From a virus, in the IMG/VR virus record IMGVR_UViG_3300036766_001779, positions 1-51,986 of that record: 51,986 nt of DNA; one strand, 5' to 3'. Shown here piece after piece: positions 1-51,986 of the stretch (positions within the stretch are counted from its first letter, which is position 1; each line of letters starts with the position of its first letter). The notes below the pieces were generated by a model, which worked only from the letters and a program-made list of their open reading frames with translations, made no database searches and was not told the origin of the DNA. The translations under genes were made by a program, and so were the position numbers.

Positions 1-127
1 TTCTCCGCCGTGTTTGACCACCTTCATCGCAGCAGACTCTGTGATTACGAACGTCCTTTCGAAGGCTTGGACGACCAAAAACACGAGTTCTGCTCCTGAG
101 GGATGGGGAAAATGAGCTATTTTCAGG
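1..127. repeat. Left copy of 127-bp terminal direct repeat
   Basis: These 127 bases are identical to 51860-51986. An exact repeat of this odd length at both contig ends is the usual mark of a circular or circularly permuted genome assembled with a k-mer of 127, rather than of a biological terminal repeat. The reading frame of a minus-strand gene continues through the repeat without a break, which supports joining the ends. Confidence 0.95.
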
Positions 128-321
128 CTTGCCTTCTTTCCGAATGTCTTCGCGAACGTCTCCGCCAAGCAGTCAAACAGACGCTGAAACCGTGTCGCCA
201 CTGGCACTATTTTTGCCGTTGCAGCACCCTTGAGGTCGCCCTTCTGTCCAAAGCGAAGTATAGTCGGCTGCTCCTTCACGTCGCTGTCGAAACTGCAGCT
301 ATAGTCCATGTTTTGTTCCAC
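1..321 (-). CDS. Hypothetical protein crossing the contig join (N-terminal part)
   Basis: This is the first 107 codons of a gene that continues at 51859 down to 51581 once the circle is closed; the whole gene is 600 nt and encodes 199 residues. I place the start at GTG 321 because an AGGAG lies 7 nt upstream; the in-frame ATG at 309 is 19 nt from it. The N-terminus reads MEQNMDYSCSF. I do not recognise a family. The right-hand part carries a CDCPKC cysteine motif, so it may bind a metal. It belongs to the leftward early operon that starts at 2458. Confidence 0.7.
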   Translation of the reverse strand, partial: MEQNMDYSCSFDSDVKEQPTILRFGQKGDLKGAATAKIVPVATRFQRLFDCLAETFAKTFGKKASLKIAHFPHPSGAELVFLVVQAFERTFVITESAAMKVVKHGGE

Positions 322-339
322 TGCTGTGCTCCTTTCGTG

Positions 340-576
340 CTAAGAGTCCATGTATTCGACGGTTTTCTTGTACGCTTGTGAATCCTTCTGTTTCGTTTCC
401 TCCAGCCAGCCGATGAGCCAGTCCAAGTATTCTTCGCCGTCATGTTCCGCAGCTATTTGGTCCAGCGTACGGCCTCTGTATTTCCCGAACGGCATTACGA
501 ACGAGCCCGGCTTTGCCGCTGCTGCTGCGACTGGCTTTTTCTTCCAGAGATTAGCTGTGTTTTTGTCGGGTTGCAT
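340..576 (-). CDS. Small protein with FGKYRG motif (DUF3820-like)
   Basis: This 78-residue protein has an Ala/Lys-rich N-terminus followed by a module containing MPFGKYRGRTLDQI and EEYLDWLIGWLEE. That resembles the DUF3820-type small domain, also found at the C-terminus of some exonuclease X-like proteins, which carries a conserved GKY[RK]G turn and a Tyr-Leu-x-Trp helix. Function in phages is unknown; nucleic-acid binding is an inference. The ATG at 576 follows the stop of the upstream gene at 579, so translation is probably coupled. It is part of the leftward early operon. Confidence 0.7.
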   Translation of the reverse strand: MQPDKNTANLWKKKPVAAAAAKPGSFVMPFGKYRGRTLDQIAAEHDGEEYLDWLIGWLEETKQKDSQAYKKTVEYMDS

Positions 577-578
577 GT

Positions 579-1004
579 TTATCGTGTTTCCTTAGCCGGA
601 CTTTGCAATTCTTTTACAGCTGTTTCCAACTCTGTAATGAACTTTTGGTCCGCAGCTACATCCATACAGTGGCCGTCACAATTGGATTCTGGGCCACACG
701 TGTGATTCGGATATGGCTGCTCGGCAAAATGCCGCGCCATCACGAGCGACTGCTGCAATAATTCAAGTATTTGCTGCGGTCCATGTTGGTCTCCTTTCGA
801 TTCAGCATAATCCTTTGGCACTGCATCCGTATTGTGAGTGCCGGAATCCAGTTCGTGCAGTGTGGCCTTTAACGATTCCAGATGCTGCTCCTTCTCGTAC
901 GAACAGCCCGATTCTTCGTAATCGTCCTTCGCTTGGTCAACCAGCTGCTCCAGAGCGACACGTAAAGTCGCCACTGTTTCTTCGGAAATTAAGAGCCATT
1001 TCAT
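579..1004 (-). CDS. Hypothetical early protein, 141 aa
   Basis: I do not recognise this 141-residue protein. The start is ATG 1004, with AAAGGAGG placed 6-7 nt upstream; the longer upstream reading frame lacks such a site. The chain is acidic and helical in character. Near residues 105-120 it has a His/Cys cluster (HTCGPESNCDGHC) that could hold one metal ion. It lies 2 nt after the gene at 1007-1348 in the same operon. Confidence 0.7.
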   Translation of the reverse strand: MKWLLISEETVATLRVALEQLVDQAKDDYEESGCSYEKEQHLESLKATLHELDSGTHNTDAVPKDYAESKGDQHGPQQILELLQQSLVMARHFAEQPYPNHTCGPESNCDGHCMDVAADQKFITELETAVKELQSPAKETR

Positions 1005-1006
1005 TA

Positions 1007-1348
1007 TTAGCCTCCTTTGTTCAGATTGACAAGATGAATGTCCTGCGTCTCCCACAGGTGAAAACAGTGCTGATGCACGTTCACGTAGAATTCTTTTGGC
1101 GGAAGACACATCACCATAAATGCCTCCGCTGACAAGAATCTGTATCTGGCCTCTGTAATGTCCTCCCAGCTTGGATTTGTGGATGGGCTTGAAATACTGA
1201 GATGCCAACGGCCCGCATCCTGCGAAACAAGCACTGTCAGTTCACGGCCTGTGCGCGGATTTGTGCCCTCAAAACAACGGGCGTTCGCTGCAGGAAAGTC
1301 CGGCGGCAAACGCTGTTCAACCCACTTGTATTTGCTGCTATCCGGCAT
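1007..1348 (-). CDS. Hypothetical protein resembling DUF7694-type phage proteins
   Basis: The protein has 113 residues. The start is ATG 1348 with AAAGGAG 9 nt upstream. Motifs include WHLSISSP followed by PSWEDITEARYRFLS, then LPPKEFYVNVHQHCFHLW near the C-terminus. This order of a Trp-Glu-Asp turn and a Tyr-Val-Asn-x-His...His-Leu-Trp tail is shared by a family of small phage and actinobacterial proteins of unknown function (I believe DUF7694). No activity is established for them. Confidence 0.75.
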   Translation of the reverse strand: MPDSSKYKWVEQRLPPDFPAANARCFEGTNPRTGRELTVLVSQDAGRWHLSISSPSTNPSWEDITEARYRFLSAEAFMVMCLPPKEFYVNVHQHCFHLWETQDIHLVNLNKGG

Positions 1349-1376
1349 TCTCAATTGCTCCTTTCATTTTCTCGTG

Positions 1377-1694
1377 CTAAAAGATGTGGCGCGTGGTGTC
1401 CGCCAACTGTGTTGCTTGTGGCGACGTCCGTTTGATGTTGAGGAACACTGCGAACATCGTCACCGAACGGTAAGTCAGATGTGTTTCTCGCGCAATAATT
1501 TTCACGCCCTGAACGTCCGTGCCGACGGCTGACCGCATTTTTGCTGCGAAATGCTCTGCTCTCGCTACGTCAAAGCCAGTCAGCCACTTGTATGTCCAGC
1601 TGCACTTGAGATGATTCTTCCAGTCCCACTTGCGGCCGATTGCCCTCGCTGCTTCTACTGCGACCTTGTGTGGATTGCTGCGTTTTGTCTTCAT
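1377..1694 (-). CDS. Hypothetical early protein, 105 aa
   Basis: This is a basic protein of 105 residues with Trp-rich segment KWDWKNHLKCSWTYKW near residues 22-37. I do not recognise the family. The start at ATG 1694 has AGGAGC 6-7 nt upstream. A promoter-like sequence at 1732-1752 lies just before it, so this gene may head its own transcript as well as being read from 2458. Confidence 0.65.
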   Translation of the reverse strand: MKTKRSNPHKVAVEAARAIGRKWDWKNHLKCSWTYKWLTGFDVARAEHFAAKMRSAVGTDVQGVKIIARETHLTYRSVTMFAVFLNIKRTSPQATQLADTTRHIF

Positions 1695-1731
1695 TGCTTT
1701 GCTCCTTTAACGGTTTTTAGTTCTCATCCTA

Positions 1732-1752
1732 CACTGTATACACTATATCGCC
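1732..1752 (-). promoter_or_regulatory. Early promoter -10 region (TATAGTGTATACAG type)
   Basis: On the minus strand this reads GGCGATATAGTGTATACAGT, with TATAGT at 1747-1742. About 18 of 21 positions match 49605-49625, which sits at the same kind of place in front of another minus operon. The -35 box here is weak (TGCCCA, 17 nt upstream). The AGTGTATACA part is itself palindromic and could bind a regulator. Confidence 0.45.
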
Positions 1753-1756
1753 TTTC

Positions 1757-2458
1757 TCACTCTATGGGCACACCATTTTCTCTTTTTTTGCGATTTTCTC
1801 GATATTTTTTACGGTTGTAACTTGCTTTGCCTGCAGCAATTACATCCTTCATCGTCAAATTTTCCAAAAATTTTGCACCTTTACGAATTTTTCTTTCCTC
1901 TCTCTCCAATTCCTTTTTTCGCTGTTTTGTCAGCGTGTTCTGCTTGCGACGGCGATATCGCAGCTGTTTTGCCCGTTGAATGGCATCCAAAATGCGTGCA
2001 AATTGCTCCTGAGTGTCGTTGTAATACTGCTTAGCTTCTGGATTTCTCTTGCGATTTTTCTCGCGACAATAACGGCGGTTGCACTCGCCACACATACGCG
2101 CATTCCAATATTTGGAAAAGGACTTTATTGGCTGCAGAGTGTTACAGTACGGGCACAGGGTCACTGCGTTCGGATACAAATACAGCTTGTTGCCATGCCA
2201 CTCGCCTGCTGCAGGCTGCACGTTAATGAATAAGTCGTCAATGCACGACTTGCAGTATTTTTCTGCAGCACGAGTCTCGAGTGGAATTTCGTCACCGCGT
2301 TCTCTATGCTCGGGAATAAAGACGTTCATCTCAGATGTTATACCTTTTCCTAAACGACAATTTAAGCACGTGTATTCCCGCCGACGTTTTTGATTCCGCA
2401 TAACTTCCTTTCGAATTTTTATTTCCCAGTTCGTTAATTTTTTAACAAATTTTGCCAT
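1757..2458 (-). CDS. Zinc-ribbon protein with basic C-terminal tail
   Basis: The protein has 233 residues and is the first gene of the leftward early operon. The start at ATG 2458 has AAAGGAG closely upstream. Cys pairs CLNC and CKSC near residues 31-70, then CPYC and CGEC near 100-125, look like two treble-clef or zinc-ribbon units. The last 90 residues are very rich in Lys and Arg, as expected for a nucleic-acid binder. It could be a transcription factor or a nuclease-associated protein; there is no HNH core that I can see. Confidence 0.7.
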   Translation of the reverse strand: MAKFVKKLTNWEIKIRKEVMRNQKRRREYTCLNCRLGKGITSEMNVFIPEHRERGDEIPLETRAAEKYCKSCIDDLFINVQPAAGEWHGNKLYLYPNAVTLCPYCNTLQPIKSFSKYWNARMCGECNRRYCREKNRKRNPEAKQYYNDTQEQFARILDAIQRAKQLRYRRRKQNTLTKQRKKELEREERKIRKGAKFLENLTMKDVIAAGKASYNRKKYRENRKKRENGVPIE

Positions 2459-2490
2459 TTTTTTCTCCTTTTCAAAACTCTGTTCCTACA

Positions 2491-2613
2491 GTGGAGTTGT
2501 GAAGTATTTTACCAAAACGGCGGTTTAGAATCGACTCAAAAATTTGCTGAAAAATTGACTTTTTTGTGGACTTATTCAAAAACGCGATTTAGTAAAAAAC
2601 TACACAACTCCAC
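2491..2613. repeat. Inverted repeat GTGGAGTTGTG / CACAACTCCAC
   Basis: The 11-bp arms at 2491-2501 and 2603-2613 are perfect inverted copies about 100 bp apart, just upstream of the gene starting at 2458. They could be a pair of operators for early transcription or part of an origin. Confidence 0.7.
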
Positions 2614-2731
2614 ATGTCCACACCGTTTTTTGCGGTTTTTAAATTTGCGAAAAAATCGCTGCTAACTGCCTGATTTTTCCTTAAGTTATAGCCCAAAAAT
2701 CGAGCATGTGGACGGATTGATGAATTAACTG

Positions 2732-2778
<47 letters not shown>

Positions 2779-3098
2779 AGCTGTTTTTTGTGTGCATGAA
2801 AAATGATGAGTTCTCTCAACCGCTTTGAGAAAAGCTCTATAGCCCTTTTAAAAAATTCCCCGACAACTGTCACATGCATTTCCTTTTTTTGTTTGTGCTA
2901 CTTTCGTGTATCGAAATCGTGATGTTCTTGTTGAAAATTCACCAGCTCTTTTTTTCCTAATGGCTTTGTGCACATTTGTTTTTCTTCTAATGGTTTTGCA
3001 TTGCTCATTTTTCTGCACGCCGAGCGAGATGATTATTTTTATTTTGTCAATTTTATTCTTCGTTTGGACCTAAAACTGTTTTCGCCGCACGAGAGATT

Positions 3099-3199
3099 TG
3101 TGTAGCTGGAGTCATTTTGAAAATTGTACATTTATTTTAGGTTTTTACGAAGCCTGTGTGTACGGGCTCGTGCTAACGTAAAGTTTACACAGCTACACA
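3099..3199. repeat. Inverted repeat TGTGTAGCTG / CAGCTACACA before the late operon
   Basis: The 10-bp arms at 3099-3108 and 3190-3199 flank the leader of the structural operon. The second arm lies right before the AGGAG of the gene at 3215. The position suggests control of late transcription or translation. Confidence 0.6.
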
Positions 3200-3214
3200 G
3201 TAAGGAGACACACA

Positions 3215-3853
3215 ATGGTGGCACGAAAGAAGAATCGTGCATACACTAAGCCGAGAGCTGCCACACAGCAGACAGGAGCGGCAGCAATACGCCGGTCGAG
3301 AGCACGTAACACGTTCCGCTCGAGAATTCGCCACAAGCTGCAGGACAAAGTTGGTCCGCGTGTGGCAGGTGGGCGCTGGAAGAACTCCACCTACTTCGAA
3401 GCTGTAGTGGACGCCTTGCTTGAAGGGCCTCTCAATCGCGACGATGCCAAGATGCTGCTGGAAGTCGTGAAGTACTACGAGCCAGCTGAGCTGGAAGGCC
3501 GCATACGCCTCGCCAAGAAACGCATCAAAGCACTCGTGCTAGGCCGCATCTTGCCGCTGATTGAGAAGTACGTTCCCGACGACCAGAAAGGCAATTTTGC
3601 TGCAGACTTGGACGAGCTCAGCTTTTATTCACGTGCAGGAATTGCAACAACTGGTGGTTCTATCGGCGTAAAAGAGATGATGAGAAAGACTTGCGGAGGC
3701 GAAGATATCTCTACGCCAAGACCTGAAAGCACTGCTTCTCGCAGTGCAATACGTGCAGCACATGAATCACTTGTGGCTGACGATGACGATATCATCGACG
3801 ACGATGCCGACTTGGATGACGAAGAAGAAGTAGACCCCGATATTGATACTTGA
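3215..3853 (+). CDS. Putative terminase small subunit
   Basis: This 212-residue protein precedes the large terminase gene, the usual place for the small subunit, which recognises the packaging site. I infer the role from position and composition, since no family motif is clear. Residues 1-45 are strongly basic (MVARKKNRAYTK, then RRSRARNTFRSR), fitting DNA binding. The middle is helical, and the C-terminus is a long acidic tail (DDDDIIDDDADLDDEEEV). AGGAG lies 7 nt before ATG 3215. A DNA-binding regulator is the alternative. Confidence 0.6.
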   Translation: MVARKKNRAYTKPRAATQQTGAAAIRRSRARNTFRSRIRHKLQDKVGPRVAGGRWKNSTYFEAVVDALLEGPLNRDDAKMLLEVVKYYEPAELEGRIRLAKKRIKALVLGRILPLIEKYVPDDQKGNFAADLDELSFYSRAGIATTGGSIGVKEMMRKTCGGEDISTPRPESTASRSAIRAAHESLVADDDDIIDDDADLDDEEEVDPDIDT

Positions 3854-3942
3854 TGCACGGAATAAATGTTGCAACTGTAACGGTCTGATACAGTATAGTG
3901 CCTTGTTGTTTGTCGATTTTACATCCTAAAGGGTCGAGTCAA

Positions 3943-5454
3943 ATGGTGGATGGCTTCGGATTCAGTGGCTCGTACACGGACCTTGCACGTATTGTCCGCA
4001 GTATGAAAACAAAGCGTCAGCAATCTGCTTCGGAGTTCGACCCAAAGATTTACGGCATTACGCTCTATCCAGCCCAGCTTGAAATGCTTAAAGCAGTTGA
4101 AAAGCTAGTTGACCATGACCGTGATGGCACGTTGTGCATTCGGGCTTCGCGGCAAACAGGAAAGAACGAAGTGGCAGCCCTGTGCCAAGTCCGTTATTTG
4201 CAGCGCTATGCTGGAGCGGGCGGCAACTGGATTCGCTGTGCTCCTACATGGAAACCGCAAATTGTTAACAGCATACGACGTTTGGAAAAGTATCTCTTCA
4301 GACGTCTTGTAGCCAATTGGAGAGGACGTTATGGCTACATTGTGGAATCCGGCCGTGCGAACTTATACTTTCTGTCTGCAGACAAGTCCGCGAACGTAGT
4401 TGGCGCCACTGCAGACGTTTGTTTGGACCTGGACGAAGCGCAGGATATTGACGTCGAGACATTCGACCAAAAGATAGCGCCATTCACTGCGAGTACAAAC
4501 GCTCCCACTCTTATGTGGGGCGTCGCAGGATTCAAGAGCGATTTGCTGTATCAATATCGTCAAGATAATCTAAAAGCTGGCCGCAAGAAGATGAACTTGG
4601 ACTATCCCTGCGATGTATTTATGGAACTAAACCCAGCTTATGCTAAGCACGTGCAAAGCAGAATTGACCGTCTGGGAGAAGACCATTTCATTATTAAAAC
4701 ACAGTACAAATTAGAGGACGTTGACAAAGTAGGCCACTTTTTGAATCGCAGGCAGATTGAGTCCATTCTCGAGTCCGCACACACTCGTCGCAGCAAACCA
4801 AACTTCCAGTTGCCCGTCATAATGGTCATTGACGTTGCAGGTATGCACGAAGAAGGCGAAGTGACAGACCCTGACGATATGTCCTCAGGCGGCAGGGACA
4901 GCACAGTGGCGTACATTGTAGAAGTGGACTACTCGCCTGCAGCAATGCGCTATCAATGGCCGCAGTGCAGAATTCTCGATATCGTTTGGTGGACAGGAAA
5001 GAAGTATGCCGAAGACACGCACGGCATTGAAGGTCAACAGGAGCTGCTGCTAAAGATGGCTCAGCGCTGGATGCCATTGAAGATTGTAGTGGACGCTCGT
5101 GGCTTGGGCGAGCAGCTTGCGGCTTATTTGAATGACCGATTTCTGAATGTCGATATGTACAAAGCGTCGCCTGATAGTGTGTGCGATGATGTGTTTTCGC
5201 TTCTTGGTTTAATCAACAACGGACAAGTACGCGTGTTTCGAAACGACTTGTCGCAGGAATATAAGGAGTTCGTTGCACAGTTAGGTGCTGTGGACTATAA
5301 GGTTGTCAACGGCAAGGTGAGCTTGAAAAAGCCCGTCGGCGGCACTACACGGCACATTGACTTTGTAAAGACTCTCTCGTATATTCCACGTGCGATAAAG
5401 GACCTTTCGGAAGGCGTTGGCTTGACCACTACAGTAGGAGATAATCCGCTATGA
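3943..5454 (+). CDS. terL: Terminase large subunit
   Basis: This is the packaging ATPase and nuclease, 503 residues from ATG 3943. The frame opens at GTG 3898, but that site has no ribosome site. Walker A is SRQTGKNE near residues 69-76. Walker B is VCLDLDEAQ near 159-167. The RNase H-like nuclease follows with acidic sites in VIDVAG (near 297), GGRDSTVAY and VVDARGLGE. A TATAGT box at 3894-3899 in the 90-bp gap upstream may be a promoter. The stop overlaps the portal start in ATGA. Confidence 0.95.
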   Translation: MVDGFGFSGSYTDLARIVRSMKTKRQQSASEFDPKIYGITLYPAQLEMLKAVEKLVDHDRDGTLCIRASRQTGKNEVAALCQVRYLQRYAGAGGNWIRCAPTWKPQIVNSIRRLEKYLFRRLVANWRGRYGYIVESGRANLYFLSADKSANVVGATADVCLDLDEAQDIDVETFDQKIAPFTASTNAPTLMWGVAGFKSDLLYQYRQDNLKAGRKKMNLDYPCDVFMELNPAYAKHVQSRIDRLGEDHFIIKTQYKLEDVDKVGHFLNRRQIESILESAHTRRSKPNFQLPVIMVIDVAGMHEEGEVTDPDDMSSGGRDSTVAYIVEVDYSPAAMRYQWPQCRILDIVWWTGKKYAEDTHGIEGQQELLLKMAQRWMPLKIVVDARGLGEQLAAYLNDRFLNVDMYKASPDSVCDDVFSLLGLINNGQVRVFRNDLSQEYKEFVAQLGAVDYKVVNGKVSLKKPVGGTTRHIDFVKTLSYIPRAIKDLSEGVGLTTTVGDNPL

Positions 5455-7265
5455 CAATGCTTCCGCAGAACAAAGACCGTGGACCAGGCAATCCATCGTC
5501 CTTCCCTGTTGTCGCAGTGATTAACCCTGCAAATGTTATTGCTGGCGGTGCAGCAAGCGTTGGCACGTATAACGAGCTGATTAAAACTCGTCATCCGCAG
5601 TGGATTGCACAGCACAGCAACTGGGAAAAGTACAGGCTCACGTACGAGAGCGGCGACCCGTTCATCAAGACATATCTCAAGCGCTACAAGCGCGAGACGG
5701 ATGAAGATTTTAACTGGCGCTTGTTCTTGGCGTACAACCCGAATCACGCTGGCGCTATTGTGGATAATGTCCGTAATGCCCTTGCAGTGAAAATGCCTGA
5801 TGTCGCGCGCGAAGGCTCGGAAACATACTTGGATATTATCCGCTATAACGTGGACCGCAAAGGCTCCAGTATGTCCGCCTTTGTGGCAACGCAACTGCTT
5901 CCTGACTTGTTGTCGCTTGGCGGAGTGGGCGTCTGGATAGATGCTCCAGCAAAAGCGGCTAACGAAACTGCTGCGGACGATGCCGAAAAGACACCATTTC
6001 TGTTTGTCGTCCATCGGGAGAATATGTTGTCGTGGACAAAATGTCCTGAAAGCGGCCATCTGCTTACAATCCTGATAAAGGAGTGGATGCCAAGCATCGA
6101 TAAGTACGGCCTTACGAGCGGGCTGACGGTGCGCTATCGCTACGCCCAGCTTCTTCCAAATAACGGCGGTGTACGTGTAGTGTTGCTGGACAAGATTGGC
6201 ACCGTTGTGAGTGATGTCACGTTGGTGCTGCCTTGTATTCCGTACGTGTTCTTCGAAATCGCTCAGCCGTTGATGACCGACATCGCCAACATGCAAGTGG
6301 CTCTGCTGAATCTTAATTCGGAAGACACATCGTTCCTGTGTGCTGCGAACTTTCCAATTTGGACTCAGCAGTATGACCCGAAAATGGATATGCGGGAAAA
6401 ATACACGCAGCTGGCACACGATGGTTCGGTCGAATCCGCTAAGGATTTGAAGCTGCTGATGGCGTTGAACGAGCAAGTGCACAGTCATCAAAGAGGCATT
6501 AAGTACGCAGTAGGCACAGAACGTCCGTCGTGGATTTCACCCAGCTCTGCCAACGTTGAAATTTCGATTAAAAAGCAGGAGCGAATGATTCAGGATATGC
6601 GATTGATTACGCAGACGGCCTTGACATCCTTGAGTGTATCAGCCCTGCAGCAATCGGGTGCATCAAAAGAAGCAGACCGTATTGGCGAAGAAGCTGCGTT
6701 GGCGTACATCGCTAGCGTGCTGGAATCGGGCGAGAACTCCATTGCGGAAATCATGGCCAGTCTAATGGGCGATGACCCGACGCAAACAGGCATCACATAT
6801 CCTCGCACATTCAATGTGCATACGGATTCGGAAGTCCGTGCAGAAGCAAAGGAGTTATCCACACTACGAAGTCAAGTCCAGTCGGCAACGTACTACAAAA
6901 CGATGAGCAAAGCCATTGCCCGTACGCTGTTGAACGGCAAAGCCACGCCCGAAGAGTTGACCAGTATTGAAAAGGAAATTGACGAGCTGAAATACTGGGA
7001 CACAGACATAGAGCGGGCAAAGACGCTCGTCCAGTACGTGCTTAACAAGCTAGTCACAGCACAAACGGCCAGCAAATTGGCCGGCTTTGGACCTGAAGAA
7101 GCTGTGGCGGCCTTACAGCAGCAGAATGAAGACGTGAACAGAATGCTGGGCAACATCGCTAACGGTGGCGCTCCAGTGGACGTCAACACTGCTGAACAGG
7201 CTGCAGCGGACCTTGAAGCGGAAGGCCAAACGCCTAACACTGACGCAGCGCCTATTACGGAGTAA
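5451..7265 (+). CDS. Portal protein
   Basis: The protein has 604 residues and lies directly after the terminase, with ATGA overlap. The N-terminal part (HPQWIAQHSNWEKYRLTYES, then YLKRYKRETDEDFNWRL) and the following segment GSSMSAFVATQLLPDLLSLGGVGVWID resemble portal-like proteins of the DUF4055 type, which form the dodecameric DNA gate of the capsid vertex. A helical stretch with KQERMIQDMRLITQTAL near 365-385 fits the stem and crown region. The C-terminus is acidic and low in complexity. Confidence 0.88.
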   Translation: MTMLPQNKDRGPGNPSSFPVVAVINPANVIAGGAASVGTYNELIKTRHPQWIAQHSNWEKYRLTYESGDPFIKTYLKRYKRETDEDFNWRLFLAYNPNHAGAIVDNVRNALAVKMPDVAREGSETYLDIIRYNVDRKGSSMSAFVATQLLPDLLSLGGVGVWIDAPAKAANETAADDAEKTPFLFVVHRENMLSWTKCPESGHLLTILIKEWMPSIDKYGLTSGLTVRYRYAQLLPNNGGVRVVLLDKIGTVVSDVTLVLPCIPYVFFEIAQPLMTDIANMQVALLNLNSEDTSFLCAANFPIWTQQYDPKMDMREKYTQLAHDGSVESAKDLKLLMALNEQVHSHQRGIKYAVGTERPSWISPSSANVEISIKKQERMIQDMRLITQTALTSLSVSALQQSGASKEADRIGEEAALAYIASVLESGENSIAEIMASLMGDDPTQTGITYPRTFNVHTDSEVRAEAKELSTLRSQVQSATYYKTMSKAIARTLLNGKATPEELTSIEKEIDELKYWDTDIERAKTLVQYVLNKLVTAQTASKLAGFGPEEAVAALQQQNEDVNRMLGNIANGGAPVDVNTAEQAAADLEAEGQTPNTDAAPITE

Positions 7266-7269
7266 AACC

Positions 7270-7629
7270 ATGAGCGACATCAACGATGATGTGCGTGATG
7301 ACTTCATCCGCACGTTGCGGATAATTGCTACAGCTATTCACACAACAGCCGCCGACAAGGGCTTCTGGCGTGACGAAAGTCGCCGCAACAAGGGTGAGAT
7401 GATTGCCCTTATGCATAGCGAACTTTCGGAAGCGCTGGAAGCCCAGCGGCACGGCAATCCGCCAGACGAACACTGCCCCACATTCAGCTCGGTCGAAATC
7501 GAAATGGCCGATTTGCTCATCCGTGTAATGGATTACGCACACGGATTCGATTTGCGGCTGGCGGAGGCAGTGCTGGCAAAGATGATGTATAACGAAGGAC
7601 GGCCGCCGTTACACGGCAAGGAGTTCTAA
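7270..7629 (+). CDS. MazG-like nucleotide pyrophosphohydrolase (structural operon copy)
   Basis: This 119-residue all-helical protein carries the MazG metal-binding pattern: E51 and E54 in HSELSEALEA, then E78 and D81 in EIEMADLLIRVMD. MazG enzymes hydrolyse nucleoside triphosphates to monophosphates and pyrophosphate; in phages they may lower (p)ppGpp or remove unwanted dNTPs. The start is ATG 7270, 5 nt after the portal stop. Its place between portal and minor head genes is odd for a metabolic gene. A second MazG-like gene is at 31194-31493. Confidence 0.85.
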   Translation: MSDINDDVRDDFIRTLRIIATAIHTTAADKGFWRDESRRNKGEMIALMHSELSEALEAQRHGNPPDEHCPTFSSVEIEMADLLIRVMDYAHGFDLRLAEAVLAKMMYNEGRPPLHGKEF

Positions 7630-9800
7630 TGGCTTCGTTGCGAGACTTCGAGCCAAATAAGTTCGCACGTATGCTTATGCAGCGGCGTTTGATGGCTATA
7701 GTTGAGCCATCAGAACAGGAACGGGCTGTCTTGCGGGAAATGCTGCGCTACAGAGACCGCGCTCTCGAGCAGATTAATCTGCTGAAAAACTTCACGAACG
7801 AAGAAAAGAATATGGTTATGTCCGTTTCGGCGCAGCAGCGATTAACGGAAATCGAAGTCTCGCTTGCAAAAGAATCAGAAAAGTATGCAAAAAGCATGGT
7901 CCGGTCGGTGAAATCCGCCAAAGAAGCGTACTGGGGGCGGGGTCAGGACGATGTTTTAGTGTCATTAGAAGCTGCAAACGTAGCAAATATCAATTATACA
8001 CAGTTTCCTGAAGCAGCTGTCAAAGCCATGATTTCCAAACCAGTATTGGGCTCTGACCCAAACGAAGTATTCAAAGGAGTGTTCAGCGACACAACAAAAG
8101 TAATTCAAAACGACTTGACGCAGGGCATGGTGGGCGGCGAGAGCTTCTTTGACATGCATCGCCGTCTGCGGGACGACTTAAATATGGAAGCTGCCCAAGC
8201 GATGAGAATTACAAGAACAAATGTGGTCGCTGCATACAATGAAGGTTCCGTTGCAGCATACGATGAAAATGCTGATATCATTGCAGGCTATGAGTGGTGC
8301 TCCGTGCTGGATTCTCACACGAGCCGTATATGTGCAGCACTTCACAAGCAACGTATTAAACTAGGCGAGACATTCCCTGGTGGCTTTACAGCTCCTCCAG
8401 CACATCCAAATTGTCGCTCCACAACAATACCGATATTCTATAACGACGATATGAATAAGGAACTGGACAAAGCACACAAGTCAGCAAAAGAGGAGTACGT
8501 GACGCCTGAAGGTATTATAAAGAATCGTAATGTGGAGCTGGACTTCGATGTGGAATACGAGAAGTGGCTAAAGGACCAGCCTGAACTTACGCAGGAGAAT
8601 GTGCTGGGTTCTCGTTATAAATTTGAAAAATGGAAAGAGGATGAAATCACAATTCCGGACGTGCTGCGAAACGATATGTCGACAAAGACAGACGAAGAAG
8701 TTAAGCAGATGCTGGAAGAACGTGGCATAAGTTCTCCAGTTACCATAACGGCTCCTCCGCCTGTTGAATCGACGCCAATGTCTGACGTAACGGGCGAGCC
8801 AAATATTGAAACACAGCCTGAGCCAGTTGTTTCAAATACGCCTCCTCCTGCAGCAACAGATGAATACGAAATGGAAGTGCAGCGTATTGAAAACATGCAA
8901 GCAGGTTCTACTGAGCAGATAACGGCAATTATGCACATGGATTCGGAGTATATCAGCAACTTGACTTCGTCGCAGGCTGAGCGTTTATATGAAATTGCAA
9001 ACGCGAACGTAGCAACAACTCCGCAACTTCGAGACGTTCATCATTTGTTAGTACGGCAAACGTCCGTCGAAGCAAACCGTATTGGCAACAGAGTCTTTTC
9101 GTCGCCGTGGATGGACGGCCCTACTGTAGATTTGTCTAAGATTGACCAGCCTGTGCCACAGTTCACGAAGGTGAAGGACCTCAACAAGTATATGGAAAAA
9201 CTGATACCGGGCGTGAAGGTAAAACTCAACGGCTTGGATTTGGATGCAGCGACAGCTTATTCAGAGGAGCTGCGAAAACAAGTTGCCGCACGGCCAGAGT
9301 TGTTTACTACCTTCGTCACTTTCGACACAGTTAAAGACGAAGCGTATTATGCAATGGTGTGGGGCGGGTCAAGTATGCATATAAATGCGAGTAAAATGGG
9401 CAAGCTCACAGACCTTGAGGCACGTTTGAAGCGTGATGTTGCTGCGAAATTCCATCCGATTGGCGCTGAAAAAGCTGTGTCCGTCGTTACGCACGAGTCT
9501 GCCCATCTAATGGATGCCGGCATAATGTCAAACGAGCCTGCAGCTCACGTTAGTAAAGCTCGCAGCGACTTTAAAATGGACCTTGAGAAGTGGAAAACAA
9601 AGTACAAAAAGGATGCAGCTAAAATTAGTAAGTATGCTGCGACAAACAGAGAAGAGTTATATGCAGAAGCGTTCACATCACTGCAGTTCACGCCCGAGCA
9701 GCTGCAGCATGAATCCGTTAAGGAATTGAAAAAGTTGTTTGACAAGCACACAGTAAAAATTCGCAAGGCCTATTTGGGTCGATTTTACAAGGACGGATAA
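7629..9800 (+). CDS. SPP1 gp7/Mu F-like minor head protein fused to a zinc metallopeptidase-like domain
   Basis: The protein has 723 residues. Residues about 160-270 form the phage head morphogenesis domain of the SPP1 gp7/Mu gpF family, with AMRITRTNVVAAYNEG, then DSHTSRICAALH and PPAHPNCRSTTIPI. A Pro-rich linker (370-400) follows. Near 620-680 lies a zincin signature: HESAH (622-626) and a downstream REELYAEAF that offers the third, Glu ligand. The family joins the portal to head assembly. The peptidase may act in head maturation or be carried into the host; both are inferences. No other prohead protease is recognisable. AGGAG precedes ATG 7629. Confidence 0.88.
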   Translation: MASLRDFEPNKFARMLMQRRLMAIVEPSEQERAVLREMLRYRDRALEQINLLKNFTNEEKNMVMSVSAQQRLTEIEVSLAKESEKYAKSMVRSVKSAKEAYWGRGQDDVLVSLEAANVANINYTQFPEAAVKAMISKPVLGSDPNEVFKGVFSDTTKVIQNDLTQGMVGGESFFDMHRRLRDDLNMEAAQAMRITRTNVVAAYNEGSVAAYDENADIIAGYEWCSVLDSHTSRICAALHKQRIKLGETFPGGFTAPPAHPNCRSTTIPIFYNDDMNKELDKAHKSAKEEYVTPEGIIKNRNVELDFDVEYEKWLKDQPELTQENVLGSRYKFEKWKEDEITIPDVLRNDMSTKTDEEVKQMLEERGISSPVTITAPPPVESTPMSDVTGEPNIETQPEPVVSNTPPPAATDEYEMEVQRIENMQAGSTEQITAIMHMDSEYISNLTSSQAERLYEIANANVATTPQLRDVHHLLVRQTSVEANRIGNRVFSSPWMDGPTVDLSKIDQPVPQFTKVKDLNKYMEKLIPGVKVKLNGLDLDAATAYSEELRKQVAARPELFTTFVTFDTVKDEAYYAMVWGGSSMHINASKMGKLTDLEARLKRDVAAKFHPIGAEKAVSVVTHESAHLMDAGIMSNEPAAHVSKARSDFKMDLEKWKTKYKKDAAKISKYAATNREELYAEAFTSLQFTPEQLQHESVKELKKLFDKHTVKIRKAYLGRFYKDG

Positions 9801-9802
9801 AC

Positions 9803-10015
9803 ATGGTTACATATCCTGCACCCGACTGTTGTTTCTGTAAGCATTTCAAGGACTGGGATGAAAAAGAAGAAGTCTTTACTTGTGCCGCTTTTCCAAAGGG
9901 CATTCCGAAAGTCATTTGGCTTGAAGGTCGCAAACATGACAGGCCTTATACTGGCGATAATGGAATTCGTTTTGCAAGTGCTGTGACCCAGCCAAAAAGT
10001 GTTAATCCGGCCTAG
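9803..10015 (+). CDS. Small cysteine-containing phage protein (CKHF...GDNGIRF family)
   Basis: The protein has 70 residues with three clustered Cys (CCFCKHF) and a fourth in FTCAAFPKGIP, then HDRPYTGDNGIRF. This layout recurs in small hypothetical proteins encoded beside minor head genes in many phages. The four Cys suggest one zinc ion. Role unknown. GGA upstream of ATG 9803 and a 2-nt gap from the previous gene indicate cotranscription. Confidence 0.8.
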   Translation: MVTYPAPDCCFCKHFKDWDEKEEVFTCAAFPKGIPKVIWLEGRKHDRPYTGDNGIRFASAVTQPKSVNPA

Positions 10016-10326
10016 TGTGTACCATTTTGGTCACTCAGCTAAATCCAGCCAACTTTTGTGACTTCAAATCATCCTTGTAGGACCGTGAAATCACCGCCTA
10101 GAATCGATTTTAAGGCGTGTTTACGGGTCGACCCCGTAATTTATGCATCCCACCATCAAAATCGTTTAAATCGAGTTTCGAGTTAGGTGGATATTAGGGT
10201 GCAATGTACGACATTCAACTGCACAAAAAACTTGAATAGCATCACGTTTTCATCATTGTATTTGTCTAACGCTGTGTGTAGTTTTAAGTTAGCGTGTTTC
10301 TAAGTGTTGATGATTGGAGAAGAAAT
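10016..10326 (+). ncRNA. Intergenic structured element, copy 1 (IGR-E1)
   Basis: This gap of about 300 bp inside the structural operon has no gene. Its first 180 bases resemble three other gaps: a leading ACCATTTTGGTCAC, then GTAGGACCGTGAAAT, a CGCC...GGCG stem (10095-10098 with 10114-10117) and a perfect 6-bp hairpin TACGGG/CCCGTA (10122-10138). The shared order and changed-but-paired bases suggest a folded RNA or a repeated DNA element. Function unknown. The last part, up to 10326, carries the ribosome site of the connector gene. Confidence 0.55.
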
Positions 10327-10794
10327 TTGCCGTACGTAGCAATAACATCGTATGCCGACGAGACTTATGCAAATGCATACATGGCCGAGACAGCAAGTCC
10401 GGGCGCAGTTGAATGGGCCGCTCTTTCCTCAGCAGACAAACAGAAGTACTTAAAATCCGCAACTCGTATGATTGACCGCGTTCTGTACGTGGGAGAAAAA
10501 AGCGTCGACACACAAGCGCGAGAATTTCCACGTGGCGGCGATACAGCGATTCCGGATGAAGTACTTCAAGCCTGCTGCGAAATCGCTCTTCAATTATCGC
10601 GTGGAATTACATTGGAATCGTTGGCCGAAGAATCAAAGCATACTGCAGAGTCCACAGGTCAAGCCTCCGTTTCATTCTCCGATTCACTCAACGCATTTCG
10701 TTTAACCCGCGGCGCATATAACTCAATGGAAGCATTGAACATTTTGTCGCCGTGGATAATGGACCCGAATACAACTCTAATTGAACGTGCTTAA
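10327..10794 (+). CDS. Head-tail connector (DnaT-like/gp6-like adaptor)
   Basis: I choose the TTG at 10327 as start because GGAGAAG lies 7 nt before it; the GTG at 10294 has no ribosome site. The product has 155 residues and begins MPYVAITSYADETYANAYM. The pattern of an N-terminal YADETY strand, SSADKQKYLKSATRMID, then FPRGGDTAIPDEVLQACCEIAL matches phage proteins listed as DnaT-like or head-tail connector family, helical proteins that form the ring below the portal. Confidence 0.8.
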   Translation: MPYVAITSYADETYANAYMAETASPGAVEWAALSSADKQKYLKSATRMIDRVLYVGEKSVDTQAREFPRGGDTAIPDEVLQACCEIALQLSRGITLESLAEESKHTAESTGQASVSFSDSLNAFRLTRGAYNSMEALNILSPWIMDPNTTLIERA

Positions 10795-10803
10795 TTCCCG
10801 CTA

Positions 10804-10834
10804 CTGCGGCGGGCATTCCGCAGGCTTTCGTTTT
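10804..10834 (+). terminator. Possible weak terminator or attenuator
   Basis: A hairpin CTGCGG/CCGCAG (10804-10809 with 10818-10823) is followed by GCTTTCGTTTT. The stem is short and the T-run interrupted, so it may only reduce read-through into the scaffold gene. Confidence 0.3.
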
Positions 10835-10869
10835 ACCAGAGACGTAATTCTGGGGAAAGAGGTGCAACA

Positions 10870-11733
10870 ATGAAGTGGTACAACGCATTAGCTCTCGGCT
10901 TGAATCCGAATCCGTTTGTGTGCTCCGTTGAAGGTGCGCTTGCGGGAGATTCGACTGGTGGCGGCTCGGGCAAAACCGTGACGCCTGCAAGTGCAAACGC
11001 AGCTACAGCGGGCGATGACGATTTGGGTGACGATGCCGCATCGACTTCAAAAGGAGACAAAAATCGAACGTTTTCGCAGGACGAAGTCAGTCGTATTGTG
11101 GCTGAAGAACGGCGCAAGCTCAAAGGAGAAATTCGTACGCGGCTCACCGAACTCGAGCGTCTGCAGAAGTCTGCGCACGAATCCGAAGAACAACGCGCAG
11201 AGTTGACGACTCAACTCGATAAGCTCAACACTGAACTGATGTCCGTCGAAGAACGTCGGAAAAAAGAATCGGAGCTCGAGCGGGCGAAGGCAAAAGAAGA
11301 AATTGATAAGCACACAAAGTCAGCCCAAATGTGGGAAGGCAAGTTCAAGTCGAAGATGATAAACGAAGCGGTCATTCGGGCCGTCGAGCCGTTTGCACAC
11401 GTGCCGAGCCATTTCTTGCCGTTAATTGCTCCGGATGCTGTGCTGGACGAAGTGATGGACAAAGATGGCAAACCGACTGGGGAATACTCGGTCAAGGTCA
11501 AAGCTATTGAAACTATCAATGGCCAGCCACATCAAGTGCTGCTTCCGATTGAGGAGTTCGTCAAGCACCTCAGAGAGAATAAAGACTACGAGTACATGTT
11601 CCGGTCCAAGCGGGCTGGTGGAACTGGCGCGGGTGTACCGGCCGGCAGTCCGTCTGGACGTTCTCCCGAAGGAATGTCCCGACAGGAGAAAATCGCAGAA
11701 GGACTACGACAGCAGAAGCTGGCACAACAGTAA
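10870..11733 (+). CDS. Capsid scaffolding protein
   Basis: The protein has 287 residues and lies immediately upstream of the major capsid gene, the standard place for a scaffold. After a Gly/Ser/Ala-rich N-terminal region (residues 25-65), residues about 70-165 are a charged coiled coil (many Glu, Lys, Arg and Leu). A compact region AVIRAVEPFAHVPSHFLPL follows, then a low-complexity Gly/Pro/Ser-rich C-terminus. This architecture matches GPO/DUF4355-like scaffolds. Scaffold action is inferred from architecture and position. Confidence 0.82.
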   Translation: MKWYNALALGLNPNPFVCSVEGALAGDSTGGGSGKTVTPASANAATAGDDDLGDDAASTSKGDKNRTFSQDEVSRIVAEERRKLKGEIRTRLTELERLQKSAHESEEQRAELTTQLDKLNTELMSVEERRKKESELERAKAKEEIDKHTKSAQMWEGKFKSKMINEAVIRAVEPFAHVPSHFLPLIAPDAVLDEVMDKDGKPTGEYSVKVKAIETINGQPHQVLLPIEEFVKHLRENKDYEYMFRSKRAGGTGAGVPAGSPSGRSPEGMSRQEKIAEGLRQQKLAQQ

Positions 11734-11773
11734 CGATGCTACGCTCTGCTGCACAGTTTAAGGAGTTCTCACA

Positions 11774-12691
11774 ATGGCGTTACTTCTCGCCGAAGCAGAA
11801 AAGTTGTCCAACAACTGGCTAATTGCGTCTATCATCGAAGAAATCATCACGATTGACGAAGTTTTTGCTCGGCTGCCCTTCGTGGGCTTTACCGGCAAGA
11901 CCTACACGTTCAACCGTGAAAAAACCCTGCCGACTGCGGCGTTCAAGCTGCCCAACGCAGTCCTGACCGAAACGGCCGGCACGTTCGATGAAATCGACGT
12001 CAAGCTCAAAGCCATTCTGGACGACGTCCAAGTGGACAGCTTTATCGAGACTCAGTTGAGTGACTTGGGCTCACAAGCGGCCAAGCAAGTCCAGCTGGCG
12101 TCCAAAGCTGTCGGCAGAGCGTTCTCTGACAAGTTCATTAACGGCGACCAAGACAACAACTTGGGCGGTGGTGCGAAACCGGAAGAATTCAACGGCCTCC
12201 GGTCGTTGTTGGCTTCCGCGGCCTTTGCCGCTCAGATTGCCACAACCACCGGCGCCCTCTCGTTCGCCATGTTGGACGAGCTGGTCGACATCTGCAAGAA
12301 GAACATGAATCGTGCATTCCTGATGCACAGCCGCACAATTCGTTCGTTCTACGAACTGTGCCGCAACTTGGGTGGTACCGACCCCGTTCACATCACCGTG
12401 CCCGGAATTACCGGACCCGTTCCGACGTATCGTGGCATTCCGATACTCAAGAACGAGTACATTCCCATCAATTTGGGCCAAGCCGGCACACTGACGCAGC
12501 TTTTCTGCGCGTCATTCGACGAAGATGAAGGCGTCCACGGCCTTATGCCGCGCACAAACGCCGGAATCGTGGTCGAAGAGGTGGGCATTGTGGAAGGTGC
12601 GGACGCTCGTCGTTATCGCGTAAAGTGGTACGCGAGCGCAACGGCCAAGTCCACGAAGTCGGTCTCAGTCGCGAACAGCGTCACGAACTAG
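11774..12691 (+). CDS. Major capsid protein (HK97 fold)
   Basis: The protein has 305 residues and lies between scaffold and neck genes. Features of HK97-fold capsid proteins are visible: a central SFYELCRNLGGTDP segment, then TYRGIPILKNEYIP typical of the A-domain loop, then GVHGLMPRTNAGIVVEEVG near the C-terminus. No N-terminal delta domain is fused, in line with a separate scaffold gene. AAGGAG precedes ATG 11774. Base composition is more GC-rich and regular than in neighbours, as expected for the most highly expressed gene. A strong terminator follows. Confidence 0.93.
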   Translation: MALLLAEAEKLSNNWLIASIIEEIITIDEVFARLPFVGFTGKTYTFNREKTLPTAAFKLPNAVLTETAGTFDEIDVKLKAILDDVQVDSFIETQLSDLGSQAAKQVQLASKAVGRAFSDKFINGDQDNNLGGGAKPEEFNGLRSLLASAAFAAQIATTTGALSFAMLDELVDICKKNMNRAFLMHSRTIRSFYELCRNLGGTDPVHITVPGITGPVPTYRGIPILKNEYIPINLGQAGTLTQLFCASFDEDEGVHGLMPRTNAGIVVEEVGIVEGADARRYRVKWYASATAKSTKSVSVANSVTN

Positions 12692-12703
12692 GGCAACTTA
12701 CGG

Positions 12704-12744
12704 ATGGGCGCCTCCATTTACTTGGGGGCGCTCATTCTTTTTTT
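12704..12744 (+). terminator. Rho-independent terminator after the major capsid gene
   Basis: The arms 12704-12716 and 12723-12735 form a 13-bp stem (ATGGGCGCC with GGCGCTCAT at its base, some G-U pairs) and a 6-nt loop, followed by TCTTTTTTTG. It should make most late transcripts stop after the capsid gene and so set a high capsid-to-tail ratio. Confidence 0.88.
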
Positions 12745-12768
12745 GTCCATTTAAAAGGAGTTAGTTCG

Positions 12769-13146
12769 ATGGCGTTGATAAAAGAACCTTATGAAATTCT
12801 GCATCTGAATTTGCCCGTCACAGTACGAGTGACATTGACAAGATGGGTGCAGTATAACGGCGGTCTTCGTGGTTACATCTTCAAAAACAGTGTTGCCGAA
12901 CGTACGGTGACAACCAAGTTTCAGCTGATGGACCTAAAGCGGCTGATGATTGTTTCCGGCCAGTGCAAAGTCGAAATTCTCGACGATAAAGTGATTGAAC
13001 AGCCAGAAATCGAAGAGCCCGAAGAGCTGTTGACATCAGCGGAGCCGGAAGTTGTTGAAGAGCCAAAGCACGACACAGCTGTTTTAGAACGTGTGGAAAC
13101 GCCAAAAGCCGAAGAAGTGAACGCAAAGCGCAAAAAACGCAAATAA
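12769..13146 (+). CDS. Hypothetical neck-region protein
   Basis: The start is ATG 12769 with AAAAGGAG 8 nt before it; the longer frame that overlaps the capsid gene is not used. The product has 125 residues: a globular N-terminal half of about 70 residues, then a tail made mostly of Glu, Pro, Val and Ala, ending in a Lys/Arg cluster (KRKKRK). I do not recognise a family. Its place after the capsid gene suggests a head-decoration or neck role. Confidence 0.7.
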   Translation: MALIKEPYEILHLNLPVTVRVTLTRWVQYNGGLRGYIFKNSVAERTVTTKFQLMDLKRLMIVSGQCKVEILDDKVIEQPEIEEPEELLTSAEPEVVEEPKHDTAVLERVETPKAEEVNAKRKKRK

Positions 13147-13488
13147 ATGTTTACTATTCGGCAACCTCACACAGTTGTGCTACGACGGCCCGTTAAGTCC
13201 GTTGACCCGAGCACAAACGAAACTAAGCTCGAGTATGCCTCTGCTGTTCTCCGAAATGTATCCTGCTACGTACAGTTCAACTCCGTAACACAAATGCTTG
13301 AACTTAACGGTCGACAAATTGAATTAGTGGGGCAGCTGTTCACAACGGATACAAACGTGTTGGAACTGGATATGATTACGTACGACAGCAAAAAGTTCCG
13401 CATTGAAAGTGTCGTGAAATACAACGACTATAAAGGCACATTCAATCATTTAATTGCGGAATTCAGTCGTATGCAGGCGGAGGAATAA
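13147..13488 (+). CDS. Putative head-closure (stopper) protein
   Basis: The protein has 113 residues and is predicted mostly beta. It sits between the capsid gene and the HK97 gp10-like gene, where siphoviruses carry the head-closure or adaptor ring. The pattern of an N-terminal strand with VLRRPVKSVDP and a C-terminal VVKYNDYKGTFNHLIAEFS fits a small beta-barrel stopper of the SPP1 gp16 kind, but no signature proves it. It starts directly after the previous stop without its own ribosome site, so translation is likely coupled. Confidence 0.6.
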   Translation: MFTIRQPHTVVLRRPVKSVDPSTNETKLEYASAVLRNVSCYVQFNSVTQMLELNGRQIELVGQLFTTDTNVLELDMITYDSKKFRIESVVKYNDYKGTFNHLIAEFSRMQAEE

Positions 13489-13489
13489 T

Positions 13490-13906
13490 ATGCCAATTCG
13501 TGGACCGTTTGAATATACTTATGACCGTATTCTTGCGGTTCTGTCCGCCGACGCTCAACTTCTCGCTCTTGTTCCAAAAACGAATATGACTCCTACATAC
13601 GACAAGGCCGAGAAGAAAGGTCACAACGCTATCACTTACGGTTGGCCGTCTCGCAGCTATAATCCGAAGACACGTAAAGGCACTGGTACGTTGATATTCT
13701 ATATCGGTGCTGTGGACTCAAAAACTGTTGCAAACACAATTTACGGCCATTTGATTCGGCTGTTGACAGCCAAAAACTTATCGGATACGAACTTGAAAGT
13801 CGCTCGCATTACGGAAACAAGTGACTCGTCCGATGAAAATGTGGACAGAGAAGACCGCAACGTCGTGCAGCTAAAATACGATGTGCGGCTAGTGTACTTG
13901 GAGTAA
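13490..13906 (+). CDS. Putative tail-completion/neck protein
   Basis: The protein has 138 residues from ATG 13490, with GGCGGAGGA upstream. It starts with a helix YTYDRILAVLSADAQLLALV, then beta segments including AITYGWPSRSY and VVQLKYDVRLVYLE. Such an alpha/beta layout and the position are typical of tail-terminator or completion proteins. Assignment is by context. Confidence 0.6.
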   Translation: MPIRGPFEYTYDRILAVLSADAQLLALVPKTNMTPTYDKAEKKGHNAITYGWPSRSYNPKTRKGTGTLIFYIGAVDSKTVANTIYGHLIRLLTAKNLSDTNLKVARITETSDSSDENVDREDRNVVQLKYDVRLVYLE

Positions 13907-13910
13907 GCCA

Positions 13911-14342
13911 ATGGGCGGACGAAAAACAGTTTTTTCCTTTTATAAGTCCGTGCATCATCCGGGCACGAAACCGAATCCTTATACGAAAGAAATTCGTGAG
14001 CAGGTGCCGAGCATGCTGAAACAAGCTCTTACAAACGCTCTGATGCGAACGCCAGCTGCTACACGAGAGAAGATGGCAGTTATTGTTAATAAAGTCGTGC
14101 GAGAAGTTGGCTTTTTAGCACTGGCAAAAATTAAAAAGGCCTGTCCTGTGGGCTCGTATCGTGGTGGCCTTTTACGAAATAGTTGGAACGTCGTGAATGA
14201 AACAGCGTTCTCAATGACGTTGGGCACAAACGTGGCTTATGCCCGATATGTCGAAGAAGGAACACGGCCACATATCATTCGTGCTCGTCGGGCAAAAGCG
14301 TTGTTAATCCGACGAGAAAAAGTTACAAGAAGAAGGAGATAA
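13911..14342 (+). CDS. HK97 gp10-like tail-completion protein
   Basis: The protein has 143 residues. The motifs CPVGSYRGGLLRNSW near residue 80 and TNVAYARYVEEGTRPHIIRA near 106-125 are the hallmark of the HK97-gp10/Ne1 family, which connects head and tail. The C-terminus is strongly basic (RREKVTRRRR). A ribosome-site-like GGAG lies in the preceding gene end. Confidence 0.88.
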   Translation: MGGRKTVFSFYKSVHHPGTKPNPYTKEIREQVPSMLKQALTNALMRTPAATREKMAVIVNKVVREVGFLALAKIKKACPVGSYRGGLLRNSWNVVNETAFSMTLGTNVAYARYVEEGTRPHIIRARRAKALLIRREKVTRRRR

Positions 14343-14348
14343 ATCGTC

Positions 14349-14690
14349 ATGGAAAACGTCGAACTTTTGCCGTCTGCAGCACGAGCGGGTGCGGGTGTTG
14401 GAACTGTGAAAAACAACGCTCGTTACTCGAATTCTGTGTTGATACTGGCCGTTTCTGCTATTGACCCTGCTGCAAAGATTTCTGTCTGGCTAGAGCAAGG
14501 TAATGTGGCCGGTGAGATGGCTGACACTGCCGAAATTCTCGACGTCGATGCAACCGATGTTGCAGCGACACCAGCCTTTATCGCGTCCTGCACAGAGCCC
14601 TTGATGGAAAAAATCGCAGCTCGTTGGGCCGTCGTTGGAGGCAACGCAACATTCAAGGTGTACGTGGTTTACTTGCCGTCTCGAGCGTAA
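14349..14690 (+). CDS. Small beta-rich structural protein
   Basis: The protein has 113 residues and begins MENVELLPSAARAGAG. Small phage proteins with an N-terminal LLPSAAR-like segment followed by beta strands occur among head and tail genes, and this looks like one of them. A decoration or neck role is inferred. GAAGGAG lies before ATG 14349. Confidence 0.6.
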   Translation: MENVELLPSAARAGAGVGTVKNNARYSNSVLILAVSAIDPAAKISVWLEQGNVAGEMADTAEILDVDATDVAATPAFIASCTEPLMEKIAARWAVVGGNATFKVYVVYLPSRA

Positions 14691-14726
14691 TCACGACTGA
14701 TTGACGAAAAACAAAGGAGTTCTTTC

Positions 14727-17108
14727 ATGGTTGCCATAAACAGTTATCCGAAAGTGCAAGGCGTTGACCCTCACAACAAAGGCTGGTTTGTCGATAATGC
14801 AGCTTTGATTGCTGCATATCCTATCGGCAGCGACGGCGACTACGCTATTGTTGGCTCGACTGACACCGTTTGGGTGTGGGATTCAACAACAGTTGCTTGG
14901 GTGGACACAGCTTCAGCTGGGCTTGTTTCCTCTGTTTTCACTCGTACGGGCGACATCCACGCACAAAGTGGCGACTATGCAGCGTCGTTAGTCAGCAATG
15001 ACAGTGTAATTCCAGGCTCTTCTGTGAAGGATGCCTTGAATAACTGCAACACATTGCTAAGTATATATCAAGAAATTTATGTCGACCCTGACTGGACTGC
15101 AGGGGACATTGCCGGATTTGTTTATTCAACATTGGATGCTGCAATTGCGTATGTCAACGCTCATCCAACGACGATGTACACAATTCGTCTCGCACCAAAA
15201 ACTCTCACACTCACAAAAACTCATCGTCTTGAAGTGTCCTGTCGCATTATTGGAGCCGGACCTAATCAAACTAAGATAATTGTTAATTTCGCTGGAGCAG
15301 GCCCGTGGTCTATCAATGTGGCAGGTGTAAAAGTAGGCCTTTGCTGGGCTGGCACTCCTGTTGCAAGCGTAATTCAGCGTATTATTGTGAACAGAATGGA
15401 AGTCTCAAATCTATCCATTATTATGACTGGAGACAATGGCAGTCAAGAAGCTCTTACAGTAAAGTTTTCGCCTGACTCAGCAATGGACTACACTCTGCAG
15501 AATCTTAGAGTGTATCGCAGGAAGTCCAACGCAGGAAGTATATATCAGATTTGGGCAGTGAATTTTGAAGGGTCAAACATGGCTGCGCCGTCCCTTCCAA
15601 GTTCTCCGCGTGTGCGACTGCTCGATGTACTTATTACAGGAGAAGAAGTTTCGCCCATTCTTATCAGAACTACTGCATCATCTGCTGTTGTTACTACAGT
15701 TGCTTCCGGATTCGATTTCAACGATTATTTGTCAGCAGGTTCACGTATAAAAATTGAATCTGTGGTCTATGTTGTTCAAGCTGTTAATTCTGCAACACAG
15801 ATAACGTTGACTGCAACAGTTCCAACAACTTACACAGATGTTGGATGCCAGTTTATTAACTTTATAAACAACGGCATCAACTTATATCTATTTCGTTCGA
15901 CATCGCCATCAATGATACGTTCTGCTGTTATTGCAGACAATTTGAAGATAGAGTGGACATATAATAAAGCAATGTCGTTAACTGGTGGAGACTGGAGCAG
16001 TTTCAAAAAATTCACTCTTCGCTCTTGCGGCTGCAACAACATTGTGGCAGGTGCAGACAGTTTAGTTGTTTTGTCCTACTCGCCTGGTGTTCGATTTGAA
16101 GGCGTGTACATTCTACGAGATTATCAGCTTTCAATAGCGAACGGCAAATGGGACATTTTCGATTTCAGCAACAGCGGCACTGATGCATGTGTTCCAACTA
16201 TTCAAGGTCTTCGAGTTGAATACAACGATATTGCCATATCCAGCTACTACAATTTTATGCGCCTTTCAGGAAACGGTGTAAAGCTAGTGGACATTAGCAT
16301 ACATACTTACATCCTCGCCAATGCACTTCTTCGTGTTTTAAGTGCTTGTCAGAACATCTGGCTGGAACGAGTTTTCACAGGAAGCGCTCTCGTGCGAGTT
16401 GTTGAAAATGCTGGGTCGCCCAGCAAATATCTTCTGCACGATATGACAGTGCTAAATTGCAGTTTTTCTGCAGGCCGTTTTGAACACAACGGCAACAATC
16501 TCATTGTAAAAAGCTCGAAATTCACAGGCGGATTTACAACAGACCAGTACTACAGTCAGAATTGCAAAATTGAGAACAACGAAATAGTGTCCACAGCTTC
16601 TGGATATGTTGCAATTTGGCTCGGAACTGGCTCGTTGTTTCGCGAGAATAAAATCGACATGCAAAATGCAGATTTTATTTCTGTTGTCGCATCAAGTGTT
16701 GCAGCAATTCTTTCAAATATCATCAGATTAGTTGGAGGCTGGACAGCCGGTCAATCCAAAATCATACTAAATGACAATTCGAAGTTCTGTAACAACACAA
16801 TTGACGCAGGCGGATTTGCAGTTACAGGACCAACAGATTTAATTTACGTTCTTTCGCTCTGCAGTATCGTGGGCAATCTCATAAACAACATCAACGACAA
16901 CGCCAATATTCGAGCTATTGACTTATCGGGGGACGACAATCAAGTTGCACACAACATCATTTCTGGCGGAGTAAAGACCAACTTAACAGGAGTTCGAGCG
17001 CTTGGAAGTCGGGCTATGATTGCAATGAACACACTTCGCTGCGGTTTGGTGAAATCTGTGCAGGACTCAGGAGCCGACACACAAGACCTCTTCAACATAA
17101 AGGAATAA
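14727..17108 (+). CDS. Tail fibre/tailspike-like protein with parallel beta-helix
   Basis: The protein has 793 residues. Near residues 70-110 lies the widespread phage fibre module VFTRTGDIHAQSGDYAAS followed by GSSVKDALNN. From about 140 to the end, repeated short strands with Asn and small residues (for example LIVKSSKFTGG, NCKIENNEIVS, SKFCNNTIDAGG) form a right-handed parallel beta-helix of the pectate-lyase type. Such proteins bind or cleave host surface glycans. No catalytic residues can be named. It lies before the tail tube gene, an unusual place for a fibre. Confidence 0.85.
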   Translation: MVAINSYPKVQGVDPHNKGWFVDNAALIAAYPIGSDGDYAIVGSTDTVWVWDSTTVAWVDTASAGLVSSVFTRTGDIHAQSGDYAASLVSNDSVIPGSSVKDALNNCNTLLSIYQEIYVDPDWTAGDIAGFVYSTLDAAIAYVNAHPTTMYTIRLAPKTLTLTKTHRLEVSCRIIGAGPNQTKIIVNFAGAGPWSINVAGVKVGLCWAGTPVASVIQRIIVNRMEVSNLSIIMTGDNGSQEALTVKFSPDSAMDYTLQNLRVYRRKSNAGSIYQIWAVNFEGSNMAAPSLPSSPRVRLLDVLITGEEVSPILIRTTASSAVVTTVASGFDFNDYLSAGSRIKIESVVYVVQAVNSATQITLTATVPTTYTDVGCQFINFINNGINLYLFRSTSPSMIRSAVIADNLKIEWTYNKAMSLTGGDWSSFKKFTLRSCGCNNIVAGADSLVVLSYSPGVRFEGVYILRDYQLSIANGKWDIFDFSNSGTDACVPTIQGLRVEYNDIAISSYYNFMRLSGNGVKLVDISIHTYILANALLRVLSACQNIWLERVFTGSALVRVVENAGSPSKYLLHDMTVLNCSFSAGRFEHNGNNLIVKSSKFTGGFTTDQYYSQNCKIENNEIVSTASGYVAIWLGTGSLFRENKIDMQNADFISVVASSVAAILSNIIRLVGGWTAGQSKIILNDNSKFCNNTIDAGGFAVTGPTDLIYVLSLCSIVGNLINNINDNANIRAIDLSGDDNQVAHNIISGGVKTNLTGVRALGSRAMIAMNTLRCGLVKSVQDSGADTQDLFNIKE

Positions 17109-17112
17109 AGCC

Positions 17113-17685
17113 ATGAAAAAGGACATTGTGGGCAATGGCGTATTTACTTCGCCTGTGCATTTCAAAGATGCACAAGTTCCAGCCGTAGCTGTTCGCTCTG
17201 GCGGCACGCCTCCAACATTCGAAGATTTAACGGGTCTTTCAGCAGTGCTGTACGGCGATAAATTTGCAGTTGACGATGAGATGCACATTATTGTTCAGCT
17301 GCCCCACAGTCTAAAATTGAATACAGACGTTTATCCGCATGTTCATTGGATGCCGGACGAAGCTGCAAATGACGGTGACCAAGTGAGCTGGGAACTATTT
17401 GCGACTTGGGCAAATGTTGGCACAGAATTTCTATCAGGATACAGTATGATAACTGCTGTCGGCGAGGAGTCGCTGACTGGAATACAAGCGTGGACTCATT
17501 TGAAAACACTGTTGACATCCGTTACTCCTGCAGCTAATCAAGGCGGAATTTCATCCATCATAATCGCGAGATTAAGACGAAAAGCTGCGAGCGCTCAGGA
17601 GTACGGAGGCAAAGCAGTGTATCTCGGCTTGGATTTTCACATAGAAAACGATACGGACGGCTCGCGCCAAGAATTAGTCAAATAA
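17113..17685 (+). CDS. Fibre-associated structural protein (PHVHWMP family)
   Basis: The protein has 190 residues and is predicted mostly beta. It contains YPHVHWMPDEAANDGDQVSWEL near residues 75-95, a motif of small virion proteins found beside fibre genes in many phages, with a jelly-roll-like character. The C-terminal YLGLDFHIENDTDGS also fits that group. The role is probably adsorption or fibre assembly; this is inference from the adjacent beta-helix protein. Confidence 0.65.
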   Translation: MKKDIVGNGVFTSPVHFKDAQVPAVAVRSGGTPPTFEDLTGLSAVLYGDKFAVDDEMHIIVQLPHSLKLNTDVYPHVHWMPDEAANDGDQVSWELFATWANVGTEFLSGYSMITAVGEESLTGIQAWTHLKTLLTSVTPAANQGGISSIIIARLRRKAASAQEYGGKAVYLGLDFHIENDTDGSRQELVK

Positions 17686-17699
17686 AGGACTAAAAATAA

Positions 17700-17948
17700 A
17701 TGACCTGGACTTCGGACGAACAACGGCTCGTAATGGAGATACATTCTGGCGTATCTTCGATGCGTGCAGAAATAAAAAGCCTGTCCAAACGACAGGACAC
17801 CCTTGAGGAGGACCACAAAAAGCTCGTCGACAAAGTTGACAAGCCACCGAGATGGATGACAATTACTGTCGGCATTTTTGTTGGGATGGTTGGCTTGCTC
17901 GGAACGCTTTTGGGCATCATTCTCGGCATAAAGGCCTTAATGCCCTGA
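17700..17948 (+). CDS. Holin-like/XhlA-like protein with one C-terminal membrane segment
   Basis: The protein has 82 residues. Residues 1-48 form a charged coiled coil (SSMRAEIKSLSKRQDTLEED). Residues about 55-79 form one hydrophobic segment (ITVGIFVGMVGLLGTLLGII). This layout matches XhlA-type haemolysin-holin accessory proteins. It could alternatively anchor a fibre component. AAAGGA lies 11 nt before ATG 17700. Confidence 0.6.
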   Translation: MTWTSDEQRLVMEIHSGVSSMRAEIKSLSKRQDTLEEDHKKLVDKVDKPPRWMTITVGIFVGMVGLLGTLLGIILGIKALMP

Positions 17949-18067
17949 CAGCCAAACAATAATTGGCGTGTTGCCGATTTCGTTTTGGACTTTCAGTTGC
18001 GAAACGTTGATAGTTTGTTTTCGACCACTTCTGCAGACGTGGCATTTGTTTAAAAGGAGTCAATTTC

Positions 18068-18901
18068 ATGGGTACGTATCCAGAGTCACCTGACCCGAGA
18101 AACTACACGATAGGCGGGAATCGTGTGGACTTCTCTGAACTGCTCGACCCCGACACCACACCGAAGAAGTATTCCGGTTTCTTCTCGCTGGGCAATATCG
18201 TTGACAGCGCCTTTGCGCAGGCAATTGAAGAGCTGGAACACTACACGGCCAAGACGGGCACAAGCACCCTTGACCGCAAGCTCACAAAGTCCATCAAGCC
18301 GACCGTTACGTTGACGATGGATGAGCCGAACGTTCCGAATCTTCGCTACGTGTTTCGCACGGACGAGGAAACGGTCGTACCGGGTGCGGTGGCTGCCGGC
18401 CCGATTACGGGCGAAACGGCAAAGCTCAAAGGCACGGAAGTCCGTGCCCTGAAGCAGGGTTTCAATCACTCGTCTATCGTCGTAAAGGATTTCACCGGCG
18501 TCACCACGTATATCCTTAACACGGATTACGAGATTGTGGACTTCCTTTTGATGACCGGTGGCAAAACCCTCAAGGGCATCAAACGCAAAGGCGCGGGGAT
18601 TGGAGACGGCGACGTCGTTCAGATTGAGTACAAATACGACGTGCTGGCTCACAAACTCATCAAGCCCACATCCAACACAGAAATCAAGGGCATGGTACGG
18701 CTCTTCGGCGTGTCCGACACCGGCAACGAGTTCATCTATCGTATTGACAACGCACAAATCACCCCGAACGGTGATTTCACGTTCAACAAGGACGATTGGA
18801 GCACGTTCCAGCTGGTGATTAACGTGCTGGACAACTCGGAAAATGCGCCGAGTTCTCCGTTCGGAGAATTCGAGCACTACGGAATCGGGACCGACTTCTA
18901 A
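18068..18901 (+). CDS. Major tail tube protein
   Basis: The protein has 277 residues, is mostly beta, and has strong translation signals (AAAAGGAG before ATG 18068) and a GC-rich, regular codon use like the capsid gene. It is followed by a strong terminator and then by the G/T chaperone pair and tape measure, the canonical order for tail tube genes. The segment FNHSSIVVKDFTGVTTYILNTDYEIVD may be an inserted Ig-like or loop region. Tube identity is inferred from order and expression signals. Confidence 0.85.
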   Translation: MGTYPESPDPRNYTIGGNRVDFSELLDPDTTPKKYSGFFSLGNIVDSAFAQAIEELEHYTAKTGTSTLDRKLTKSIKPTVTLTMDEPNVPNLRYVFRTDEETVVPGAVAAGPITGETAKLKGTEVRALKQGFNHSSIVVKDFTGVTTYILNTDYEIVDFLLMTGGKTLKGIKRKGAGIGDGDVVQIEYKYDVLAHKLIKPTSNTEIKGMVRLFGVSDTGNEFIYRIDNAQITPNGDFTFNKDDWSTFQLVINVLDNSENAPSSPFGEFEHYGIGTDF

Positions 18902-18920
18902 ACGTCGGTCGCCCGCAAAT

Positions 18921-18959
18921 AAAAAGTGCAGCGGCCGACAGGTCTCTGCACTTTTTTTT
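18921..18959 (+). terminator. Rho-independent terminator after the tail tube gene
   Basis: The stem AAAAAGTGCAG/CTGCACTTTTT (18921-18931 with 18946-18956) is followed by a run of eight T. It should limit transcription into the chaperone and tape measure genes. Confidence 0.88.
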
Positions 18960-18986
18960 CTTTCATTTCAATAGGGGGAAACAATC

Positions 18987-19466
18987 GTGGACAAACTGGA
19001 ACAGGCACAGCAAGAAAAGTGGATTGAAATTTACGTCGCAGGAGTAACAAATCCAAACCGCGAAGACGGCAAATTTCGTATCCGTAAATGGACTTTTCGG
19101 CATCAAAGACGCTTCGGACCCGGCCTAATTCGCTTGGCTCAGGACTTTTTCAAGCAAGTCGATACTCTGGACGCCAAGCAGCTCTTCAAGGACTTTGAAC
19201 ATATTAAGTCCTTCAAGGACCTTGAAGCGATGAAGGTGAACTGGGGCGACTTGTTCGAGAAGCACGCCGACTTTATGAACGACGTGATTACGTACGCCCT
19301 AATGCCCAACTTCGGCGACGACCTGAACAAAACTCAAGCGTGGGTCGATGAGAACATCGACTTCTTCGAAAAGAAGAACGCCATCACGCTGATAAAAGAC
19401 ATCATTCTGCTGCAGTTTGGGCACGCACCAAAAAAAGAACTCGCACCTCAGCCGGCCGTGCAGTAG
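18987..19466 (+). CDS. Tail assembly chaperone (lambda gpG analogue)
   Basis: The protein has 159 residues from GTG 18987, with AGGGGG 7 nt before it. It is an alpha-helical acidic protein located between tube and tape measure genes, as for lambda gpG. The last codons contain a perfect A AAA AAA slippery heptamer at 19430-19436. A -1 shift there joins this frame to the gene at 19469 and would give a 262-residue G-T fusion. Confidence 0.82.
   Translation: MDKLEQAQQEKWIEIYVAGVTNPNREDGKFRIRKWTFRHQRRFGPGLIRLAQDFFKQVDTLDAKQLFKDFEHIKSFKDLEAMKVNWGDLFEKHADFMNDVITYALMPNFGDDLNKTQAWVDENIDFFEKKNAITLIKDIILLQFGHAPKKELAPQPAVQ
19430..19436 (+). promoter_or_regulatory. Programmed -1 ribosomal frameshift site (A AAA AAA)
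   Basis: In the zero frame the codons are CCA AAA AAA GAA. After a one-base backward slip the frame reads AGA ACT CGC and stays open through the stop of the G gene at 19464-19466 into ATG 19469 and on to 19774. The position matches the G/GT frameshift known in lambda and most siphophages. The lack of a ribosome site before 19469 supports it. Confidence 0.8.
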
Positions 19467-19468
19467 AA

Positions 19469-19774
19469 ATGGCTGAGGTGGTCAACGTACTTTTGAGTCA
19501 CGGCCATCGTTATGAGGATGTGTTTGACGAGTACACGATGGATGAAATTCGAATACTGTACGAATCCATTCAAGTGCTCGAAATGCGGCAGCTGAAAATG
19601 AGCTCGATTTCGCAGTTCAATGCTGCAAGAGGAACTGGCAAGGGCTTCAAGGAATACTTGCAGAGATTGGATGAAATTATCGAGCAGGCGTCCCGTACGG
19701 ACAACGAAAAGAAAACAGTTGGAGGCCGATTGTTCGCACAATTACTCCAGCTATCGAAGGCAGGACAACAATGA
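19469..19774 (+). CDS. Tail assembly chaperone T part (made as -1 frameshift product)
   Basis: This is a 101-residue open frame with no GGAG-type site before ATG 19469, unlike nearly all other genes here. It is in the -1 frame of the preceding gene, reached at 19430-19436. The helical sequence includes EIRILYESIQVLEMRQLKM. As in lambda gpT it probably exists only as a C-terminal extension of G that binds the tape measure. It overlaps the tape measure start at ATGA. Confidence 0.78.
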   Translation: MAEVVNVLLSHGHRYEDVFDEYTMDEIRILYESIQVLEMRQLKMSSISQFNAARGTGKGFKEYLQRLDEIIEQASRTDNEKKTVGGRLFAQLLQLSKAGQQ

Positions 19775-22700
19775 CAGACGCAGCAGACAACACCGTACAG
19801 CTGAAAATTGGCCTCGACCCTTCGTCGATAAACGCCCTTTATGTCCAAGTGGCACAAATAGTTTCTGAATTATCCGGTCTTGTCATCCAACTAAAGGTCG
19901 ATACAAACACGCAGGAGGCCACAGACGCTGCAGGGCAGCTCGACGATGAGGTGAAGAAGGTCAACGATGAGCTCGAAGATACTGGGGCAAAAGGCAAAAA
20001 AGGCGGAGAAGAAGCGGCTGGAGGAATGAACACACTGATGGGCGCCGTGCAGGGATTGGCACAGGTCCTTGCCAGCGTCGGCCTCTCCAAGTTTCTCGGC
20101 TCCATAATCAAGTCAGCTTCTGACTCGGAAGACGCTCTTGTACGTCTTCAAGGCGCTCTGGCTGCGTCCGGCCAAGAAGTCAGCGGTTTATCCGCGCAGT
20201 ATCAACAGCTGGCCACCTCTATTCAGAAAAGCACACAGTTCAGCGACGAATCCATTCTCGATTTGATTGCCACATTAACACAGCTGGGCGTTGCATCCAA
20301 AGATATTGATGCGGCCACTCGCACAATTGCAGACTTCGCTGCTGCAACGGGCATGTCCATTGAAAACGCTGCGATGCTCGTCGGCCGTGCCCTTGAAGGC
20401 CAGATAACGAGCCTTCGCCGTTACGGCATCACCATAAATGAAGCTGCAGTTAAAGCCAGAGGAGCTGGTGCCGTGCTGGAGGAGCTGCAAAAACGGTTTG
20501 GCGGGGCTGCAGCAAATCAGGTCAACACTTTTACGGGTGCGCTGAAGGTGTCTGCAAATGCGTGGGACGACTTAAAGGAAACACTGGGCGCTGTTTTCAC
20601 GCAGGACACCGTCATACGCGAATTCCTCAAAACCGTGACCGATTTGATTGTGGGCATTAACGACTGGCTACAACAGAATCCGATACTGGCAAAAACCATT
20701 ATCTACATAACGACCGCTATCACCGGCCTTATAGCCGTAATGGGCGCACTGCAAATTGTAATGAGTTTAGGCCTTGTCAAGGCGTTTGGCACACTCGTTA
20801 CGTATTTGGTGTCTTTTTCTGTGCAGGCCACAGTTGCTTCGGCGAGCGCGAAAGCGCTGACTATCAGTCTTGTGTCTATGAAAACCGCAGCGGCAGCGGC
20901 TGCAACAGGAATTGGCATCGGTTTCGTTACTGTCGCTGTAGCAGGATTAGCTGCAGCGTATGCCGAAACAAAACGGCTCGAAGCTGAGATAAAACGATTG
21001 GAGGAAGAAGCACTGAAACAGCAGCAAGACTTCTTAGACAGACGATACGCAGGAGCCGAACGTCGTGCTCTTGCAGCTGTTGCAGTAGGCGATGAGAAGG
21101 AAGTGCAGCGAAATTTGGCAATAGCTGCAGCAGTGGGCCGCGAGAGTGAGCTGACGAATCGCATCTTTGAAGAGCGCCAAAAAATCTCTGCAGAGATTGA
21201 GAAACAACGTGCGACACTCAATCAGAGTGCGTTGGCATATGCGGACTCGTTGGGACTTGTGCGTGCAGAACTTTACAACATCGATACAATGACCGAATCG
21301 GGTGTGTCCAAGTTTATCGCCCTGCGCGGCCAAGTCGTGGCTGTTGAGCAAGCCTTACGTGATGCAGCCCTTTCGCTCGACCCAAAGCTGGGTGCAACAG
21401 CGTTTAACGACGCAATTTTAAACGCACAGACATCGGTAACGGAACTTGTAAGCAAACTGCGCCAAATGGAAGCAGCCGGCATCGATACAGGTAAGGCTTC
21501 AGGCGCCCTTCTAAAGGCTTTTGGCGATACGCTCAAGCCAAACGACGAGCTACTGAAATCGCTGCAGCAGCAGAATGCACAATATTCGGACCTTGTCAAA
21601 AAGGCGATGGACTTAGGCCTTGTTTCTCGCCAGCAGGCTATTACAGACCTTGACGCCGTCTTGATCCGCAATAAGGAGTTAGTTGCTGCAGGCAAAATAA
21701 ACGATGTATCCAACAAGCATATTGCGTTAACGAAAATTGAAAATGAACTGACCACACAGACAAAGGCTATTACACAGGCCATTGCAGCCGAGGAAGAACG
21801 GCGCGAGCAACTCGACAATCGTAAAAAGGCCGCACTCGAGAAAATTCAAGAGATACAGTTGGGAATCTTAGAAGACCAAGCCCGCGGGACCGAAACGTTG
21901 CAGGATGATTTGGCATTACTCGAAAAAAGACGTGCTATCGAACTCGCTGCAGCCAAAGGTGGGCCGGCCGAAGAAGCGGCTGCCGTTGAACTACAGTACA
22001 CACGTGACCGTTTGCAGATTGAGGAACGTATCAAACAAACGCGTGCAGATGCTGCCGCAGAGTTAGTGGCGCAAACCAAGCAGGCGCAGGATGATTTGCT
22101 GGGATTTATCGCCGGTGTTGAGGAACGTGTTATGCGCGCACAGGGCAAGGGTGCTCTCGTGGACCTACAGAAGGAAATTGCGTCCATTAACGAGCAAGTC
22201 AAAAACGTGCAGACAGAAGTTCAAGGCGGCCAGCTACAAAAGGCGGCCGAAAGCCTGCTGGCTGAGAGTGTAAAGCCTTTACGTGAAGCAGCTGAGGAAA
22301 GTCATAAAAAGTTGAAGGACTTGAACCAGCAGCTGGAAGACTTGACGGGCGAATATTTCGTTGAAAAACGGCAAGTGATTGCCTCCACAAAAGCAGGTCC
22401 AGAACGTGCCGCTGCTCTGCAGGCACTGGATGTGAAATACCGTGAAAAGGGCCTGTCTTTGAAGGACGATATCAAGTCAGCTGAGGAGCAAGCGGCAAAG
22501 GACGACGCTCTGGTGAAGGAAGGCGAAGACTTACGCCGTAAAGAGTTGGACGCTCTACAGCAGTCGGTTAATCTTCGTATTGCCGAAAATGAAATGCGTG
22601 CAGCAGCCATCGAAGAACAGAAAATACAAGAGGCTGCAATGGCCGAACAAGCACAAAAACAACTCGCGCCGGAAGTTCCTCCAGCAGGCGCAGAAGCTGC

Positions 22701-23028
22701 AGCGGCCGTGGTGGCCGTGCCAATAACGGCACCAGTCGTTACGCCCGAAGCCCTTGCACAAGTGCAGACCGTAACGGACCAAGTCAATACGGCAATTACA
22801 AACGTGGACGGAGCCTTCAGTTCAATCACAACGAGCTTGGAAGGCACCGTTACGGCGCAGCAAAATTTTGCCACAGTCTTAGCTAATTTCGCTGAAACAA
22901 CGGTGGACAAATTTGGAGAGATGACCCAAACGTACGATTCGCTTACTGCGAAATTAACGGACTTACAGACGCAGCTAAAAGCGATGTCGGGTGCTGCAGG
23001 CGAACTCGCGGATAAAGGACTTAAATAA
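19771..23028 (+). CDS. Tape measure protein
   Basis: The protein has 1085 residues and is the longest gene. It is almost fully helical and Ala/Gln/Glu-rich with long coiled coils (residues 400-900). Hydrophobic segments lie near 305-350 (IIYITTAITGLIAVMGAL) and 370-395 (TGIGIGFVTVAVAGLAAAY). Residues 90-280 (LIKSASDSEDALVRLQGALAA, then QFSDESILDLIATLTQLG and AADFAAATGMS-like segments) match the TP901-type tape measure core. It sets tail length and enters the host envelope. No lytic domain is visible. The family rule of about 0.15 nm per residue would give a tail near 160 nm. Confidence 0.93.
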   Translation: MTDAADNTVQLKIGLDPSSINALYVQVAQIVSELSGLVIQLKVDTNTQEATDAAGQLDDEVKKVNDELEDTGAKGKKGGEEAAGGMNTLMGAVQGLAQVLASVGLSKFLGSIIKSASDSEDALVRLQGALAASGQEVSGLSAQYQQLATSIQKSTQFSDESILDLIATLTQLGVASKDIDAATRTIADFAAATGMSIENAAMLVGRALEGQITSLRRYGITINEAAVKARGAGAVLEELQKRFGGAAANQVNTFTGALKVSANAWDDLKETLGAVFTQDTVIREFLKTVTDLIVGINDWLQQNPILAKTIIYITTAITGLIAVMGALQIVMSLGLVKAFGTLVTYLVSFSVQATVASASAKALTISLVSMKTAAAAAATGIGIGFVTVAVAGLAAAYAETKRLEAEIKRLEEEALKQQQDFLDRRYAGAERRALAAVAVGDEKEVQRNLAIAAAVGRESELTNRIFEERQKISAEIEKQRATLNQSALAYADSLGLVRAELYNIDTMTESGVSKFIALRGQVVAVEQALRDAALSLDPKLGATAFNDAILNAQTSVTELVSKLRQMEAAGIDTGKASGALLKAFGDTLKPNDELLKSLQQQNAQYSDLVKKAMDLGLVSRQQAITDLDAVLIRNKELVAAGKINDVSNKHIALTKIENELTTQTKAITQAIAAEEERREQLDNRKKAALEKIQEIQLGILEDQARGTETLQDDLALLEKRRAIELAAAKGGPAEEAAAVELQYTRDRLQIEERIKQTRADAAAELVAQTKQAQDDLLGFIAGVEERVMRAQGKGALVDLQKEIASINEQVKNVQTEVQGGQLQKAAESLLAESVKPLREAAEESHKKLKDLNQQLEDLTGEYFVEKRQVIASTKAGPERAAALQALDVKYREKGLSLKDDIKSAEEQAAKDDALVKEGEDLRRKELDALQQSVNLRIAENEMRAAAIEEQKIQEAAMAEQAQKQLAPEVPPAGAEAAAAVVAVPITAPVVTPEALAQVQTVTDQVNTAITNVDGAFSSITTSLEGTVTAQQNFATVLANFAETTVDKFGEMTQTYDSLTAKLTDLQTQLKAMSGAAGELADKGLK

Positions 23029-25169
23029 TGGCCACAGTCGGTAAAATCACCCATACGTTGCGTGCAGTCGGTGGCGACTATAGTTCTTACAGCGCGTGGC
23101 ATACAGCTCAGGCACGCGACCTTACGGCCATGCGAAAAATCAAGGTGCTTATCACTACTGGCACGCCTGTAGTTGGGCAACTTATCACGTTTTCTAACGG
23201 CGCTACAGGCACAATTGCGACCGTCGACACAAAGAGCATCCGTTATGTAAGAGTGGGAGGCGAGCCAACGCCCGGACTGACGTGGACAACTGCGAGTTCA
23301 GCCGGTTCCGTCCTTGCTTGGGTTTATCGCGACGGCGAAATTGAAGAGCTGCTGATTTACAACGATTGGCCCAGTGGCCATACGGGCGCGGAAGTGAATA
23401 TTTCGTCCACATGGGTTACGAGCAGCAGCTGTTTTGTCCAACTTCGTGTGGCCAACGGCCATCGTCATAAAGGCCGTCTTAATAGCGGTTATTATTATGT
23501 TTGCAACAATCCCGCGCTTACACAGTCGGCTTTCAAAGTGCCGAACTACACACATTTCGAGGGCATGGGAATTGCAGCAAATGCAACGGGCTCAAACTGG
23601 GCCAACGGCCTCGTTTATCCTGCTCGCAACCTTGTAATGGATGGCTGCATCTTTAGTGGCAAGGGCATGCAGGTTGCTTCCACGCTCGGAACAATTCTTT
23701 GTAACAATCTCAGTTACAGCACTGTCATTCGCAACTGTTTATTTCTTAATTCGAAAGGCCAATATGCTCTTTATTGCACACAGTTGTCAAGCGGTTTGCA
23801 AATTATTAATAACACGATGAATTACGGATATATGGGCATGTGCGTTGGTTTTGTGAACATCACAAATATAAAGTCGCTTGTACTAAACAACTTGTTCACG
23901 TATCCCGGAAACGCGCTTAATAAATCGGGAATAGTTGGTCAGTTTATTGACAGCGCATCCGGCCATAACGCCTGTTCGACCGGCCAAGTTTGCATGATGG
24001 ACCCGCTCTACACAAGCCCGCTTACTGACATTGCAACATGGCTTACGGGCGGTTATCCAGACATGCTGTATCGTTATAAAGCCAGAACTGTCCATGAAAG
24101 TTACGACCAAGAGGTCTGGGATTTACGCTTGGCGTTTGAAGATACGCTCATTATGAAAAAGGGTGGCGACCTTACTGCGTACGGTGCAGGAAATGATTGT
24201 GCGGGCGAATTTCGGCCGGCCTTGTCTCCAGATATTGGAGCCTTTCAATTCAATTACGATATTGGCGGCCGTTCCTTTACGTTCACTCCAAAATCCAAGA
24301 ATCTTGCAGGCACGTTCCAAAAAACATTGCAGCAAACCGGCACCGATTTCTGGATTGAATACACGCGTGAAGACCAGACGACTGAAATTGATGGCCTTAT
24401 TCTGCACGGAGTTTGGCAAGTGCCGCTTGGAGCCGGCTTGGAAGGCCGTACTGCCGTCGAAGATTCCGTGCGCGAGTATTTGTGGGATTTCAAGAACATT
24501 GTGGGCGACTTAGTTGTGGATGCCAACACAGCAAATGAGCGTTTATTCGAGCGAGTCGCCCTAATGGAAATTTCGTTCGGTGACATGAGCCAAAACGGCC
24601 TGCTCGAAATAAACTTCACGTTCAAATATCCTGCTGCAGGTGTTGTTCTAACGGCCGCTTGCACGGAACTTGGCTTCTTGAAATTGGACAACACAGTGCT
24701 GTTTGATTTCGGGGCTAACGGCGAAATTGTAAATTTTGCAATGAAGCCCACTCGAGAAAACAACAATCAATTGAAGGACGTATTCCGCGGCAAGCCCGTT
24801 GTCGTGAAAAATAAGATGACGGATGACTTCGATAATATGTGGACTTTCGAAGTTACGATGACGCTCGACATGGCCCGTCTGTACGAGTTGACTGGCTTCT
24901 TGTCGTGGTTTGGCTTAGACCCCGCGGAAAAACGAATGGAAATTATGCGTGTTTGTGTTGAGCTCGCACGGCACGTTGGCTATGTTGGAAAACTGCAGCT
25001 CGACCCACATCGTAATTATTTTTCCAACATCTGGTCGGGCACAGTGGGCAACACATGGACGGGCGTGGAGTATGCGTCCTTCACACCAGGCGAGCTCACA
25101 AATGACCGTTACGTGGATTTGACTTTCGTGTTCCGTTACGGACTTAATTACGTCGCTGCGGAGTGGTAA
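23028..25169 (+). CDS. Beta-helix domain fused to a distal-tail-like protein
   Basis: The protein has 713 residues and follows the tape measure, where the distal tail protein normally sits. Residues about 1-400 form an Asn-rich beta-helix (MDGCIFSGKG, IRNCLFLNSKG, LQIINNTMNYG, LVLNNLF). Residues about 410-713 form a beta-sandwich-rich part (RSFTFTPKSKNLAGTFQK, then FEVTMTLDMARLYELTGFL) that may be duplicated and fits a distal-tail ring. A glycan-binding module built into the tail tip is the simplest reading. Start and stop codons overlap neighbours as TAATG. Confidence 0.75.
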   Translation: MATVGKITHTLRAVGGDYSSYSAWHTAQARDLTAMRKIKVLITTGTPVVGQLITFSNGATGTIATVDTKSIRYVRVGGEPTPGLTWTTASSAGSVLAWVYRDGEIEELLIYNDWPSGHTGAEVNISSTWVTSSSCFVQLRVANGHRHKGRLNSGYYYVCNNPALTQSAFKVPNYTHFEGMGIAANATGSNWANGLVYPARNLVMDGCIFSGKGMQVASTLGTILCNNLSYSTVIRNCLFLNSKGQYALYCTQLSSGLQIINNTMNYGYMGMCVGFVNITNIKSLVLNNLFTYPGNALNKSGIVGQFIDSASGHNACSTGQVCMMDPLYTSPLTDIATWLTGGYPDMLYRYKARTVHESYDQEVWDLRLAFEDTLIMKKGGDLTAYGAGNDCAGEFRPALSPDIGAFQFNYDIGGRSFTFTPKSKNLAGTFQKTLQQTGTDFWIEYTREDQTTEIDGLILHGVWQVPLGAGLEGRTAVEDSVREYLWDFKNIVGDLVVDANTANERLFERVALMEISFGDMSQNGLLEINFTFKYPAAGVVLTAACTELGFLKLDNTVLFDFGANGEIVNFAMKPTRENNNQLKDVFRGKPVVVKNKMTDDFDNMWTFEVTMTLDMARLYELTGFLSWFGLDPAEKRMEIMRVCVELARHVGYVGKLQLDPHRNYFSNIWSGTVGNTWTGVEYASFTPGELTNDRYVDLTFVFRYGLNYVAAEW

Positions 25170-25172
25170 ACA

Positions 25173-26831
25173 ATGGTCGCTGTCCTCATAAGCAACAGTT
25201 TGCCCGGATTTGCGTTGAAAAAACTGACGAAGTCAATCAACCAGCCGGCCGTCCTACAGTTCGAATATTACGGCAGTGTTTACACGCCAGGCGGTGCGAC
25301 GCCGATGGCAATTGGCACAGAGGTCGAATATACGGACAGCGACTTGGGCTATGCTTTCAAAGGCAAAGTCAATTCGCTTGGATACAATTTCGGAGTTGGC
25401 GAAGGTCATCAATTGCGTGCTGTGGACGATTACTTTAATTTGAACAAAAACTTTGCCAATTTATTCACGTCGCCAAATTCAGCTCCGATAAATAAGCCGA
25501 CATATCGAGTTGGATTCACAGTCAAGAAGGCTTACAGTCGAGTAGCACCGCATCTTCCGCTATTCCGCGACACGCCGAAGGATGCCATCACTCGTCTGTT
25601 AACACAGCTTGGAATTGCCTTTGATACCGTTAGCTTGAACGCCGTAACGGGCATTAACACGGAAATTGACGAGCCAAATATTAAGAAGGGTGCAACGTAT
25701 GACGACTGGCTTTCGGAATTGCTCAGCCTAACGGATTCGGGCTTTGCTTATTTGGATTACGTTGACGTCGGCCACACGCCCACAATCTTCTTCGGTAATT
25801 ACGGTTCTGCAGCCACATTTGCAGTCGGTGTATCGGACTTTGGCACGCCCGCAATTATTATTCCGAACGGCACACCGCTGATGCTGAACGGCAATTTAAA
25901 TCTTCGTCGCTCCTCCAAGCGTGCAGCGACTTATACGCTGGAGGGAGCTGGCAAGTTCAAGCGTACGACGGGCAGGGACAACGTCGAGAATCCAGCAGGC
26001 CAGAGCGTTTTGGCTGCAAATATCGCGGTTTATTATCATGCCGGCTGGCCTAATGACCGTGAAATTCGTATTAAGACGCCTTGGCCGCTCGTGACAAAAC
26101 GAATGATTGACCCAGCGACAGGCGTTGCAGAAGACTATTCGCTCGTATATTTCAACTTCACATATTCCATTGTTCCGCCGTCGTTCACGTTCGTACTGCA
26201 CACGGATGATATGGAATTGAATGACGACTACATCGCCCTAAAGGACAACTGGTCAGTCCAAGTTGGATGGCTGAGTGACAACTTTTTAGGAATCGGTGCG
26301 GGCAGCCCCACGTTCGGCTATTGCCATATTTGGTGCACGAACTTAGTGGAGCCGCTAATTATTACGCAGACTGCTGCGCCGACGGAGTTGGACGGTCAAA
26401 TAACAGAGATGATTGACAAGTTCTATTACTATGAGGATTTCACAGGAGCCTTCGTTGTGTCCAGTATTCCCGAAATGCAGGCCTATTTCGATAAGCGCTT
26501 TGTCCAAGTCACTGCAGCAAACGATAGGGATGGCTCGCTGATTTGCCATATCTCAGGCTTGAACACGAGCATCAAATTAGGTGCTGTTATTTCGGGACCG
26601 GCTCCGTTCACAGATATGATTGTGAATCAAATTACATACGACTTGGAAAAACGTAACACGGACCTAATTATCTCGCCTCAACCTTTGAATGAAATTGTCG
26701 AAGAAGCCAAATTCGAGCTGCGCCGTCGTCGTGAGCTCAATTCCAACAACATCATTTTCTATCGGCCACCGGACCCGCCCGATATTTCGGACGCGTTTAA
26801 CGGCGTTCACCACGTCGAATCAGGAGCGTAA
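25173..26831 (+). CDS. Baseplate hub/tail-tip protein (gp27/late control D-like)
   Basis: The protein has 552 residues and lies next to the distal-tail gene. The N-terminus (residues 20-110) has IGTEVEYTDSDLGYAFKGKV, a hub-like barrel pattern in which a mechanical property (field of view EVEY...FKGKV) repeats as in gp27/gpD proteins. Further on LLTQLGIAFDTVSLNAVTG fits the second barrel of such hubs. The C-terminal LRRRRELNSNNIIFYRPPDPPD is a flexible tail. The family assignment rests on order and pattern, not on a diagnostic site. Confidence 0.7.
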   Translation: MVAVLISNSLPGFALKKLTKSINQPAVLQFEYYGSVYTPGGATPMAIGTEVEYTDSDLGYAFKGKVNSLGYNFGVGEGHQLRAVDDYFNLNKNFANLFTSPNSAPINKPTYRVGFTVKKAYSRVAPHLPLFRDTPKDAITRLLTQLGIAFDTVSLNAVTGINTEIDEPNIKKGATYDDWLSELLSLTDSGFAYLDYVDVGHTPTIFFGNYGSAATFAVGVSDFGTPAIIIPNGTPLMLNGNLNLRRSSKRAATYTLEGAGKFKRTTGRDNVENPAGQSVLAANIAVYYHAGWPNDREIRIKTPWPLVTKRMIDPATGVAEDYSLVYFNFTYSIVPPSFTFVLHTDDMELNDDYIALKDNWSVQVGWLSDNFLGIGAGSPTFGYCHIWCTNLVEPLIITQTAAPTELDGQITEMIDKFYYYEDFTGAFVVSSIPEMQAYFDKRFVQVTAANDRDGSLICHISGLNTSIKLGAVISGPAPFTDMIVNQITYDLEKRNTDLIISPQPLNEIVEEAKFELRRRRELNSNNIIFYRPPDPPDISDAFNGVHHVESGA

Positions 26832-26832
26832 C

Positions 26833-27066
26833 ATGGTCATTCAAAAAGGCGGTTACTGGCTCGTCGTGTCGCACACAGGCAAGATTCTTGGTCGTCACGA
26901 CACAGCTAAAGAAGCCTATGCACAACATTCGGCTGTCCTTCATTCTGAAGGACGGACCGAAGCCCATCCGAGCGGCACAAAGGAACAGTACGCTCGTGCC
27001 AAGCGCAGAGTGGAAGCCATGTCGATGGCTCAGGTCAAGAAACACACACCGTCTGGAGGAAAATGA
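26833..27066 (+). CDS. Small phage protein, WLVVSHTGKILGRH type
   Basis: The protein has 77 residues and begins with two strands YWLVVSHTGKILGRHDT and a helix KEAYAQHSAVLHSE. This strand-strand-helix layout with a V-S-H-x-G-K motif occurs in small phage proteins that copy a question-mark-like beta hairpin, often beside tail or capsid-protease genes. The role is unknown. GGAGC precedes ATG 26833; the stop overlaps the next start. Confidence 0.6.
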   Translation: MVIQKGGYWLVVSHTGKILGRHDTAKEAYAQHSAVLHSEGRTEAHPSGTKEQYARAKRRVEAMSMAQVKKHTPSGGK

Positions 27067-27341
27067 GCATGGAAATTCAAGACGTTCTTTTCATTATCAG
27101 TTGGCTTATCGCTGTGGCAGTTCCTGCTGCTGTTGCCGTTTATAAATCCATCAAGGCCGGACAATACAAGGAGGCTGGCGAGAAATTGATGGACACCATC
27201 GAAATGGGCGACAGCAAGAAAACAAAGGACCTTGTGTCGAATCTTGTTCCAAAAAACATTCGCGAAGCGATTGTGGAGCCTTACGTCGAGAAAAAAGGCT
27301 ATCGCAAATCGCTCGCAAAAAAGGAGGCAGCACCGCAATGA
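27063..27341 (+). CDS. Small N-terminally anchored membrane protein, holin candidate
   Basis: The protein has 92 residues with one hydrophobic segment near residues 7-28 (VLFIISWLIAVAVPAAVAVY) and a charged cytoplasmic or periplasmic tail rich in Lys and Glu. Its place at the end of the late operon with a lipoprotein suggests a holin or i-spanin. It starts with ATGA overlap on the previous gene. Confidence 0.6.
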   Translation: MSMEIQDVLFIISWLIAVAVPAAVAVYKSIKAGQYKEAGEKLMDTIEMGDSKKTKDLVSNLVPKNIREAIVEPYVEKKGYRKSLAKKEAAPQ

Positions 27342-27601
27342 GAAAAGTCCTTTGCTTGTTCGCTCTGATGGGCTTGTGTTTCCTTTCTGGCTGTTATCAT
27401 CTTGTGCCGGACAGCCATTTTGTGTTCCTGCAGAAAATTGACGAATCCGTCATGGTTGAGTATAAGGCGTACGTCACTGCAGACAAATCGCTGACACAGT
27501 TCAGCAAGGGCAATCGTTTGGAAACGGTTGCCACTTTTGAGGCGGTTCTGGAGGAGTACGGACATGGACCTGAACTTCGACCTGATGATAAACAAAAGTA
27601 A
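27338..27601 (+). CDS. Phage lipoprotein, outer spanin candidate
   Basis: The protein has 87 residues. Residues 1-18 are a lipoprotein signal peptide, with the lipobox LSGC giving Cys19 as the lipidated residue. The mature part is short, without the Pro-rich stretch of classic Rz1. It lies in the terminal cassette of the late operon with a membrane protein upstream and an overlapping gene downstream, so a spanin or superinfection-exclusion role is plausible. A lipobox suits an envelope with an inner and outer membrane but also occurs in Gram-positives. Confidence 0.65.
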   Translation: MRKVLCLFALMGLCFLSGCYHLVPDSHFVFLQKIDESVMVEYKAYVTADKSLTQFSKGNRLETVATFEAVLEEYGHGPELRPDDKQK

Positions 27602-27893
27602 AGAAGTCTTATTCAAGTCGGACTTGATGACAAAATTTCCGAGCAAAAAAGAACGTCAACTGATGGAGCAGTTCATTTCGGACGCAGTGATGCTGGCCGT
27701 CATCATAGCTGCGAATCCACAGAGTGCCAAAAAATATGAAACGGACCGCAAAATGATTGAAGCACGTCTTTACGGACTACGTACATTGGCGGAAGCCAAA
27801 GTGGAACACGCTCTTCTTGAGATGGTCAAAGCTGCGATTCCGGACAGTGTGCCCAAACAGCTCGTTGAGTCAGTTGTGTTGTTCTTCGGCTGA
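27564..27893 (+). CDS. Hypothetical protein at end of late operon
   Basis: The protein has 109 residues from ATG 27564, preceded by GGAGG. It overlaps the lipoprotein gene by 38 nt. It is helical, with an amphipathic middle (LMEQFISDAVMLAVIIAANP near 43-62) that might be membrane-associated. I do not recognise the family. A terminator follows. Confidence 0.6.
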   Translation: MDLNFDLMINKSKEVLFKSDLMTKFPSKKERQLMEQFISDAVMLAVIIAANPQSAKKYETDRKMIEARLYGLRTLAEAKVEHALLEMVKAAIPDSVPKQLVESVVLFFG

Positions 27894-27905
27894 CCTGTTA
27901 AAATC

Positions 27906-27970
27906 GGGTGTGAGTGTGATGACAGTTTCCCCGTCATCCGATTCGTTAGAATCCTCACACCCTAATTTTT
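27906..27970 (+). terminator. Terminator of the late operon
   Basis: The arms GGGTGTGAG (27906-27914) and CTCACACCC (27954-27962) are perfectly complementary. An inner hairpin GATGAC/GTCATC sits in the loop. The 3' side is TAATTTTTG. It closes the plus-strand operon. Confidence 0.75.
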
Positions 27971-27984
27971 GCCTATCAGTTTAT

Positions 27985-28172
27985 GCCTAATAAACACCTA
28001 ATACGAAACACGAAATTTCACGTTTAAACAGACTGACCCTATAAAATGCAGGTCGGACCGGTTGACCCGCCAAATTCTGCGAAGGCGACGCGAATTCTTG
28101 CATTCTAGAAGGGATGTCTGAAGTGATTAGGATGCTGGGCAGTTCGATTTCGGTGTTCAAAATGGTCAATTA
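27985..28172 (-). ncRNA. Intergenic structured element, copy 2 (IGR-E2)
   Basis: Read on the minus strand, this copy matches the copy at 35163-35338 most closely: about 46 of 62 positions by hand alignment around GCGTCGCCTTC and GCATTTTATAGGG. The CGCC/GGCG stem (plus-strand 28084-28087 and 28068-28071) is kept, and a second stem GCGGGTC/GACCTGC forms where copy 1 has TACGGG/CCCGTA. It lies downstream of the minus operon and next to the late terminator. Function unknown. Confidence 0.55.
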
Positions 28173-28533
28173 GGGTTCTATTAGGATTCTTAAACGCTGT
28201 TTTGCTGCTATTTCGCTCAAATAACCCGGGTTATGAGAAGATTCGTATTTGGGCAGTACAACGACTTGCAGCGGCAAATTTCCAAACGGACATAATCGAT
28301 TCCATCCCGAATTCAACCAAGTCGTGTCCCATACGCAGGACAACATTTCATTGAACGGCCGTTTGCCCAAAAAGAAACGAGCTGGTGCCAAGCCCACAGC
28401 TACGATGATGGCTGGTTTCAAAATACAAAATTGTGTTATCGGAAATCGTGTAAACTTGAAACAGGATTCAGATGCAATTGTTAAAAGACGGCGCTGCAGC
28501 ACAGGGCCGATGTCAGAAGAATATGCAACGACG
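28170..28533 (-). pseudogene. Remnant resembling the C-terminal half of a family 4 uracil-DNA glycosylase
   Basis: Downstream of the RuvC-like gene one minus-strand frame stays open for over 120 codons without a ribosome site or a good start. It reads ITQFCILKPAIIVAVGLAP, then ARFFLGKRPFNEM, and ends LPLQVVVLPKYESSHNPGYL. The I-x-x-L-K-P-x-x-I-V-A-x-G signature, an LGKR and a C-terminal H-x-P near a Pro-rich strand resemble the end of type 4/5 uracil-DNA glycosylases. The N-terminal VGEAPG/PFVG half is missing. I read it as a decayed fragment; a chance open frame is the alternative. Confidence 0.35.
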
Positions 28534-29025
28534 TTACAACGATAACCATGTAATGGCATGCTCTGTGGTCCAACTGTAGTGCAGCAAGCCGATGGCATCC
28601 GACACATTGAGATTGGCCGTCGTTGGCTTGAATTTAATTTTCTGTCCGTAAAAATATTTCATGCGCTTGTAAATGATGGGCTTTTTCAACTGCCCTTGCC
28701 ATATACCTGCAGACAACAGGCCAATCTTTTTGCAAGACGAAAGGCCAATAAGGATTCCAACCATCATTGACAGCTTCAAAATGGAGCCGGACTCCTTCGC
28801 TTGATTGCCGGCTCCTGCATGAAACACTCTCGGCAACTCGATGACGAGCTCACTTGGCTTGTAAATTGCAATTTGCTCACAAAGACCTTTTGCAATGACG
28901 ACTGAACGTGCAGCGTAATTCTTTTGTTTGTCATCTTCAAGACCGTAAGCCTGCAATTGCCCTTGCTTGCGTCCAAAAGCCCATCCACTAAAAAGTGTTC
29001 CAGGGTCAACAGCGAATCTGCTCAT
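28534..29025 (-). CDS. RuvC-like Holliday junction resolvase
   Basis: The protein has 163 residues with the RNase H-like fold of RuvC. Acidic residues fit the active site: D7 in FAVDPGT, E63 in ELVIELPRV and D143 in NVSDAIGLLHY. It probably cuts branched replication or recombination intermediates before packaging. It overlaps the DNA polymerase stop by 4 nt (ATGA), so they are coupled. The length is normal for the family. Confidence 0.87.
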   Translation of the reverse strand: MSRFAVDPGTLFSGWAFGRKQGQLQAYGLEDDKQKNYAARSVVIAKGLCEQIAIYKPSELVIELPRVFHAGAGNQAKESGSILKLSMMVGILIGLSSCKKIGLLSAGIWQGQLKKPIIYKRMKYFYGQKIKFKPTTANLNVSDAIGLLHYSWTTEHAITWLSL

Positions 29026-30950
29026 AATCCAAGTTCCTTTAAATTAACTTTTTCAAGATTGTGCCAGTTGCCATTCGCACGTTCGACTGACACCTTCAAA
29101 GGAATTATCAATTCTGGATTGTCGCCCATGAGACGCACAATTTGTTTGGGCAAAAACTTCTCTTCGCTCTCGTGGATTTCAACAACAATCTCGTCGTGAA
29201 TCGTCATAATCATTTTGGACTTGTAGTTGTCCAGCACACGGCCGACTCGCATCATTGCCCGTTTCAGCACGTCAGCTGCCCCACCTTGACAGAGATAGTT
29301 CACACCCTTGTAAGCATACTGCGGGTCGATAACATAGCGACGACCCATGAAATTGTGCAAGCAACCTTTTGTGCGCACTTCGTTAATGACGCGTGCTTGA
29401 AAATCCCGCACACCCGGAAAATAGCCGTAATACAGAGCGAGCAGCTCTTCCACTTTTTCAGGAGTACATTTTAACTTCCAAGCGAAAGTTTTTTTGCCCA
29501 TTCCGTAAAGAATTCCAAAGTTGACAATCTTGGCGAGCACTCGCAGCTTTTCTGATATCTCGCCGTAAAGAGCTTGACAAGTTTCAGAATGCAGGTCTCG
29601 TCCCGATGTCATTATGTTCACAACGCGTTTATCTTTGGATTCGTGCGCGAATATACGAAGCTCGATTTGTGAATAGTCAAAATGCCAGTTTTGAAAATCT
29701 TCGCGCGGAATGAAAGCCTTTTTCACTCCTTTGAAAACGACTTCTGCTCCAGCTCGTTCTCGCACCACATCTTCCATCGGAATGTTTTGCAGATTTGGAT
29801 TGCTGGAAGAGAATCGTCCTGTTTGTGTTCCAATTTGTGCATAGTTTGGATGAAGGATGCCGTTATCAAGGTGTTCACGATAGCCAATAAAGTACGTGTC
29901 GCGGACTTTAATGTATTGCCGCCACCGAATGAGCTCCTTTGTGAACTCGCAGTCAAAACGGCTCAGTGCCCGCTCATCCATACTGGGCTGGCCACTTTTC
30001 GTACGAGCGCCAATTGGATTATTGAACTGACCGTACACAACAGGTATTAGCTGCAAGTCGGAGCCGAGATTAATGTCCTTCGGTTGAATAACTTGAATGT
30101 AGTTGCTGCGCACTTTTTTGCCTTTACGAGTACGCGTTCTCGTCCGTTTAAGTCTTATAGGCTCCAGCAACTTTCGCAATATAGCTTCGGATTTGACTTC
30201 TTTTGCTGTTAGTTCTTTTATTCGCTCGAGCATATAAGGCTCGTCCAAGCGAATGCCCCGATTCTCCATTTTGATAATGTACTGCAGCAATTCCATTTCA
30301 TTCAAATATAGGTCCCACAGTTTCAGTCGTTTTAACGGAGCGAGAAAAACATAAAACAGCTGTAGCGTGTTTTCAACATCCCGCTTGGCGTATGGAATGA
30401 GAATGTCTTTTGGCACGTCCGAGTAGTTGGGTGGTCGACCATTTTCCTCTGTAAAGGATTTCGTGTTCTTCCTTATCCACATCTTAACAGCATCAGATTT
30501 TGGCTGCTGCAAATATTTTTCGGACAGCACTTCCAAGCTAAGCCGCTTCAAACAGTTTTCTTTATGCTTTGGCCCTGCTTTGCCCTGTGCTCCAAGTAGA
30601 TGGGCCATTACCATTGTATCGTGGATTCGGCCAGCAACACGTATATCGTTAGCAGCCAACATTTTCAAATCGAACTTGGCGTTATGAAATACCTTAATGA
30701 CGTTCGGGTCTGCCATCCACTTTCGCACGCAGTTGCGCATACCTTCCATCTTGTCAAGTTTAACAACGGAGCGGCCATTAACATTGCAGAACGCGTAAGC
30801 GAAGATTCGATTGCCATGATACACGTCCAAGCCATCAGTTTCAGTATCAACGGCAATCACCTTGCCGGGCAACCGTTCGCCAGCATTGACCCACAACTGT
30901 GTGCCAATCTTGGGTCGGCTGTATTTTGTGCGTGCTCCTAAGTACACCAT
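29022..30950 (-). CDS. Family A DNA polymerase with 3'-5' exonuclease
   Basis: The protein has 642 residues. The exonuclease domain opens with VIAVDTETDGLD (D35, E37), then FHNAKFDLKML and YAKRDVENTLQLF. The polymerase domain has motif A DYSQIELRIFAHES, motif B with LRVLAKIVNFGILYGMG and motif C MTIHDEIVVE. TGRFSSSNPNLQNIP is also typical. No 5' nuclease domain is present, so this is a T7-type replicative enzyme. The start at ATG 30950 overlaps the previous stop (TAATG), with GAGGAGG upstream. Confidence 0.96.
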   Translation of the reverse strand: MVYLGARTKYSRPKIGTQLWVNAGERLPGKVIAVDTETDGLDVYHGNRIFAYAFCNVNGRSVVKLDKMEGMRNCVRKWMADPNVIKVFHNAKFDLKMLAANDIRVAGRIHDTMVMAHLLGAQGKAGPKHKENCLKRLSLEVLSEKYLQQPKSDAVKMWIRKNTKSFTEENGRPPNYSDVPKDILIPYAKRDVENTLQLFYVFLAPLKRLKLWDLYLNEMELLQYIIKMENRGIRLDEPYMLERIKELTAKEVKSEAILRKLLEPIRLKRTRTRTRKGKKVRSNYIQVIQPKDINLGSDLQLIPVVYGQFNNPIGARTKSGQPSMDERALSRFDCEFTKELIRWRQYIKVRDTYFIGYREHLDNGILHPNYAQIGTQTGRFSSSNPNLQNIPMEDVVRERAGAEVVFKGVKKAFIPREDFQNWHFDYSQIELRIFAHESKDKRVVNIMTSGRDLHSETCQALYGEISEKLRVLAKIVNFGILYGMGKKTFAWKLKCTPEKVEELLALYYGYFPGVRDFQARVINEVRTKGCLHNFMGRRYVIDPQYAYKGVNYLCQGGAADVLKRAMMRVGRVLDNYKSKMIMTIHDEIVVEIHESEEKFLPKQIVRLMGDNPELIIPLKVSVERANGNWHNLEKVNLKELGL

Positions 30951-31207
30951 TAAAACGGCGCCTCCTCACGCAGACAGAATTTCATCGCTTTGAACTCCTG
31001 CATAATTCTGTTTATGTGCCCGAAACCACAAGTTTTGCAGAGCACAAATCGTTTCTTTTTTGGTGTGATGACAGTTAGCGAACAATCGGCTGCGGGCTTT
31101 TTGCAAATACAGCAGTCGACAGCCGGTGTCCAAAATCCCACTGTGTAATAACTGCCCTGCACAGTGAAATCCGCTACACGAGTGAGATGCCGCTTACTCT
31201 CCGCCAT
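30950..31207 (-). CDS. Small zinc-finger protein
   Basis: The protein has 85 residues with Cys pairs CCICKK (near 32-35) and LCKTCGFG (near 56-59), forming one zinc ribbon. The ends are basic. It lies between MazG and DNA polymerase and overlaps both neighbours' ends. DNA or RNA binding is likely; the exact role is unknown. Confidence 0.7.
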   Translation of the reverse strand: MAESKRHLTRVADFTVQGSYYTVGFWTPAVDCCICKKPAADCSLTVITPKKKRFVLCKTCGFGHINRIMQEFKAMKFCLREEAPF

Positions 31208-31493
31208 TCATCTTCGCCTCCGCCTTCAACATATTCTTCGCATGAACTTCGTCGAAGGCCTTTTCCAAATTGATGCCCAGCGAAATTGCCATCCCGACAA
31301 CGACGTACAGCACATCTGCCAGTTCGGTTTCGACGTGCTTGTGGCTCTTGCGTTTGTTGACGGCCTGAGCCAATTCGCCGACTTCCTCCATTAGAAGGGC
31401 GAGATGAAAGTGGGCGTTCCGCTGACTCGGCTCGTCTAACGGAAGGTGGTGCAGATGATAGAAGTCAAGTAGCTGATACTTGAGTTTTCTCAT
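31194..31493 (-). CDS. MazG-like nucleotide pyrophosphohydrolase (modification operon copy)
   Basis: The protein has 99 residues from ATG 31493, with AGGAG about 7 nt upstream. The pattern EEVGELAQAV (E37, E40) and ETELADVLYVV (E57, D60) is the classic MazG/iMazG active site. In an operon for base modification it may clear unwanted nucleotides or convert (d)GTP-type pools; this is inference. It shares little sequence with the other MazG-like gene at 7270. Confidence 0.9.
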   Translation of the reverse strand: MRKLKYQLLDFYHLHHLPLDEPSQRNAHFHLALLMEEVGELAQAVNKRKSHKHVETELADVLYVVVGMAISLGINLEKAFDEVHAKNMLKAEAKMNGGE

Positions 31494-31881
31494 TGCTGTT
31501 CTCCTGCTGTAAGAACACGATGCCTTCAAATTCATCGTCTTCGCCAACACTGACTAAGACGTGTGGAACTTCGTAGTGGTCCATAACTCTGGCCGCTAAC
31601 ATTTCTGCAATCATCTCGCACGAACGAAAACAAAAATCAATTGTGTGATTTTTGGGCGAGCGACCGTATTCTTCGTACACCTTGTCCTGACAGAAAAGTT
31701 TCAGCTGCGTGAATTCAGTTTGACGGTCGGAGTCCACAACAGGAACTCGCACACGAAAATGAAACGTATGGCGATGTGTTGAGGCCAGAAATTTGACGTC
31801 TTCTGGAGCAGCCGGCCACTTGTGAAAGCCCACAATCTGAAAACGTACTTCGACCCATTTGCTTACTTTAAAGGTCATCAT
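31465..31881 (-). CDS. QueD-like (T-fold, 6-pyruvoyltetrahydropterin synthase-type) protein
   Basis: The protein has 138 residues. GFHKWPAAP (H20) and STHRHTFHFRV (H36, H38) give a zinc triad like that of QueD/PTPS proteins, and RSCEMIAEMLA and SVGEDDEFEGI suit the C-terminal half. The catalytic Cys of QueD seems absent. A true QueD is at 35339, so this may act on another pterin or on the deazaguanine base. The 7-carboxy-7-deazaguanine decarboxylase role is one candidate that I cannot confirm from sequence. It lies directly downstream of dpdA. Confidence 0.65.
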   Translation of the reverse strand: MMTFKVSKWVEVRFQIVGFHKWPAAPEDVKFLASTHRHTFHFRVRVPVVDSDRQTEFTQLKLFCQDKVYEEYGRSPKNHTIDFCFRSCEMIAEMLAARVMDHYEVPHVLVSVGEDDEFEGIVFLQQENSNEKTQVSAT

Positions 31882-31883
31882 TG

Positions 31884-32714
31884 TTATTCTCTCCTTGCAT
31901 CCGCCTGTGCAGCATAGTTCTGCAGCACATCAATGTTTTGTTGTATGAGTCCGCCAAACAGCTCGTTCGGAAGTTCGGCTTGGAAATCGACCGACTTTTT
32001 TATTTTGCCTTGCAGTAAAAGGCCACTCGTATACCCAATGCCGTTCCAGCCGTGCCAGACGGGCGACGATGTATCAAGGCTGTAGGCCGACCAGTAATAT
32101 TGAATCAAATCAATCCGAGACCCCAGCCCTAAGCAGTGGATTCGGCGAGAAAACACGTCGTGTGTTTTCAACCATTTCTGCAGCTCCATCATAACAAAGT
32201 TGCGGCATATTTCAGGCTCGTCTGAACCCACAATATGGCGTACAGCATTAGGAGCCGATAGAATGCTGACGGCAACATACTTCACTTGTGGCAGAGACCG
32301 AAGTGTCGCACTCTCCATCAGCATTTCCCACAGTGCTGAAAAATACTCTTCGACGCAGCCAACTCTCGTTTGTGGCACGACCATCAGTTCGTACTGTGCT
32401 GGAATTTTCTCGGCGAAGGCGTGGCAAGCCTCTCGTGTAATTTCCCACGGCTCGTTTGGGAAATCCGGCGTCACAACACAGCGGGCTTTCACGATTTCCA
32501 TCGCCTTGAGGATTTCGTCTGTCTCACAGGGATGGCCCTGTTCAAACGTACCGTTATCCATTATGATGTATTGGCCCAAGTCGGACATGGTGCGATAGAA
32601 TGCAGCATATTCCTTGTCCTTGAGGATTTCCTGCACGAGACAGAGATGAATGTCGCTCGACTGAGTTGCGTATTTCGTCAAGCCTTTTGTTGGTGTAATG
32701 AGACACAGCCTCAT
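31884..32714 (-). CDS. dpdA: DNA-guanine transglycosylase DpdA
   Basis: The product has 276 residues from ATG 32714, with AAAGGAG upstream. DpdA enzymes are TGT-like barrels that swap guanine in DNA for a free 7-deazaguanine. Motifs seen: YIIMDNGTFEQG (D53), CVVTPDFPNEPW (D84), SILSAPNAVRHIVG, LGLGSRIDL and SLDTSSPVWHGWNGIGY (D214). The short length and absence of the tRNA-TGT zinc site fit phage DpdA. With folE, queD and queE in the same operon it gives post-replicative modification of the phage DNA, which usually blocks host restriction enzymes. It overlaps the previous gene at ATGA. Confidence 0.9.
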   Translation of the reverse strand: MRLCLITPTKGLTKYATQSSDIHLCLVQEILKDKEYAAFYRTMSDLGQYIIMDNGTFEQGHPCETDEILKAMEIVKARCVVTPDFPNEPWEITREACHAFAEKIPAQYELMVVPQTRVGCVEEYFSALWEMLMESATLRSLPQVKYVAVSILSAPNAVRHIVGSDEPEICRNFVMMELQKWLKTHDVFSRRIHCLGLGSRIDLIQYYWSAYSLDTSSPVWHGWNGIGYTSGLLLQGKIKKSVDFQAELPNELFGGLIQQNIDVLQNYAAQADARRE

Positions 32715-33328
32715 CGTTTTGCTCCTTTGTAATGTTGTTGAAGAACAGCAACTAAGGATGCACGTGGTAAACGATACCAGCCTTCGATTTGGGCTTCTTT
32801 TGCTTGCTTGCGAAGGTCGGATAAATTCACACACGTGTAGTCCGTTGTTTGCGACTTTTCCCATACTTCGTGAGCTAAAGCCCACGGTGATTTCGCCTGT
32901 TTAAGGCGTTCTCGCTGCAATTCGGCAACCTTTATTGCAGCAGGTCCTTTACGCACGCATTCACCGAGCAAAACTCTCGCTCTGTCGTAAATTACATGCA
33001 AATTCGGCGCCTTGCGCGCATTGTTAAATTTGAGCAAGTCTTTGCCCAGTTTGTCCAAGTAAACACAGGCTTTTATCGCAAGGTCCGAATCCGTTAGGAA
33101 TTCGCTGTGACAGCGAAGGCCGGTTCCACGATGGACAACCATATAGCCTTTTGTGTGCTTGTCGTCAAGCTCGATTTCCCGCACACCCCAGAACTTGCCT
33201 ACAACATACACGAGTTCCTTGCAGAGCCAGCTTTCGCAGAACTGTGGTAATCGCCAGCTTTCCATAGTGGCGATAGGATAGCTCTTTAGCGGCTTCAACT
33301 TCGTGATAATTTTCTTTTTGACGGCCAT
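32711..33328 (-). CDS. Unknown protein of the deazaguanine operon, C-terminal SAP/Rho-N-like helix pair
   Basis: The protein has 205 residues. I do not recognise the body (FWGVREIELDDKHTKGYMVV, then CHSEFLTDSDLAIKACVYLDKL). The last 45 residues, VNLSDLRKQAKEAQIEGWYRL followed by PRASLVAVLQQHY, match the short helix-loop-helix of SAP or Rho N-terminal DNA-binding modules. The gene is sandwiched between folE and dpdA, with start codon overlap to dpdA, so it likely helps the modification pathway, for instance by targeting. AAAGGAG lies 6 nt before ATG 33328. Confidence 0.65.
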   Translation of the reverse strand: MAVKKKIITKLKPLKSYPIATMESWRLPQFCESWLCKELVYVVGKFWGVREIELDDKHTKGYMVVHRGTGLRCHSEFLTDSDLAIKACVYLDKLGKDLLKFNNARKAPNLHVIYDRARVLLGECVRKGPAAIKVAELQRERLKQAKSPWALAHEVWEKSQTTDYTCVNLSDLRKQAKEAQIEGWYRLPRASLVAVLQQHYKGAKR

Positions 33329-33348
33329 TTTTAGCTCCTTTCTGACGA

Positions 33349-33942
33349 TTATGAATGTTGAACGGTTTGCAAGAATTCATCTCTCCATCTGCCATTGCTG
33401 TCGTGAAATACTCCAGTCATAATGGTCGTAATCATCTGACTTGTTGGCTTGTTTGCTCCACGACAAGCAATACATCCGTGTGAACCTTTAATATAAACAG
33501 CTACACCGGCCGGTTCCAACAGTTGTTGGATTCCGTCAGCCACTTGCTTTGCCAAACGTTCCTGCAGTTGAGGTCGTGCAGCGTAGTAATCCAGAAGTCG
33601 GGCCAGCTTTGAAATTCCGATGAGCTTGTCTTTCGGTACGTATGCAATTGTTGCTGTGCCAACAAACGGAAGAAAATGATGACTGCAAATTGACACATAT
33701 TGAATGTCTGTCAGCATCACCATCTCATTGTATTCTTCGATGTTTGGAAAAGTTGTCAGCTGCGGAGGAGTCTTTTCACCGATTGTACCGGGCAGTCCAC
33801 GAAAAAAGTCTATGTACATATTTGTGATTCGCTTGGGTGTATCTTTTAAGTCAGGCGATTCTAAATCTAAGCCTAGCGCTTCCAAAAACGTGTGCATCGC
33901 TGCGATGGCTTTTATCTTATTTTCCAAGCATAAGTCGCTCAT
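33349..33942 (-). CDS. folE: GTP cyclohydrolase I (FolE)
   Basis: The protein has 197 residues. It converts GTP to dihydroneopterin triphosphate, the first step of 7-deazaguanine and folate synthesis. The zinc site is seen as SICSHHFLPF (C86, H89) with C157 in HGCIACRGA. DTPKRI and VYIKGSHGCIACRG are family motifs. The last segment SNGRWRDEFLQ is typical. The gene overlaps the end of the phosphoribosyltransferase gene by 26 nt. Confident as a family call; the role in modification follows from operon context. Confidence 0.94.
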   Translation of the reverse strand: MSDLCLENKIKAIAAMHTFLEALGLDLESPDLKDTPKRITNMYIDFFRGLPGTIGEKTPPQLTTFPNIEEYNEMVMLTDIQYVSICSHHFLPFVGTATIAYVPKDKLIGISKLARLLDYYAARPQLQERLAKQVADGIQQLLEPAGVAVYIKGSHGCIACRGANKPTSQMITTIMTGVFHDSNGRWRDEFLQTVQHS

Positions 33943-34384
33943 GTTCTAACTCCTTGTCCACGCTTTCGTACGGGAATATCAACCACGAATTGTAGTTGTC
34001 CAACATTTGTCCAACTGTGACAGACAAATCAATGTCGCTGTAGTGATTCAACACTTTTGTAACACCGAGCTTTTTTCCTATGACTGAAGCAATGTATCGA
34101 ACTTTGTGATTTCGCAGCGGATATTTTATAAGTGTTCCACCAGTGTCAATTATATCATCGACAAGTAAGCTGCAACTTAGGTCCTTTTTTTGTGTTGCAT
34201 ATCGTGTAAAAATGCTGCAAAAAGGCTTGTCTAGCAAATGACTCAACATCACAGCTGGAATAATTCCTCCTCTCGGTATGCCATAAATTCGCTTAATGTT
34301 ATTGAACCACGGCATACGAATAAGCTCGTGTGCGAGACTTTTCACAATATCAGTGTATTCAGTCCACGTTATTAAACGCGCCAT
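33917..34384 (-). CDS. Purine-type phosphoribosyltransferase in the deazaguanine operon
   Basis: The protein has 155 residues. The PRPP loop is LLVDDIIDTGGT at about 73-84, and GIPRGGIIPAVML at 35-47 is the usual N-terminal pyrophosphate loop. It fits the hypoxanthine/xanthine phosphoribosyltransferase superfamily. Its place between queE and folE suggests it handles a purine or 7-deazapurine base, either salvage of GTP for FolE or side use of the modified base. The substrate cannot be read from sequence. Confidence 0.85.
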   Translation of the reverse strand: MARLITWTEYTDIVKSLAHELIRMPWFNNIKRIYGIPRGGIIPAVMLSHLLDKPFCSIFTRYATQKKDLSCSLLVDDIIDTGGTLIKYPLRNHKVRYIASVIGKKLGVTKVLNHYSDIDLSVTVGQMLDNYNSWLIFPYESVDKELEHERLMLGK

Positions 34385-34385
34385 G

Positions 34386-35147
34386 TTACTGAACTCCCAA
34401 CAAACGATGCAGCTGATTTGTGATATGAAATTGCTTCAAAATTGGATACTTTCGCATAGCGTTGTACACAACACGAATAAGAGCTGTGTGCCGTGCGAGA
34501 ATATCGAGTTGTCTGTCTTCCTGCAGCGATAATGTCTGTAGCACTAATGACCAGTTTTTGTTTGCGTCGAGATGTTCCTGCACAGCTACTGTTATGAGCA
34601 GAATTTCTTTTAAGTCTTTTTCAAACGAATCTGGATGCACAACAAATTTGATTTGTCCTGCTGTCGGCATTGCTAATAACCATAAAAGTCGTCTCATAAA
34701 AGGCACGTCATCACTCATATCAATTTTTTTCTCCGGCTTCATTGACGACAGCTTTGGAGACACTGACCAAAAATTGATGTCGTGACTGTCGGATAAATGT
34801 GCAAACTCGTCATAGTTGTTGTCATCTGGCAGCGAAGTTTCAATATGAATTTGTGAATCTGGGATATTCTCCAGTTCGGCAATCAGCCAATGCACTTGCT
34901 GTATGTGCATATTGTCGAGCGGCTCACCGCCCGTAATTACGTAGTTGTGCGTAATGGACTTTTTTAGCAACGTCTCTATCAGTTCCTTCATTGGAACATC
35001 GTTCGTAGTTTTAAACTGCCACGAACGCTTTGTGTCACATTCCGCACAATGTCGAGAACAGCCCTGCACCCGAATAAACGATACTGGAAGGCCAGCTTTT
35101 ATGCCTTCACCTTGAACTGTATCAAAAATGAGTTCGTTAATGTGCAC
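34386..35147 (-). CDS. queE: 7-carboxy-7-deazaguanine synthase (QueE, radical SAM)
   Basis: The product has 253 residues from GTG 35147, chosen because AAAGGA lies 6 nt before it and the product then begins MHINELIFDTVQGEG, aligning with known QueE N-termini. The ATG at 35162 has no ribosome site. The radical SAM cluster is C-x3-C-x2-C (CSRHCAEC). TVQGEG and VITGGEPL are further family motifs. QueE turns 6-carboxytetrahydropterin into CDG. Good match in length to QueE. Confidence 0.92.
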   Translation of the reverse strand: MHINELIFDTVQGEGIKAGLPVSFIRVQGCSRHCAECDTKRSWQFKTTNDVPMKELIETLLKKSITHNYVITGGEPLDNMHIQQVHWLIAELENIPDSQIHIETSLPDDNNYDEFAHLSDSHDINFWSVSPKLSSMKPEKKIDMSDDVPFMRRLLWLLAMPTAGQIKFVVHPDSFEKDLKEILLITVAVQEHLDANKNWSLVLQTLSLQEDRQLDILARHTALIRVVYNAMRKYPILKQFHITNQLHRLLGVQ

Positions 35148-35162
35148 AGTAAGTCCTTTCAT

Positions 35163-35338
35163 CTTATGTGACCTTTTTGGTCACTGTTTTGAATTGCCCT
35201 TGTTTCAGGCTCCTCAAACATATCCTGTAGAATCGCTAAATTCGCGTCGCCTTCACGAAATTTGGCGTGTTTGCAGGCTGACCCCGCATTTTATAGGGTT
35301 TGACCGTAAACACGTCAAATTTTCGTTTCTTGACACGG
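35163..35338 (+). ncRNA. Intergenic structured element, copy 3 (IGR-E3)
   Basis: This gap lies between queD and queE, both read on the other strand. On the plus strand it starts with a perfect hairpin GTGACC/GGTCAC, then has GTAGAATCGCTAAATTCGCG, a CGCC/GGCG stem (35248-35251 with 35264-35267), GCAGG...CCCGC and an outer CGTGTTT/AAACACG stem. The order is the same as in copies 1 and 2. Because it runs against the operon, it is unlikely to be an ordinary leader. Confidence 0.55.
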
Positions 35339-35785
35339 TCATTTTGACCTTCTAACTTTTGCCGAACTTGTTTCAGTTTCCCAAACCGTTATGGATTCCA
35401 ATGTTAGATGTGGCTCTCTGGAACGCAACACTTCAAAAGCAATTCCAAACAAACAGTGCGCCACATTTTCCGCCGTCGTATTTGTGTAGTGGTCTGGCAT
35501 TATATGAAGTCGTTGTTTGTTGTCCAAACAGAATGCTATGAGTTTGCTGTCGTTGGACGTTGCGAGCACTGCGTGGTCCATTGTTCCTACAACGAATTCG
35601 GCCAAATATTCTTTCAGCAGAGCGAAGTCCACAAGCATTCCGATTACGTTGGCTTCGCCGCTAATCTCAATCTCGCACGAGTATGTATGTCCGTGCAGAT
35701 TGGCGCAGATGCCGCGATAGCCGTTTATCAGCCGATGCGCCATATGCCAGCTGAAACGTTTTTTGATTGTTGTGCGTGTGCTCAT
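35339..35785 (-). CDS. queD: 6-carboxy-5,6,7,8-tetrahydropterin synthase (QueD)
   Basis: The protein has 148 residues. Zinc ligands are H17 (FSWHMAHRL) and H31/H33 (NLHGHTY). Cys27 is the catalytic Cys in ICANLHGH. DHAVL (D70, H71) and TTAENVA follow the family pattern. It makes the substrate of QueE from FolE's product. ATG 35785 overlaps the stop of the upstream gene, so translation is probably coupled. The repeated element separates it from queE. Confidence 0.93.
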   Translation of the reverse strand: MSTRTTIKKRFSWHMAHRLINGYRGICANLHGHTYSCEIEISGEANVIGMLVDFALLKEYLAEFVVGTMDHAVLATSNDSKLIAFCLDNKQRLHIMPDHYTNTTAENVAHCLFGIAFEVLRSREPHLTLESITVWETETSSAKVRRSK

Positions 35786-36150
35786 TTTGAATCCTTTGTT
35801 AGCGGATTGAGAAATCCAATGTAATTCATTCCGTCGCGAAGATTATCGAGAATCTTTTCGTTTACCCCAGCCTTTTGGATGGTATTCGACGGAATTTCGC
35901 AGTCAAGCCCTTCGTTAAACCGTACGAGCTTGCCCATCAAGAAAATTACGCAGCAGTCGTATGCCGACAAATTCTTCTTCGTAATGGCCGACGCTGCAGT
36001 CGCAACTTGCGTAAAAAAGGTTGTTGCGTCACCGTAGTCCTGTTCTCGCTCGGACAAAATCGCTGCTGCTTGGTCATGCAAATCGAGAACCTGCGTCGAC
36101 GGCGACTTGTCCTCCACTCGACTCGAACCCTTAAAGTCCTTCATTCCCAT
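35782..36150 (-). CDS. DUF6378-like phage protein
   Basis: The product has 122 residues from ATG 36150, with AAAAGGAG upstream. LSEREQDYGDATTFFTQ followed by CVIFLMGKLVRF and DNLRDGMNYIGFL is the pattern of a phage family of all-helical proteins (I believe DUF6378) with an R...YG start and an M-x-K-x-x-R centre, distantly like MazG-type helical bundles. The function is unknown. It links the replication genes to queD by an ATGA overlap. Confidence 0.75.
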   Translation of the reverse strand: MGMKDFKGSSRVEDKSPSTQVLDLHDQAAAILSEREQDYGDATTFFTQVATAASAITKKNLSAYDCCVIFLMGKLVRFNEGLDCEIPSNTIQKAGVNEKILDNLRDGMNYIGFLNPLTKDSK

Positions 36151-36163
36151 GACGGTGCTCCTT

Positions 36164-39037
36164 TTATTCACTAAACGTATTTCTTGGCAATCCGTGCTTG
36201 AGATAATGTTCACGGCGTTGCTTCAAGTACTCGATGAATGACGGTTTCTTTCGATAGCCGATGTGATTCTTTATGATGGCTCGCTGCTGTACAAGTGTGC
36301 CTGCAATAGCTTTTGCACGGTCTTTGTCTACACCAGCATAATCCGAAATATCCATCACAGTGATGGACTCGTGTTCCAGACATCCTTCAACGAAGTCTAA
36401 TGCCTGCTTTTCCAAGCTATCAAAAAGCTTATTTAACTCTGACGGACGTTTCAATGTCTTACGGTCGAGAACTGTGCGACTAAACGATTCGTACGACAAA
36501 CAAGTCTTTGTGTAGAGCTCGTTAATAAAGTTCACTGCAGCATCAACGTGGCATTTGTCAACAAACACCTTTTCACCACTTTCGATGCAGGAGAATACTC
36601 GCACAGCCACAGCTACTGCAGTGCGAGCAATTTTCACTCGGGCATTTTCTGTCTGCATTAAAGGAATTACAGACGTGTACTTACGAGCCATTGCTTGAGC
36701 TGCTTCAAGAATCGCTATTTTGGCGTCCGATGCGAACAGTATTTGTTCTAGCTTACGGCTCCAGCACCACAGAATTAATTTACGGCACAATTCAGACGTA
36801 TAGGGTGTTTTTTCAGGCTTGCGGAACAGACTGTTGATAACAGAGCTATCCACTTCGTCTGTTGCAACTGCAACTGCGTAATCAAAACGAGCAACGTCTT
36901 CCGTTTTTCCCACGAGTTCAACAATTGCTTCAACGCCTGTTGTGTATGTGTTCATTGGCTGACCGGAACGCGGATTTGCGAGCCAAAGTAAACGAGTGCG
37001 AGCAGTTGTTCGCTCTGTTTGTATCTTTGTTATTTCAGCAATTCCTTCAGAACGAACTCGGCTTAGACGTTCCCAGTCGGACAAAGTCAACGATGAAGCT
37101 TCGTCGACAATCAGCAGTCGTCTGTCATTCAATGGGATTTTTCCCCACGTAATGGCCCATCGTCTGTCGCTGAATTGCTGCATTCCTCCAACGAGCCCAG
37201 CAAACGTCGCATTCTCGCCGCCAACGATTTCACCCAAGTTGTAATAGCGGACGAGTCCCTCTGCTACATATCCTTTGCCTGTACGAGTGTCCCCGAGCAC
37301 AAGTACGTCTAAATAGCCTTTCATCACTCTCTCGCCGTTAAACTTAAAGCTGAGTACGCTGTGAAAAACAAGGTCAATAGCTTGATGCAGCAGAGGACGT
37401 TCAAAAATTCGTGTCGCATTATGAGCGTGGTGCTCGTAAATATCGTCGAGCTTCTTCTGCACTGTTTGGCCTTCTGTGGGTCGAAAAATTTTGAGTTCTT
37501 TTACGACATCGGGCGTAATTTCGAACGCGTCAATGGACGACTGTGTGGGTTCAGCCGATGTAAGTATGTGAGTTGCGAGCTGACTCTTTGGCTCTGGCAC
37601 AGTGAAGCCTTTAAACTCGTACGCTCTGTTCGAAAGAATGCCGTGTCCGATGTGATAGCCCGTTACAGACGAATAAGCCTGAATGACTGCGTGGTCAACT
37701 TCCGGTGTCATTTGAATTCGTTCGACGTTAAAGGATTCTTTCGTCTGAAAGGACACCTTACAAGTTTTTGGAATGCCCGCACGGCCGCGGATTGTTGCTT
37801 TTAGTGCGCTGTCGTTGCAGTTGATAAACTGCAGCACTTCTTTTGGGTCATCGTCCAGACGATAGTCCATTTCATAGTTTTTTGCAGCTAATGGGCAATG
37901 CAAACAAGTTTCAAGGCCTCTGTCGTCTTTGCAGCATATATGAACAAGACTCGGCGGTAGAAACGGTGCCAAGTCCTTGCCAGATACGAGACATTTCATT
38001 TTAATTTTTTTATTACAAAACACTGCTAACGACGCCTCATTTAACGTTACTTCGTGTTCATAGTCTTTGTCATCCTTCAAGGTCTTTTGAATTTCTGCAT
38101 TATTAAGTTCCACAATTTGTGCTGTATCGATTAGCTGTTGAAAGTCGTTCGCAGTATGCTTATGTACAGCGAAGTAATCTGTCAAGTCACCGCCGATTTC
38201 TTGCAGTGGCAATTTAACAATTTTAATTTGCTGTGCAATTCCACTTAGTAATGCAGCCCTTTTACGAGCACATTTCTGTCCTGCGTCTGTGTAATCATTT
38301 ACATCGAAACAGATTATCACGTCGTGATTTCGCAGCAGTTCATTCCACTCGTTATTCCACGAGCCAACTCCTGCAGTGGATGTTAATGCAGGAAATCCCA
38401 TCTGTGCTGTAACAATGGCGTCCATTTCACCTTCGCAGAGCACAATTTGGCGACTCAACAAATTCTCAACGGGAAAAAGCCGTTTTGAGCCGTAACCCTT
38501 CTCGTATGGCAGCATTTTTACTGCTTGTGTTTTTGTCCAGTCGTAACGGCGTATATTTACGCACAAATCGAATTCATCATAAATTGGAATTGTAATACGT
38601 TTGTTGTCAAAACCAAGTTCGAATCGCTCCACACTCTGTTTGTTGATACCACGTGCTGTTTTGAGCCAATTTAGCACTTTGGGTGAATGCAGCAAATTAG
38701 CGTGAAAGCCCTCAACGACGGATGCAGATATTGTTTTTGTTACGAAATTCGAGTAAATATCCAGCATTGAATTAACAAATGACAGCTTTTTATACTTCTC
38801 GTTGAACTGAATTACTGTTGTGCCTGAAACACCGCAGTGGCCTGAGTGACAATAAAATTCGCCATTCTTTGAAATTGACATTGACTTGTGAGCAGAGCCT
38901 TCATCGTCATGGAACGGACACCAAACATTTGTTTCTCCGTGCGGATTATGTATGTAACTATCCCCGAAAATTTCCCTGTAGTAGTCTGCAGGCTTCACAT
39001 TTTCGAGAATCATTTGTTTCAATTTCACTGTATTCAT
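36164..39037 (-). CDS. Primase fused to MCM-like AAA+ replicative helicase
   Basis: The protein has 957 residues. Residues 38-70 hold a CHC2-type primase zinc finger (C40, H43, C63, C68). Near 197-250 lies a TOPRIM core, with E202 in VLCEGEMDAI and the acidic ICFDVNDYTDAG. Residues 340-480 contain a second Cys cluster (C368, C369, C378, C381) like the zinc-bearing OB fold of MCM. The AAA+ part has Walker A GDTRTGKG (582-589), Walker B LLIVDEAS (641-648) and TRLLWLANP as sensor 1. It unwinds DNA and makes primers. Phage primase-helicases normally carry a DnaB-type motor instead. Confidence 0.85.
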   Translation of the reverse strand: MNTVKLKQMILENVKPADYYREIFGDSYIHNPHGETNVWCPFHDDEGSAHKSMSISKNGEFYCHSGHCGVSGTTVIQFNEKYKKLSFVNSMLDIYSNFVTKTISASVVEGFHANLLHSPKVLNWLKTARGINKQSVERFELGFDNKRITIPIYDEFDLCVNIRRYDWTKTQAVKMLPYEKGYGSKRLFPVENLLSRQIVLCEGEMDAIVTAQMGFPALTSTAGVGSWNNEWNELLRNHDVIICFDVNDYTDAGQKCARKRAALLSGIAQQIKIVKLPLQEIGGDLTDYFAVHKHTANDFQQLIDTAQIVELNNAEIQKTLKDDKDYEHEVTLNEASLAVFCNKKIKMKCLVSGKDLAPFLPPSLVHICCKDDRGLETCLHCPLAAKNYEMDYRLDDDPKEVLQFINCNDSALKATIRGRAGIPKTCKVSFQTKESFNVERIQMTPEVDHAVIQAYSSVTGYHIGHGILSNRAYEFKGFTVPEPKSQLATHILTSAEPTQSSIDAFEITPDVVKELKIFRPTEGQTVQKKLDDIYEHHAHNATRIFERPLLHQAIDLVFHSVLSFKFNGERVMKGYLDVLVLGDTRTGKGYVAEGLVRYYNLGEIVGGENATFAGLVGGMQQFSDRRWAITWGKIPLNDRRLLIVDEASSLTLSDWERLSRVRSEGIAEITKIQTERTTARTRLLWLANPRSGQPMNTYTTGVEAIVELVGKTEDVARFDYAVAVATDEVDSSVINSLFRKPEKTPYTSELCRKLILWCWSRKLEQILFASDAKIAILEAAQAMARKYTSVIPLMQTENARVKIARTAVAVAVRVFSCIESGEKVFVDKCHVDAAVNFINELYTKTCLSYESFSRTVLDRKTLKRPSELNKLFDSLEKQALDFVEGCLEHESITVMDISDYAGVDKDRAKAIAGTLVQQRAIIKNHIGYRKKPSFIEYLKQRREHYLKHGLPRNTFSE

Positions 39038-39053
39038 GTGAGGAGCCTTTGTG

Positions 39054-39098
39054 CGACAAACAAAGAGGGCCGACTCGGTGCGCTGCCGAGCCGACCCT
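39054..39098 (-). terminator. Rho-independent terminator or attenuator before the primase-helicase gene
   Basis: On the minus strand a 13-bp stem AGGGTCGGCTCGG/CCGAGTCGGCCCT (39098-39086 with 39078-39066, two G-U pairs) is followed by CTTTGTTTG. It lies after the SSB-like gene and could cut transcription into the primase gene. Confidence 0.7.
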
Positions 39099-39111
39099 AC
39101 TGAACGAGCGA

Positions 39112-40221
39112 TTACTTCTTTTTAGAAACGGTCTTTTTTGCAATCTTTTTGGCCGGCTTCTTTTCCTCCTCTTCTTCGAGTTCCTCTTCTTCGCCGTTCT
39201 CTTCTTCGTCCTGTTTTTTGGACAGCTTGATGTCGTCACGCTCAACTTCCCATTCTTCATCGTCGACGAGAACAGTGATACTCTCGCCGATGGACACAAC
39301 GGCTCCTACGAGCTCGTTTTTCTTGTCGTCCTTGAACGTGACATTTTTGCCGAGCAGGTCCGTTTCTTTGGACAGGCCCATCTTTTCCCAGTAGGGTTTG
39401 CCTTTTACGGCTCCCTTTTTGGTGGGCTTGACTTCCTCTTCATCTTCGTCTTCGGGCTCTTCTTCCTCAGCGTCTTCCTCCTTATCATCGTCGTCGGAAG
39501 ACTCATCAGATACCTTTTTCGCGACCTTTTTGGCCGGTTTGGCATCTTCGTCTTCTTCGTCCTCCTCCTCTTCGACGATGGTGATTTCCGACGCATCAAC
39601 TTCCCAGCGGTCGCCGGCGACGTCCTTGATGGTAAGAACGCCATCAAGCTGTTTGATCACTTTGCCCTGAATGGATTTTTTGCCATCCTTGAAAGACACG
39701 AGAACTCCGCGTAAGTCGAGTTCCTCTTCGTCCTTTTTACGCTTTGTCGGAGGCGCTTCTTCTTCGTCGTCCGCACTGCCTTCGCCGGCTTCGTCATCGA
39801 GTAGCTTGTTGACGTACGTGTTCTGATACTTGTTGCCGTCCTTGCCAGTTTTCGTACGAAGATTGAGTTCCGCTTTGATTCCGGTCATTTTGTCGAGCAC
39901 GTCCGGAAGGTCCTCAATTTCGTCCGGAATGTCGACGTCAAGAGTGGCCAGAGTACGTTTTGTGATTTCAACGCCCTGGTCATTCCACAAGCCGAGATTG
40001 ACCCACACACGGCGATTGGCATTGGTTGGCCCGAGCAATTTCCATTGCATGGAAATTTGCAGACGTTTCTCGTCCTTCATTTCGCGCTCTTGAATCGTCG
40101 CTTCAACGAGTTCGCCTGTGTATTTTCCATCAGGGATGTCGTCAAACGTACCAGCTTCCGGCGTATCGACTTCCTTCCACAGTTTTCCAGCTTCCTTTAG
40201 CAGACCCTTGTTCATAGCCAT
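39112..40221 (-). CDS. SSB-like protein (DUF669 N-domain) with two SH3/KOW-like repeats and acidic linkers
   Basis: The protein has 369 residues. Residues 1-140 match the phage DUF669 group of ssDNA-binding proteins (GTFDDIPDGKYTGELVEATI, then ISMQWKLLGPTNANRRVWVNLG). Two small repeats of about 50 residues follow: LRGVLVSFKDGKKSIQGKVI and LGKNVTFKDDKKNELVGAVV, each ending in a WEVD/WEVE strand and followed by a Glu/Asp-rich stretch and an AKK tail. Acidic tails are common in phage SSBs, where they recruit replication proteins. AAAAGGAGTACTGCA precedes ATG 40221. Confidence 0.8.
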   Translation of the reverse strand: MAMNKGLLKEAGKLWKEVDTPEAGTFDDIPDGKYTGELVEATIQEREMKDEKRLQISMQWKLLGPTNANRRVWVNLGLWNDQGVEITKRTLATLDVDIPDEIEDLPDVLDKMTGIKAELNLRTKTGKDGNKYQNTYVNKLLDDEAGEGSADDEEEAPPTKRKKDEEELDLRGVLVSFKDGKKSIQGKVIKQLDGVLTIKDVAGDRWEVDASEITIVEEEEDEEDEDAKPAKKVAKKVSDESSDDDDKEEDAEEEEPEDEDEEEVKPTKKGAVKGKPYWEKMGLSKETDLLGKNVTFKDDKKNELVGAVVSIGESITVLVDDEEWEVERDDIKLSKKQDEEENGEEEELEEEEEKKPAKKIAKKTVSKKK

Positions 40222-40259
40222 TGCAGTACTCCTTTTCGTTGCAATTGCCCTTAAAGTGA

Positions 40260-41042
40260 TTACTTCGACAACTTGTGAACTTTGTGAACCTTGTGAACCT
40301 TTCGAGACGTAAATCCTTCGAGACGGCCTTTATCTCCTTGCAGTGGGCCGTCACCTTTTCCGAATGCCTCCTTCACTTTGCTGTAGTTGAGAGGCAGATA
40401 TCCGGGCTCAATTGGGAACACCCCACCACGGTCTTTTGCCTCCAGTTCCAACTCGGGCCTGTATCTGAGAATGCGCCGTTGTGGGCTTTCAGGGTCAAAA
40501 TCGCAAAAGCCAATCACGTCGACTTCTGCACAGACAACCCTCCAGCAGGACGCACTCATACTCGGGATAGTTTTTTCGTACGTGATTCCACGTGCTTTTA
40601 CTTCCCGTTGTTTGTAGTGGCAGATGAGCACTTTGCCGGCCGGAAGATGCAGCAATTTCAGCAAGCCCGAGTGAAACTCTTGATTGAGTGCATCCCAGCC
40701 CTTGCCGTGCGATTCGTCGGAAACGTGGTCAACGCCTTTTTTCTTGCTGACATATTCCAAGCACATTTTGTACAGCAAGTCGATTGTATCAATCACAATC
40801 GTTTTGTATTTCAAAGGTTTCATTGCGACCAGCTCCGTCACAACTTTTAGATATGTTTCCCAGTTCGGAATATCGCAGCGATAAATTTTCAAATGGCGCT
40901 GGGACGTTTCCGTGCAGAGAAACAACACATCGGGAAAGTTGGATGCAAAAGTGCTTTTGCCAATTCCCGGCTGCCCGTAAATCAGCCAAGAACAAGTCTC
41001 CATTTGCATCACACCATCAGTTTGTTTCGACGGTAAAAGCAT
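40260..41042 (-). CDS. Sak4-like RecA-fold ATPase
   Basis: The protein has 260 residues with a RecA-type core: Walker A GQPGIGKST (23-31), Walker B TIVIDTIDLLY, and KVLICHYKQRE as the next strand. It resembles the Sak4 group of single-strand annealing/recombination ATPases that pair with a phage SSB, the adjacent gene. The C-terminus ends with a VHK triplet repeated three times in phase (tandem 9-nt repeat in DNA). GGAG lies before ATG 41042. Confidence 0.85.
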   Translation of the reverse strand: MLLPSKQTDGVMQMETCSWLIYGQPGIGKSTFASNFPDVLFLCTETSQRHLKIYRCDIPNWETYLKVVTELVAMKPLKYKTIVIDTIDLLYKMCLEYVSKKKGVDHVSDESHGKGWDALNQEFHSGLLKLLHLPAGKVLICHYKQREVKARGITYEKTIPSMSASCWRVVCAEVDVIGFCDFDPESPQRRILRYRPELELEAKDRGGVFPIEPGYLPLNYSKVKEAFGKGDGPLQGDKGRLEGFTSRKVHKVHKVHKLSK

Positions 41043-41054
41043 GACAGACTCCTC

Positions 41055-41975
41055 TTATACGAGTTCGGGATGGCGTTCTTTTCTCACATGAAAGTTCGCC
41101 ATAGTTGTCGGTGTTTGGCCGTGCGCACAGAATGAAAGAAATGGACAGCCCATGTAACCAGTGCATTCTTTGTCATTCTGAATCCACAGACTAGCCTTTC
41201 TGCACACGTTTATTTGGTCTGCAACAGCTCTATAAATCACAGGCACGAGTTTGACGTCTGCTGCACGTTTGTAAAGAACTGTTGTGTAGAGATACTTTGT
41301 GGCCTCTTGCTCAATTTTCTGCTCCATTTCGAGATTGAAGGCCGCAAGGGATTGCTTTTGTTTCTGGCGTATGCCGGGCTTTCCGAGTACGTTGTAGAGA
41401 CTGCCAGCAATTTTTTGTCCTGTGATTTCCTCCATTGCGTAAATGTAATCGGTTGTTTGCCAATCGACATAAAGGCGTTCAATGTAGTCAGGTCCAATGT
41501 TACTTGCAGATTTGTGCTCGAGAAGCCATAGTTTTTTGTCTTTTTTTGTGCAAAGACCGTCACATTTTCCGAGCATAGTTAGTGTGTTGTCAATTTCGAG
41601 TTCAAACTGCAGTTCAACTGCAGGCTCCTTATCGTATGTCCAAATTTTGATATTTTTGAGCAGACCACGATGGTCATTCCAAGCATTAATCAGTCCGACT
41701 ATAACGACTGAATCCTTCTCGAATGAATCAAGGTCTTCGCCGATGAGCTGTATGCGAGATTTTTTGATGTGCTTATCGATACTGTTCTGAACTTCTTCAA
41801 GCGGCTGTCCTCCAAGCAGCATTGCAAGTGCTTGATGGATTATGTTGCCAATTACGAGCGAACTTCCAGTGCTGTTGGGTGTCAGCTGGCATTCATAGCC
41901 GTAGTAATATTTGCGTTGACATGTAAGGAAGTCTCTTTTTGCGGAATACGTCAGCGTTAATTTCTTCGAATTCAC
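41055..41975 (-). CDS. PD-(D/E)XK nuclease, RecB/Cas4-like with Fe-S cysteines
   Basis: The product has 306 residues from GTG 41975, with AGGAG 7 nt upstream. Active-site motifs are H47 in IIHQAL, D139 in GKCDGL and E153-x-K155 in LLEHKSAS. Four Cys, C19 near the N-terminus and C271, C277, C283 near the C-terminus, match the 4Fe-4S arrangement of Cas4 and AddB-like nucleases. A 5'-3' ssDNA exonuclease in replication/recombination is likely. Together with the Sak4-like ATPase it may form a phage recombination module. Confidence 0.87.
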   Translation of the reverse strand: MNSKKLTLTYSAKRDFLTCQRKYYYGYECQLTPNSTGSSLVIGNIIHQALAMLLGGQPLEEVQNSIDKHIKKSRIQLIGEDLDSFEKDSVVIVGLINAWNDHRGLLKNIKIWTYDKEPAVELQFELEIDNTLTMLGKCDGLCTKKDKKLWLLEHKSASNIGPDYIERLYVDWQTTDYIYAMEEITGQKIAGSLYNVLGKPGIRQKQKQSLAAFNLEMEQKIEQEATKYLYTTVLYKRAADVKLVPVIYRAVADQINVCRKASLWIQNDKECTGYMGCPFLSFCAHGQTPTTMANFHVRKERHPELV

Positions 41976-42021
41976 GACAGTGCTCCTCTCGCTGCAGAGG
42001 TGACGGCCTCTGTTTACGCAG

Positions 42022-42243
42022 CTAAATTTTAACGAGAATGTTCACTTTGACTTCACGACTTTTTGGAAGATTCTCCTCAAGAATCGGAAGTGACTTGGCG
42101 ATGACAGCGTCCACAATCGACGATACGGACACGTTCGACGCAACTGCGAGAGATTTCAGTCGACTTATCGTTTCCCTGTCCTTGAAGTATATGGACACAC
42201 AATCACGCTCGCTCATTTTTTTATCGTCTTGAACTGAACTCAT
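42022..42243 (-). CDS. Small ribbon-helix-helix-like protein
   Basis: The product has 73 residues from ATG 42243, with AAGGAGG upstream. The stretch DCVSIYFKDRETISRLKSLA, then SSIVDAVIAKSLPILEE gives a strand followed by two helices, the order of ribbon-helix-helix DNA-binding proteins. It is a candidate for binding the palindromes near 47173 and 49683. The function is inferred. Confidence 0.65.
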   Translation of the reverse strand: MSSVQDDKKMSERDCVSIYFKDRETISRLKSLAVASNVSVSSIVDAVIAKSLPILEENLPKSREVKVNILVKI

Positions 42244-42266
42244 TTTCGTTTCCTCCTTGTTAATTT

Positions 42267-43637
42267 TTAACTGCATTTAAGATCATCGTCTATGCCACAG
42301 AAAACTTTTTTGATGACTTTTTTAGTCATCAATGAATTTCCTAAATATCGCTTTTGAAATGTCTCATCAATTGTCCACTCGTCAACTGTTCCGCGGCAGT
42401 AAATGTCGAAGTAAAGGATGTCTTCGTGAATTTCCGAGCCAATACGATGTGAACGTGCTTCAGATTGGCTTCGCTTCAGCACAGACCATCCTCTACTGTA
42501 GTATATCACTGCAGAAGCTCGAGTGAGATTAATCATCTTCGAGCCGCTGCTGAGTGGAGCAACAAGAACTTCCACTTTGCCAGCTTGGAAGTCCTGCACT
42601 GATTTCGTGATATTCTCGCTCATAAGCCGACATTTATAGCCGTTTTTCACACACATCGCATATATCTGCTGCAGTTCGAAATGATAGTTAGCCCAAACTA
42701 CCGTTTGGCGCTTTCCAGCAAATTTACGCAGCAGAATCTTGAGTGCGGACAGTTTTGCTGAATGAAACTTAATGGCGTATCGGTCAAGAATGGAGGAGCC
42801 TTTCATATAGAATCCGCCGCCACAAATTTGCAGCAGCTTATTCAACTGTGCTACGATAAAACGTGTCTCATAGAACTGGTCCTCAATCTGCACCATAAAA
42901 TTCTCGAGCAGACTGTTATAGAAAATTTTTTGTTTGTGGCTGAGATTGACAGGTACGAGCTTGAATTTCTGCGGTGGAAGATGCAGCACCTCTTCTTTTG
43001 TCACTCTAAAGGATACACGTTCAATAATTCTTCGCAGCAGCTCTTTGGAGCCGGATTTCAGCTGCCATTCAAAGCCCGACTGAAAAAAATACTTGCTGCG
43101 AAATTTCATGAATGTGGAGCCGAACGTCTCTCCATCATCTAACCATTTAAACTGTCCCCATACGTCATACAGTGAATTTGTGAAGGGTGTTCCTGTAGCA
43201 ATCATACGATTAAACGTATCTCGTGTCCATCTGTAAAGAGCGCGTGCACGTTTAGAGCGAAAGTCCTTTATCGCAGTGGACTCGTCAACAATGATTGTTT
43301 CGAATCCTTTCTCCCACAGTTGACGGCCTATAGTGCGATAGATTTCGTAATTGCCTATATAAATTGCTGCAGGCTCTTGCAGCAACTTGAGCTTTTGAAC
43401 TTTTGTGCCCAGCAACTCCACAGCGGTCAAGTCAGTGTTTTGACGTATTTCAGCAGCGAGAAGTGAGATGTAGGATTTATCGATGAGGACGAGATTTGGC
43501 TGTGTACGCAAATGTTCTATCCACGAACAGTACATATAGGTTTTGCCTGTGCCCTGCTCTGCAAAAAGCGGAATCCTTGAGCGGGTCCTGGCCCACTCAA
43601 GGAAATCCACTTGCTGTGACTGCGGAATTCGCAGCAT
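42267..43637 (-). CDS. SNF2-family DEAD-box-like helicase
   Basis: The protein has 456 residues. Motif I is EQGTGKT (29-33), motif II VDES (118-121), motif III ATGTPFTN (near 148). The second RecA lobe has TVVWANYHFELQQI, SSGSKMINLTRASAVIYYSR and QSEARSHRIG (motifs V/VI). This is the compact helicase found in many phage replication blocks, probably for fork remodelling or recombination. It begins directly after the stop of the gene at 43637 (TAATG). Confidence 0.92.
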   Translation of the reverse strand: MLRIPQSQQVDFLEWARTRSRIPLFAEQGTGKTYMYCSWIEHLRTQPNLVLIDKSYISLLAAEIRQNTDLTAVELLGTKVQKLKLLQEPAAIYIGNYEIYRTIGRQLWEKGFETIIVDESTAIKDFRSKRARALYRWTRDTFNRMIATGTPFTNSLYDVWGQFKWLDDGETFGSTFMKFRSKYFFQSGFEWQLKSGSKELLRRIIERVSFRVTKEEVLHLPPQKFKLVPVNLSHKQKIFYNSLLENFMVQIEDQFYETRFIVAQLNKLLQICGGGFYMKGSSILDRYAIKFHSAKLSALKILLRKFAGKRQTVVWANYHFELQQIYAMCVKNGYKCRLMSENITKSVQDFQAGKVEVLVAPLSSGSKMINLTRASAVIYYSRGWSVLKRSQSEARSHRIGSEIHEDILYFDIYCRGTVDEWTIDETFQKRYLGNSLMTKKVIKKVFCGIDDDLKCS

Positions 43638-43939
43638 TACGATTTCGCCAGATATTTTTCCAGTGCAGCAACGACCAGTGCTGCAAAGGAGTCCGCTTTG
43701 CCGTTTGACACAACCTTTTTGGCCTTCTCGAACAGAGGCATTGCGCCGGAATTGAAGTACACGACGACTCGCACGCCTTTGAGCTCGGACGAAGCTCGTT
43801 TGGTCTTCGCGGACTTTTCTCCTTTTGCAGTCTTCTTGGACTTCTTGGCGGGCTTCGCAGCGACTTCTTCGGTCTCGTCCACTTCCGCATCGACATTCTC
43901 TTCTTCACTTTCCACAGCTTTGGACAACTTCTTTGCCAT
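43637..43939 (-). CDS. Basic low-complexity protein with C-terminal ribbon-helix-helix-like domain
   Basis: The product has 100 residues from ATG 43939, with AAGGAGTACTGCG upstream. The first 50 residues are Glu-rich then Lys-rich (AKPAKKSKKTAKGEKSAKTK), like a histone H1 or flexible DNA-binding tail. Residues 52-100 (VRVVVYFNSGAMPLFEKAKK, SFAALVVAALEKYLAKS) have the strand-helix-helix layout of RHH proteins. It is a candidate DNA-coating or regulatory protein. The K-rich tail resembles that of the SSB-like protein at 39112. Confidence 0.65.
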   Translation of the reverse strand: MAKKLSKAVESEEENVDAEVDETEEVAAKPAKKSKKTAKGEKSAKTKRASSELKGVRVVVYFNSGAMPLFEKAKKVVSNGKADSFAALVVAALEKYLAKS

Positions 43940-44056
43940 CGCAGTACTCCTTAAAAAGATGGTTTCAATTTTCACTGCACTCAAACATATTATGTTACAT
44001 TACATCGCACTCGAGCCACAACGTTAAACTGAAATTTTTATCTGACTTTTTTGTGA

Positions 44057-44992
44057 TTACGCAGCCAATCGTTTTTCAACCAGCTCGTAAACCTTGTCCA
44101 TCACGTTCAAACTCCGTCCGAAAAACGTGTCTTCAAGACGGCGCAGCTGGGCTTCGTCACTGCCTTTTTTCTCGCCTTTGACTTTTTTCTCGTGCGTCAA
44201 AAATTCGGACACTGCGTTTGTGAGCGACCACCAACTGCCACGAATAACTGGAGCACTATTCTGCTCGTTCTCCAGCAGCGACAGGACGGCGTTTCTGTCG
44301 GATTCAGCTTTGCCAGTCTTTTCTCCTTCGGGCAACGGGTGCACAATATCCAGAACGGCCGTGACGTCCTTCTTCGAATATTTGGTGCCGGCCATTAGCT
44401 GCATACGTTTGCCTGCAGTGCTGTAGTAATCCCGCAACTTGTTATAAACAGTCGACACTGTGTCCAATTTCTCGACAACGTCGCCACGATGACGGACAGT
44501 GAGCGAATAACCCGCAACGTCTGCTGTGCTGCGAAGTAAGCCCATGACCTGATTCGAACAAAACGGATTGAACGGTATGGCTTTCCACTTGCAGGCTCGT
44601 CCTTCGTGATTTGCAGCAAACAACGTAAATGGCAGGATTCGCTCGTTAGAATGCGGGATTGAGAGCGATTTCACTTGTAATTCCGCAATGAGAAACGCAA
44701 TTCCTCCTCTGTGCATCATTCCGCCCGAGCGAAGTTTCATTGACCCATTTTCTACGAGCGGATTCAATTGACCGAACCATTCCTTGTTATCGATAGCCTG
44801 ATAACGGTCTTTTATTGCAGCAAAAAAACGTTCTTGCCCGTCAATACATCCAAAAAGACCGTTAATGTCTGTACGTTCTTTTGTTTCTTCGTTCAGGAGC
44901 CGACGAGTGACGAGCGAATAATCGAGCTGCAATTCCTGCAGCGCTTCAGTCACAGACGGTGTTTCTTTCGCCCATTTAACGAGTGCTACCAT
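44057..44992 (-). CDS. DUF932-family phage/plasmid protein
   Basis: The product has 311 residues from ATG 44992, with AAAGGAG upstream. A central region with NPFCSNQVMGLLRSTADVAG and SLTVRHRGDVVEKL matches the DUF932 family found in phages and plasmids. The function of DUF932 proteins is not settled; DNA-associated or recombination roles have been suggested. It overlaps the end of the cyclotransferase gene by 17 nt. Confidence 0.82.
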   Translation of the reverse strand: MVALVKWAKETPSVTEALQELQLDYSLVTRRLLNEETKERTDINGLFGCIDGQERFFAAIKDRYQAIDNKEWFGQLNPLVENGSMKLRSGGMMHRGGIAFLIAELQVKSLSIPHSNERILPFTLFAANHEGRACKWKAIPFNPFCSNQVMGLLRSTADVAGYSLTVRHRGDVVEKLDTVSTVYNKLRDYYSTAGKRMQLMAGTKYSKKDVTAVLDIVHPLPEGEKTGKAESDRNAVLSLLENEQNSAPVIRGSWWSLTNAVSEFLTHEKKVKGEKKGSDEAQLRRLEDTFFGRSLNVMDKVYELVEKRLAA

Positions 44993-45521
44993 GACACTTC
45001 TCCTTTGTCCAAGTATGCCCTTTAACGACTGACTGATTGACAAGTTTCTTCGAGCTGAAACGCAGTATTTCAATCTTGTGAATAATGTTCCAGACGACAT
45101 CCGGGTTTTCCCAGTTATAACGGCTCATTATCCCGCCAAGATAACTCATCGGCAAACCGAAATCCATATATCCTTCTGCAACAATCCAAGCATAGTGTGC
45201 ACTTATGCCAAAACTCGCACGGACGTTCCGTTTCGGTATGAAATAAGTCATTGCAGTACGGCCGTCCTGAAGATTGAGTCGTGTTTTGTGATAATAGTAC
45301 GGGAATCCTTCATAATAGTCCAGTGCTGCTTCGTCCTTGTCCTCAATTTCCCACAGACCACCCCAGATAAAGGCATCATTGTTGCTGCGAACAATCGTGG
45401 CAGGACCGGAAAAGGCCAGAATAGCGTTGTAGATTTTTGCACGACAAAGCGGCTCTGCAGTTCTGCAGCGTTCTGCCATCTGTGTCAAATTCAGATTGGA
45501 GCCGTATGCGAAGTATAGCAT
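44976..45521 (-). CDS. Gamma-glutamylcyclotransferase/AIG2-like protein
   Basis: The product has 181 residues from ATG 45521, with TTGGAG upstream. YFAYGSNL at residues 3-10 is the substrate-binding loop of the family, and E71 in DYYEGFPYYY is the likely catalytic Glu. These enzymes cyclise a gamma-glutamyl group to 5-oxoproline and release the amine. In phages and mobile elements they often lie near amidoligases that form the same kind of bond; one is at 48611. The partner substrate is unknown. Confidence 0.88.
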   Translation of the reverse strand: MLYFAYGSNLNLTQMAERCRTAEPLCRAKIYNAILAFSGPATIVRSNNDAFIWGGLWEIEDKDEAALDYYEGFPYYYHKTRLNLQDGRTAMTYFIPKRNVRASFGISAHYAWIVAEGYMDFGLPMSYLGGIMSRYNWENPDVVWNIIHKIEILRFSSKKLVNQSVVKGHTWTKEKCHGSTR

Positions 45522-45532
45522 TGAAATTCTCC

Positions 45533-45563
45533 AAAGAAAAAAGAAGGGGCAAAATGCCCCTTC
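45533..45563 (-). terminator. Minus-strand rho-independent terminator
   Basis: The stem GAAGGGGC/GCCCCTTC (45563-45556 with 45550-45543) has a 5-nt loop and is followed on the minus strand by TTTTTTCTTT. It ends the transcript of the gene at 45587-45784 just before the cyclotransferase gene. Confidence 0.85.
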
Positions 45564-45586
45564 CGTGCTATCCGCTTCTGATTGTT

Positions 45587-45784
45587 CTACGCTTCTGCCG
45601 GCTTGTAAATATTCAGACCGAGCTTGAATCCGCCTTCCAGCGTCACATTGCCGCAGGTGCTGGCAACTTGAAGATTTTTGCCTGAACCTGTCTTGCCAAA
45701 CGACTTCGTGGAATCGACGGTAATGATAATTTTGCCGCCCTTTTGCTCCACACTCACATTGTTGCCTACAGTGACTACTGCCAT
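45587..45784 (-). CDS. Hypothetical small protein, 65 aa
   Basis: This is a beta-rich 65-residue protein (GNNVSVEQKGGKIIITVDST, then FGKTGSGKNLQVAS). I do not recognise it. It is bracketed by its own promoter (45846-45873) and terminator (45533-45563), so it is probably expressed as a short separate transcript, at a high level. AAAGGAG precedes ATG 45784. Confidence 0.7.
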   Translation of the reverse strand: MAVVTVGNNVSVEQKGGKIIITVDSTKSFGKTGSGKNLQVASTCGNVTLEGGFKLGLNIYKPAEA

Positions 45785-45845
45785 GACTTATTCTCCTTTC
45801 GCTAACGGTTTTGGCCAGATTCATCTGACCATTTCAACTTCGTTT

Positions 45846-45873
45846 ACATTACACTGCACTTTTTCATTGTCAA
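45846..45873 (-). promoter_or_regulatory. Minus-strand promoter for the 65-aa gene
   Basis: A perfect -35 TTGACA (45873-45868) and a -10 TAATGT (45851-45846) are 16 nt apart, about 60 nt before ATG 45784. Just upstream, at 45878-45899, GAAAACAAA/TTTGTTTTC is a perfect 9-bp inverted repeat that may be an operator or a weak terminator for the genes upstream. Confidence 0.6.
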
Positions 45874-45956
45874 CGGTGAAAACAAAATTATTTGTTTTCT
45901 CGAGCGAAAAAAATTAGTACATCGATGGGAAGTCCACAGAAACGCCTTCTGCTGAA

Positions 45957-46181
45957 TCACATGCGTCGATGAATTCGTCGAGCGAACAGTTCTTCCGCAG
46001 TGGATTTCGCGCCTGAAACTTCCGATTGTGCCTCACTGAAACGGTCAGCCCGACTGGTGGCCGGCTTCACACGGACAACAGAAACTTCGGCTTCCGGATA
46101 TTTCGCCTTGATGGCGTCCGTGACCAGTTTTTTGATGACGTTCACTTTGGCTTTGTGCTGTTGTACGTTCACTTGAATCAT
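45957..46181 (-). CDS. Hypothetical small protein, 74 aa
   Basis: The protein has 74 residues and begins MIQVNVQQHKAKVNVIKKLV. It is basic, with a Ser/Ala/Glu-rich C-terminal half. I do not recognise it. GGGAGTAACTGCA lies before ATG 46181, one of several starts in this region with an almost identical leader. It follows the HNH gene closely. Confidence 0.65.
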   Translation of the reverse strand: MIQVNVQQHKAKVNVIKKLVTDAIKAKYPEAEVSVVRVKPATSRADRFSEAQSEVSGAKSTAEELFARRIHRRM

Positions 46182-46186
46182 TGCAG

Positions 46187-46588
46187 TTACTCCCTTGCTC
46201 TGAGGGCAGCCGAAAAGCCGCCCTGACGGTTGATTAAACTCTTCGCCTCATCGAGCGGAAGGGCACGACGGGCACAATTTTTCACGTACTGTTCCACTTT
46301 TTTCGCAGTTATTCCGTGATTGACGTACTGGGCCACTGCACGGCAGAATCCCCGCAACGAACGATTGCCGCGCGAAGAATTGCATTTCTTGCAGCAGGTA
46401 ACGAGATTTGTGGCGTTGTTTGTTCCGTTTTTGGAATGCGGACGAAGATGGTCGAGAGTGAGTACTGCTCCATTTTCCACCGTAGCTCCGCAATACGCAC
46501 AGGCCAGCCCATCTCGCAGATAGATAGCCAGCCTTTTTTCATTCCGAATCCACTTCTGCCCATGCCAATTTTCGTTGCGGGAAGTCAC
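46187..46588 (-). CDS. HNH endonuclease
   Basis: The product has 133 residues from GTG 46588, with GGAGGA 6 nt upstream. The HNH core shows CAYCG, LTLDHLRPHSKNGTNNATNLV and CCKKCNSSRG, i.e. two zinc knuckles with the catalytic His in DHLRPHS. Phage HNH proteins are either free-standing homing nucleases or helpers of terminase and recombination. No intron or intein is seen here, so a homing or host-DNA-degrading role is open. Confidence 0.9.
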   Translation of the reverse strand: MTSRNENWHGQKWIRNEKRLAIYLRDGLACAYCGATVENGAVLTLDHLRPHSKNGTNNATNLVTCCKKCNSSRGNRSLRGFCRAVAQYVNHGITAKKVEQYVKNCARRALPLDEAKSLINRQGGFSAALRARE

Positions 46589-46604
46589 GGCAGTTCCTCC
46601 AGAG

Positions 46605-47060
46605 TTAAATGATGGCACCGTCAAAAAACTTTTTGCACTCGGGACCGATTCCGTATTCGATGGATTCCGGCACCGTCAAACGACGGCCACAACGACAGCA
46701 CTTGCCTTCGTGCTGAATGGCGTATCCGTCGGGAATTGCCAGCTTGAGGCTGACCGATTTAACGGCCCACTCGAAAACCTGGACGGGCTTGGATTCACGG
46801 CGCAGTTTGGATTTTGCAGTGAGCTGCAGATATTGGACAAGGCTGCTCCTGCTGCCAGTCGGCAAAAAGACGCCTAAGTACGTGTAGTCTTGGGTGTTGT
46901 CCGGCCCAGTGAGCAGCTGAACGAAAAACGGCATATCCGGCTTCGGACGGCGGATGCGGTACGTGTAGTGCTCCCCCTTGCCGTTGCTCGCCGTAAAAAT
47001 GGCGTTTCCGCCCGTAAAAAACTTTGGGTCTTTTAATGCATTTTGGACGACGGCTGTCAT
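46605..47060 (-). CDS. DUF6011-type protein with C-terminal zinc ribbon
   Basis: The product has 151 residues from ATG 47060, with AAAGGAGTACCGCA upstream. The last 40 residues, KCCRCGRRLTVPESIEYGIG and PECKKFF, are a DUF6011 module, a one-zinc Cys4 knuckle. The N-terminal half is beta-rich. Function unknown. It is the first gene of an operon with a good promoter at 47107-47135. Confidence 0.85.
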   Translation of the reverse strand: MTAVVQNALKDPKFFTGGNAIFTASNGKGEHYTYRIRRPKPDMPFFVQLLTGPDNTQDYTYLGVFLPTGSRSSLVQYLQLTAKSKLRRESKPVQVFEWAVKSVSLKLAIPDGYAIQHEGKCCRCGRRLTVPESIEYGIGPECKKFFDGAII

Positions 47061-47106
47061 TGCGGTACTCCTTTCTTTTTGAATTTCAACATACAACACT
47101 GCAGGA

Positions 47107-47135
47107 ATTATACCTCGGACAGACTTATATGACCA
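47107..47135 (-). promoter_or_regulatory. Minus-strand promoter P47
   Basis: A perfect -10 TATAAT (47112-47107) and a -35 TGGTCA (47135-47130) are separated by 17 nt, about 50 nt upstream of ATG 47060. A palindrome at 47173-47199 lies 37 nt upstream of the -35, as also seen before the amidoligase gene. Confidence 0.6.
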
Positions 47136-47172
47136 CATATATATGCATAAAAGTGTAAATTATTTTGCAGAT

Positions 47173-47199
47173 ATAACTGTGTGTATATACAGCAGTTAT
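47173..47199. promoter_or_regulatory. Palindromic regulator site upstream of P47
   Basis: ATAACTG and CAGTTAT arms enclose the palindrome TGTATATACA. A near copy lies at 49683-49710. In both cases the site begins exactly 113 nt before a start codon. This fixed spacing points to an activator or repressor site used by two early promoters. Confidence 0.6.
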
Positions 47200-47244
47200 A
47201 AAATCACCGTTAATATTTTTTTAAAATTATGTTTTCAGCCCACA

Positions 47245-47425
47245 AATGACCAAAATGGACACAAGCCCATCGGCTTAACTGATTTGACACCAGCCCTTTA
47301 GGACCGTGAAATTATGCGTTTCCTTCGTGTTTAAGAGGTGTTGGATTGCTGGGCCGGTAAATAGAGCCACAAAATTTATTTCCTTTTAATTAAAGTTTAA
47401 ACGGTGTTTTAGCCGATATAACTAT
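47245..47425 (+). ncRNA. Intergenic structured element, copy 4, partial (IGR-E4)
   Basis: The gap 47200-47529 holds no gene. On the plus strand ATGACCAAAATGGACAC, then TTTAGGACCGTGAAATT and TTCGTGTTTAAG follow the order of the element at 10016. The CGCC/GGCG core is not kept, so this copy is degenerate. It lies between a minus-strand terminator and the P47 promoter region. Confidence 0.4.
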
Positions 47426-47529
47426 TAGCAGCTGGGGTTCAATAACGAAAGGAGCCTCAAACAACATCCAGCCAGCTCATCCATCCGGAGGCCGTTCCGG
47501 CCACCGTCCAACTGCCCGAAGCCTTCCAA

Positions 47530-47556
47530 CAAAAAAGCCGGCCCTGTTGGCCGGCT
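47530..47556 (-). terminator. Minus-strand terminator of the amidoligase operon
   Basis: The stem AGCCGGCC/GGCCGGCT (47556-47549 with 47543-47536) is followed by TTTTTT on the minus strand. On the plus strand TCTTTTCTTTT also follows, so it may work both ways. Confidence 0.88.
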
Positions 47557-47580
47557 CTTTTCTTTTGAACTCTCCCCCTT

Positions 47581-47952
47581 TTAGGATTCGACTTCACTTG
47601 GCTTTTTGCCAAATTGATTGTAATGGAAAATGGCCTTTCGAATAGCTTTGATAATTTTGCGGTGCGCGTCATTAGTGACGGACTTGCAGCCCACCATCTG
47701 TGCAATTCGTTCCAGTTCCTTCGACTCGCACTTGTTCAAAAACTCTCTGCTGAATTTGTCCGGCTGCATTTTCTTTCGTGCAGCCAAAAGTTCACAGAGT
47801 GTGTGATTGTCGATGAGTTTGGAATTATTCTTCGCAGGACAGTCGTTGTCGTGCCATCGCACGTTGCAGCAAAGTCCACAGGCTTTACCGTCCGAAATGA
47901 GTCGATTGATTTCCGCTGCTGCTGTTGCTGTTGCTGTTGCTGTACTTGTCAT
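47581..47952 (-). CDS. Hypothetical protein with Thr-Ala repeat and Cys/His cluster
   Basis: The product has 123 residues from ATG 47952. It begins MTSTATATATAAAEINRL, coded by an ACAGCA tandem repeat that may vary in length. CGLCCNVRWHDNDC near 24-37 could bind zinc. The C-terminal half is helical (SREFLNKCESKELERIAQMV). Not recognised. A terminator hairpin lies in its leader at 47983-48015. Confidence 0.7.
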   Translation of the reverse strand: MTSTATATATAAAEINRLISDGKACGLCCNVRWHDNDCPAKNNSKLIDNHTLCELLAARKKMQPDKFSREFLNKCESKELERIAQMVGCKSVTNDAHRKIIKAIRKAIFHYNQFGKKPSEVES

Positions 47953-47982
47953 GTTGTTTCCCCCTTGCAATGACGATGCAAT

Positions 47983-48015
47983 AAAAAATGCAGGCTGACC
48001 GTCAACAGCCTGCAT
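47983..48015 (-). terminator. Minus-strand terminator/attenuator in the leader of the 47581-47952 gene
   Basis: The stem ATGCAGGCTG/CAGCCTGCAT is a perfect 10 bp (48015-48006 with 47997-47988) with loop TTGACGGT and then TTTTTTATTG. A second hairpin GGGC/GCCC lies just upstream. It probably reduces read-through from 48090-48596. Confidence 0.8.
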
Positions 48016-48089
48016 CATGGGAAAGGGCTTAAATGCCCAACGAAAGGAGCCTGCACATAATAAGCTCCTACACGATGAAATTTCAAGAA

Positions 48090-48596
48090 CTAAAACAGGG
48101 CACATTCAAATTTTGTTGTGACCAGCAATTTATGCTCGATTGTTTTCGCTGCATGTTTGTCTTTCAAGCCTTGAGCTACACGCAGCAGTTTTACAATGAT
48201 TATATCGTCTAACGGTAACGAAACAATATGCATTCTGTTCGAAAATTGACCGACTCGAATGCCTGCTGCAGTAGCTGACCCGTTATATTTGTACGGCAGT
48301 TCTCGAGCTAGCGCTGCGCCCGCACGACACGACAAGAAAAAACTGATTTCATAGACGGGCTTGCTTGAATCCGCAGTGGACTTCATCAGTAATTTTTTGT
48401 CTACTAAGTGCTGCAAAAACTGCTCGTGCGAAATTTCATCAGCTGACAATCCCAACTGTTCCTGCACTCTTTGCTTGTATTGAGTAGTATTTTTCACACG
48501 TTTGTCGGTGCAGCGGACAGCCAAAATTCGGACGATGTCGTACGCCGTTCGGCCGACCAAATCACACTTTGTTACACAGTCAAGAAATCGCAACAT
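48090..48596 (-). CDS. Hypothetical protein, possible winged-helix DNA binder
   Basis: The product has 168 residues from ATG 48596, chosen because AAGGAG lies 6 nt upstream; an in-frame start at 48611 lacks one. Residues 10-75 are helical with the order TAYDIVRILAVRC, QRVQEQLGLSADEISHEQFL and HLVDKKLLMKS, similar to a winged-helix. The rest is unassigned. It sits downstream of the amidoligase and so may regulate it. Confidence 0.65.
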   Translation of the reverse strand: MLRFLDCVTKCDLVGRTAYDIVRILAVRCTDKRVKNTTQYKQRVQEQLGLSADEISHEQFLQHLVDKKLLMKSTADSSKPVYEISFFLSCRAGAALARELPYKYNGSATAAGIRVGQFSNRMHIVSLPLDDIIIVKLLRVAQGLKDKHAAKTIEHKLLVTTKFECALF

Positions 48597-48610
48597 GTTT
48601 TTCTCCTTCA

Positions 48611-49570
48611 TTATGCGTTTGTTGATGTACGAACGACGGTCACACTAGCATCGTTCGAAATCGGAATTGGAGTCTGCACTGCAGGAGCCGTTACGTTGTG
48701 GGTCGCAGGACGGAAGCTCGGAACACCGGCCGGATTCAGCTCTCGTTGCCGTTTGTCAAACCACGCTTGCAGCTCTTTGTCCATACGAGTGAAGTATTTG
48801 AAATAGTATTTCAGGTCGTAGTTGATTTTGCCCTGTGGCATTTTGGACGCAATGGCGACGGACACAAAATTGACCATTAGACGGATGTAGTTCGTAATTT
48901 TGTCTCCATCTATCGAGCCCTGATGGCCTCTGAATTCCACAGTGCCGTACGTGTACTGGGGCTCGATGTTCATTTTGTAGTAACGGCCTCTCGGGCAGAA
49001 TTCACGGAAAAACTGGTCAACCGAATGGCTGTGCTCAGACATGTGCATGGCGTTCGTGAGTTTTTGCTCGAGAGTTGCAGTGCCAGTTCCAATGGCGTTT
49101 AGATTGGACTCGGCGTACCGTTGGGCACCACGGCGGGATTCGGAAAAAATCGTTTCCATCAGAGGCTCGAACTGCAGCCAACGTAGATATACACGGCGGA
49201 GCTGCTTGAGATTCATCATTCCAGTTCCGACATGCACGTGCAGGCCACAGGTCTTGTCCACTTTTCCGCCGGCCGTTTCGATGGCCTTGCAGACCTTCAT
49301 CACTTCGACAAGCCCTTCGGTCCCGCGCAGAATTGGGCTGACCATCTCGAGGCCACAGCCACATTCAGTTCCGGTTGAATTGACGGAACGGTCGACGCAG
49401 AGATTCCAAATTCCGTGAACACGATTGCCGTGATACGTGCCCGTCCAATGGCATGCCAAGTTGACATTTACCATCTGAGCCAGAACGGCGTTTGGTGTGG
49501 TGCCGAAGAATTCGATTTCGATTCCGTACGTCAGGTCCCGTATTCCAGTGATTGGCTTAATCTGCGGCAT
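48611..49570 (-). CDS. Amidoligase-family enzyme (COOH-NH2 ligase, Amidoligase_2)
   Basis: The product has 319 residues from ATG 49570, with AAGGAG upstream. The signature LTYGIEIEFFG (E18, E20) opens the domain, CGLHVHVG (H111, H113) carries the metal site, and YTYGTVEFRGHQGS near 210-225 is the third conserved strand. The family uses ATP to join an amine and a carboxylate, making peptide-like tags. The substrate is unknown. A gamma-glutamylcyclotransferase-like gene 3 kb away could remove or edit the same bond. The C-terminal 40 residues are Pro/Thr-rich. Confidence 0.88.
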   Translation of the reverse strand: MPQIKPITGIRDLTYGIEIEFFGTTPNAVLAQMVNVNLACHWTGTYHGNRVHGIWNLCVDRSVNSTGTECGCGLEMVSPILRGTEGLVEVMKVCKAIETAGGKVDKTCGLHVHVGTGMMNLKQLRRVYLRWLQFEPLMETIFSESRRGAQRYAESNLNAIGTGTATLEQKLTNAMHMSEHSHSVDQFFREFCPRGRYYKMNIEPQYTYGTVEFRGHQGSIDGDKITNYIRLMVNFVSVAIASKMPQGKINYDLKYYFKYFTRMDKELQAWFDKRQRELNPAGVPSFRPATHNVTAPAVQTPIPISNDASVTVVRTSTNA

Positions 49571-49614
49571 TTTTAAACTCCTTAATTTTAAACTATCAAT
49601 TATCAACTGTGTAC

Positions 49615-49644
49615 ACTATACTGCCAAACGATGGCATATGTCCA
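49615..49644 (-). promoter_or_regulatory. Minus-strand promoter P49 for the amidoligase operon
   Basis: A -35 TGGACA (49644-49639) and -10 TATAGT (49620-49615) are 18 nt apart, about 45 nt before ATG 49570. The -10 and flanks (49605-49625) match 1732-1752 at about 18 of 21 positions. Confidence 0.6.
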
Positions 49645-49682
49645 CACAGCAGGCCGCGAAAAAATAAAATATTTGTGTGGCT

Positions 49683-49710
49683 ATAACTACGTGTAAATAC
49701 ACGACGTTAC
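49683..49710. promoter_or_regulatory. Palindromic regulator site upstream of P49
   Basis: CGTGTA/TACACG is a perfect inner repeat (49690-49703), with outer arms ATAAC and GTTAC. It shares ATAACT, GTGTA and ATACA with 47173-47199, at the same offset of 113 nt from a start codon. Confidence 0.6.
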
Positions 49711-49720
49711 GTGCACGTGC

Positions 49721-50125
49721 TTATAATTTGTCCAAAATTTTTTGGATTTCGTTTGGCCGAATTTTGCCGTTTTCAGCCTTTACGACGGTCATACGGTCTG
49801 GACGACCACGGCCCAAGCATGTTGGCCGTATGCCTCCACTTTGAAGGTCCTTTATGCACGGACGGCACATAAACAGCAGGCTGTTGTCCGCAGCAATTAC
49901 GGGCATCAAGATTGTTTTCCTGCTGCAGACTGGGCATTGCTTCGGAAGTACGGACGAGTCCTGTAGTAGGTCCCTCAAAGCCTGCATAATCCGGCATTGG
50001 CTTTTAGATGGGCTTGCTATTTTCCGCAGCCGGCGAAGGGCCGCCATCCAGCGTGGACGGCCCGTTGCATAATATCGTTTTTGGCGATATTTCTCCTGCA
50101 ACTTTTTACTCCGTTTAATCTTCAT
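49721..50125 (-). CDS. Basic zinc-finger protein
   Basis: The protein has 134 residues. A very basic N-terminus (MKIKRSKKLQEKYRQKRYY) is followed by KQCPVCSRK and CRPCIKD, one Cys4 ribbon near residues 62-90. It is probably a nucleic-acid binder. GGAG lies 7 nt before ATG 50125, within the end of the preceding gene. It is the last gene of the leftward operon that comes through the join. Confidence 0.7.
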   Translation of the reverse strand: MKIKRSKKLQEKYRQKRYYATGRPRWMAALRRLRKIASPSKSQCRIMQALRDLLQDSSVLPKQCPVCSRKTILMPVIAADNSLLFMCRPCIKDLQSGGIRPTCLGRGRPDRMTVVKAENGKIRPNEIQKILDKL

Positions 50126-50399
50126 CTTCGGCCTCCAGCCTATTCAGTTCATCCTGTTCCGCCTTTTTTGCAGCGACCTGCTTGAGAAAAACCCGTTTGT
50201 GGCCTTCGATAACGTAGTTTGTGTCCTTGATTTGTTGCCACTCGAAAGAACTCACCCGCACAGTTCGTTTTAGTTGCGTAGCAACATCACGATAAATTAT
50301 CACGACGAGAAATGGCTTGCGATTGAGAAATCGCTCGTCAACATAAATGTTTATGTTGTGCTCATCATCATGGTAGGATTTTGTTGTGTCGTTTCCCAT
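50115..50399 (-). CDS. Hypothetical protein, 94 aa
   Basis: The protein has 94 residues with beta segments (NINIYVDERF, PFLVVIIYRDV) followed by an acidic helix (KAEQDELNRLEAEDED). I do not recognise it. AAAGGAG lies before ATG 50399. Confidence 0.65.
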   Translation of the reverse strand: MGNDTTKSYHDDEHNINIYVDERFLNRKPFLVVIIYRDVATQLKRTVRVSSFEWQQIKDTNYVIEGHKRVFLKQVAAKKAEQDELNRLEAEDED

Positions 50400-50400
50400 T

Positions 50401-50766
50401 TTAGTTCTCCTTTGCTGCGTTGAGCTTGTCCTTCAACTGTCTCCACGCTCTGGCCTTCGTGCAGAATTCTTCGAACTGCTTATACAACAAGGATACACTG
50501 GCCTTTTTGTTCGCCTTGATGAAGGCAATCTGCAAGGCTAATTCATCCGCTTGCTCCATATAGACCGTGTTGGCAATCGCAGTCATTTCTTCAAACCAAA
50601 TTTTCTGATTAAAATTATTTTCTCTGTGTCGCACAATCCACTCAACTTCGCAAAATGTCAACGCAACAGAATCTTCGGAGCGAATTGTGCCAAAATGCCA
50701 CTTGTCATTTTCTTTTTTGAAACGTTGATGTTTTGGTGGCTCAGGAATTAGCTTGCTTATGTCCAT
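50401..50766 (-). CDS. Hypothetical helical protein, 121 aa
   Basis: The product has 121 residues from ATG 50766, with AAGGAG 6 nt before it. A Pro-rich N-terminus (ISKLIPEPPKHQRF) is followed by helices ending in WRQLKDKLNAAKEN. Not recognised. Confidence 0.65.
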   Translation of the reverse strand: MDISKLIPEPPKHQRFKKENDKWHFGTIRSEDSVALTFCEVEWIVRHRENNFNQKIWFEEMTAIANTVYMEQADELALQIAFIKANKKASVSLLYKQFEEFCTKARAWRQLKDKLNAAKEN

Positions 50767-50783
50767 GTCAGGCTCCTTCAATG

Positions 50784-51104
50784 TTAGTGCTGTTTGAATT
50801 CATCGCCCTTGAAGTGATTCAGAAAGAAGTAAATGGCACCGTCAGGCGTAGCAAAAGGCTTGCGCTGATGGAGCCGGCCTTTTGAATCCCTGTACGTCAA
50901 CGTGTAACACCAGCCTGGGAAGTCGGCCAAGTTATAATTTGGGTCGAGCTTTTCCAGCTTGACTTGGCAGTAAACTTCGAACGGTTTCGATGGCTTTCCG
51001 AATCTTGCAAGCCGAGCTATTTTCACGAGCTGGGCGTTCAGCGCTTTGTTGTAGTTACTGCCAATTCTTTTGCGGCCTGCTGTTGAAATGTTATGAACGG
51101 CCAT
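50784..51104 (-). CDS. Hypothetical protein, 106 aa
   Basis: The product has 106 residues from ATG 51104, with GGAGG upstream. It contains a beta-rich stretch FEVYCQVKLEKLDPNY followed by GWCYTLTYRDSKGRLHQR and ends with GAIYFFLNHFKGDEF, the pattern of a small sandwich. Not recognised. It overlaps the next upstream gene by 14 nt. Confidence 0.65.
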   Translation of the reverse strand: MAVHNISTAGRKRIGSNYNKALNAQLVKIARLARFGKPSKPFEVYCQVKLEKLDPNYNLADFPGWCYTLTYRDSKGRLHQRKPFATPDGAIYFFLNHFKGDEFKQH

Positions 51105-51567
51105 TGCATCTGCCTCCACCGGTTTTATGTTCTTCGTCCTCCTTGAGGAGCATCGTCGGACCTTCACAGCAGGAATGTGCCCGCTCGACACAACGCCTGC
51201 AAATCAGTTGGCCGTTCACGAGCGTGAGCTGCTCCATAGGAGTCGGCTGATTACACTGCGAGCATAGGGCAATATCATTCTTTTGTACGCTCATGGTTTT
51301 TCTTCTTTCTGTTGAGTCTGCGGTTTCAATCCACGCTCCCGCGCGGGGAGCGACACCCGCAAGGCGGGCATCGCTGATGATGGAACTCAGACGAGAATAG
51401 CTGCGTTCCGTGTTTGAAATGAGATTCCGTGAGACGAACTGATAATACAATTGACGCAAGGTCAAATTGAAGCCCTGCTGCCTGTATTCTCGCGCGATTT
51501 TTTCCGCAGTGTTGATTGTCGCCAACGCTTTGCTGCGGAAATGCTTTTTTCTGTACTCAGTTTTCAT
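51091..51567 (-). CDS. Fusion frame: truncated wHTH/Toprim-family N-terminus, CRISPR repeat, zinc-ribbon protein
   Basis: The open frame of 158 codons starts at ATG 51567 (AGGAGG upstream). Residues 1-71 (NLTLRQLYYQFVSRNLISN, then SRLSSIISDARLAG) are the N-terminal wing domain of a longer family in phages and actinobacteria whose next conserved part is missing. Directly after DARLAG the frame runs into a 32-nt CRISPR repeat, read as VAPRAGAWIETA. It then joins a Cys4 ribbon protein (ALCSQCNQ, ICRRCVE) that has its own weak start at 51294. So it is either one chimeric protein or a truncated gene plus a 67-residue gene. Confidence 0.6.
   Translation of the reverse strand: MKTEYRKKHFRSKALATINTAEKIAREYRQQGFNLTLRQLYYQFVSRNLISNTERSYSRLSSIISDARLAGVAPRAGAWIETADSTERRKTMSVQKNDIALCSQCNQPTPMEQLTLVNGQLICRRCVERAHSCCEGPTMLLKEDEEHKTGGGRCNGRS
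51323..51354 (-). CRISPR. Solitary type I-C CRISPR repeat (candidate RNA anti-CRISPR)
   Basis: On the minus strand these 32 nt begin GTCGCTCCCC, contain the GCTCCC/GGGAGC hairpin and end GTGGATTGAAAC. Length, start GTCGC, palindrome and 3' end are those of subtype I-C repeats. No second repeat lies within the window, so this is not an array. There are no cas genes. Solitary repeat units in phages are known RNA anti-CRISPRs (Racr), which occupy Cas proteins as decoys. Confidence 0.85.
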
Positions 51568-51580
51568 AGCCCCTGTCCTC

Positions 51581-51986
51581 CTATTCCAAGTGTAAATCCT
51601 TCTTCAATTTCTGAATGACTATCATCGCCACATCGGCTTCCTCCAGTTCCCCACGAGACAGGCGGCATTTCGGGCAGTCGCAGGGATACTTTTTCAACGT
51701 TGCGTACATACGGCCTTGTACGAGTTGCTGCACAATTTCCGTTGCGACATTCAGATAAGAACAGAAGTCGCCAAAATTGTGGCCAACAACTGCGTTCTGT
51801 GCGCTGTCGTAATGGCCTTCGTACAAGAACCAGCCGACTGTTAGAATCTCGCTGTGTGTTTCTCCGCCGTGTTTGACCACCTTCATCGCAGCAGACTCTG
51901 TGATTACGAACGTCCTTTCGAAGGCTTGGACGACCAAAAACACGAGTTCTGCTCCTGAGGGATGGGGAAAATGAGCTATTTTCAGG
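51581..51986 (-). CDS. Hypothetical protein crossing the contig join (C-terminal part plus repeat)
   Basis: This segment encodes the end of the 199-residue protein that starts at 321. The stretch 51860-51986 duplicates 1-127. Visible motifs are SGAELVFLVVQAFERTFVI, then KHGGETHSEILTVGWFLYEG and, near the end, YPCDCPKCRLSRGELEEAD. The CDCPKC could be half of a zinc site. It lies 13 nt upstream of the fusion frame at 51567. Confidence 0.7.
   Translation of the reverse strand, partial: LKIAHFPHPSGAELVFLVVQAFERTFVITESAAMKVVKHGGETHSEILTVGWFLYEGHYDSAQNAVVGHNFGDFCSYLNVATEIVQQLVQGRMYATLKKYPCDCPKCRLSRGELEEADVAMIVIQKLKKDLHLE
51860..51986. repeat. Right copy of 127-bp terminal direct repeat
   Basis: Identical to 1-127. 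See the left copy: it marks the closing point of the circular map, so the unique genome length is 51859 bp. Confidence 0.95.

What the first reader, a model, noticed from the sequence alone, without database searches (positions are those of the whole stretch)
51323..51354. Solitary type I-C CRISPR repeat in a phage gene: candidate RNA anti-CRISPR
One perfect 32-nt repeat with the subtype I-C start (GTCGC), hairpin (GCTCCC/GGGAGC) and 3' end (GTGGATTGAAAC) lies in the sense strand of an early operon. No other repeat, leader or cas gene is nearby. It is transcribed in the direction that would give a Cas5d-recognisable hairpin. Established: solitary repeat units in phages can act as RNA anti-CRISPRs (Racr) by capturing Cas subunits. 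Inference: this phage blocks a host I-C system this way.
Basis: partly seen in the sequence, partly recalled or inferred. Interest (0 to 1): 0.9.

Follow-up and report, generated by a model that had tools for sequence, protein, structure and literature searches.

The report
CRISPR repeat scar in phage gene
A complete phage genome carries one perfect copy of a bacterial type I-C CRISPR repeat exactly where most of a topoisomerase gene is missing; it was probably picked up by recombination with a host's CRISPR locus, and whether it now blocks CRISPR immunity is unproven.

Summary
The repeat is real: 51323-51354 (-) is a perfect 32-nt type I-C repeat. The identical sequence lies in 49 stretches of bacterial genomes, beside I-C cas1 in six loci scanned. 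It is the only copy in a circular phage genome in which no cas gene was found.

The Racr reading is possible (RacrIC1 is a tested I-C precedent), but nothing specific supports it: no host, no acr/aca neighbour, an open frame runs through the repeat, and the canonical hairpin is predicted to lose to an upstream hairpin (pairing 0.012; below all 63 other solitary viral I-C repeats, though 7.6% of shuffled flanks do as badly).

A survey gave a general result: of 60 distinct solitary viral I-C repeats, 20 have the PAM TTC exactly one spacer length (33-36 nt) upstream (about 4 expected, P 9e-10), and one is a repeat+spacer unit inserted into its own protospacer. Solitary repeats thus often seem born by spacer-protospacer recombination. 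The window's repeat lacks that PAM, so for it this origin is inferred.

The parts
51323..51354 (-). Single perfect type I-C CRISPR repeat (32 nt)
   Evidence: Exact sequence, only copy in the window; identical in 49 genome stretches, beside I-C cas1 in six loci scanned
51355..51567 (-). 5' fragment (71 codons, ATG at 51567) of a phage topoisomerase-family gene, cut off at the repeat
   Evidence: phrog_6247 profile positions 2-75 of 303, E 2.9e-21; relatives continue for about 300 aa; the rest is absent from the genome
51349..51375 (-). Predicted 12-bp hairpin AGCGATGCCCGC-CTT-GCGGGTGTCGCT across the left joint, which occupies the first 6 nt of the repeat
   Evidence: RNA folding
51295..51322 (-). 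28-nt linker between repeat and next start codon, with a weak purine-rich ribosome-binding-like stretch
   Evidence: Sequence; right-hand joint
51091..51294 (-). 67-aa zinc-ribbon-like ORF downstream of the repeat, in frame with the gene fragment
   Evidence: only weak sub-threshold Pfam matches
51091..51567 (-). Uninterrupted 158-codon frame through gene fragment, repeat and zinc-ribbon ORF
51860..51986 (.). Terminal 127-nt overlap identical to 1-127 (circular genome)

Best explanation
A piece of a host type I-C CRISPR array was captured by the phage in a recombination event that removed about 230 codons of a topoisomerase gene and left a single repeat at the joint. Shown: an exact host-type repeat, a topoisomerase frame intact up to the repeat edge, the rest of that gene missing, a circular genome. 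Inferred: that the donor was the array of a host of this phage and that the joint arose by recombination (for many other solitary I-C repeats the flanks point to spacer-protospacer homology; here no PAM lies at spacer distance, so illegitimate joining or a lost PAM must be assumed). The repeat is probably transcribed in sense with the operon and could then bind Cas5d, but in its present flanks the hairpin is predicted mostly misfolded, so I judge it more likely a scar, or at most a weak decoy, than an optimised RNA anti-CRISPR.
For: Exact repeat of I-C hosts; gene fragment ends exactly where the repeat begins and its remainder is absent; predicted loss of the canonical hairpin in context; across 60 distinct solitary viral I-C repeats TTC lies 33-36 nt upstream in 20 against 4.0 expected, with one repeat+spacer unit inserted in its own protospacer (L098), so capture from arrays by recombination is a general route; recombination between spacers and phage targets is reported in the literature (Watson 2018, Varble 2019 as cited in PMC8616872).
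Against: The window's own left flank has TTC only at 28 and 40 nt, not at 33-36, and no flank duplication. No relative with the intact locus was found, so the deletion itself is inferred from the gene family. The hairpin argument is a prediction, and 7.6% of shuffled flanks do as badly.
Confidence: 0.45

Rival explanations
1. Functional RNA anti-CRISPR. The operon transcript exposes the repeat hairpin, Cas5d of a type I-C host binds and cuts it, and Cas subunits are drawn into a non-productive complex.
For: Perfect repeat in sense orientation in a gene block; RacrIC1 precedent, bicistronic with acrIC5 (PMC10651486); nine tested candidates there were all inhibitory; the exact sequence has been kept without a mismatch to host repeats.
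Against: Canonical hairpin predicted out-competed in context; open frame through the repeat; no acr/aca neighbour and no host found; no sign over solitary repeats in general that flanks are selected for hairpin formation.
Confidence: 0.35
2. Assembly artefact: the assembler jumped from the topoisomerase gene to the zinc-ribbon gene through reads of a CRISPR array (spacer-repeat-spacer), skipping a real segment.
For: Metagenomic contig; the gene is broken exactly at the repeat edge; array spacers share 33-36 nt with their targets, which can mislead short k-mer graphs.
Against: The contig closes with a 127-base overlap, suggesting that 127-mers span the repeat (inference); no PAM at spacer distance on the left; other solitary repeats recur in several metagenomes with 0.1-2% sequence differences, so such structures can be real.
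Confidence: 0.13
3. Coding fusion: the repeat simply serves as linker codons (VAPRAGAWIET) in a new 158-aa protein and has no RNA role.
For: One uninterrupted frame from 51567 to 51091.
Against: A separate ATG with a purine-rich stretch precedes the zinc-ribbon part; an in-frame join has about one chance in three; no homologous fusion was seen.
Confidence: 0.05

Closest known systems
RacrIC1, RNA anti-CRISPR of type I-C (Bifidobacterium pseudocatenulatum prophage; PMC10651486)
   Same: Single I-C repeat in a phage genome, in sense orientation next to a phage gene
   Different: RacrIC1 is intergenic, 11 nt behind acrIC5, and tested; here the repeat sits at the break of a truncated gene inside an open frame, has no acr neighbour, and its hairpin is predicted masked; function untested
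Solitary repeat units (SRUs) of viruses (Faure et al. 2019 as cited in PMC8616872; SRUFinder set of PMC10651486)
   Same: Full-length host-type repeat, no second repeat nearby
   Different: Published set excludes confident ORFs; this one lies in an ORF and marks a gene deletion
Phage-CRISPR recombination through spacers (Watson 2018, Varble 2019, as cited in PMC8616872)
   Same: Joins CRISPR-array DNA to phage-derived DNA
   Different: Reported for transfer of CRISPR-cas loci in transduction; here a single repeat, and no spacer match or PAM is visible in the window
Virus-borne mini-CRISPR arrays (PMC6858448)
   Same: Host-type repeats in a virus without cas genes
   Different: Mini-arrays have at least one spacer between repeats and, in SPV1/2, a leader; here there is one repeat

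Membership tests
Solitary repeat unit (SRU) | Full-length match (at least 90% identity and coverage) to a known CRISPR repeat | tested here: met
   100% over 32 nt with repeats of I-C arrays
Solitary repeat unit (SRU) | No other full or partial repeat within 100 bp | tested here: met
   No second copy in the whole window
Solitary repeat unit (SRU) | Intergenic position | tested here: inconclusive
   Lies inside the open frame 51091-51567, but between a truncated gene and a possible new start (51294)
RNA anti-CRISPR (Racr) | Repeat stem-loop able to form in the transcript | tested here: inconclusive
   Forms alone; predicted out-competed in its own flanks, not extreme against shuffled flanks
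RNA anti-CRISPR (Racr) | Transcribed and bound or cut by host Cas proteins; inhibits CRISPR interference | not testable with these tools
   Needs RNA and infection assays
RNA anti-CRISPR (Racr) | Host with a CRISPR-Cas system of the same subtype | tested here: inconclusive
   Repeat is I-C, but the host is unknown
RNA anti-CRISPR (Racr) | Nearby acr or aca gene (frequent, not required) | tested here: not met
   No acr, aca or helix-turn-helix match in neighbours
Spacer-protospacer recombination product | I-C PAM (TTC) one spacer length (33-36 nt) upstream of the repeat | tested here: not met
   TTC at 28 and 40 nt only
Spacer-protospacer recombination product | Matching spacer in a host array, or duplicated flank | tested here: not met
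   No duplication and no convincing match among 676 spacers; the true donor array is not in the set
Mini-CRISPR array | At least two repeats with a spacer between them | tested here: not met
   One repeat only

The most novel reading that the evidence does not exclude
Phages acquire solitary I-C repeats, the raw material of RNA anti-CRISPRs, from the very arrays that target them: recombination through a spacer joins the repeat exactly at the PAM-distal end of its protospacer. The window's repeat would be a deletion-type product of the same process, in which one event both removes phage sequence and brings in a potential decoy for the host's Cas proteins.
Probability: 0.3. Interest if true: 0.8.

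Novelty: new member of a known kind. Interest (0 to 1): 0.5.

Why it matters
As a single locus this is one more solitary I-C repeat, unusual in that the joint has cost the phage most of a gene. The survey it prompted bears on an open question: where phage-borne solitary repeats come from. The PAM at exactly one spacer length in a third of them (TTC or TTT in over half) points to recombination between a spacer and its protospacer, and implies that some catalogued Racr candidates may be scars rather than selected inhibitors. Both points are directly testable.

Tried and rejected
Close relatives with the intact locus: none for the upstream or downstream gene, only 27-30% identical ones for DNA polymerase, in viral contigs, and no DNA match in isolate phages. 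Host by spacers: 676 spacers from fetched arrays, no convincing match; 42 genomes carrying the exact repeat match, in the rows listed, only around the repeat and have no terminase relative. tRNAs: none. Rfam: nothing at gathering score; a sub-threshold CRISPR-DR9 match at the repeat. A promoter near solitary repeats as the cause of the T-rich signal: rejected, no -10-like box in register and TTG not enriched. Selection on flanks for hairpin formation over all solitary repeats: looked positive against array repeats but vanished against shuffled flanks. Type I-F as a second test of the PAM pattern: only two clean solitary repeats, neither with CC at 32 nt by eye, so generality beyond I-C is unknown. 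A shared insertion or deletion hot spot at the same gene position: L008 has an unrelated internal deletion.

Full report
1. What is there. The minus strand of 51323-51354 is GTCGCTCCCCGCGCGGGAGCGTGGATTGAAAC. The identical 32-mer was found in 49 stretches of GTDB genomes, mostly in arrays of several to dozens of repeats, in Nitrospirae, Planctomycetes, Deltaproteobacteria, Paenibacillaceae and others. Six of the loci examined have a type I-C cas1 (TIGR03640) close by, one also cas4. One other viral contig carries the identical repeat, in an unrelated context (L002). The window has no second copy even with 10 mismatches. The subtype and the solitary state are confirmed.

2. The genome. The record is a virus record of 51986 bases whose last 127 bases equal its first 127: a circular assembly; the length 127 suggests the assembler's final k-mer size (inference). 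It encodes a terminase, a Mu F-like head protein, DNA polymerase A, a Toprim/MCM protein, an SNF2-type helicase, a DUF932 protein and an amidoligase. No close relative was found. There are no tRNAs and the host is unknown.

3. The gene around it. The 158-codon frame 51091-51567 starts with 71 residues that match the first quarter of a phage topoisomerase family (phrog_6247, profile positions 2-75 of 303, E 2.9e-21). In viral contigs 455 stretches encode relatives, and nearly all of the 80 examined continue for about 300 residues with ...DARLAG(L/M/R)IDW...DRTR.... In the window the frame reads ...SDARLAG and then VAPRAGAWIET, which is the translated repeat. The rest of the family is found nowhere in the genome. 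Twenty-eight bases after the repeat an in-frame ATG opens a 67-aa zinc-ribbon-like protein. So the repeat sits at the joint of a deletion or replacement.

4. Would it work as an RNA anti-CRISPR? RacrIC1, a solitary I-C repeat 11 nt behind acrIC5, inhibits I-C immunity (PMC10651486). The repeat alone folds as it should. In its own flanks, AGCGATGCCCGC upstream pairs with GCGGGTGTCGCT, taking the first six bases of the repeat; with 20 nt or more of flank the canonical stem is 5-7 kcal/mol worse than the best fold, and its mean pairing probability is 0.012. This is below all 63 other solitary viral I-C repeats (median 0.97) and in the lowest 7% of 676 array repeats. With shuffled flanks 7.6% of trials are as low, so this is unfavourable but not extraordinary, and it is a prediction. 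No acr, aca or helix-turn-helix neighbour was found. The published SRU survey masked confident ORFs, so this case would probably not have been listed.

5. Where do such repeats come from? I collected 60 distinct, clean solitary I-C repeats from viral contigs, the window excluded. The I-C PAM (TTC) is prior knowledge; the spacer length (33-36 nt, mode 34) is that of 676 array spacers. TTC lies 33-36 nt upstream of the repeat in 20 of 60; control windows give a mean of 4.0 and a maximum of 8 (binomial P 9e-10). The pattern was first noticed in the first set; the three clean repeats from a second scan, made afterwards, all have it. TTC or TTT is there in 33 of 60 against 8.3, and T peaks at -37 and -36. 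TTG is not enriched and no -10 box is in register, which speaks against promoters. In L098 the structure is CATTC-[34-nt S]-repeat-G-[same 34-nt S]-AACCAGGAC inside an IS3-type transposase frame that resumes after the second S: one repeat+spacer unit inserted into its own protospacer. L122 and L091 carry shorter copies of the start of S after the repeat (3 cases against 0.38 in shuffles, maximum 3; small numbers). The simplest reading is recombination between a spacer in a host array and its protospacer in the phage or mobile element. Exchange of this kind is reported (Watson 2018 and Varble 2019 as cited in PMC8616872), and PMC6858448 suggested that phage mini-arrays gain spacers by recombination with host arrays. 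I found no report of the PAM pattern at solitary repeats in the papers available, but the library lacks most subscription journals. Assembly chimeras could produce some cases; repeats shared by related contigs with small sequence differences show that at least some are real.

6. Back to the window. Its repeat has TTC at 28 and 40 nt and neither TTC nor TTT at 33-36, and its flanks are not duplicated. It therefore does not carry the signature, and I do not file it as a spacer-protospacer product. The truncation at the repeat edge does fit capture by recombination. A joint made by illegitimate joining, or one whose PAM has been lost, remains possible. The palindrome across the joint (12 pairs including two G-U) may have played a part in the joining, or may be chance.

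7. Verdict. Observation confirmed. Interpretation partly supported: a candidate of the SRU/Racr kind, with specific features that count against efficient function. Best reading: a captured host repeat at a deletion joint (0.45). Rivals: a selected Racr (0.35), a skipped segment in assembly (0.13), a coding fusion (0.05). Origin and function are separate questions: a captured repeat may later be selected as a Racr. The survey result is more interesting than the locus and deserves follow-up on its own.

Noticed in passing
60 distinct solitary I-C repeats in viral contigs (L002, L083-L169, L221, L224, L231): TTC lies exactly 33-36 nt upstream of the repeat in 20 of 60 (4.0 expected), TTC or TTT in 33 of 60 (8.3 expected): many solitary repeats sit at the PAM-distal end of a protospacer.
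   Followed up: partly
L098:8764-8795 (-): A repeat plus 35-nt spacer unit is inserted into an IS3-type transposase gene exactly at its own TTC-flanked protospacer, giving S-repeat-S.
   Followed up: yes
L085 and L087 (one contig), L094 and L137 (one contig), L116: Some viral contigs carry two or three solitary copies of the same I-C repeat at separate places.
   Followed up: no
L083, L085, L087, L091, L122, L165, just after the repeat: Six of 58 distinct solitary repeats are followed directly by AAAC, a repetition of the repeat's last four bases; unexplained.
   Followed up: no
L106:9907-9938: A solitary I-C-like repeat lies in frame inside a frame of about 890 codons without a stop.
   Followed up: no
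L008:2995-3395: Another phage has an internal deletion in the same topoisomerase gene, about ten codons after the window's break point, with the C-terminal end retained and no repeat.
   Followed up: partly
window 42267-43637 (-): SNF2-type helicase with best defence-library matches to the helicase parts of ZorD and DpdE; probably an ordinary phage helicase.
   Followed up: no
window 48611-49606 (-): An amidoligase-family protein (PF12224) is encoded among the small minus-strand genes.
   Followed up: no
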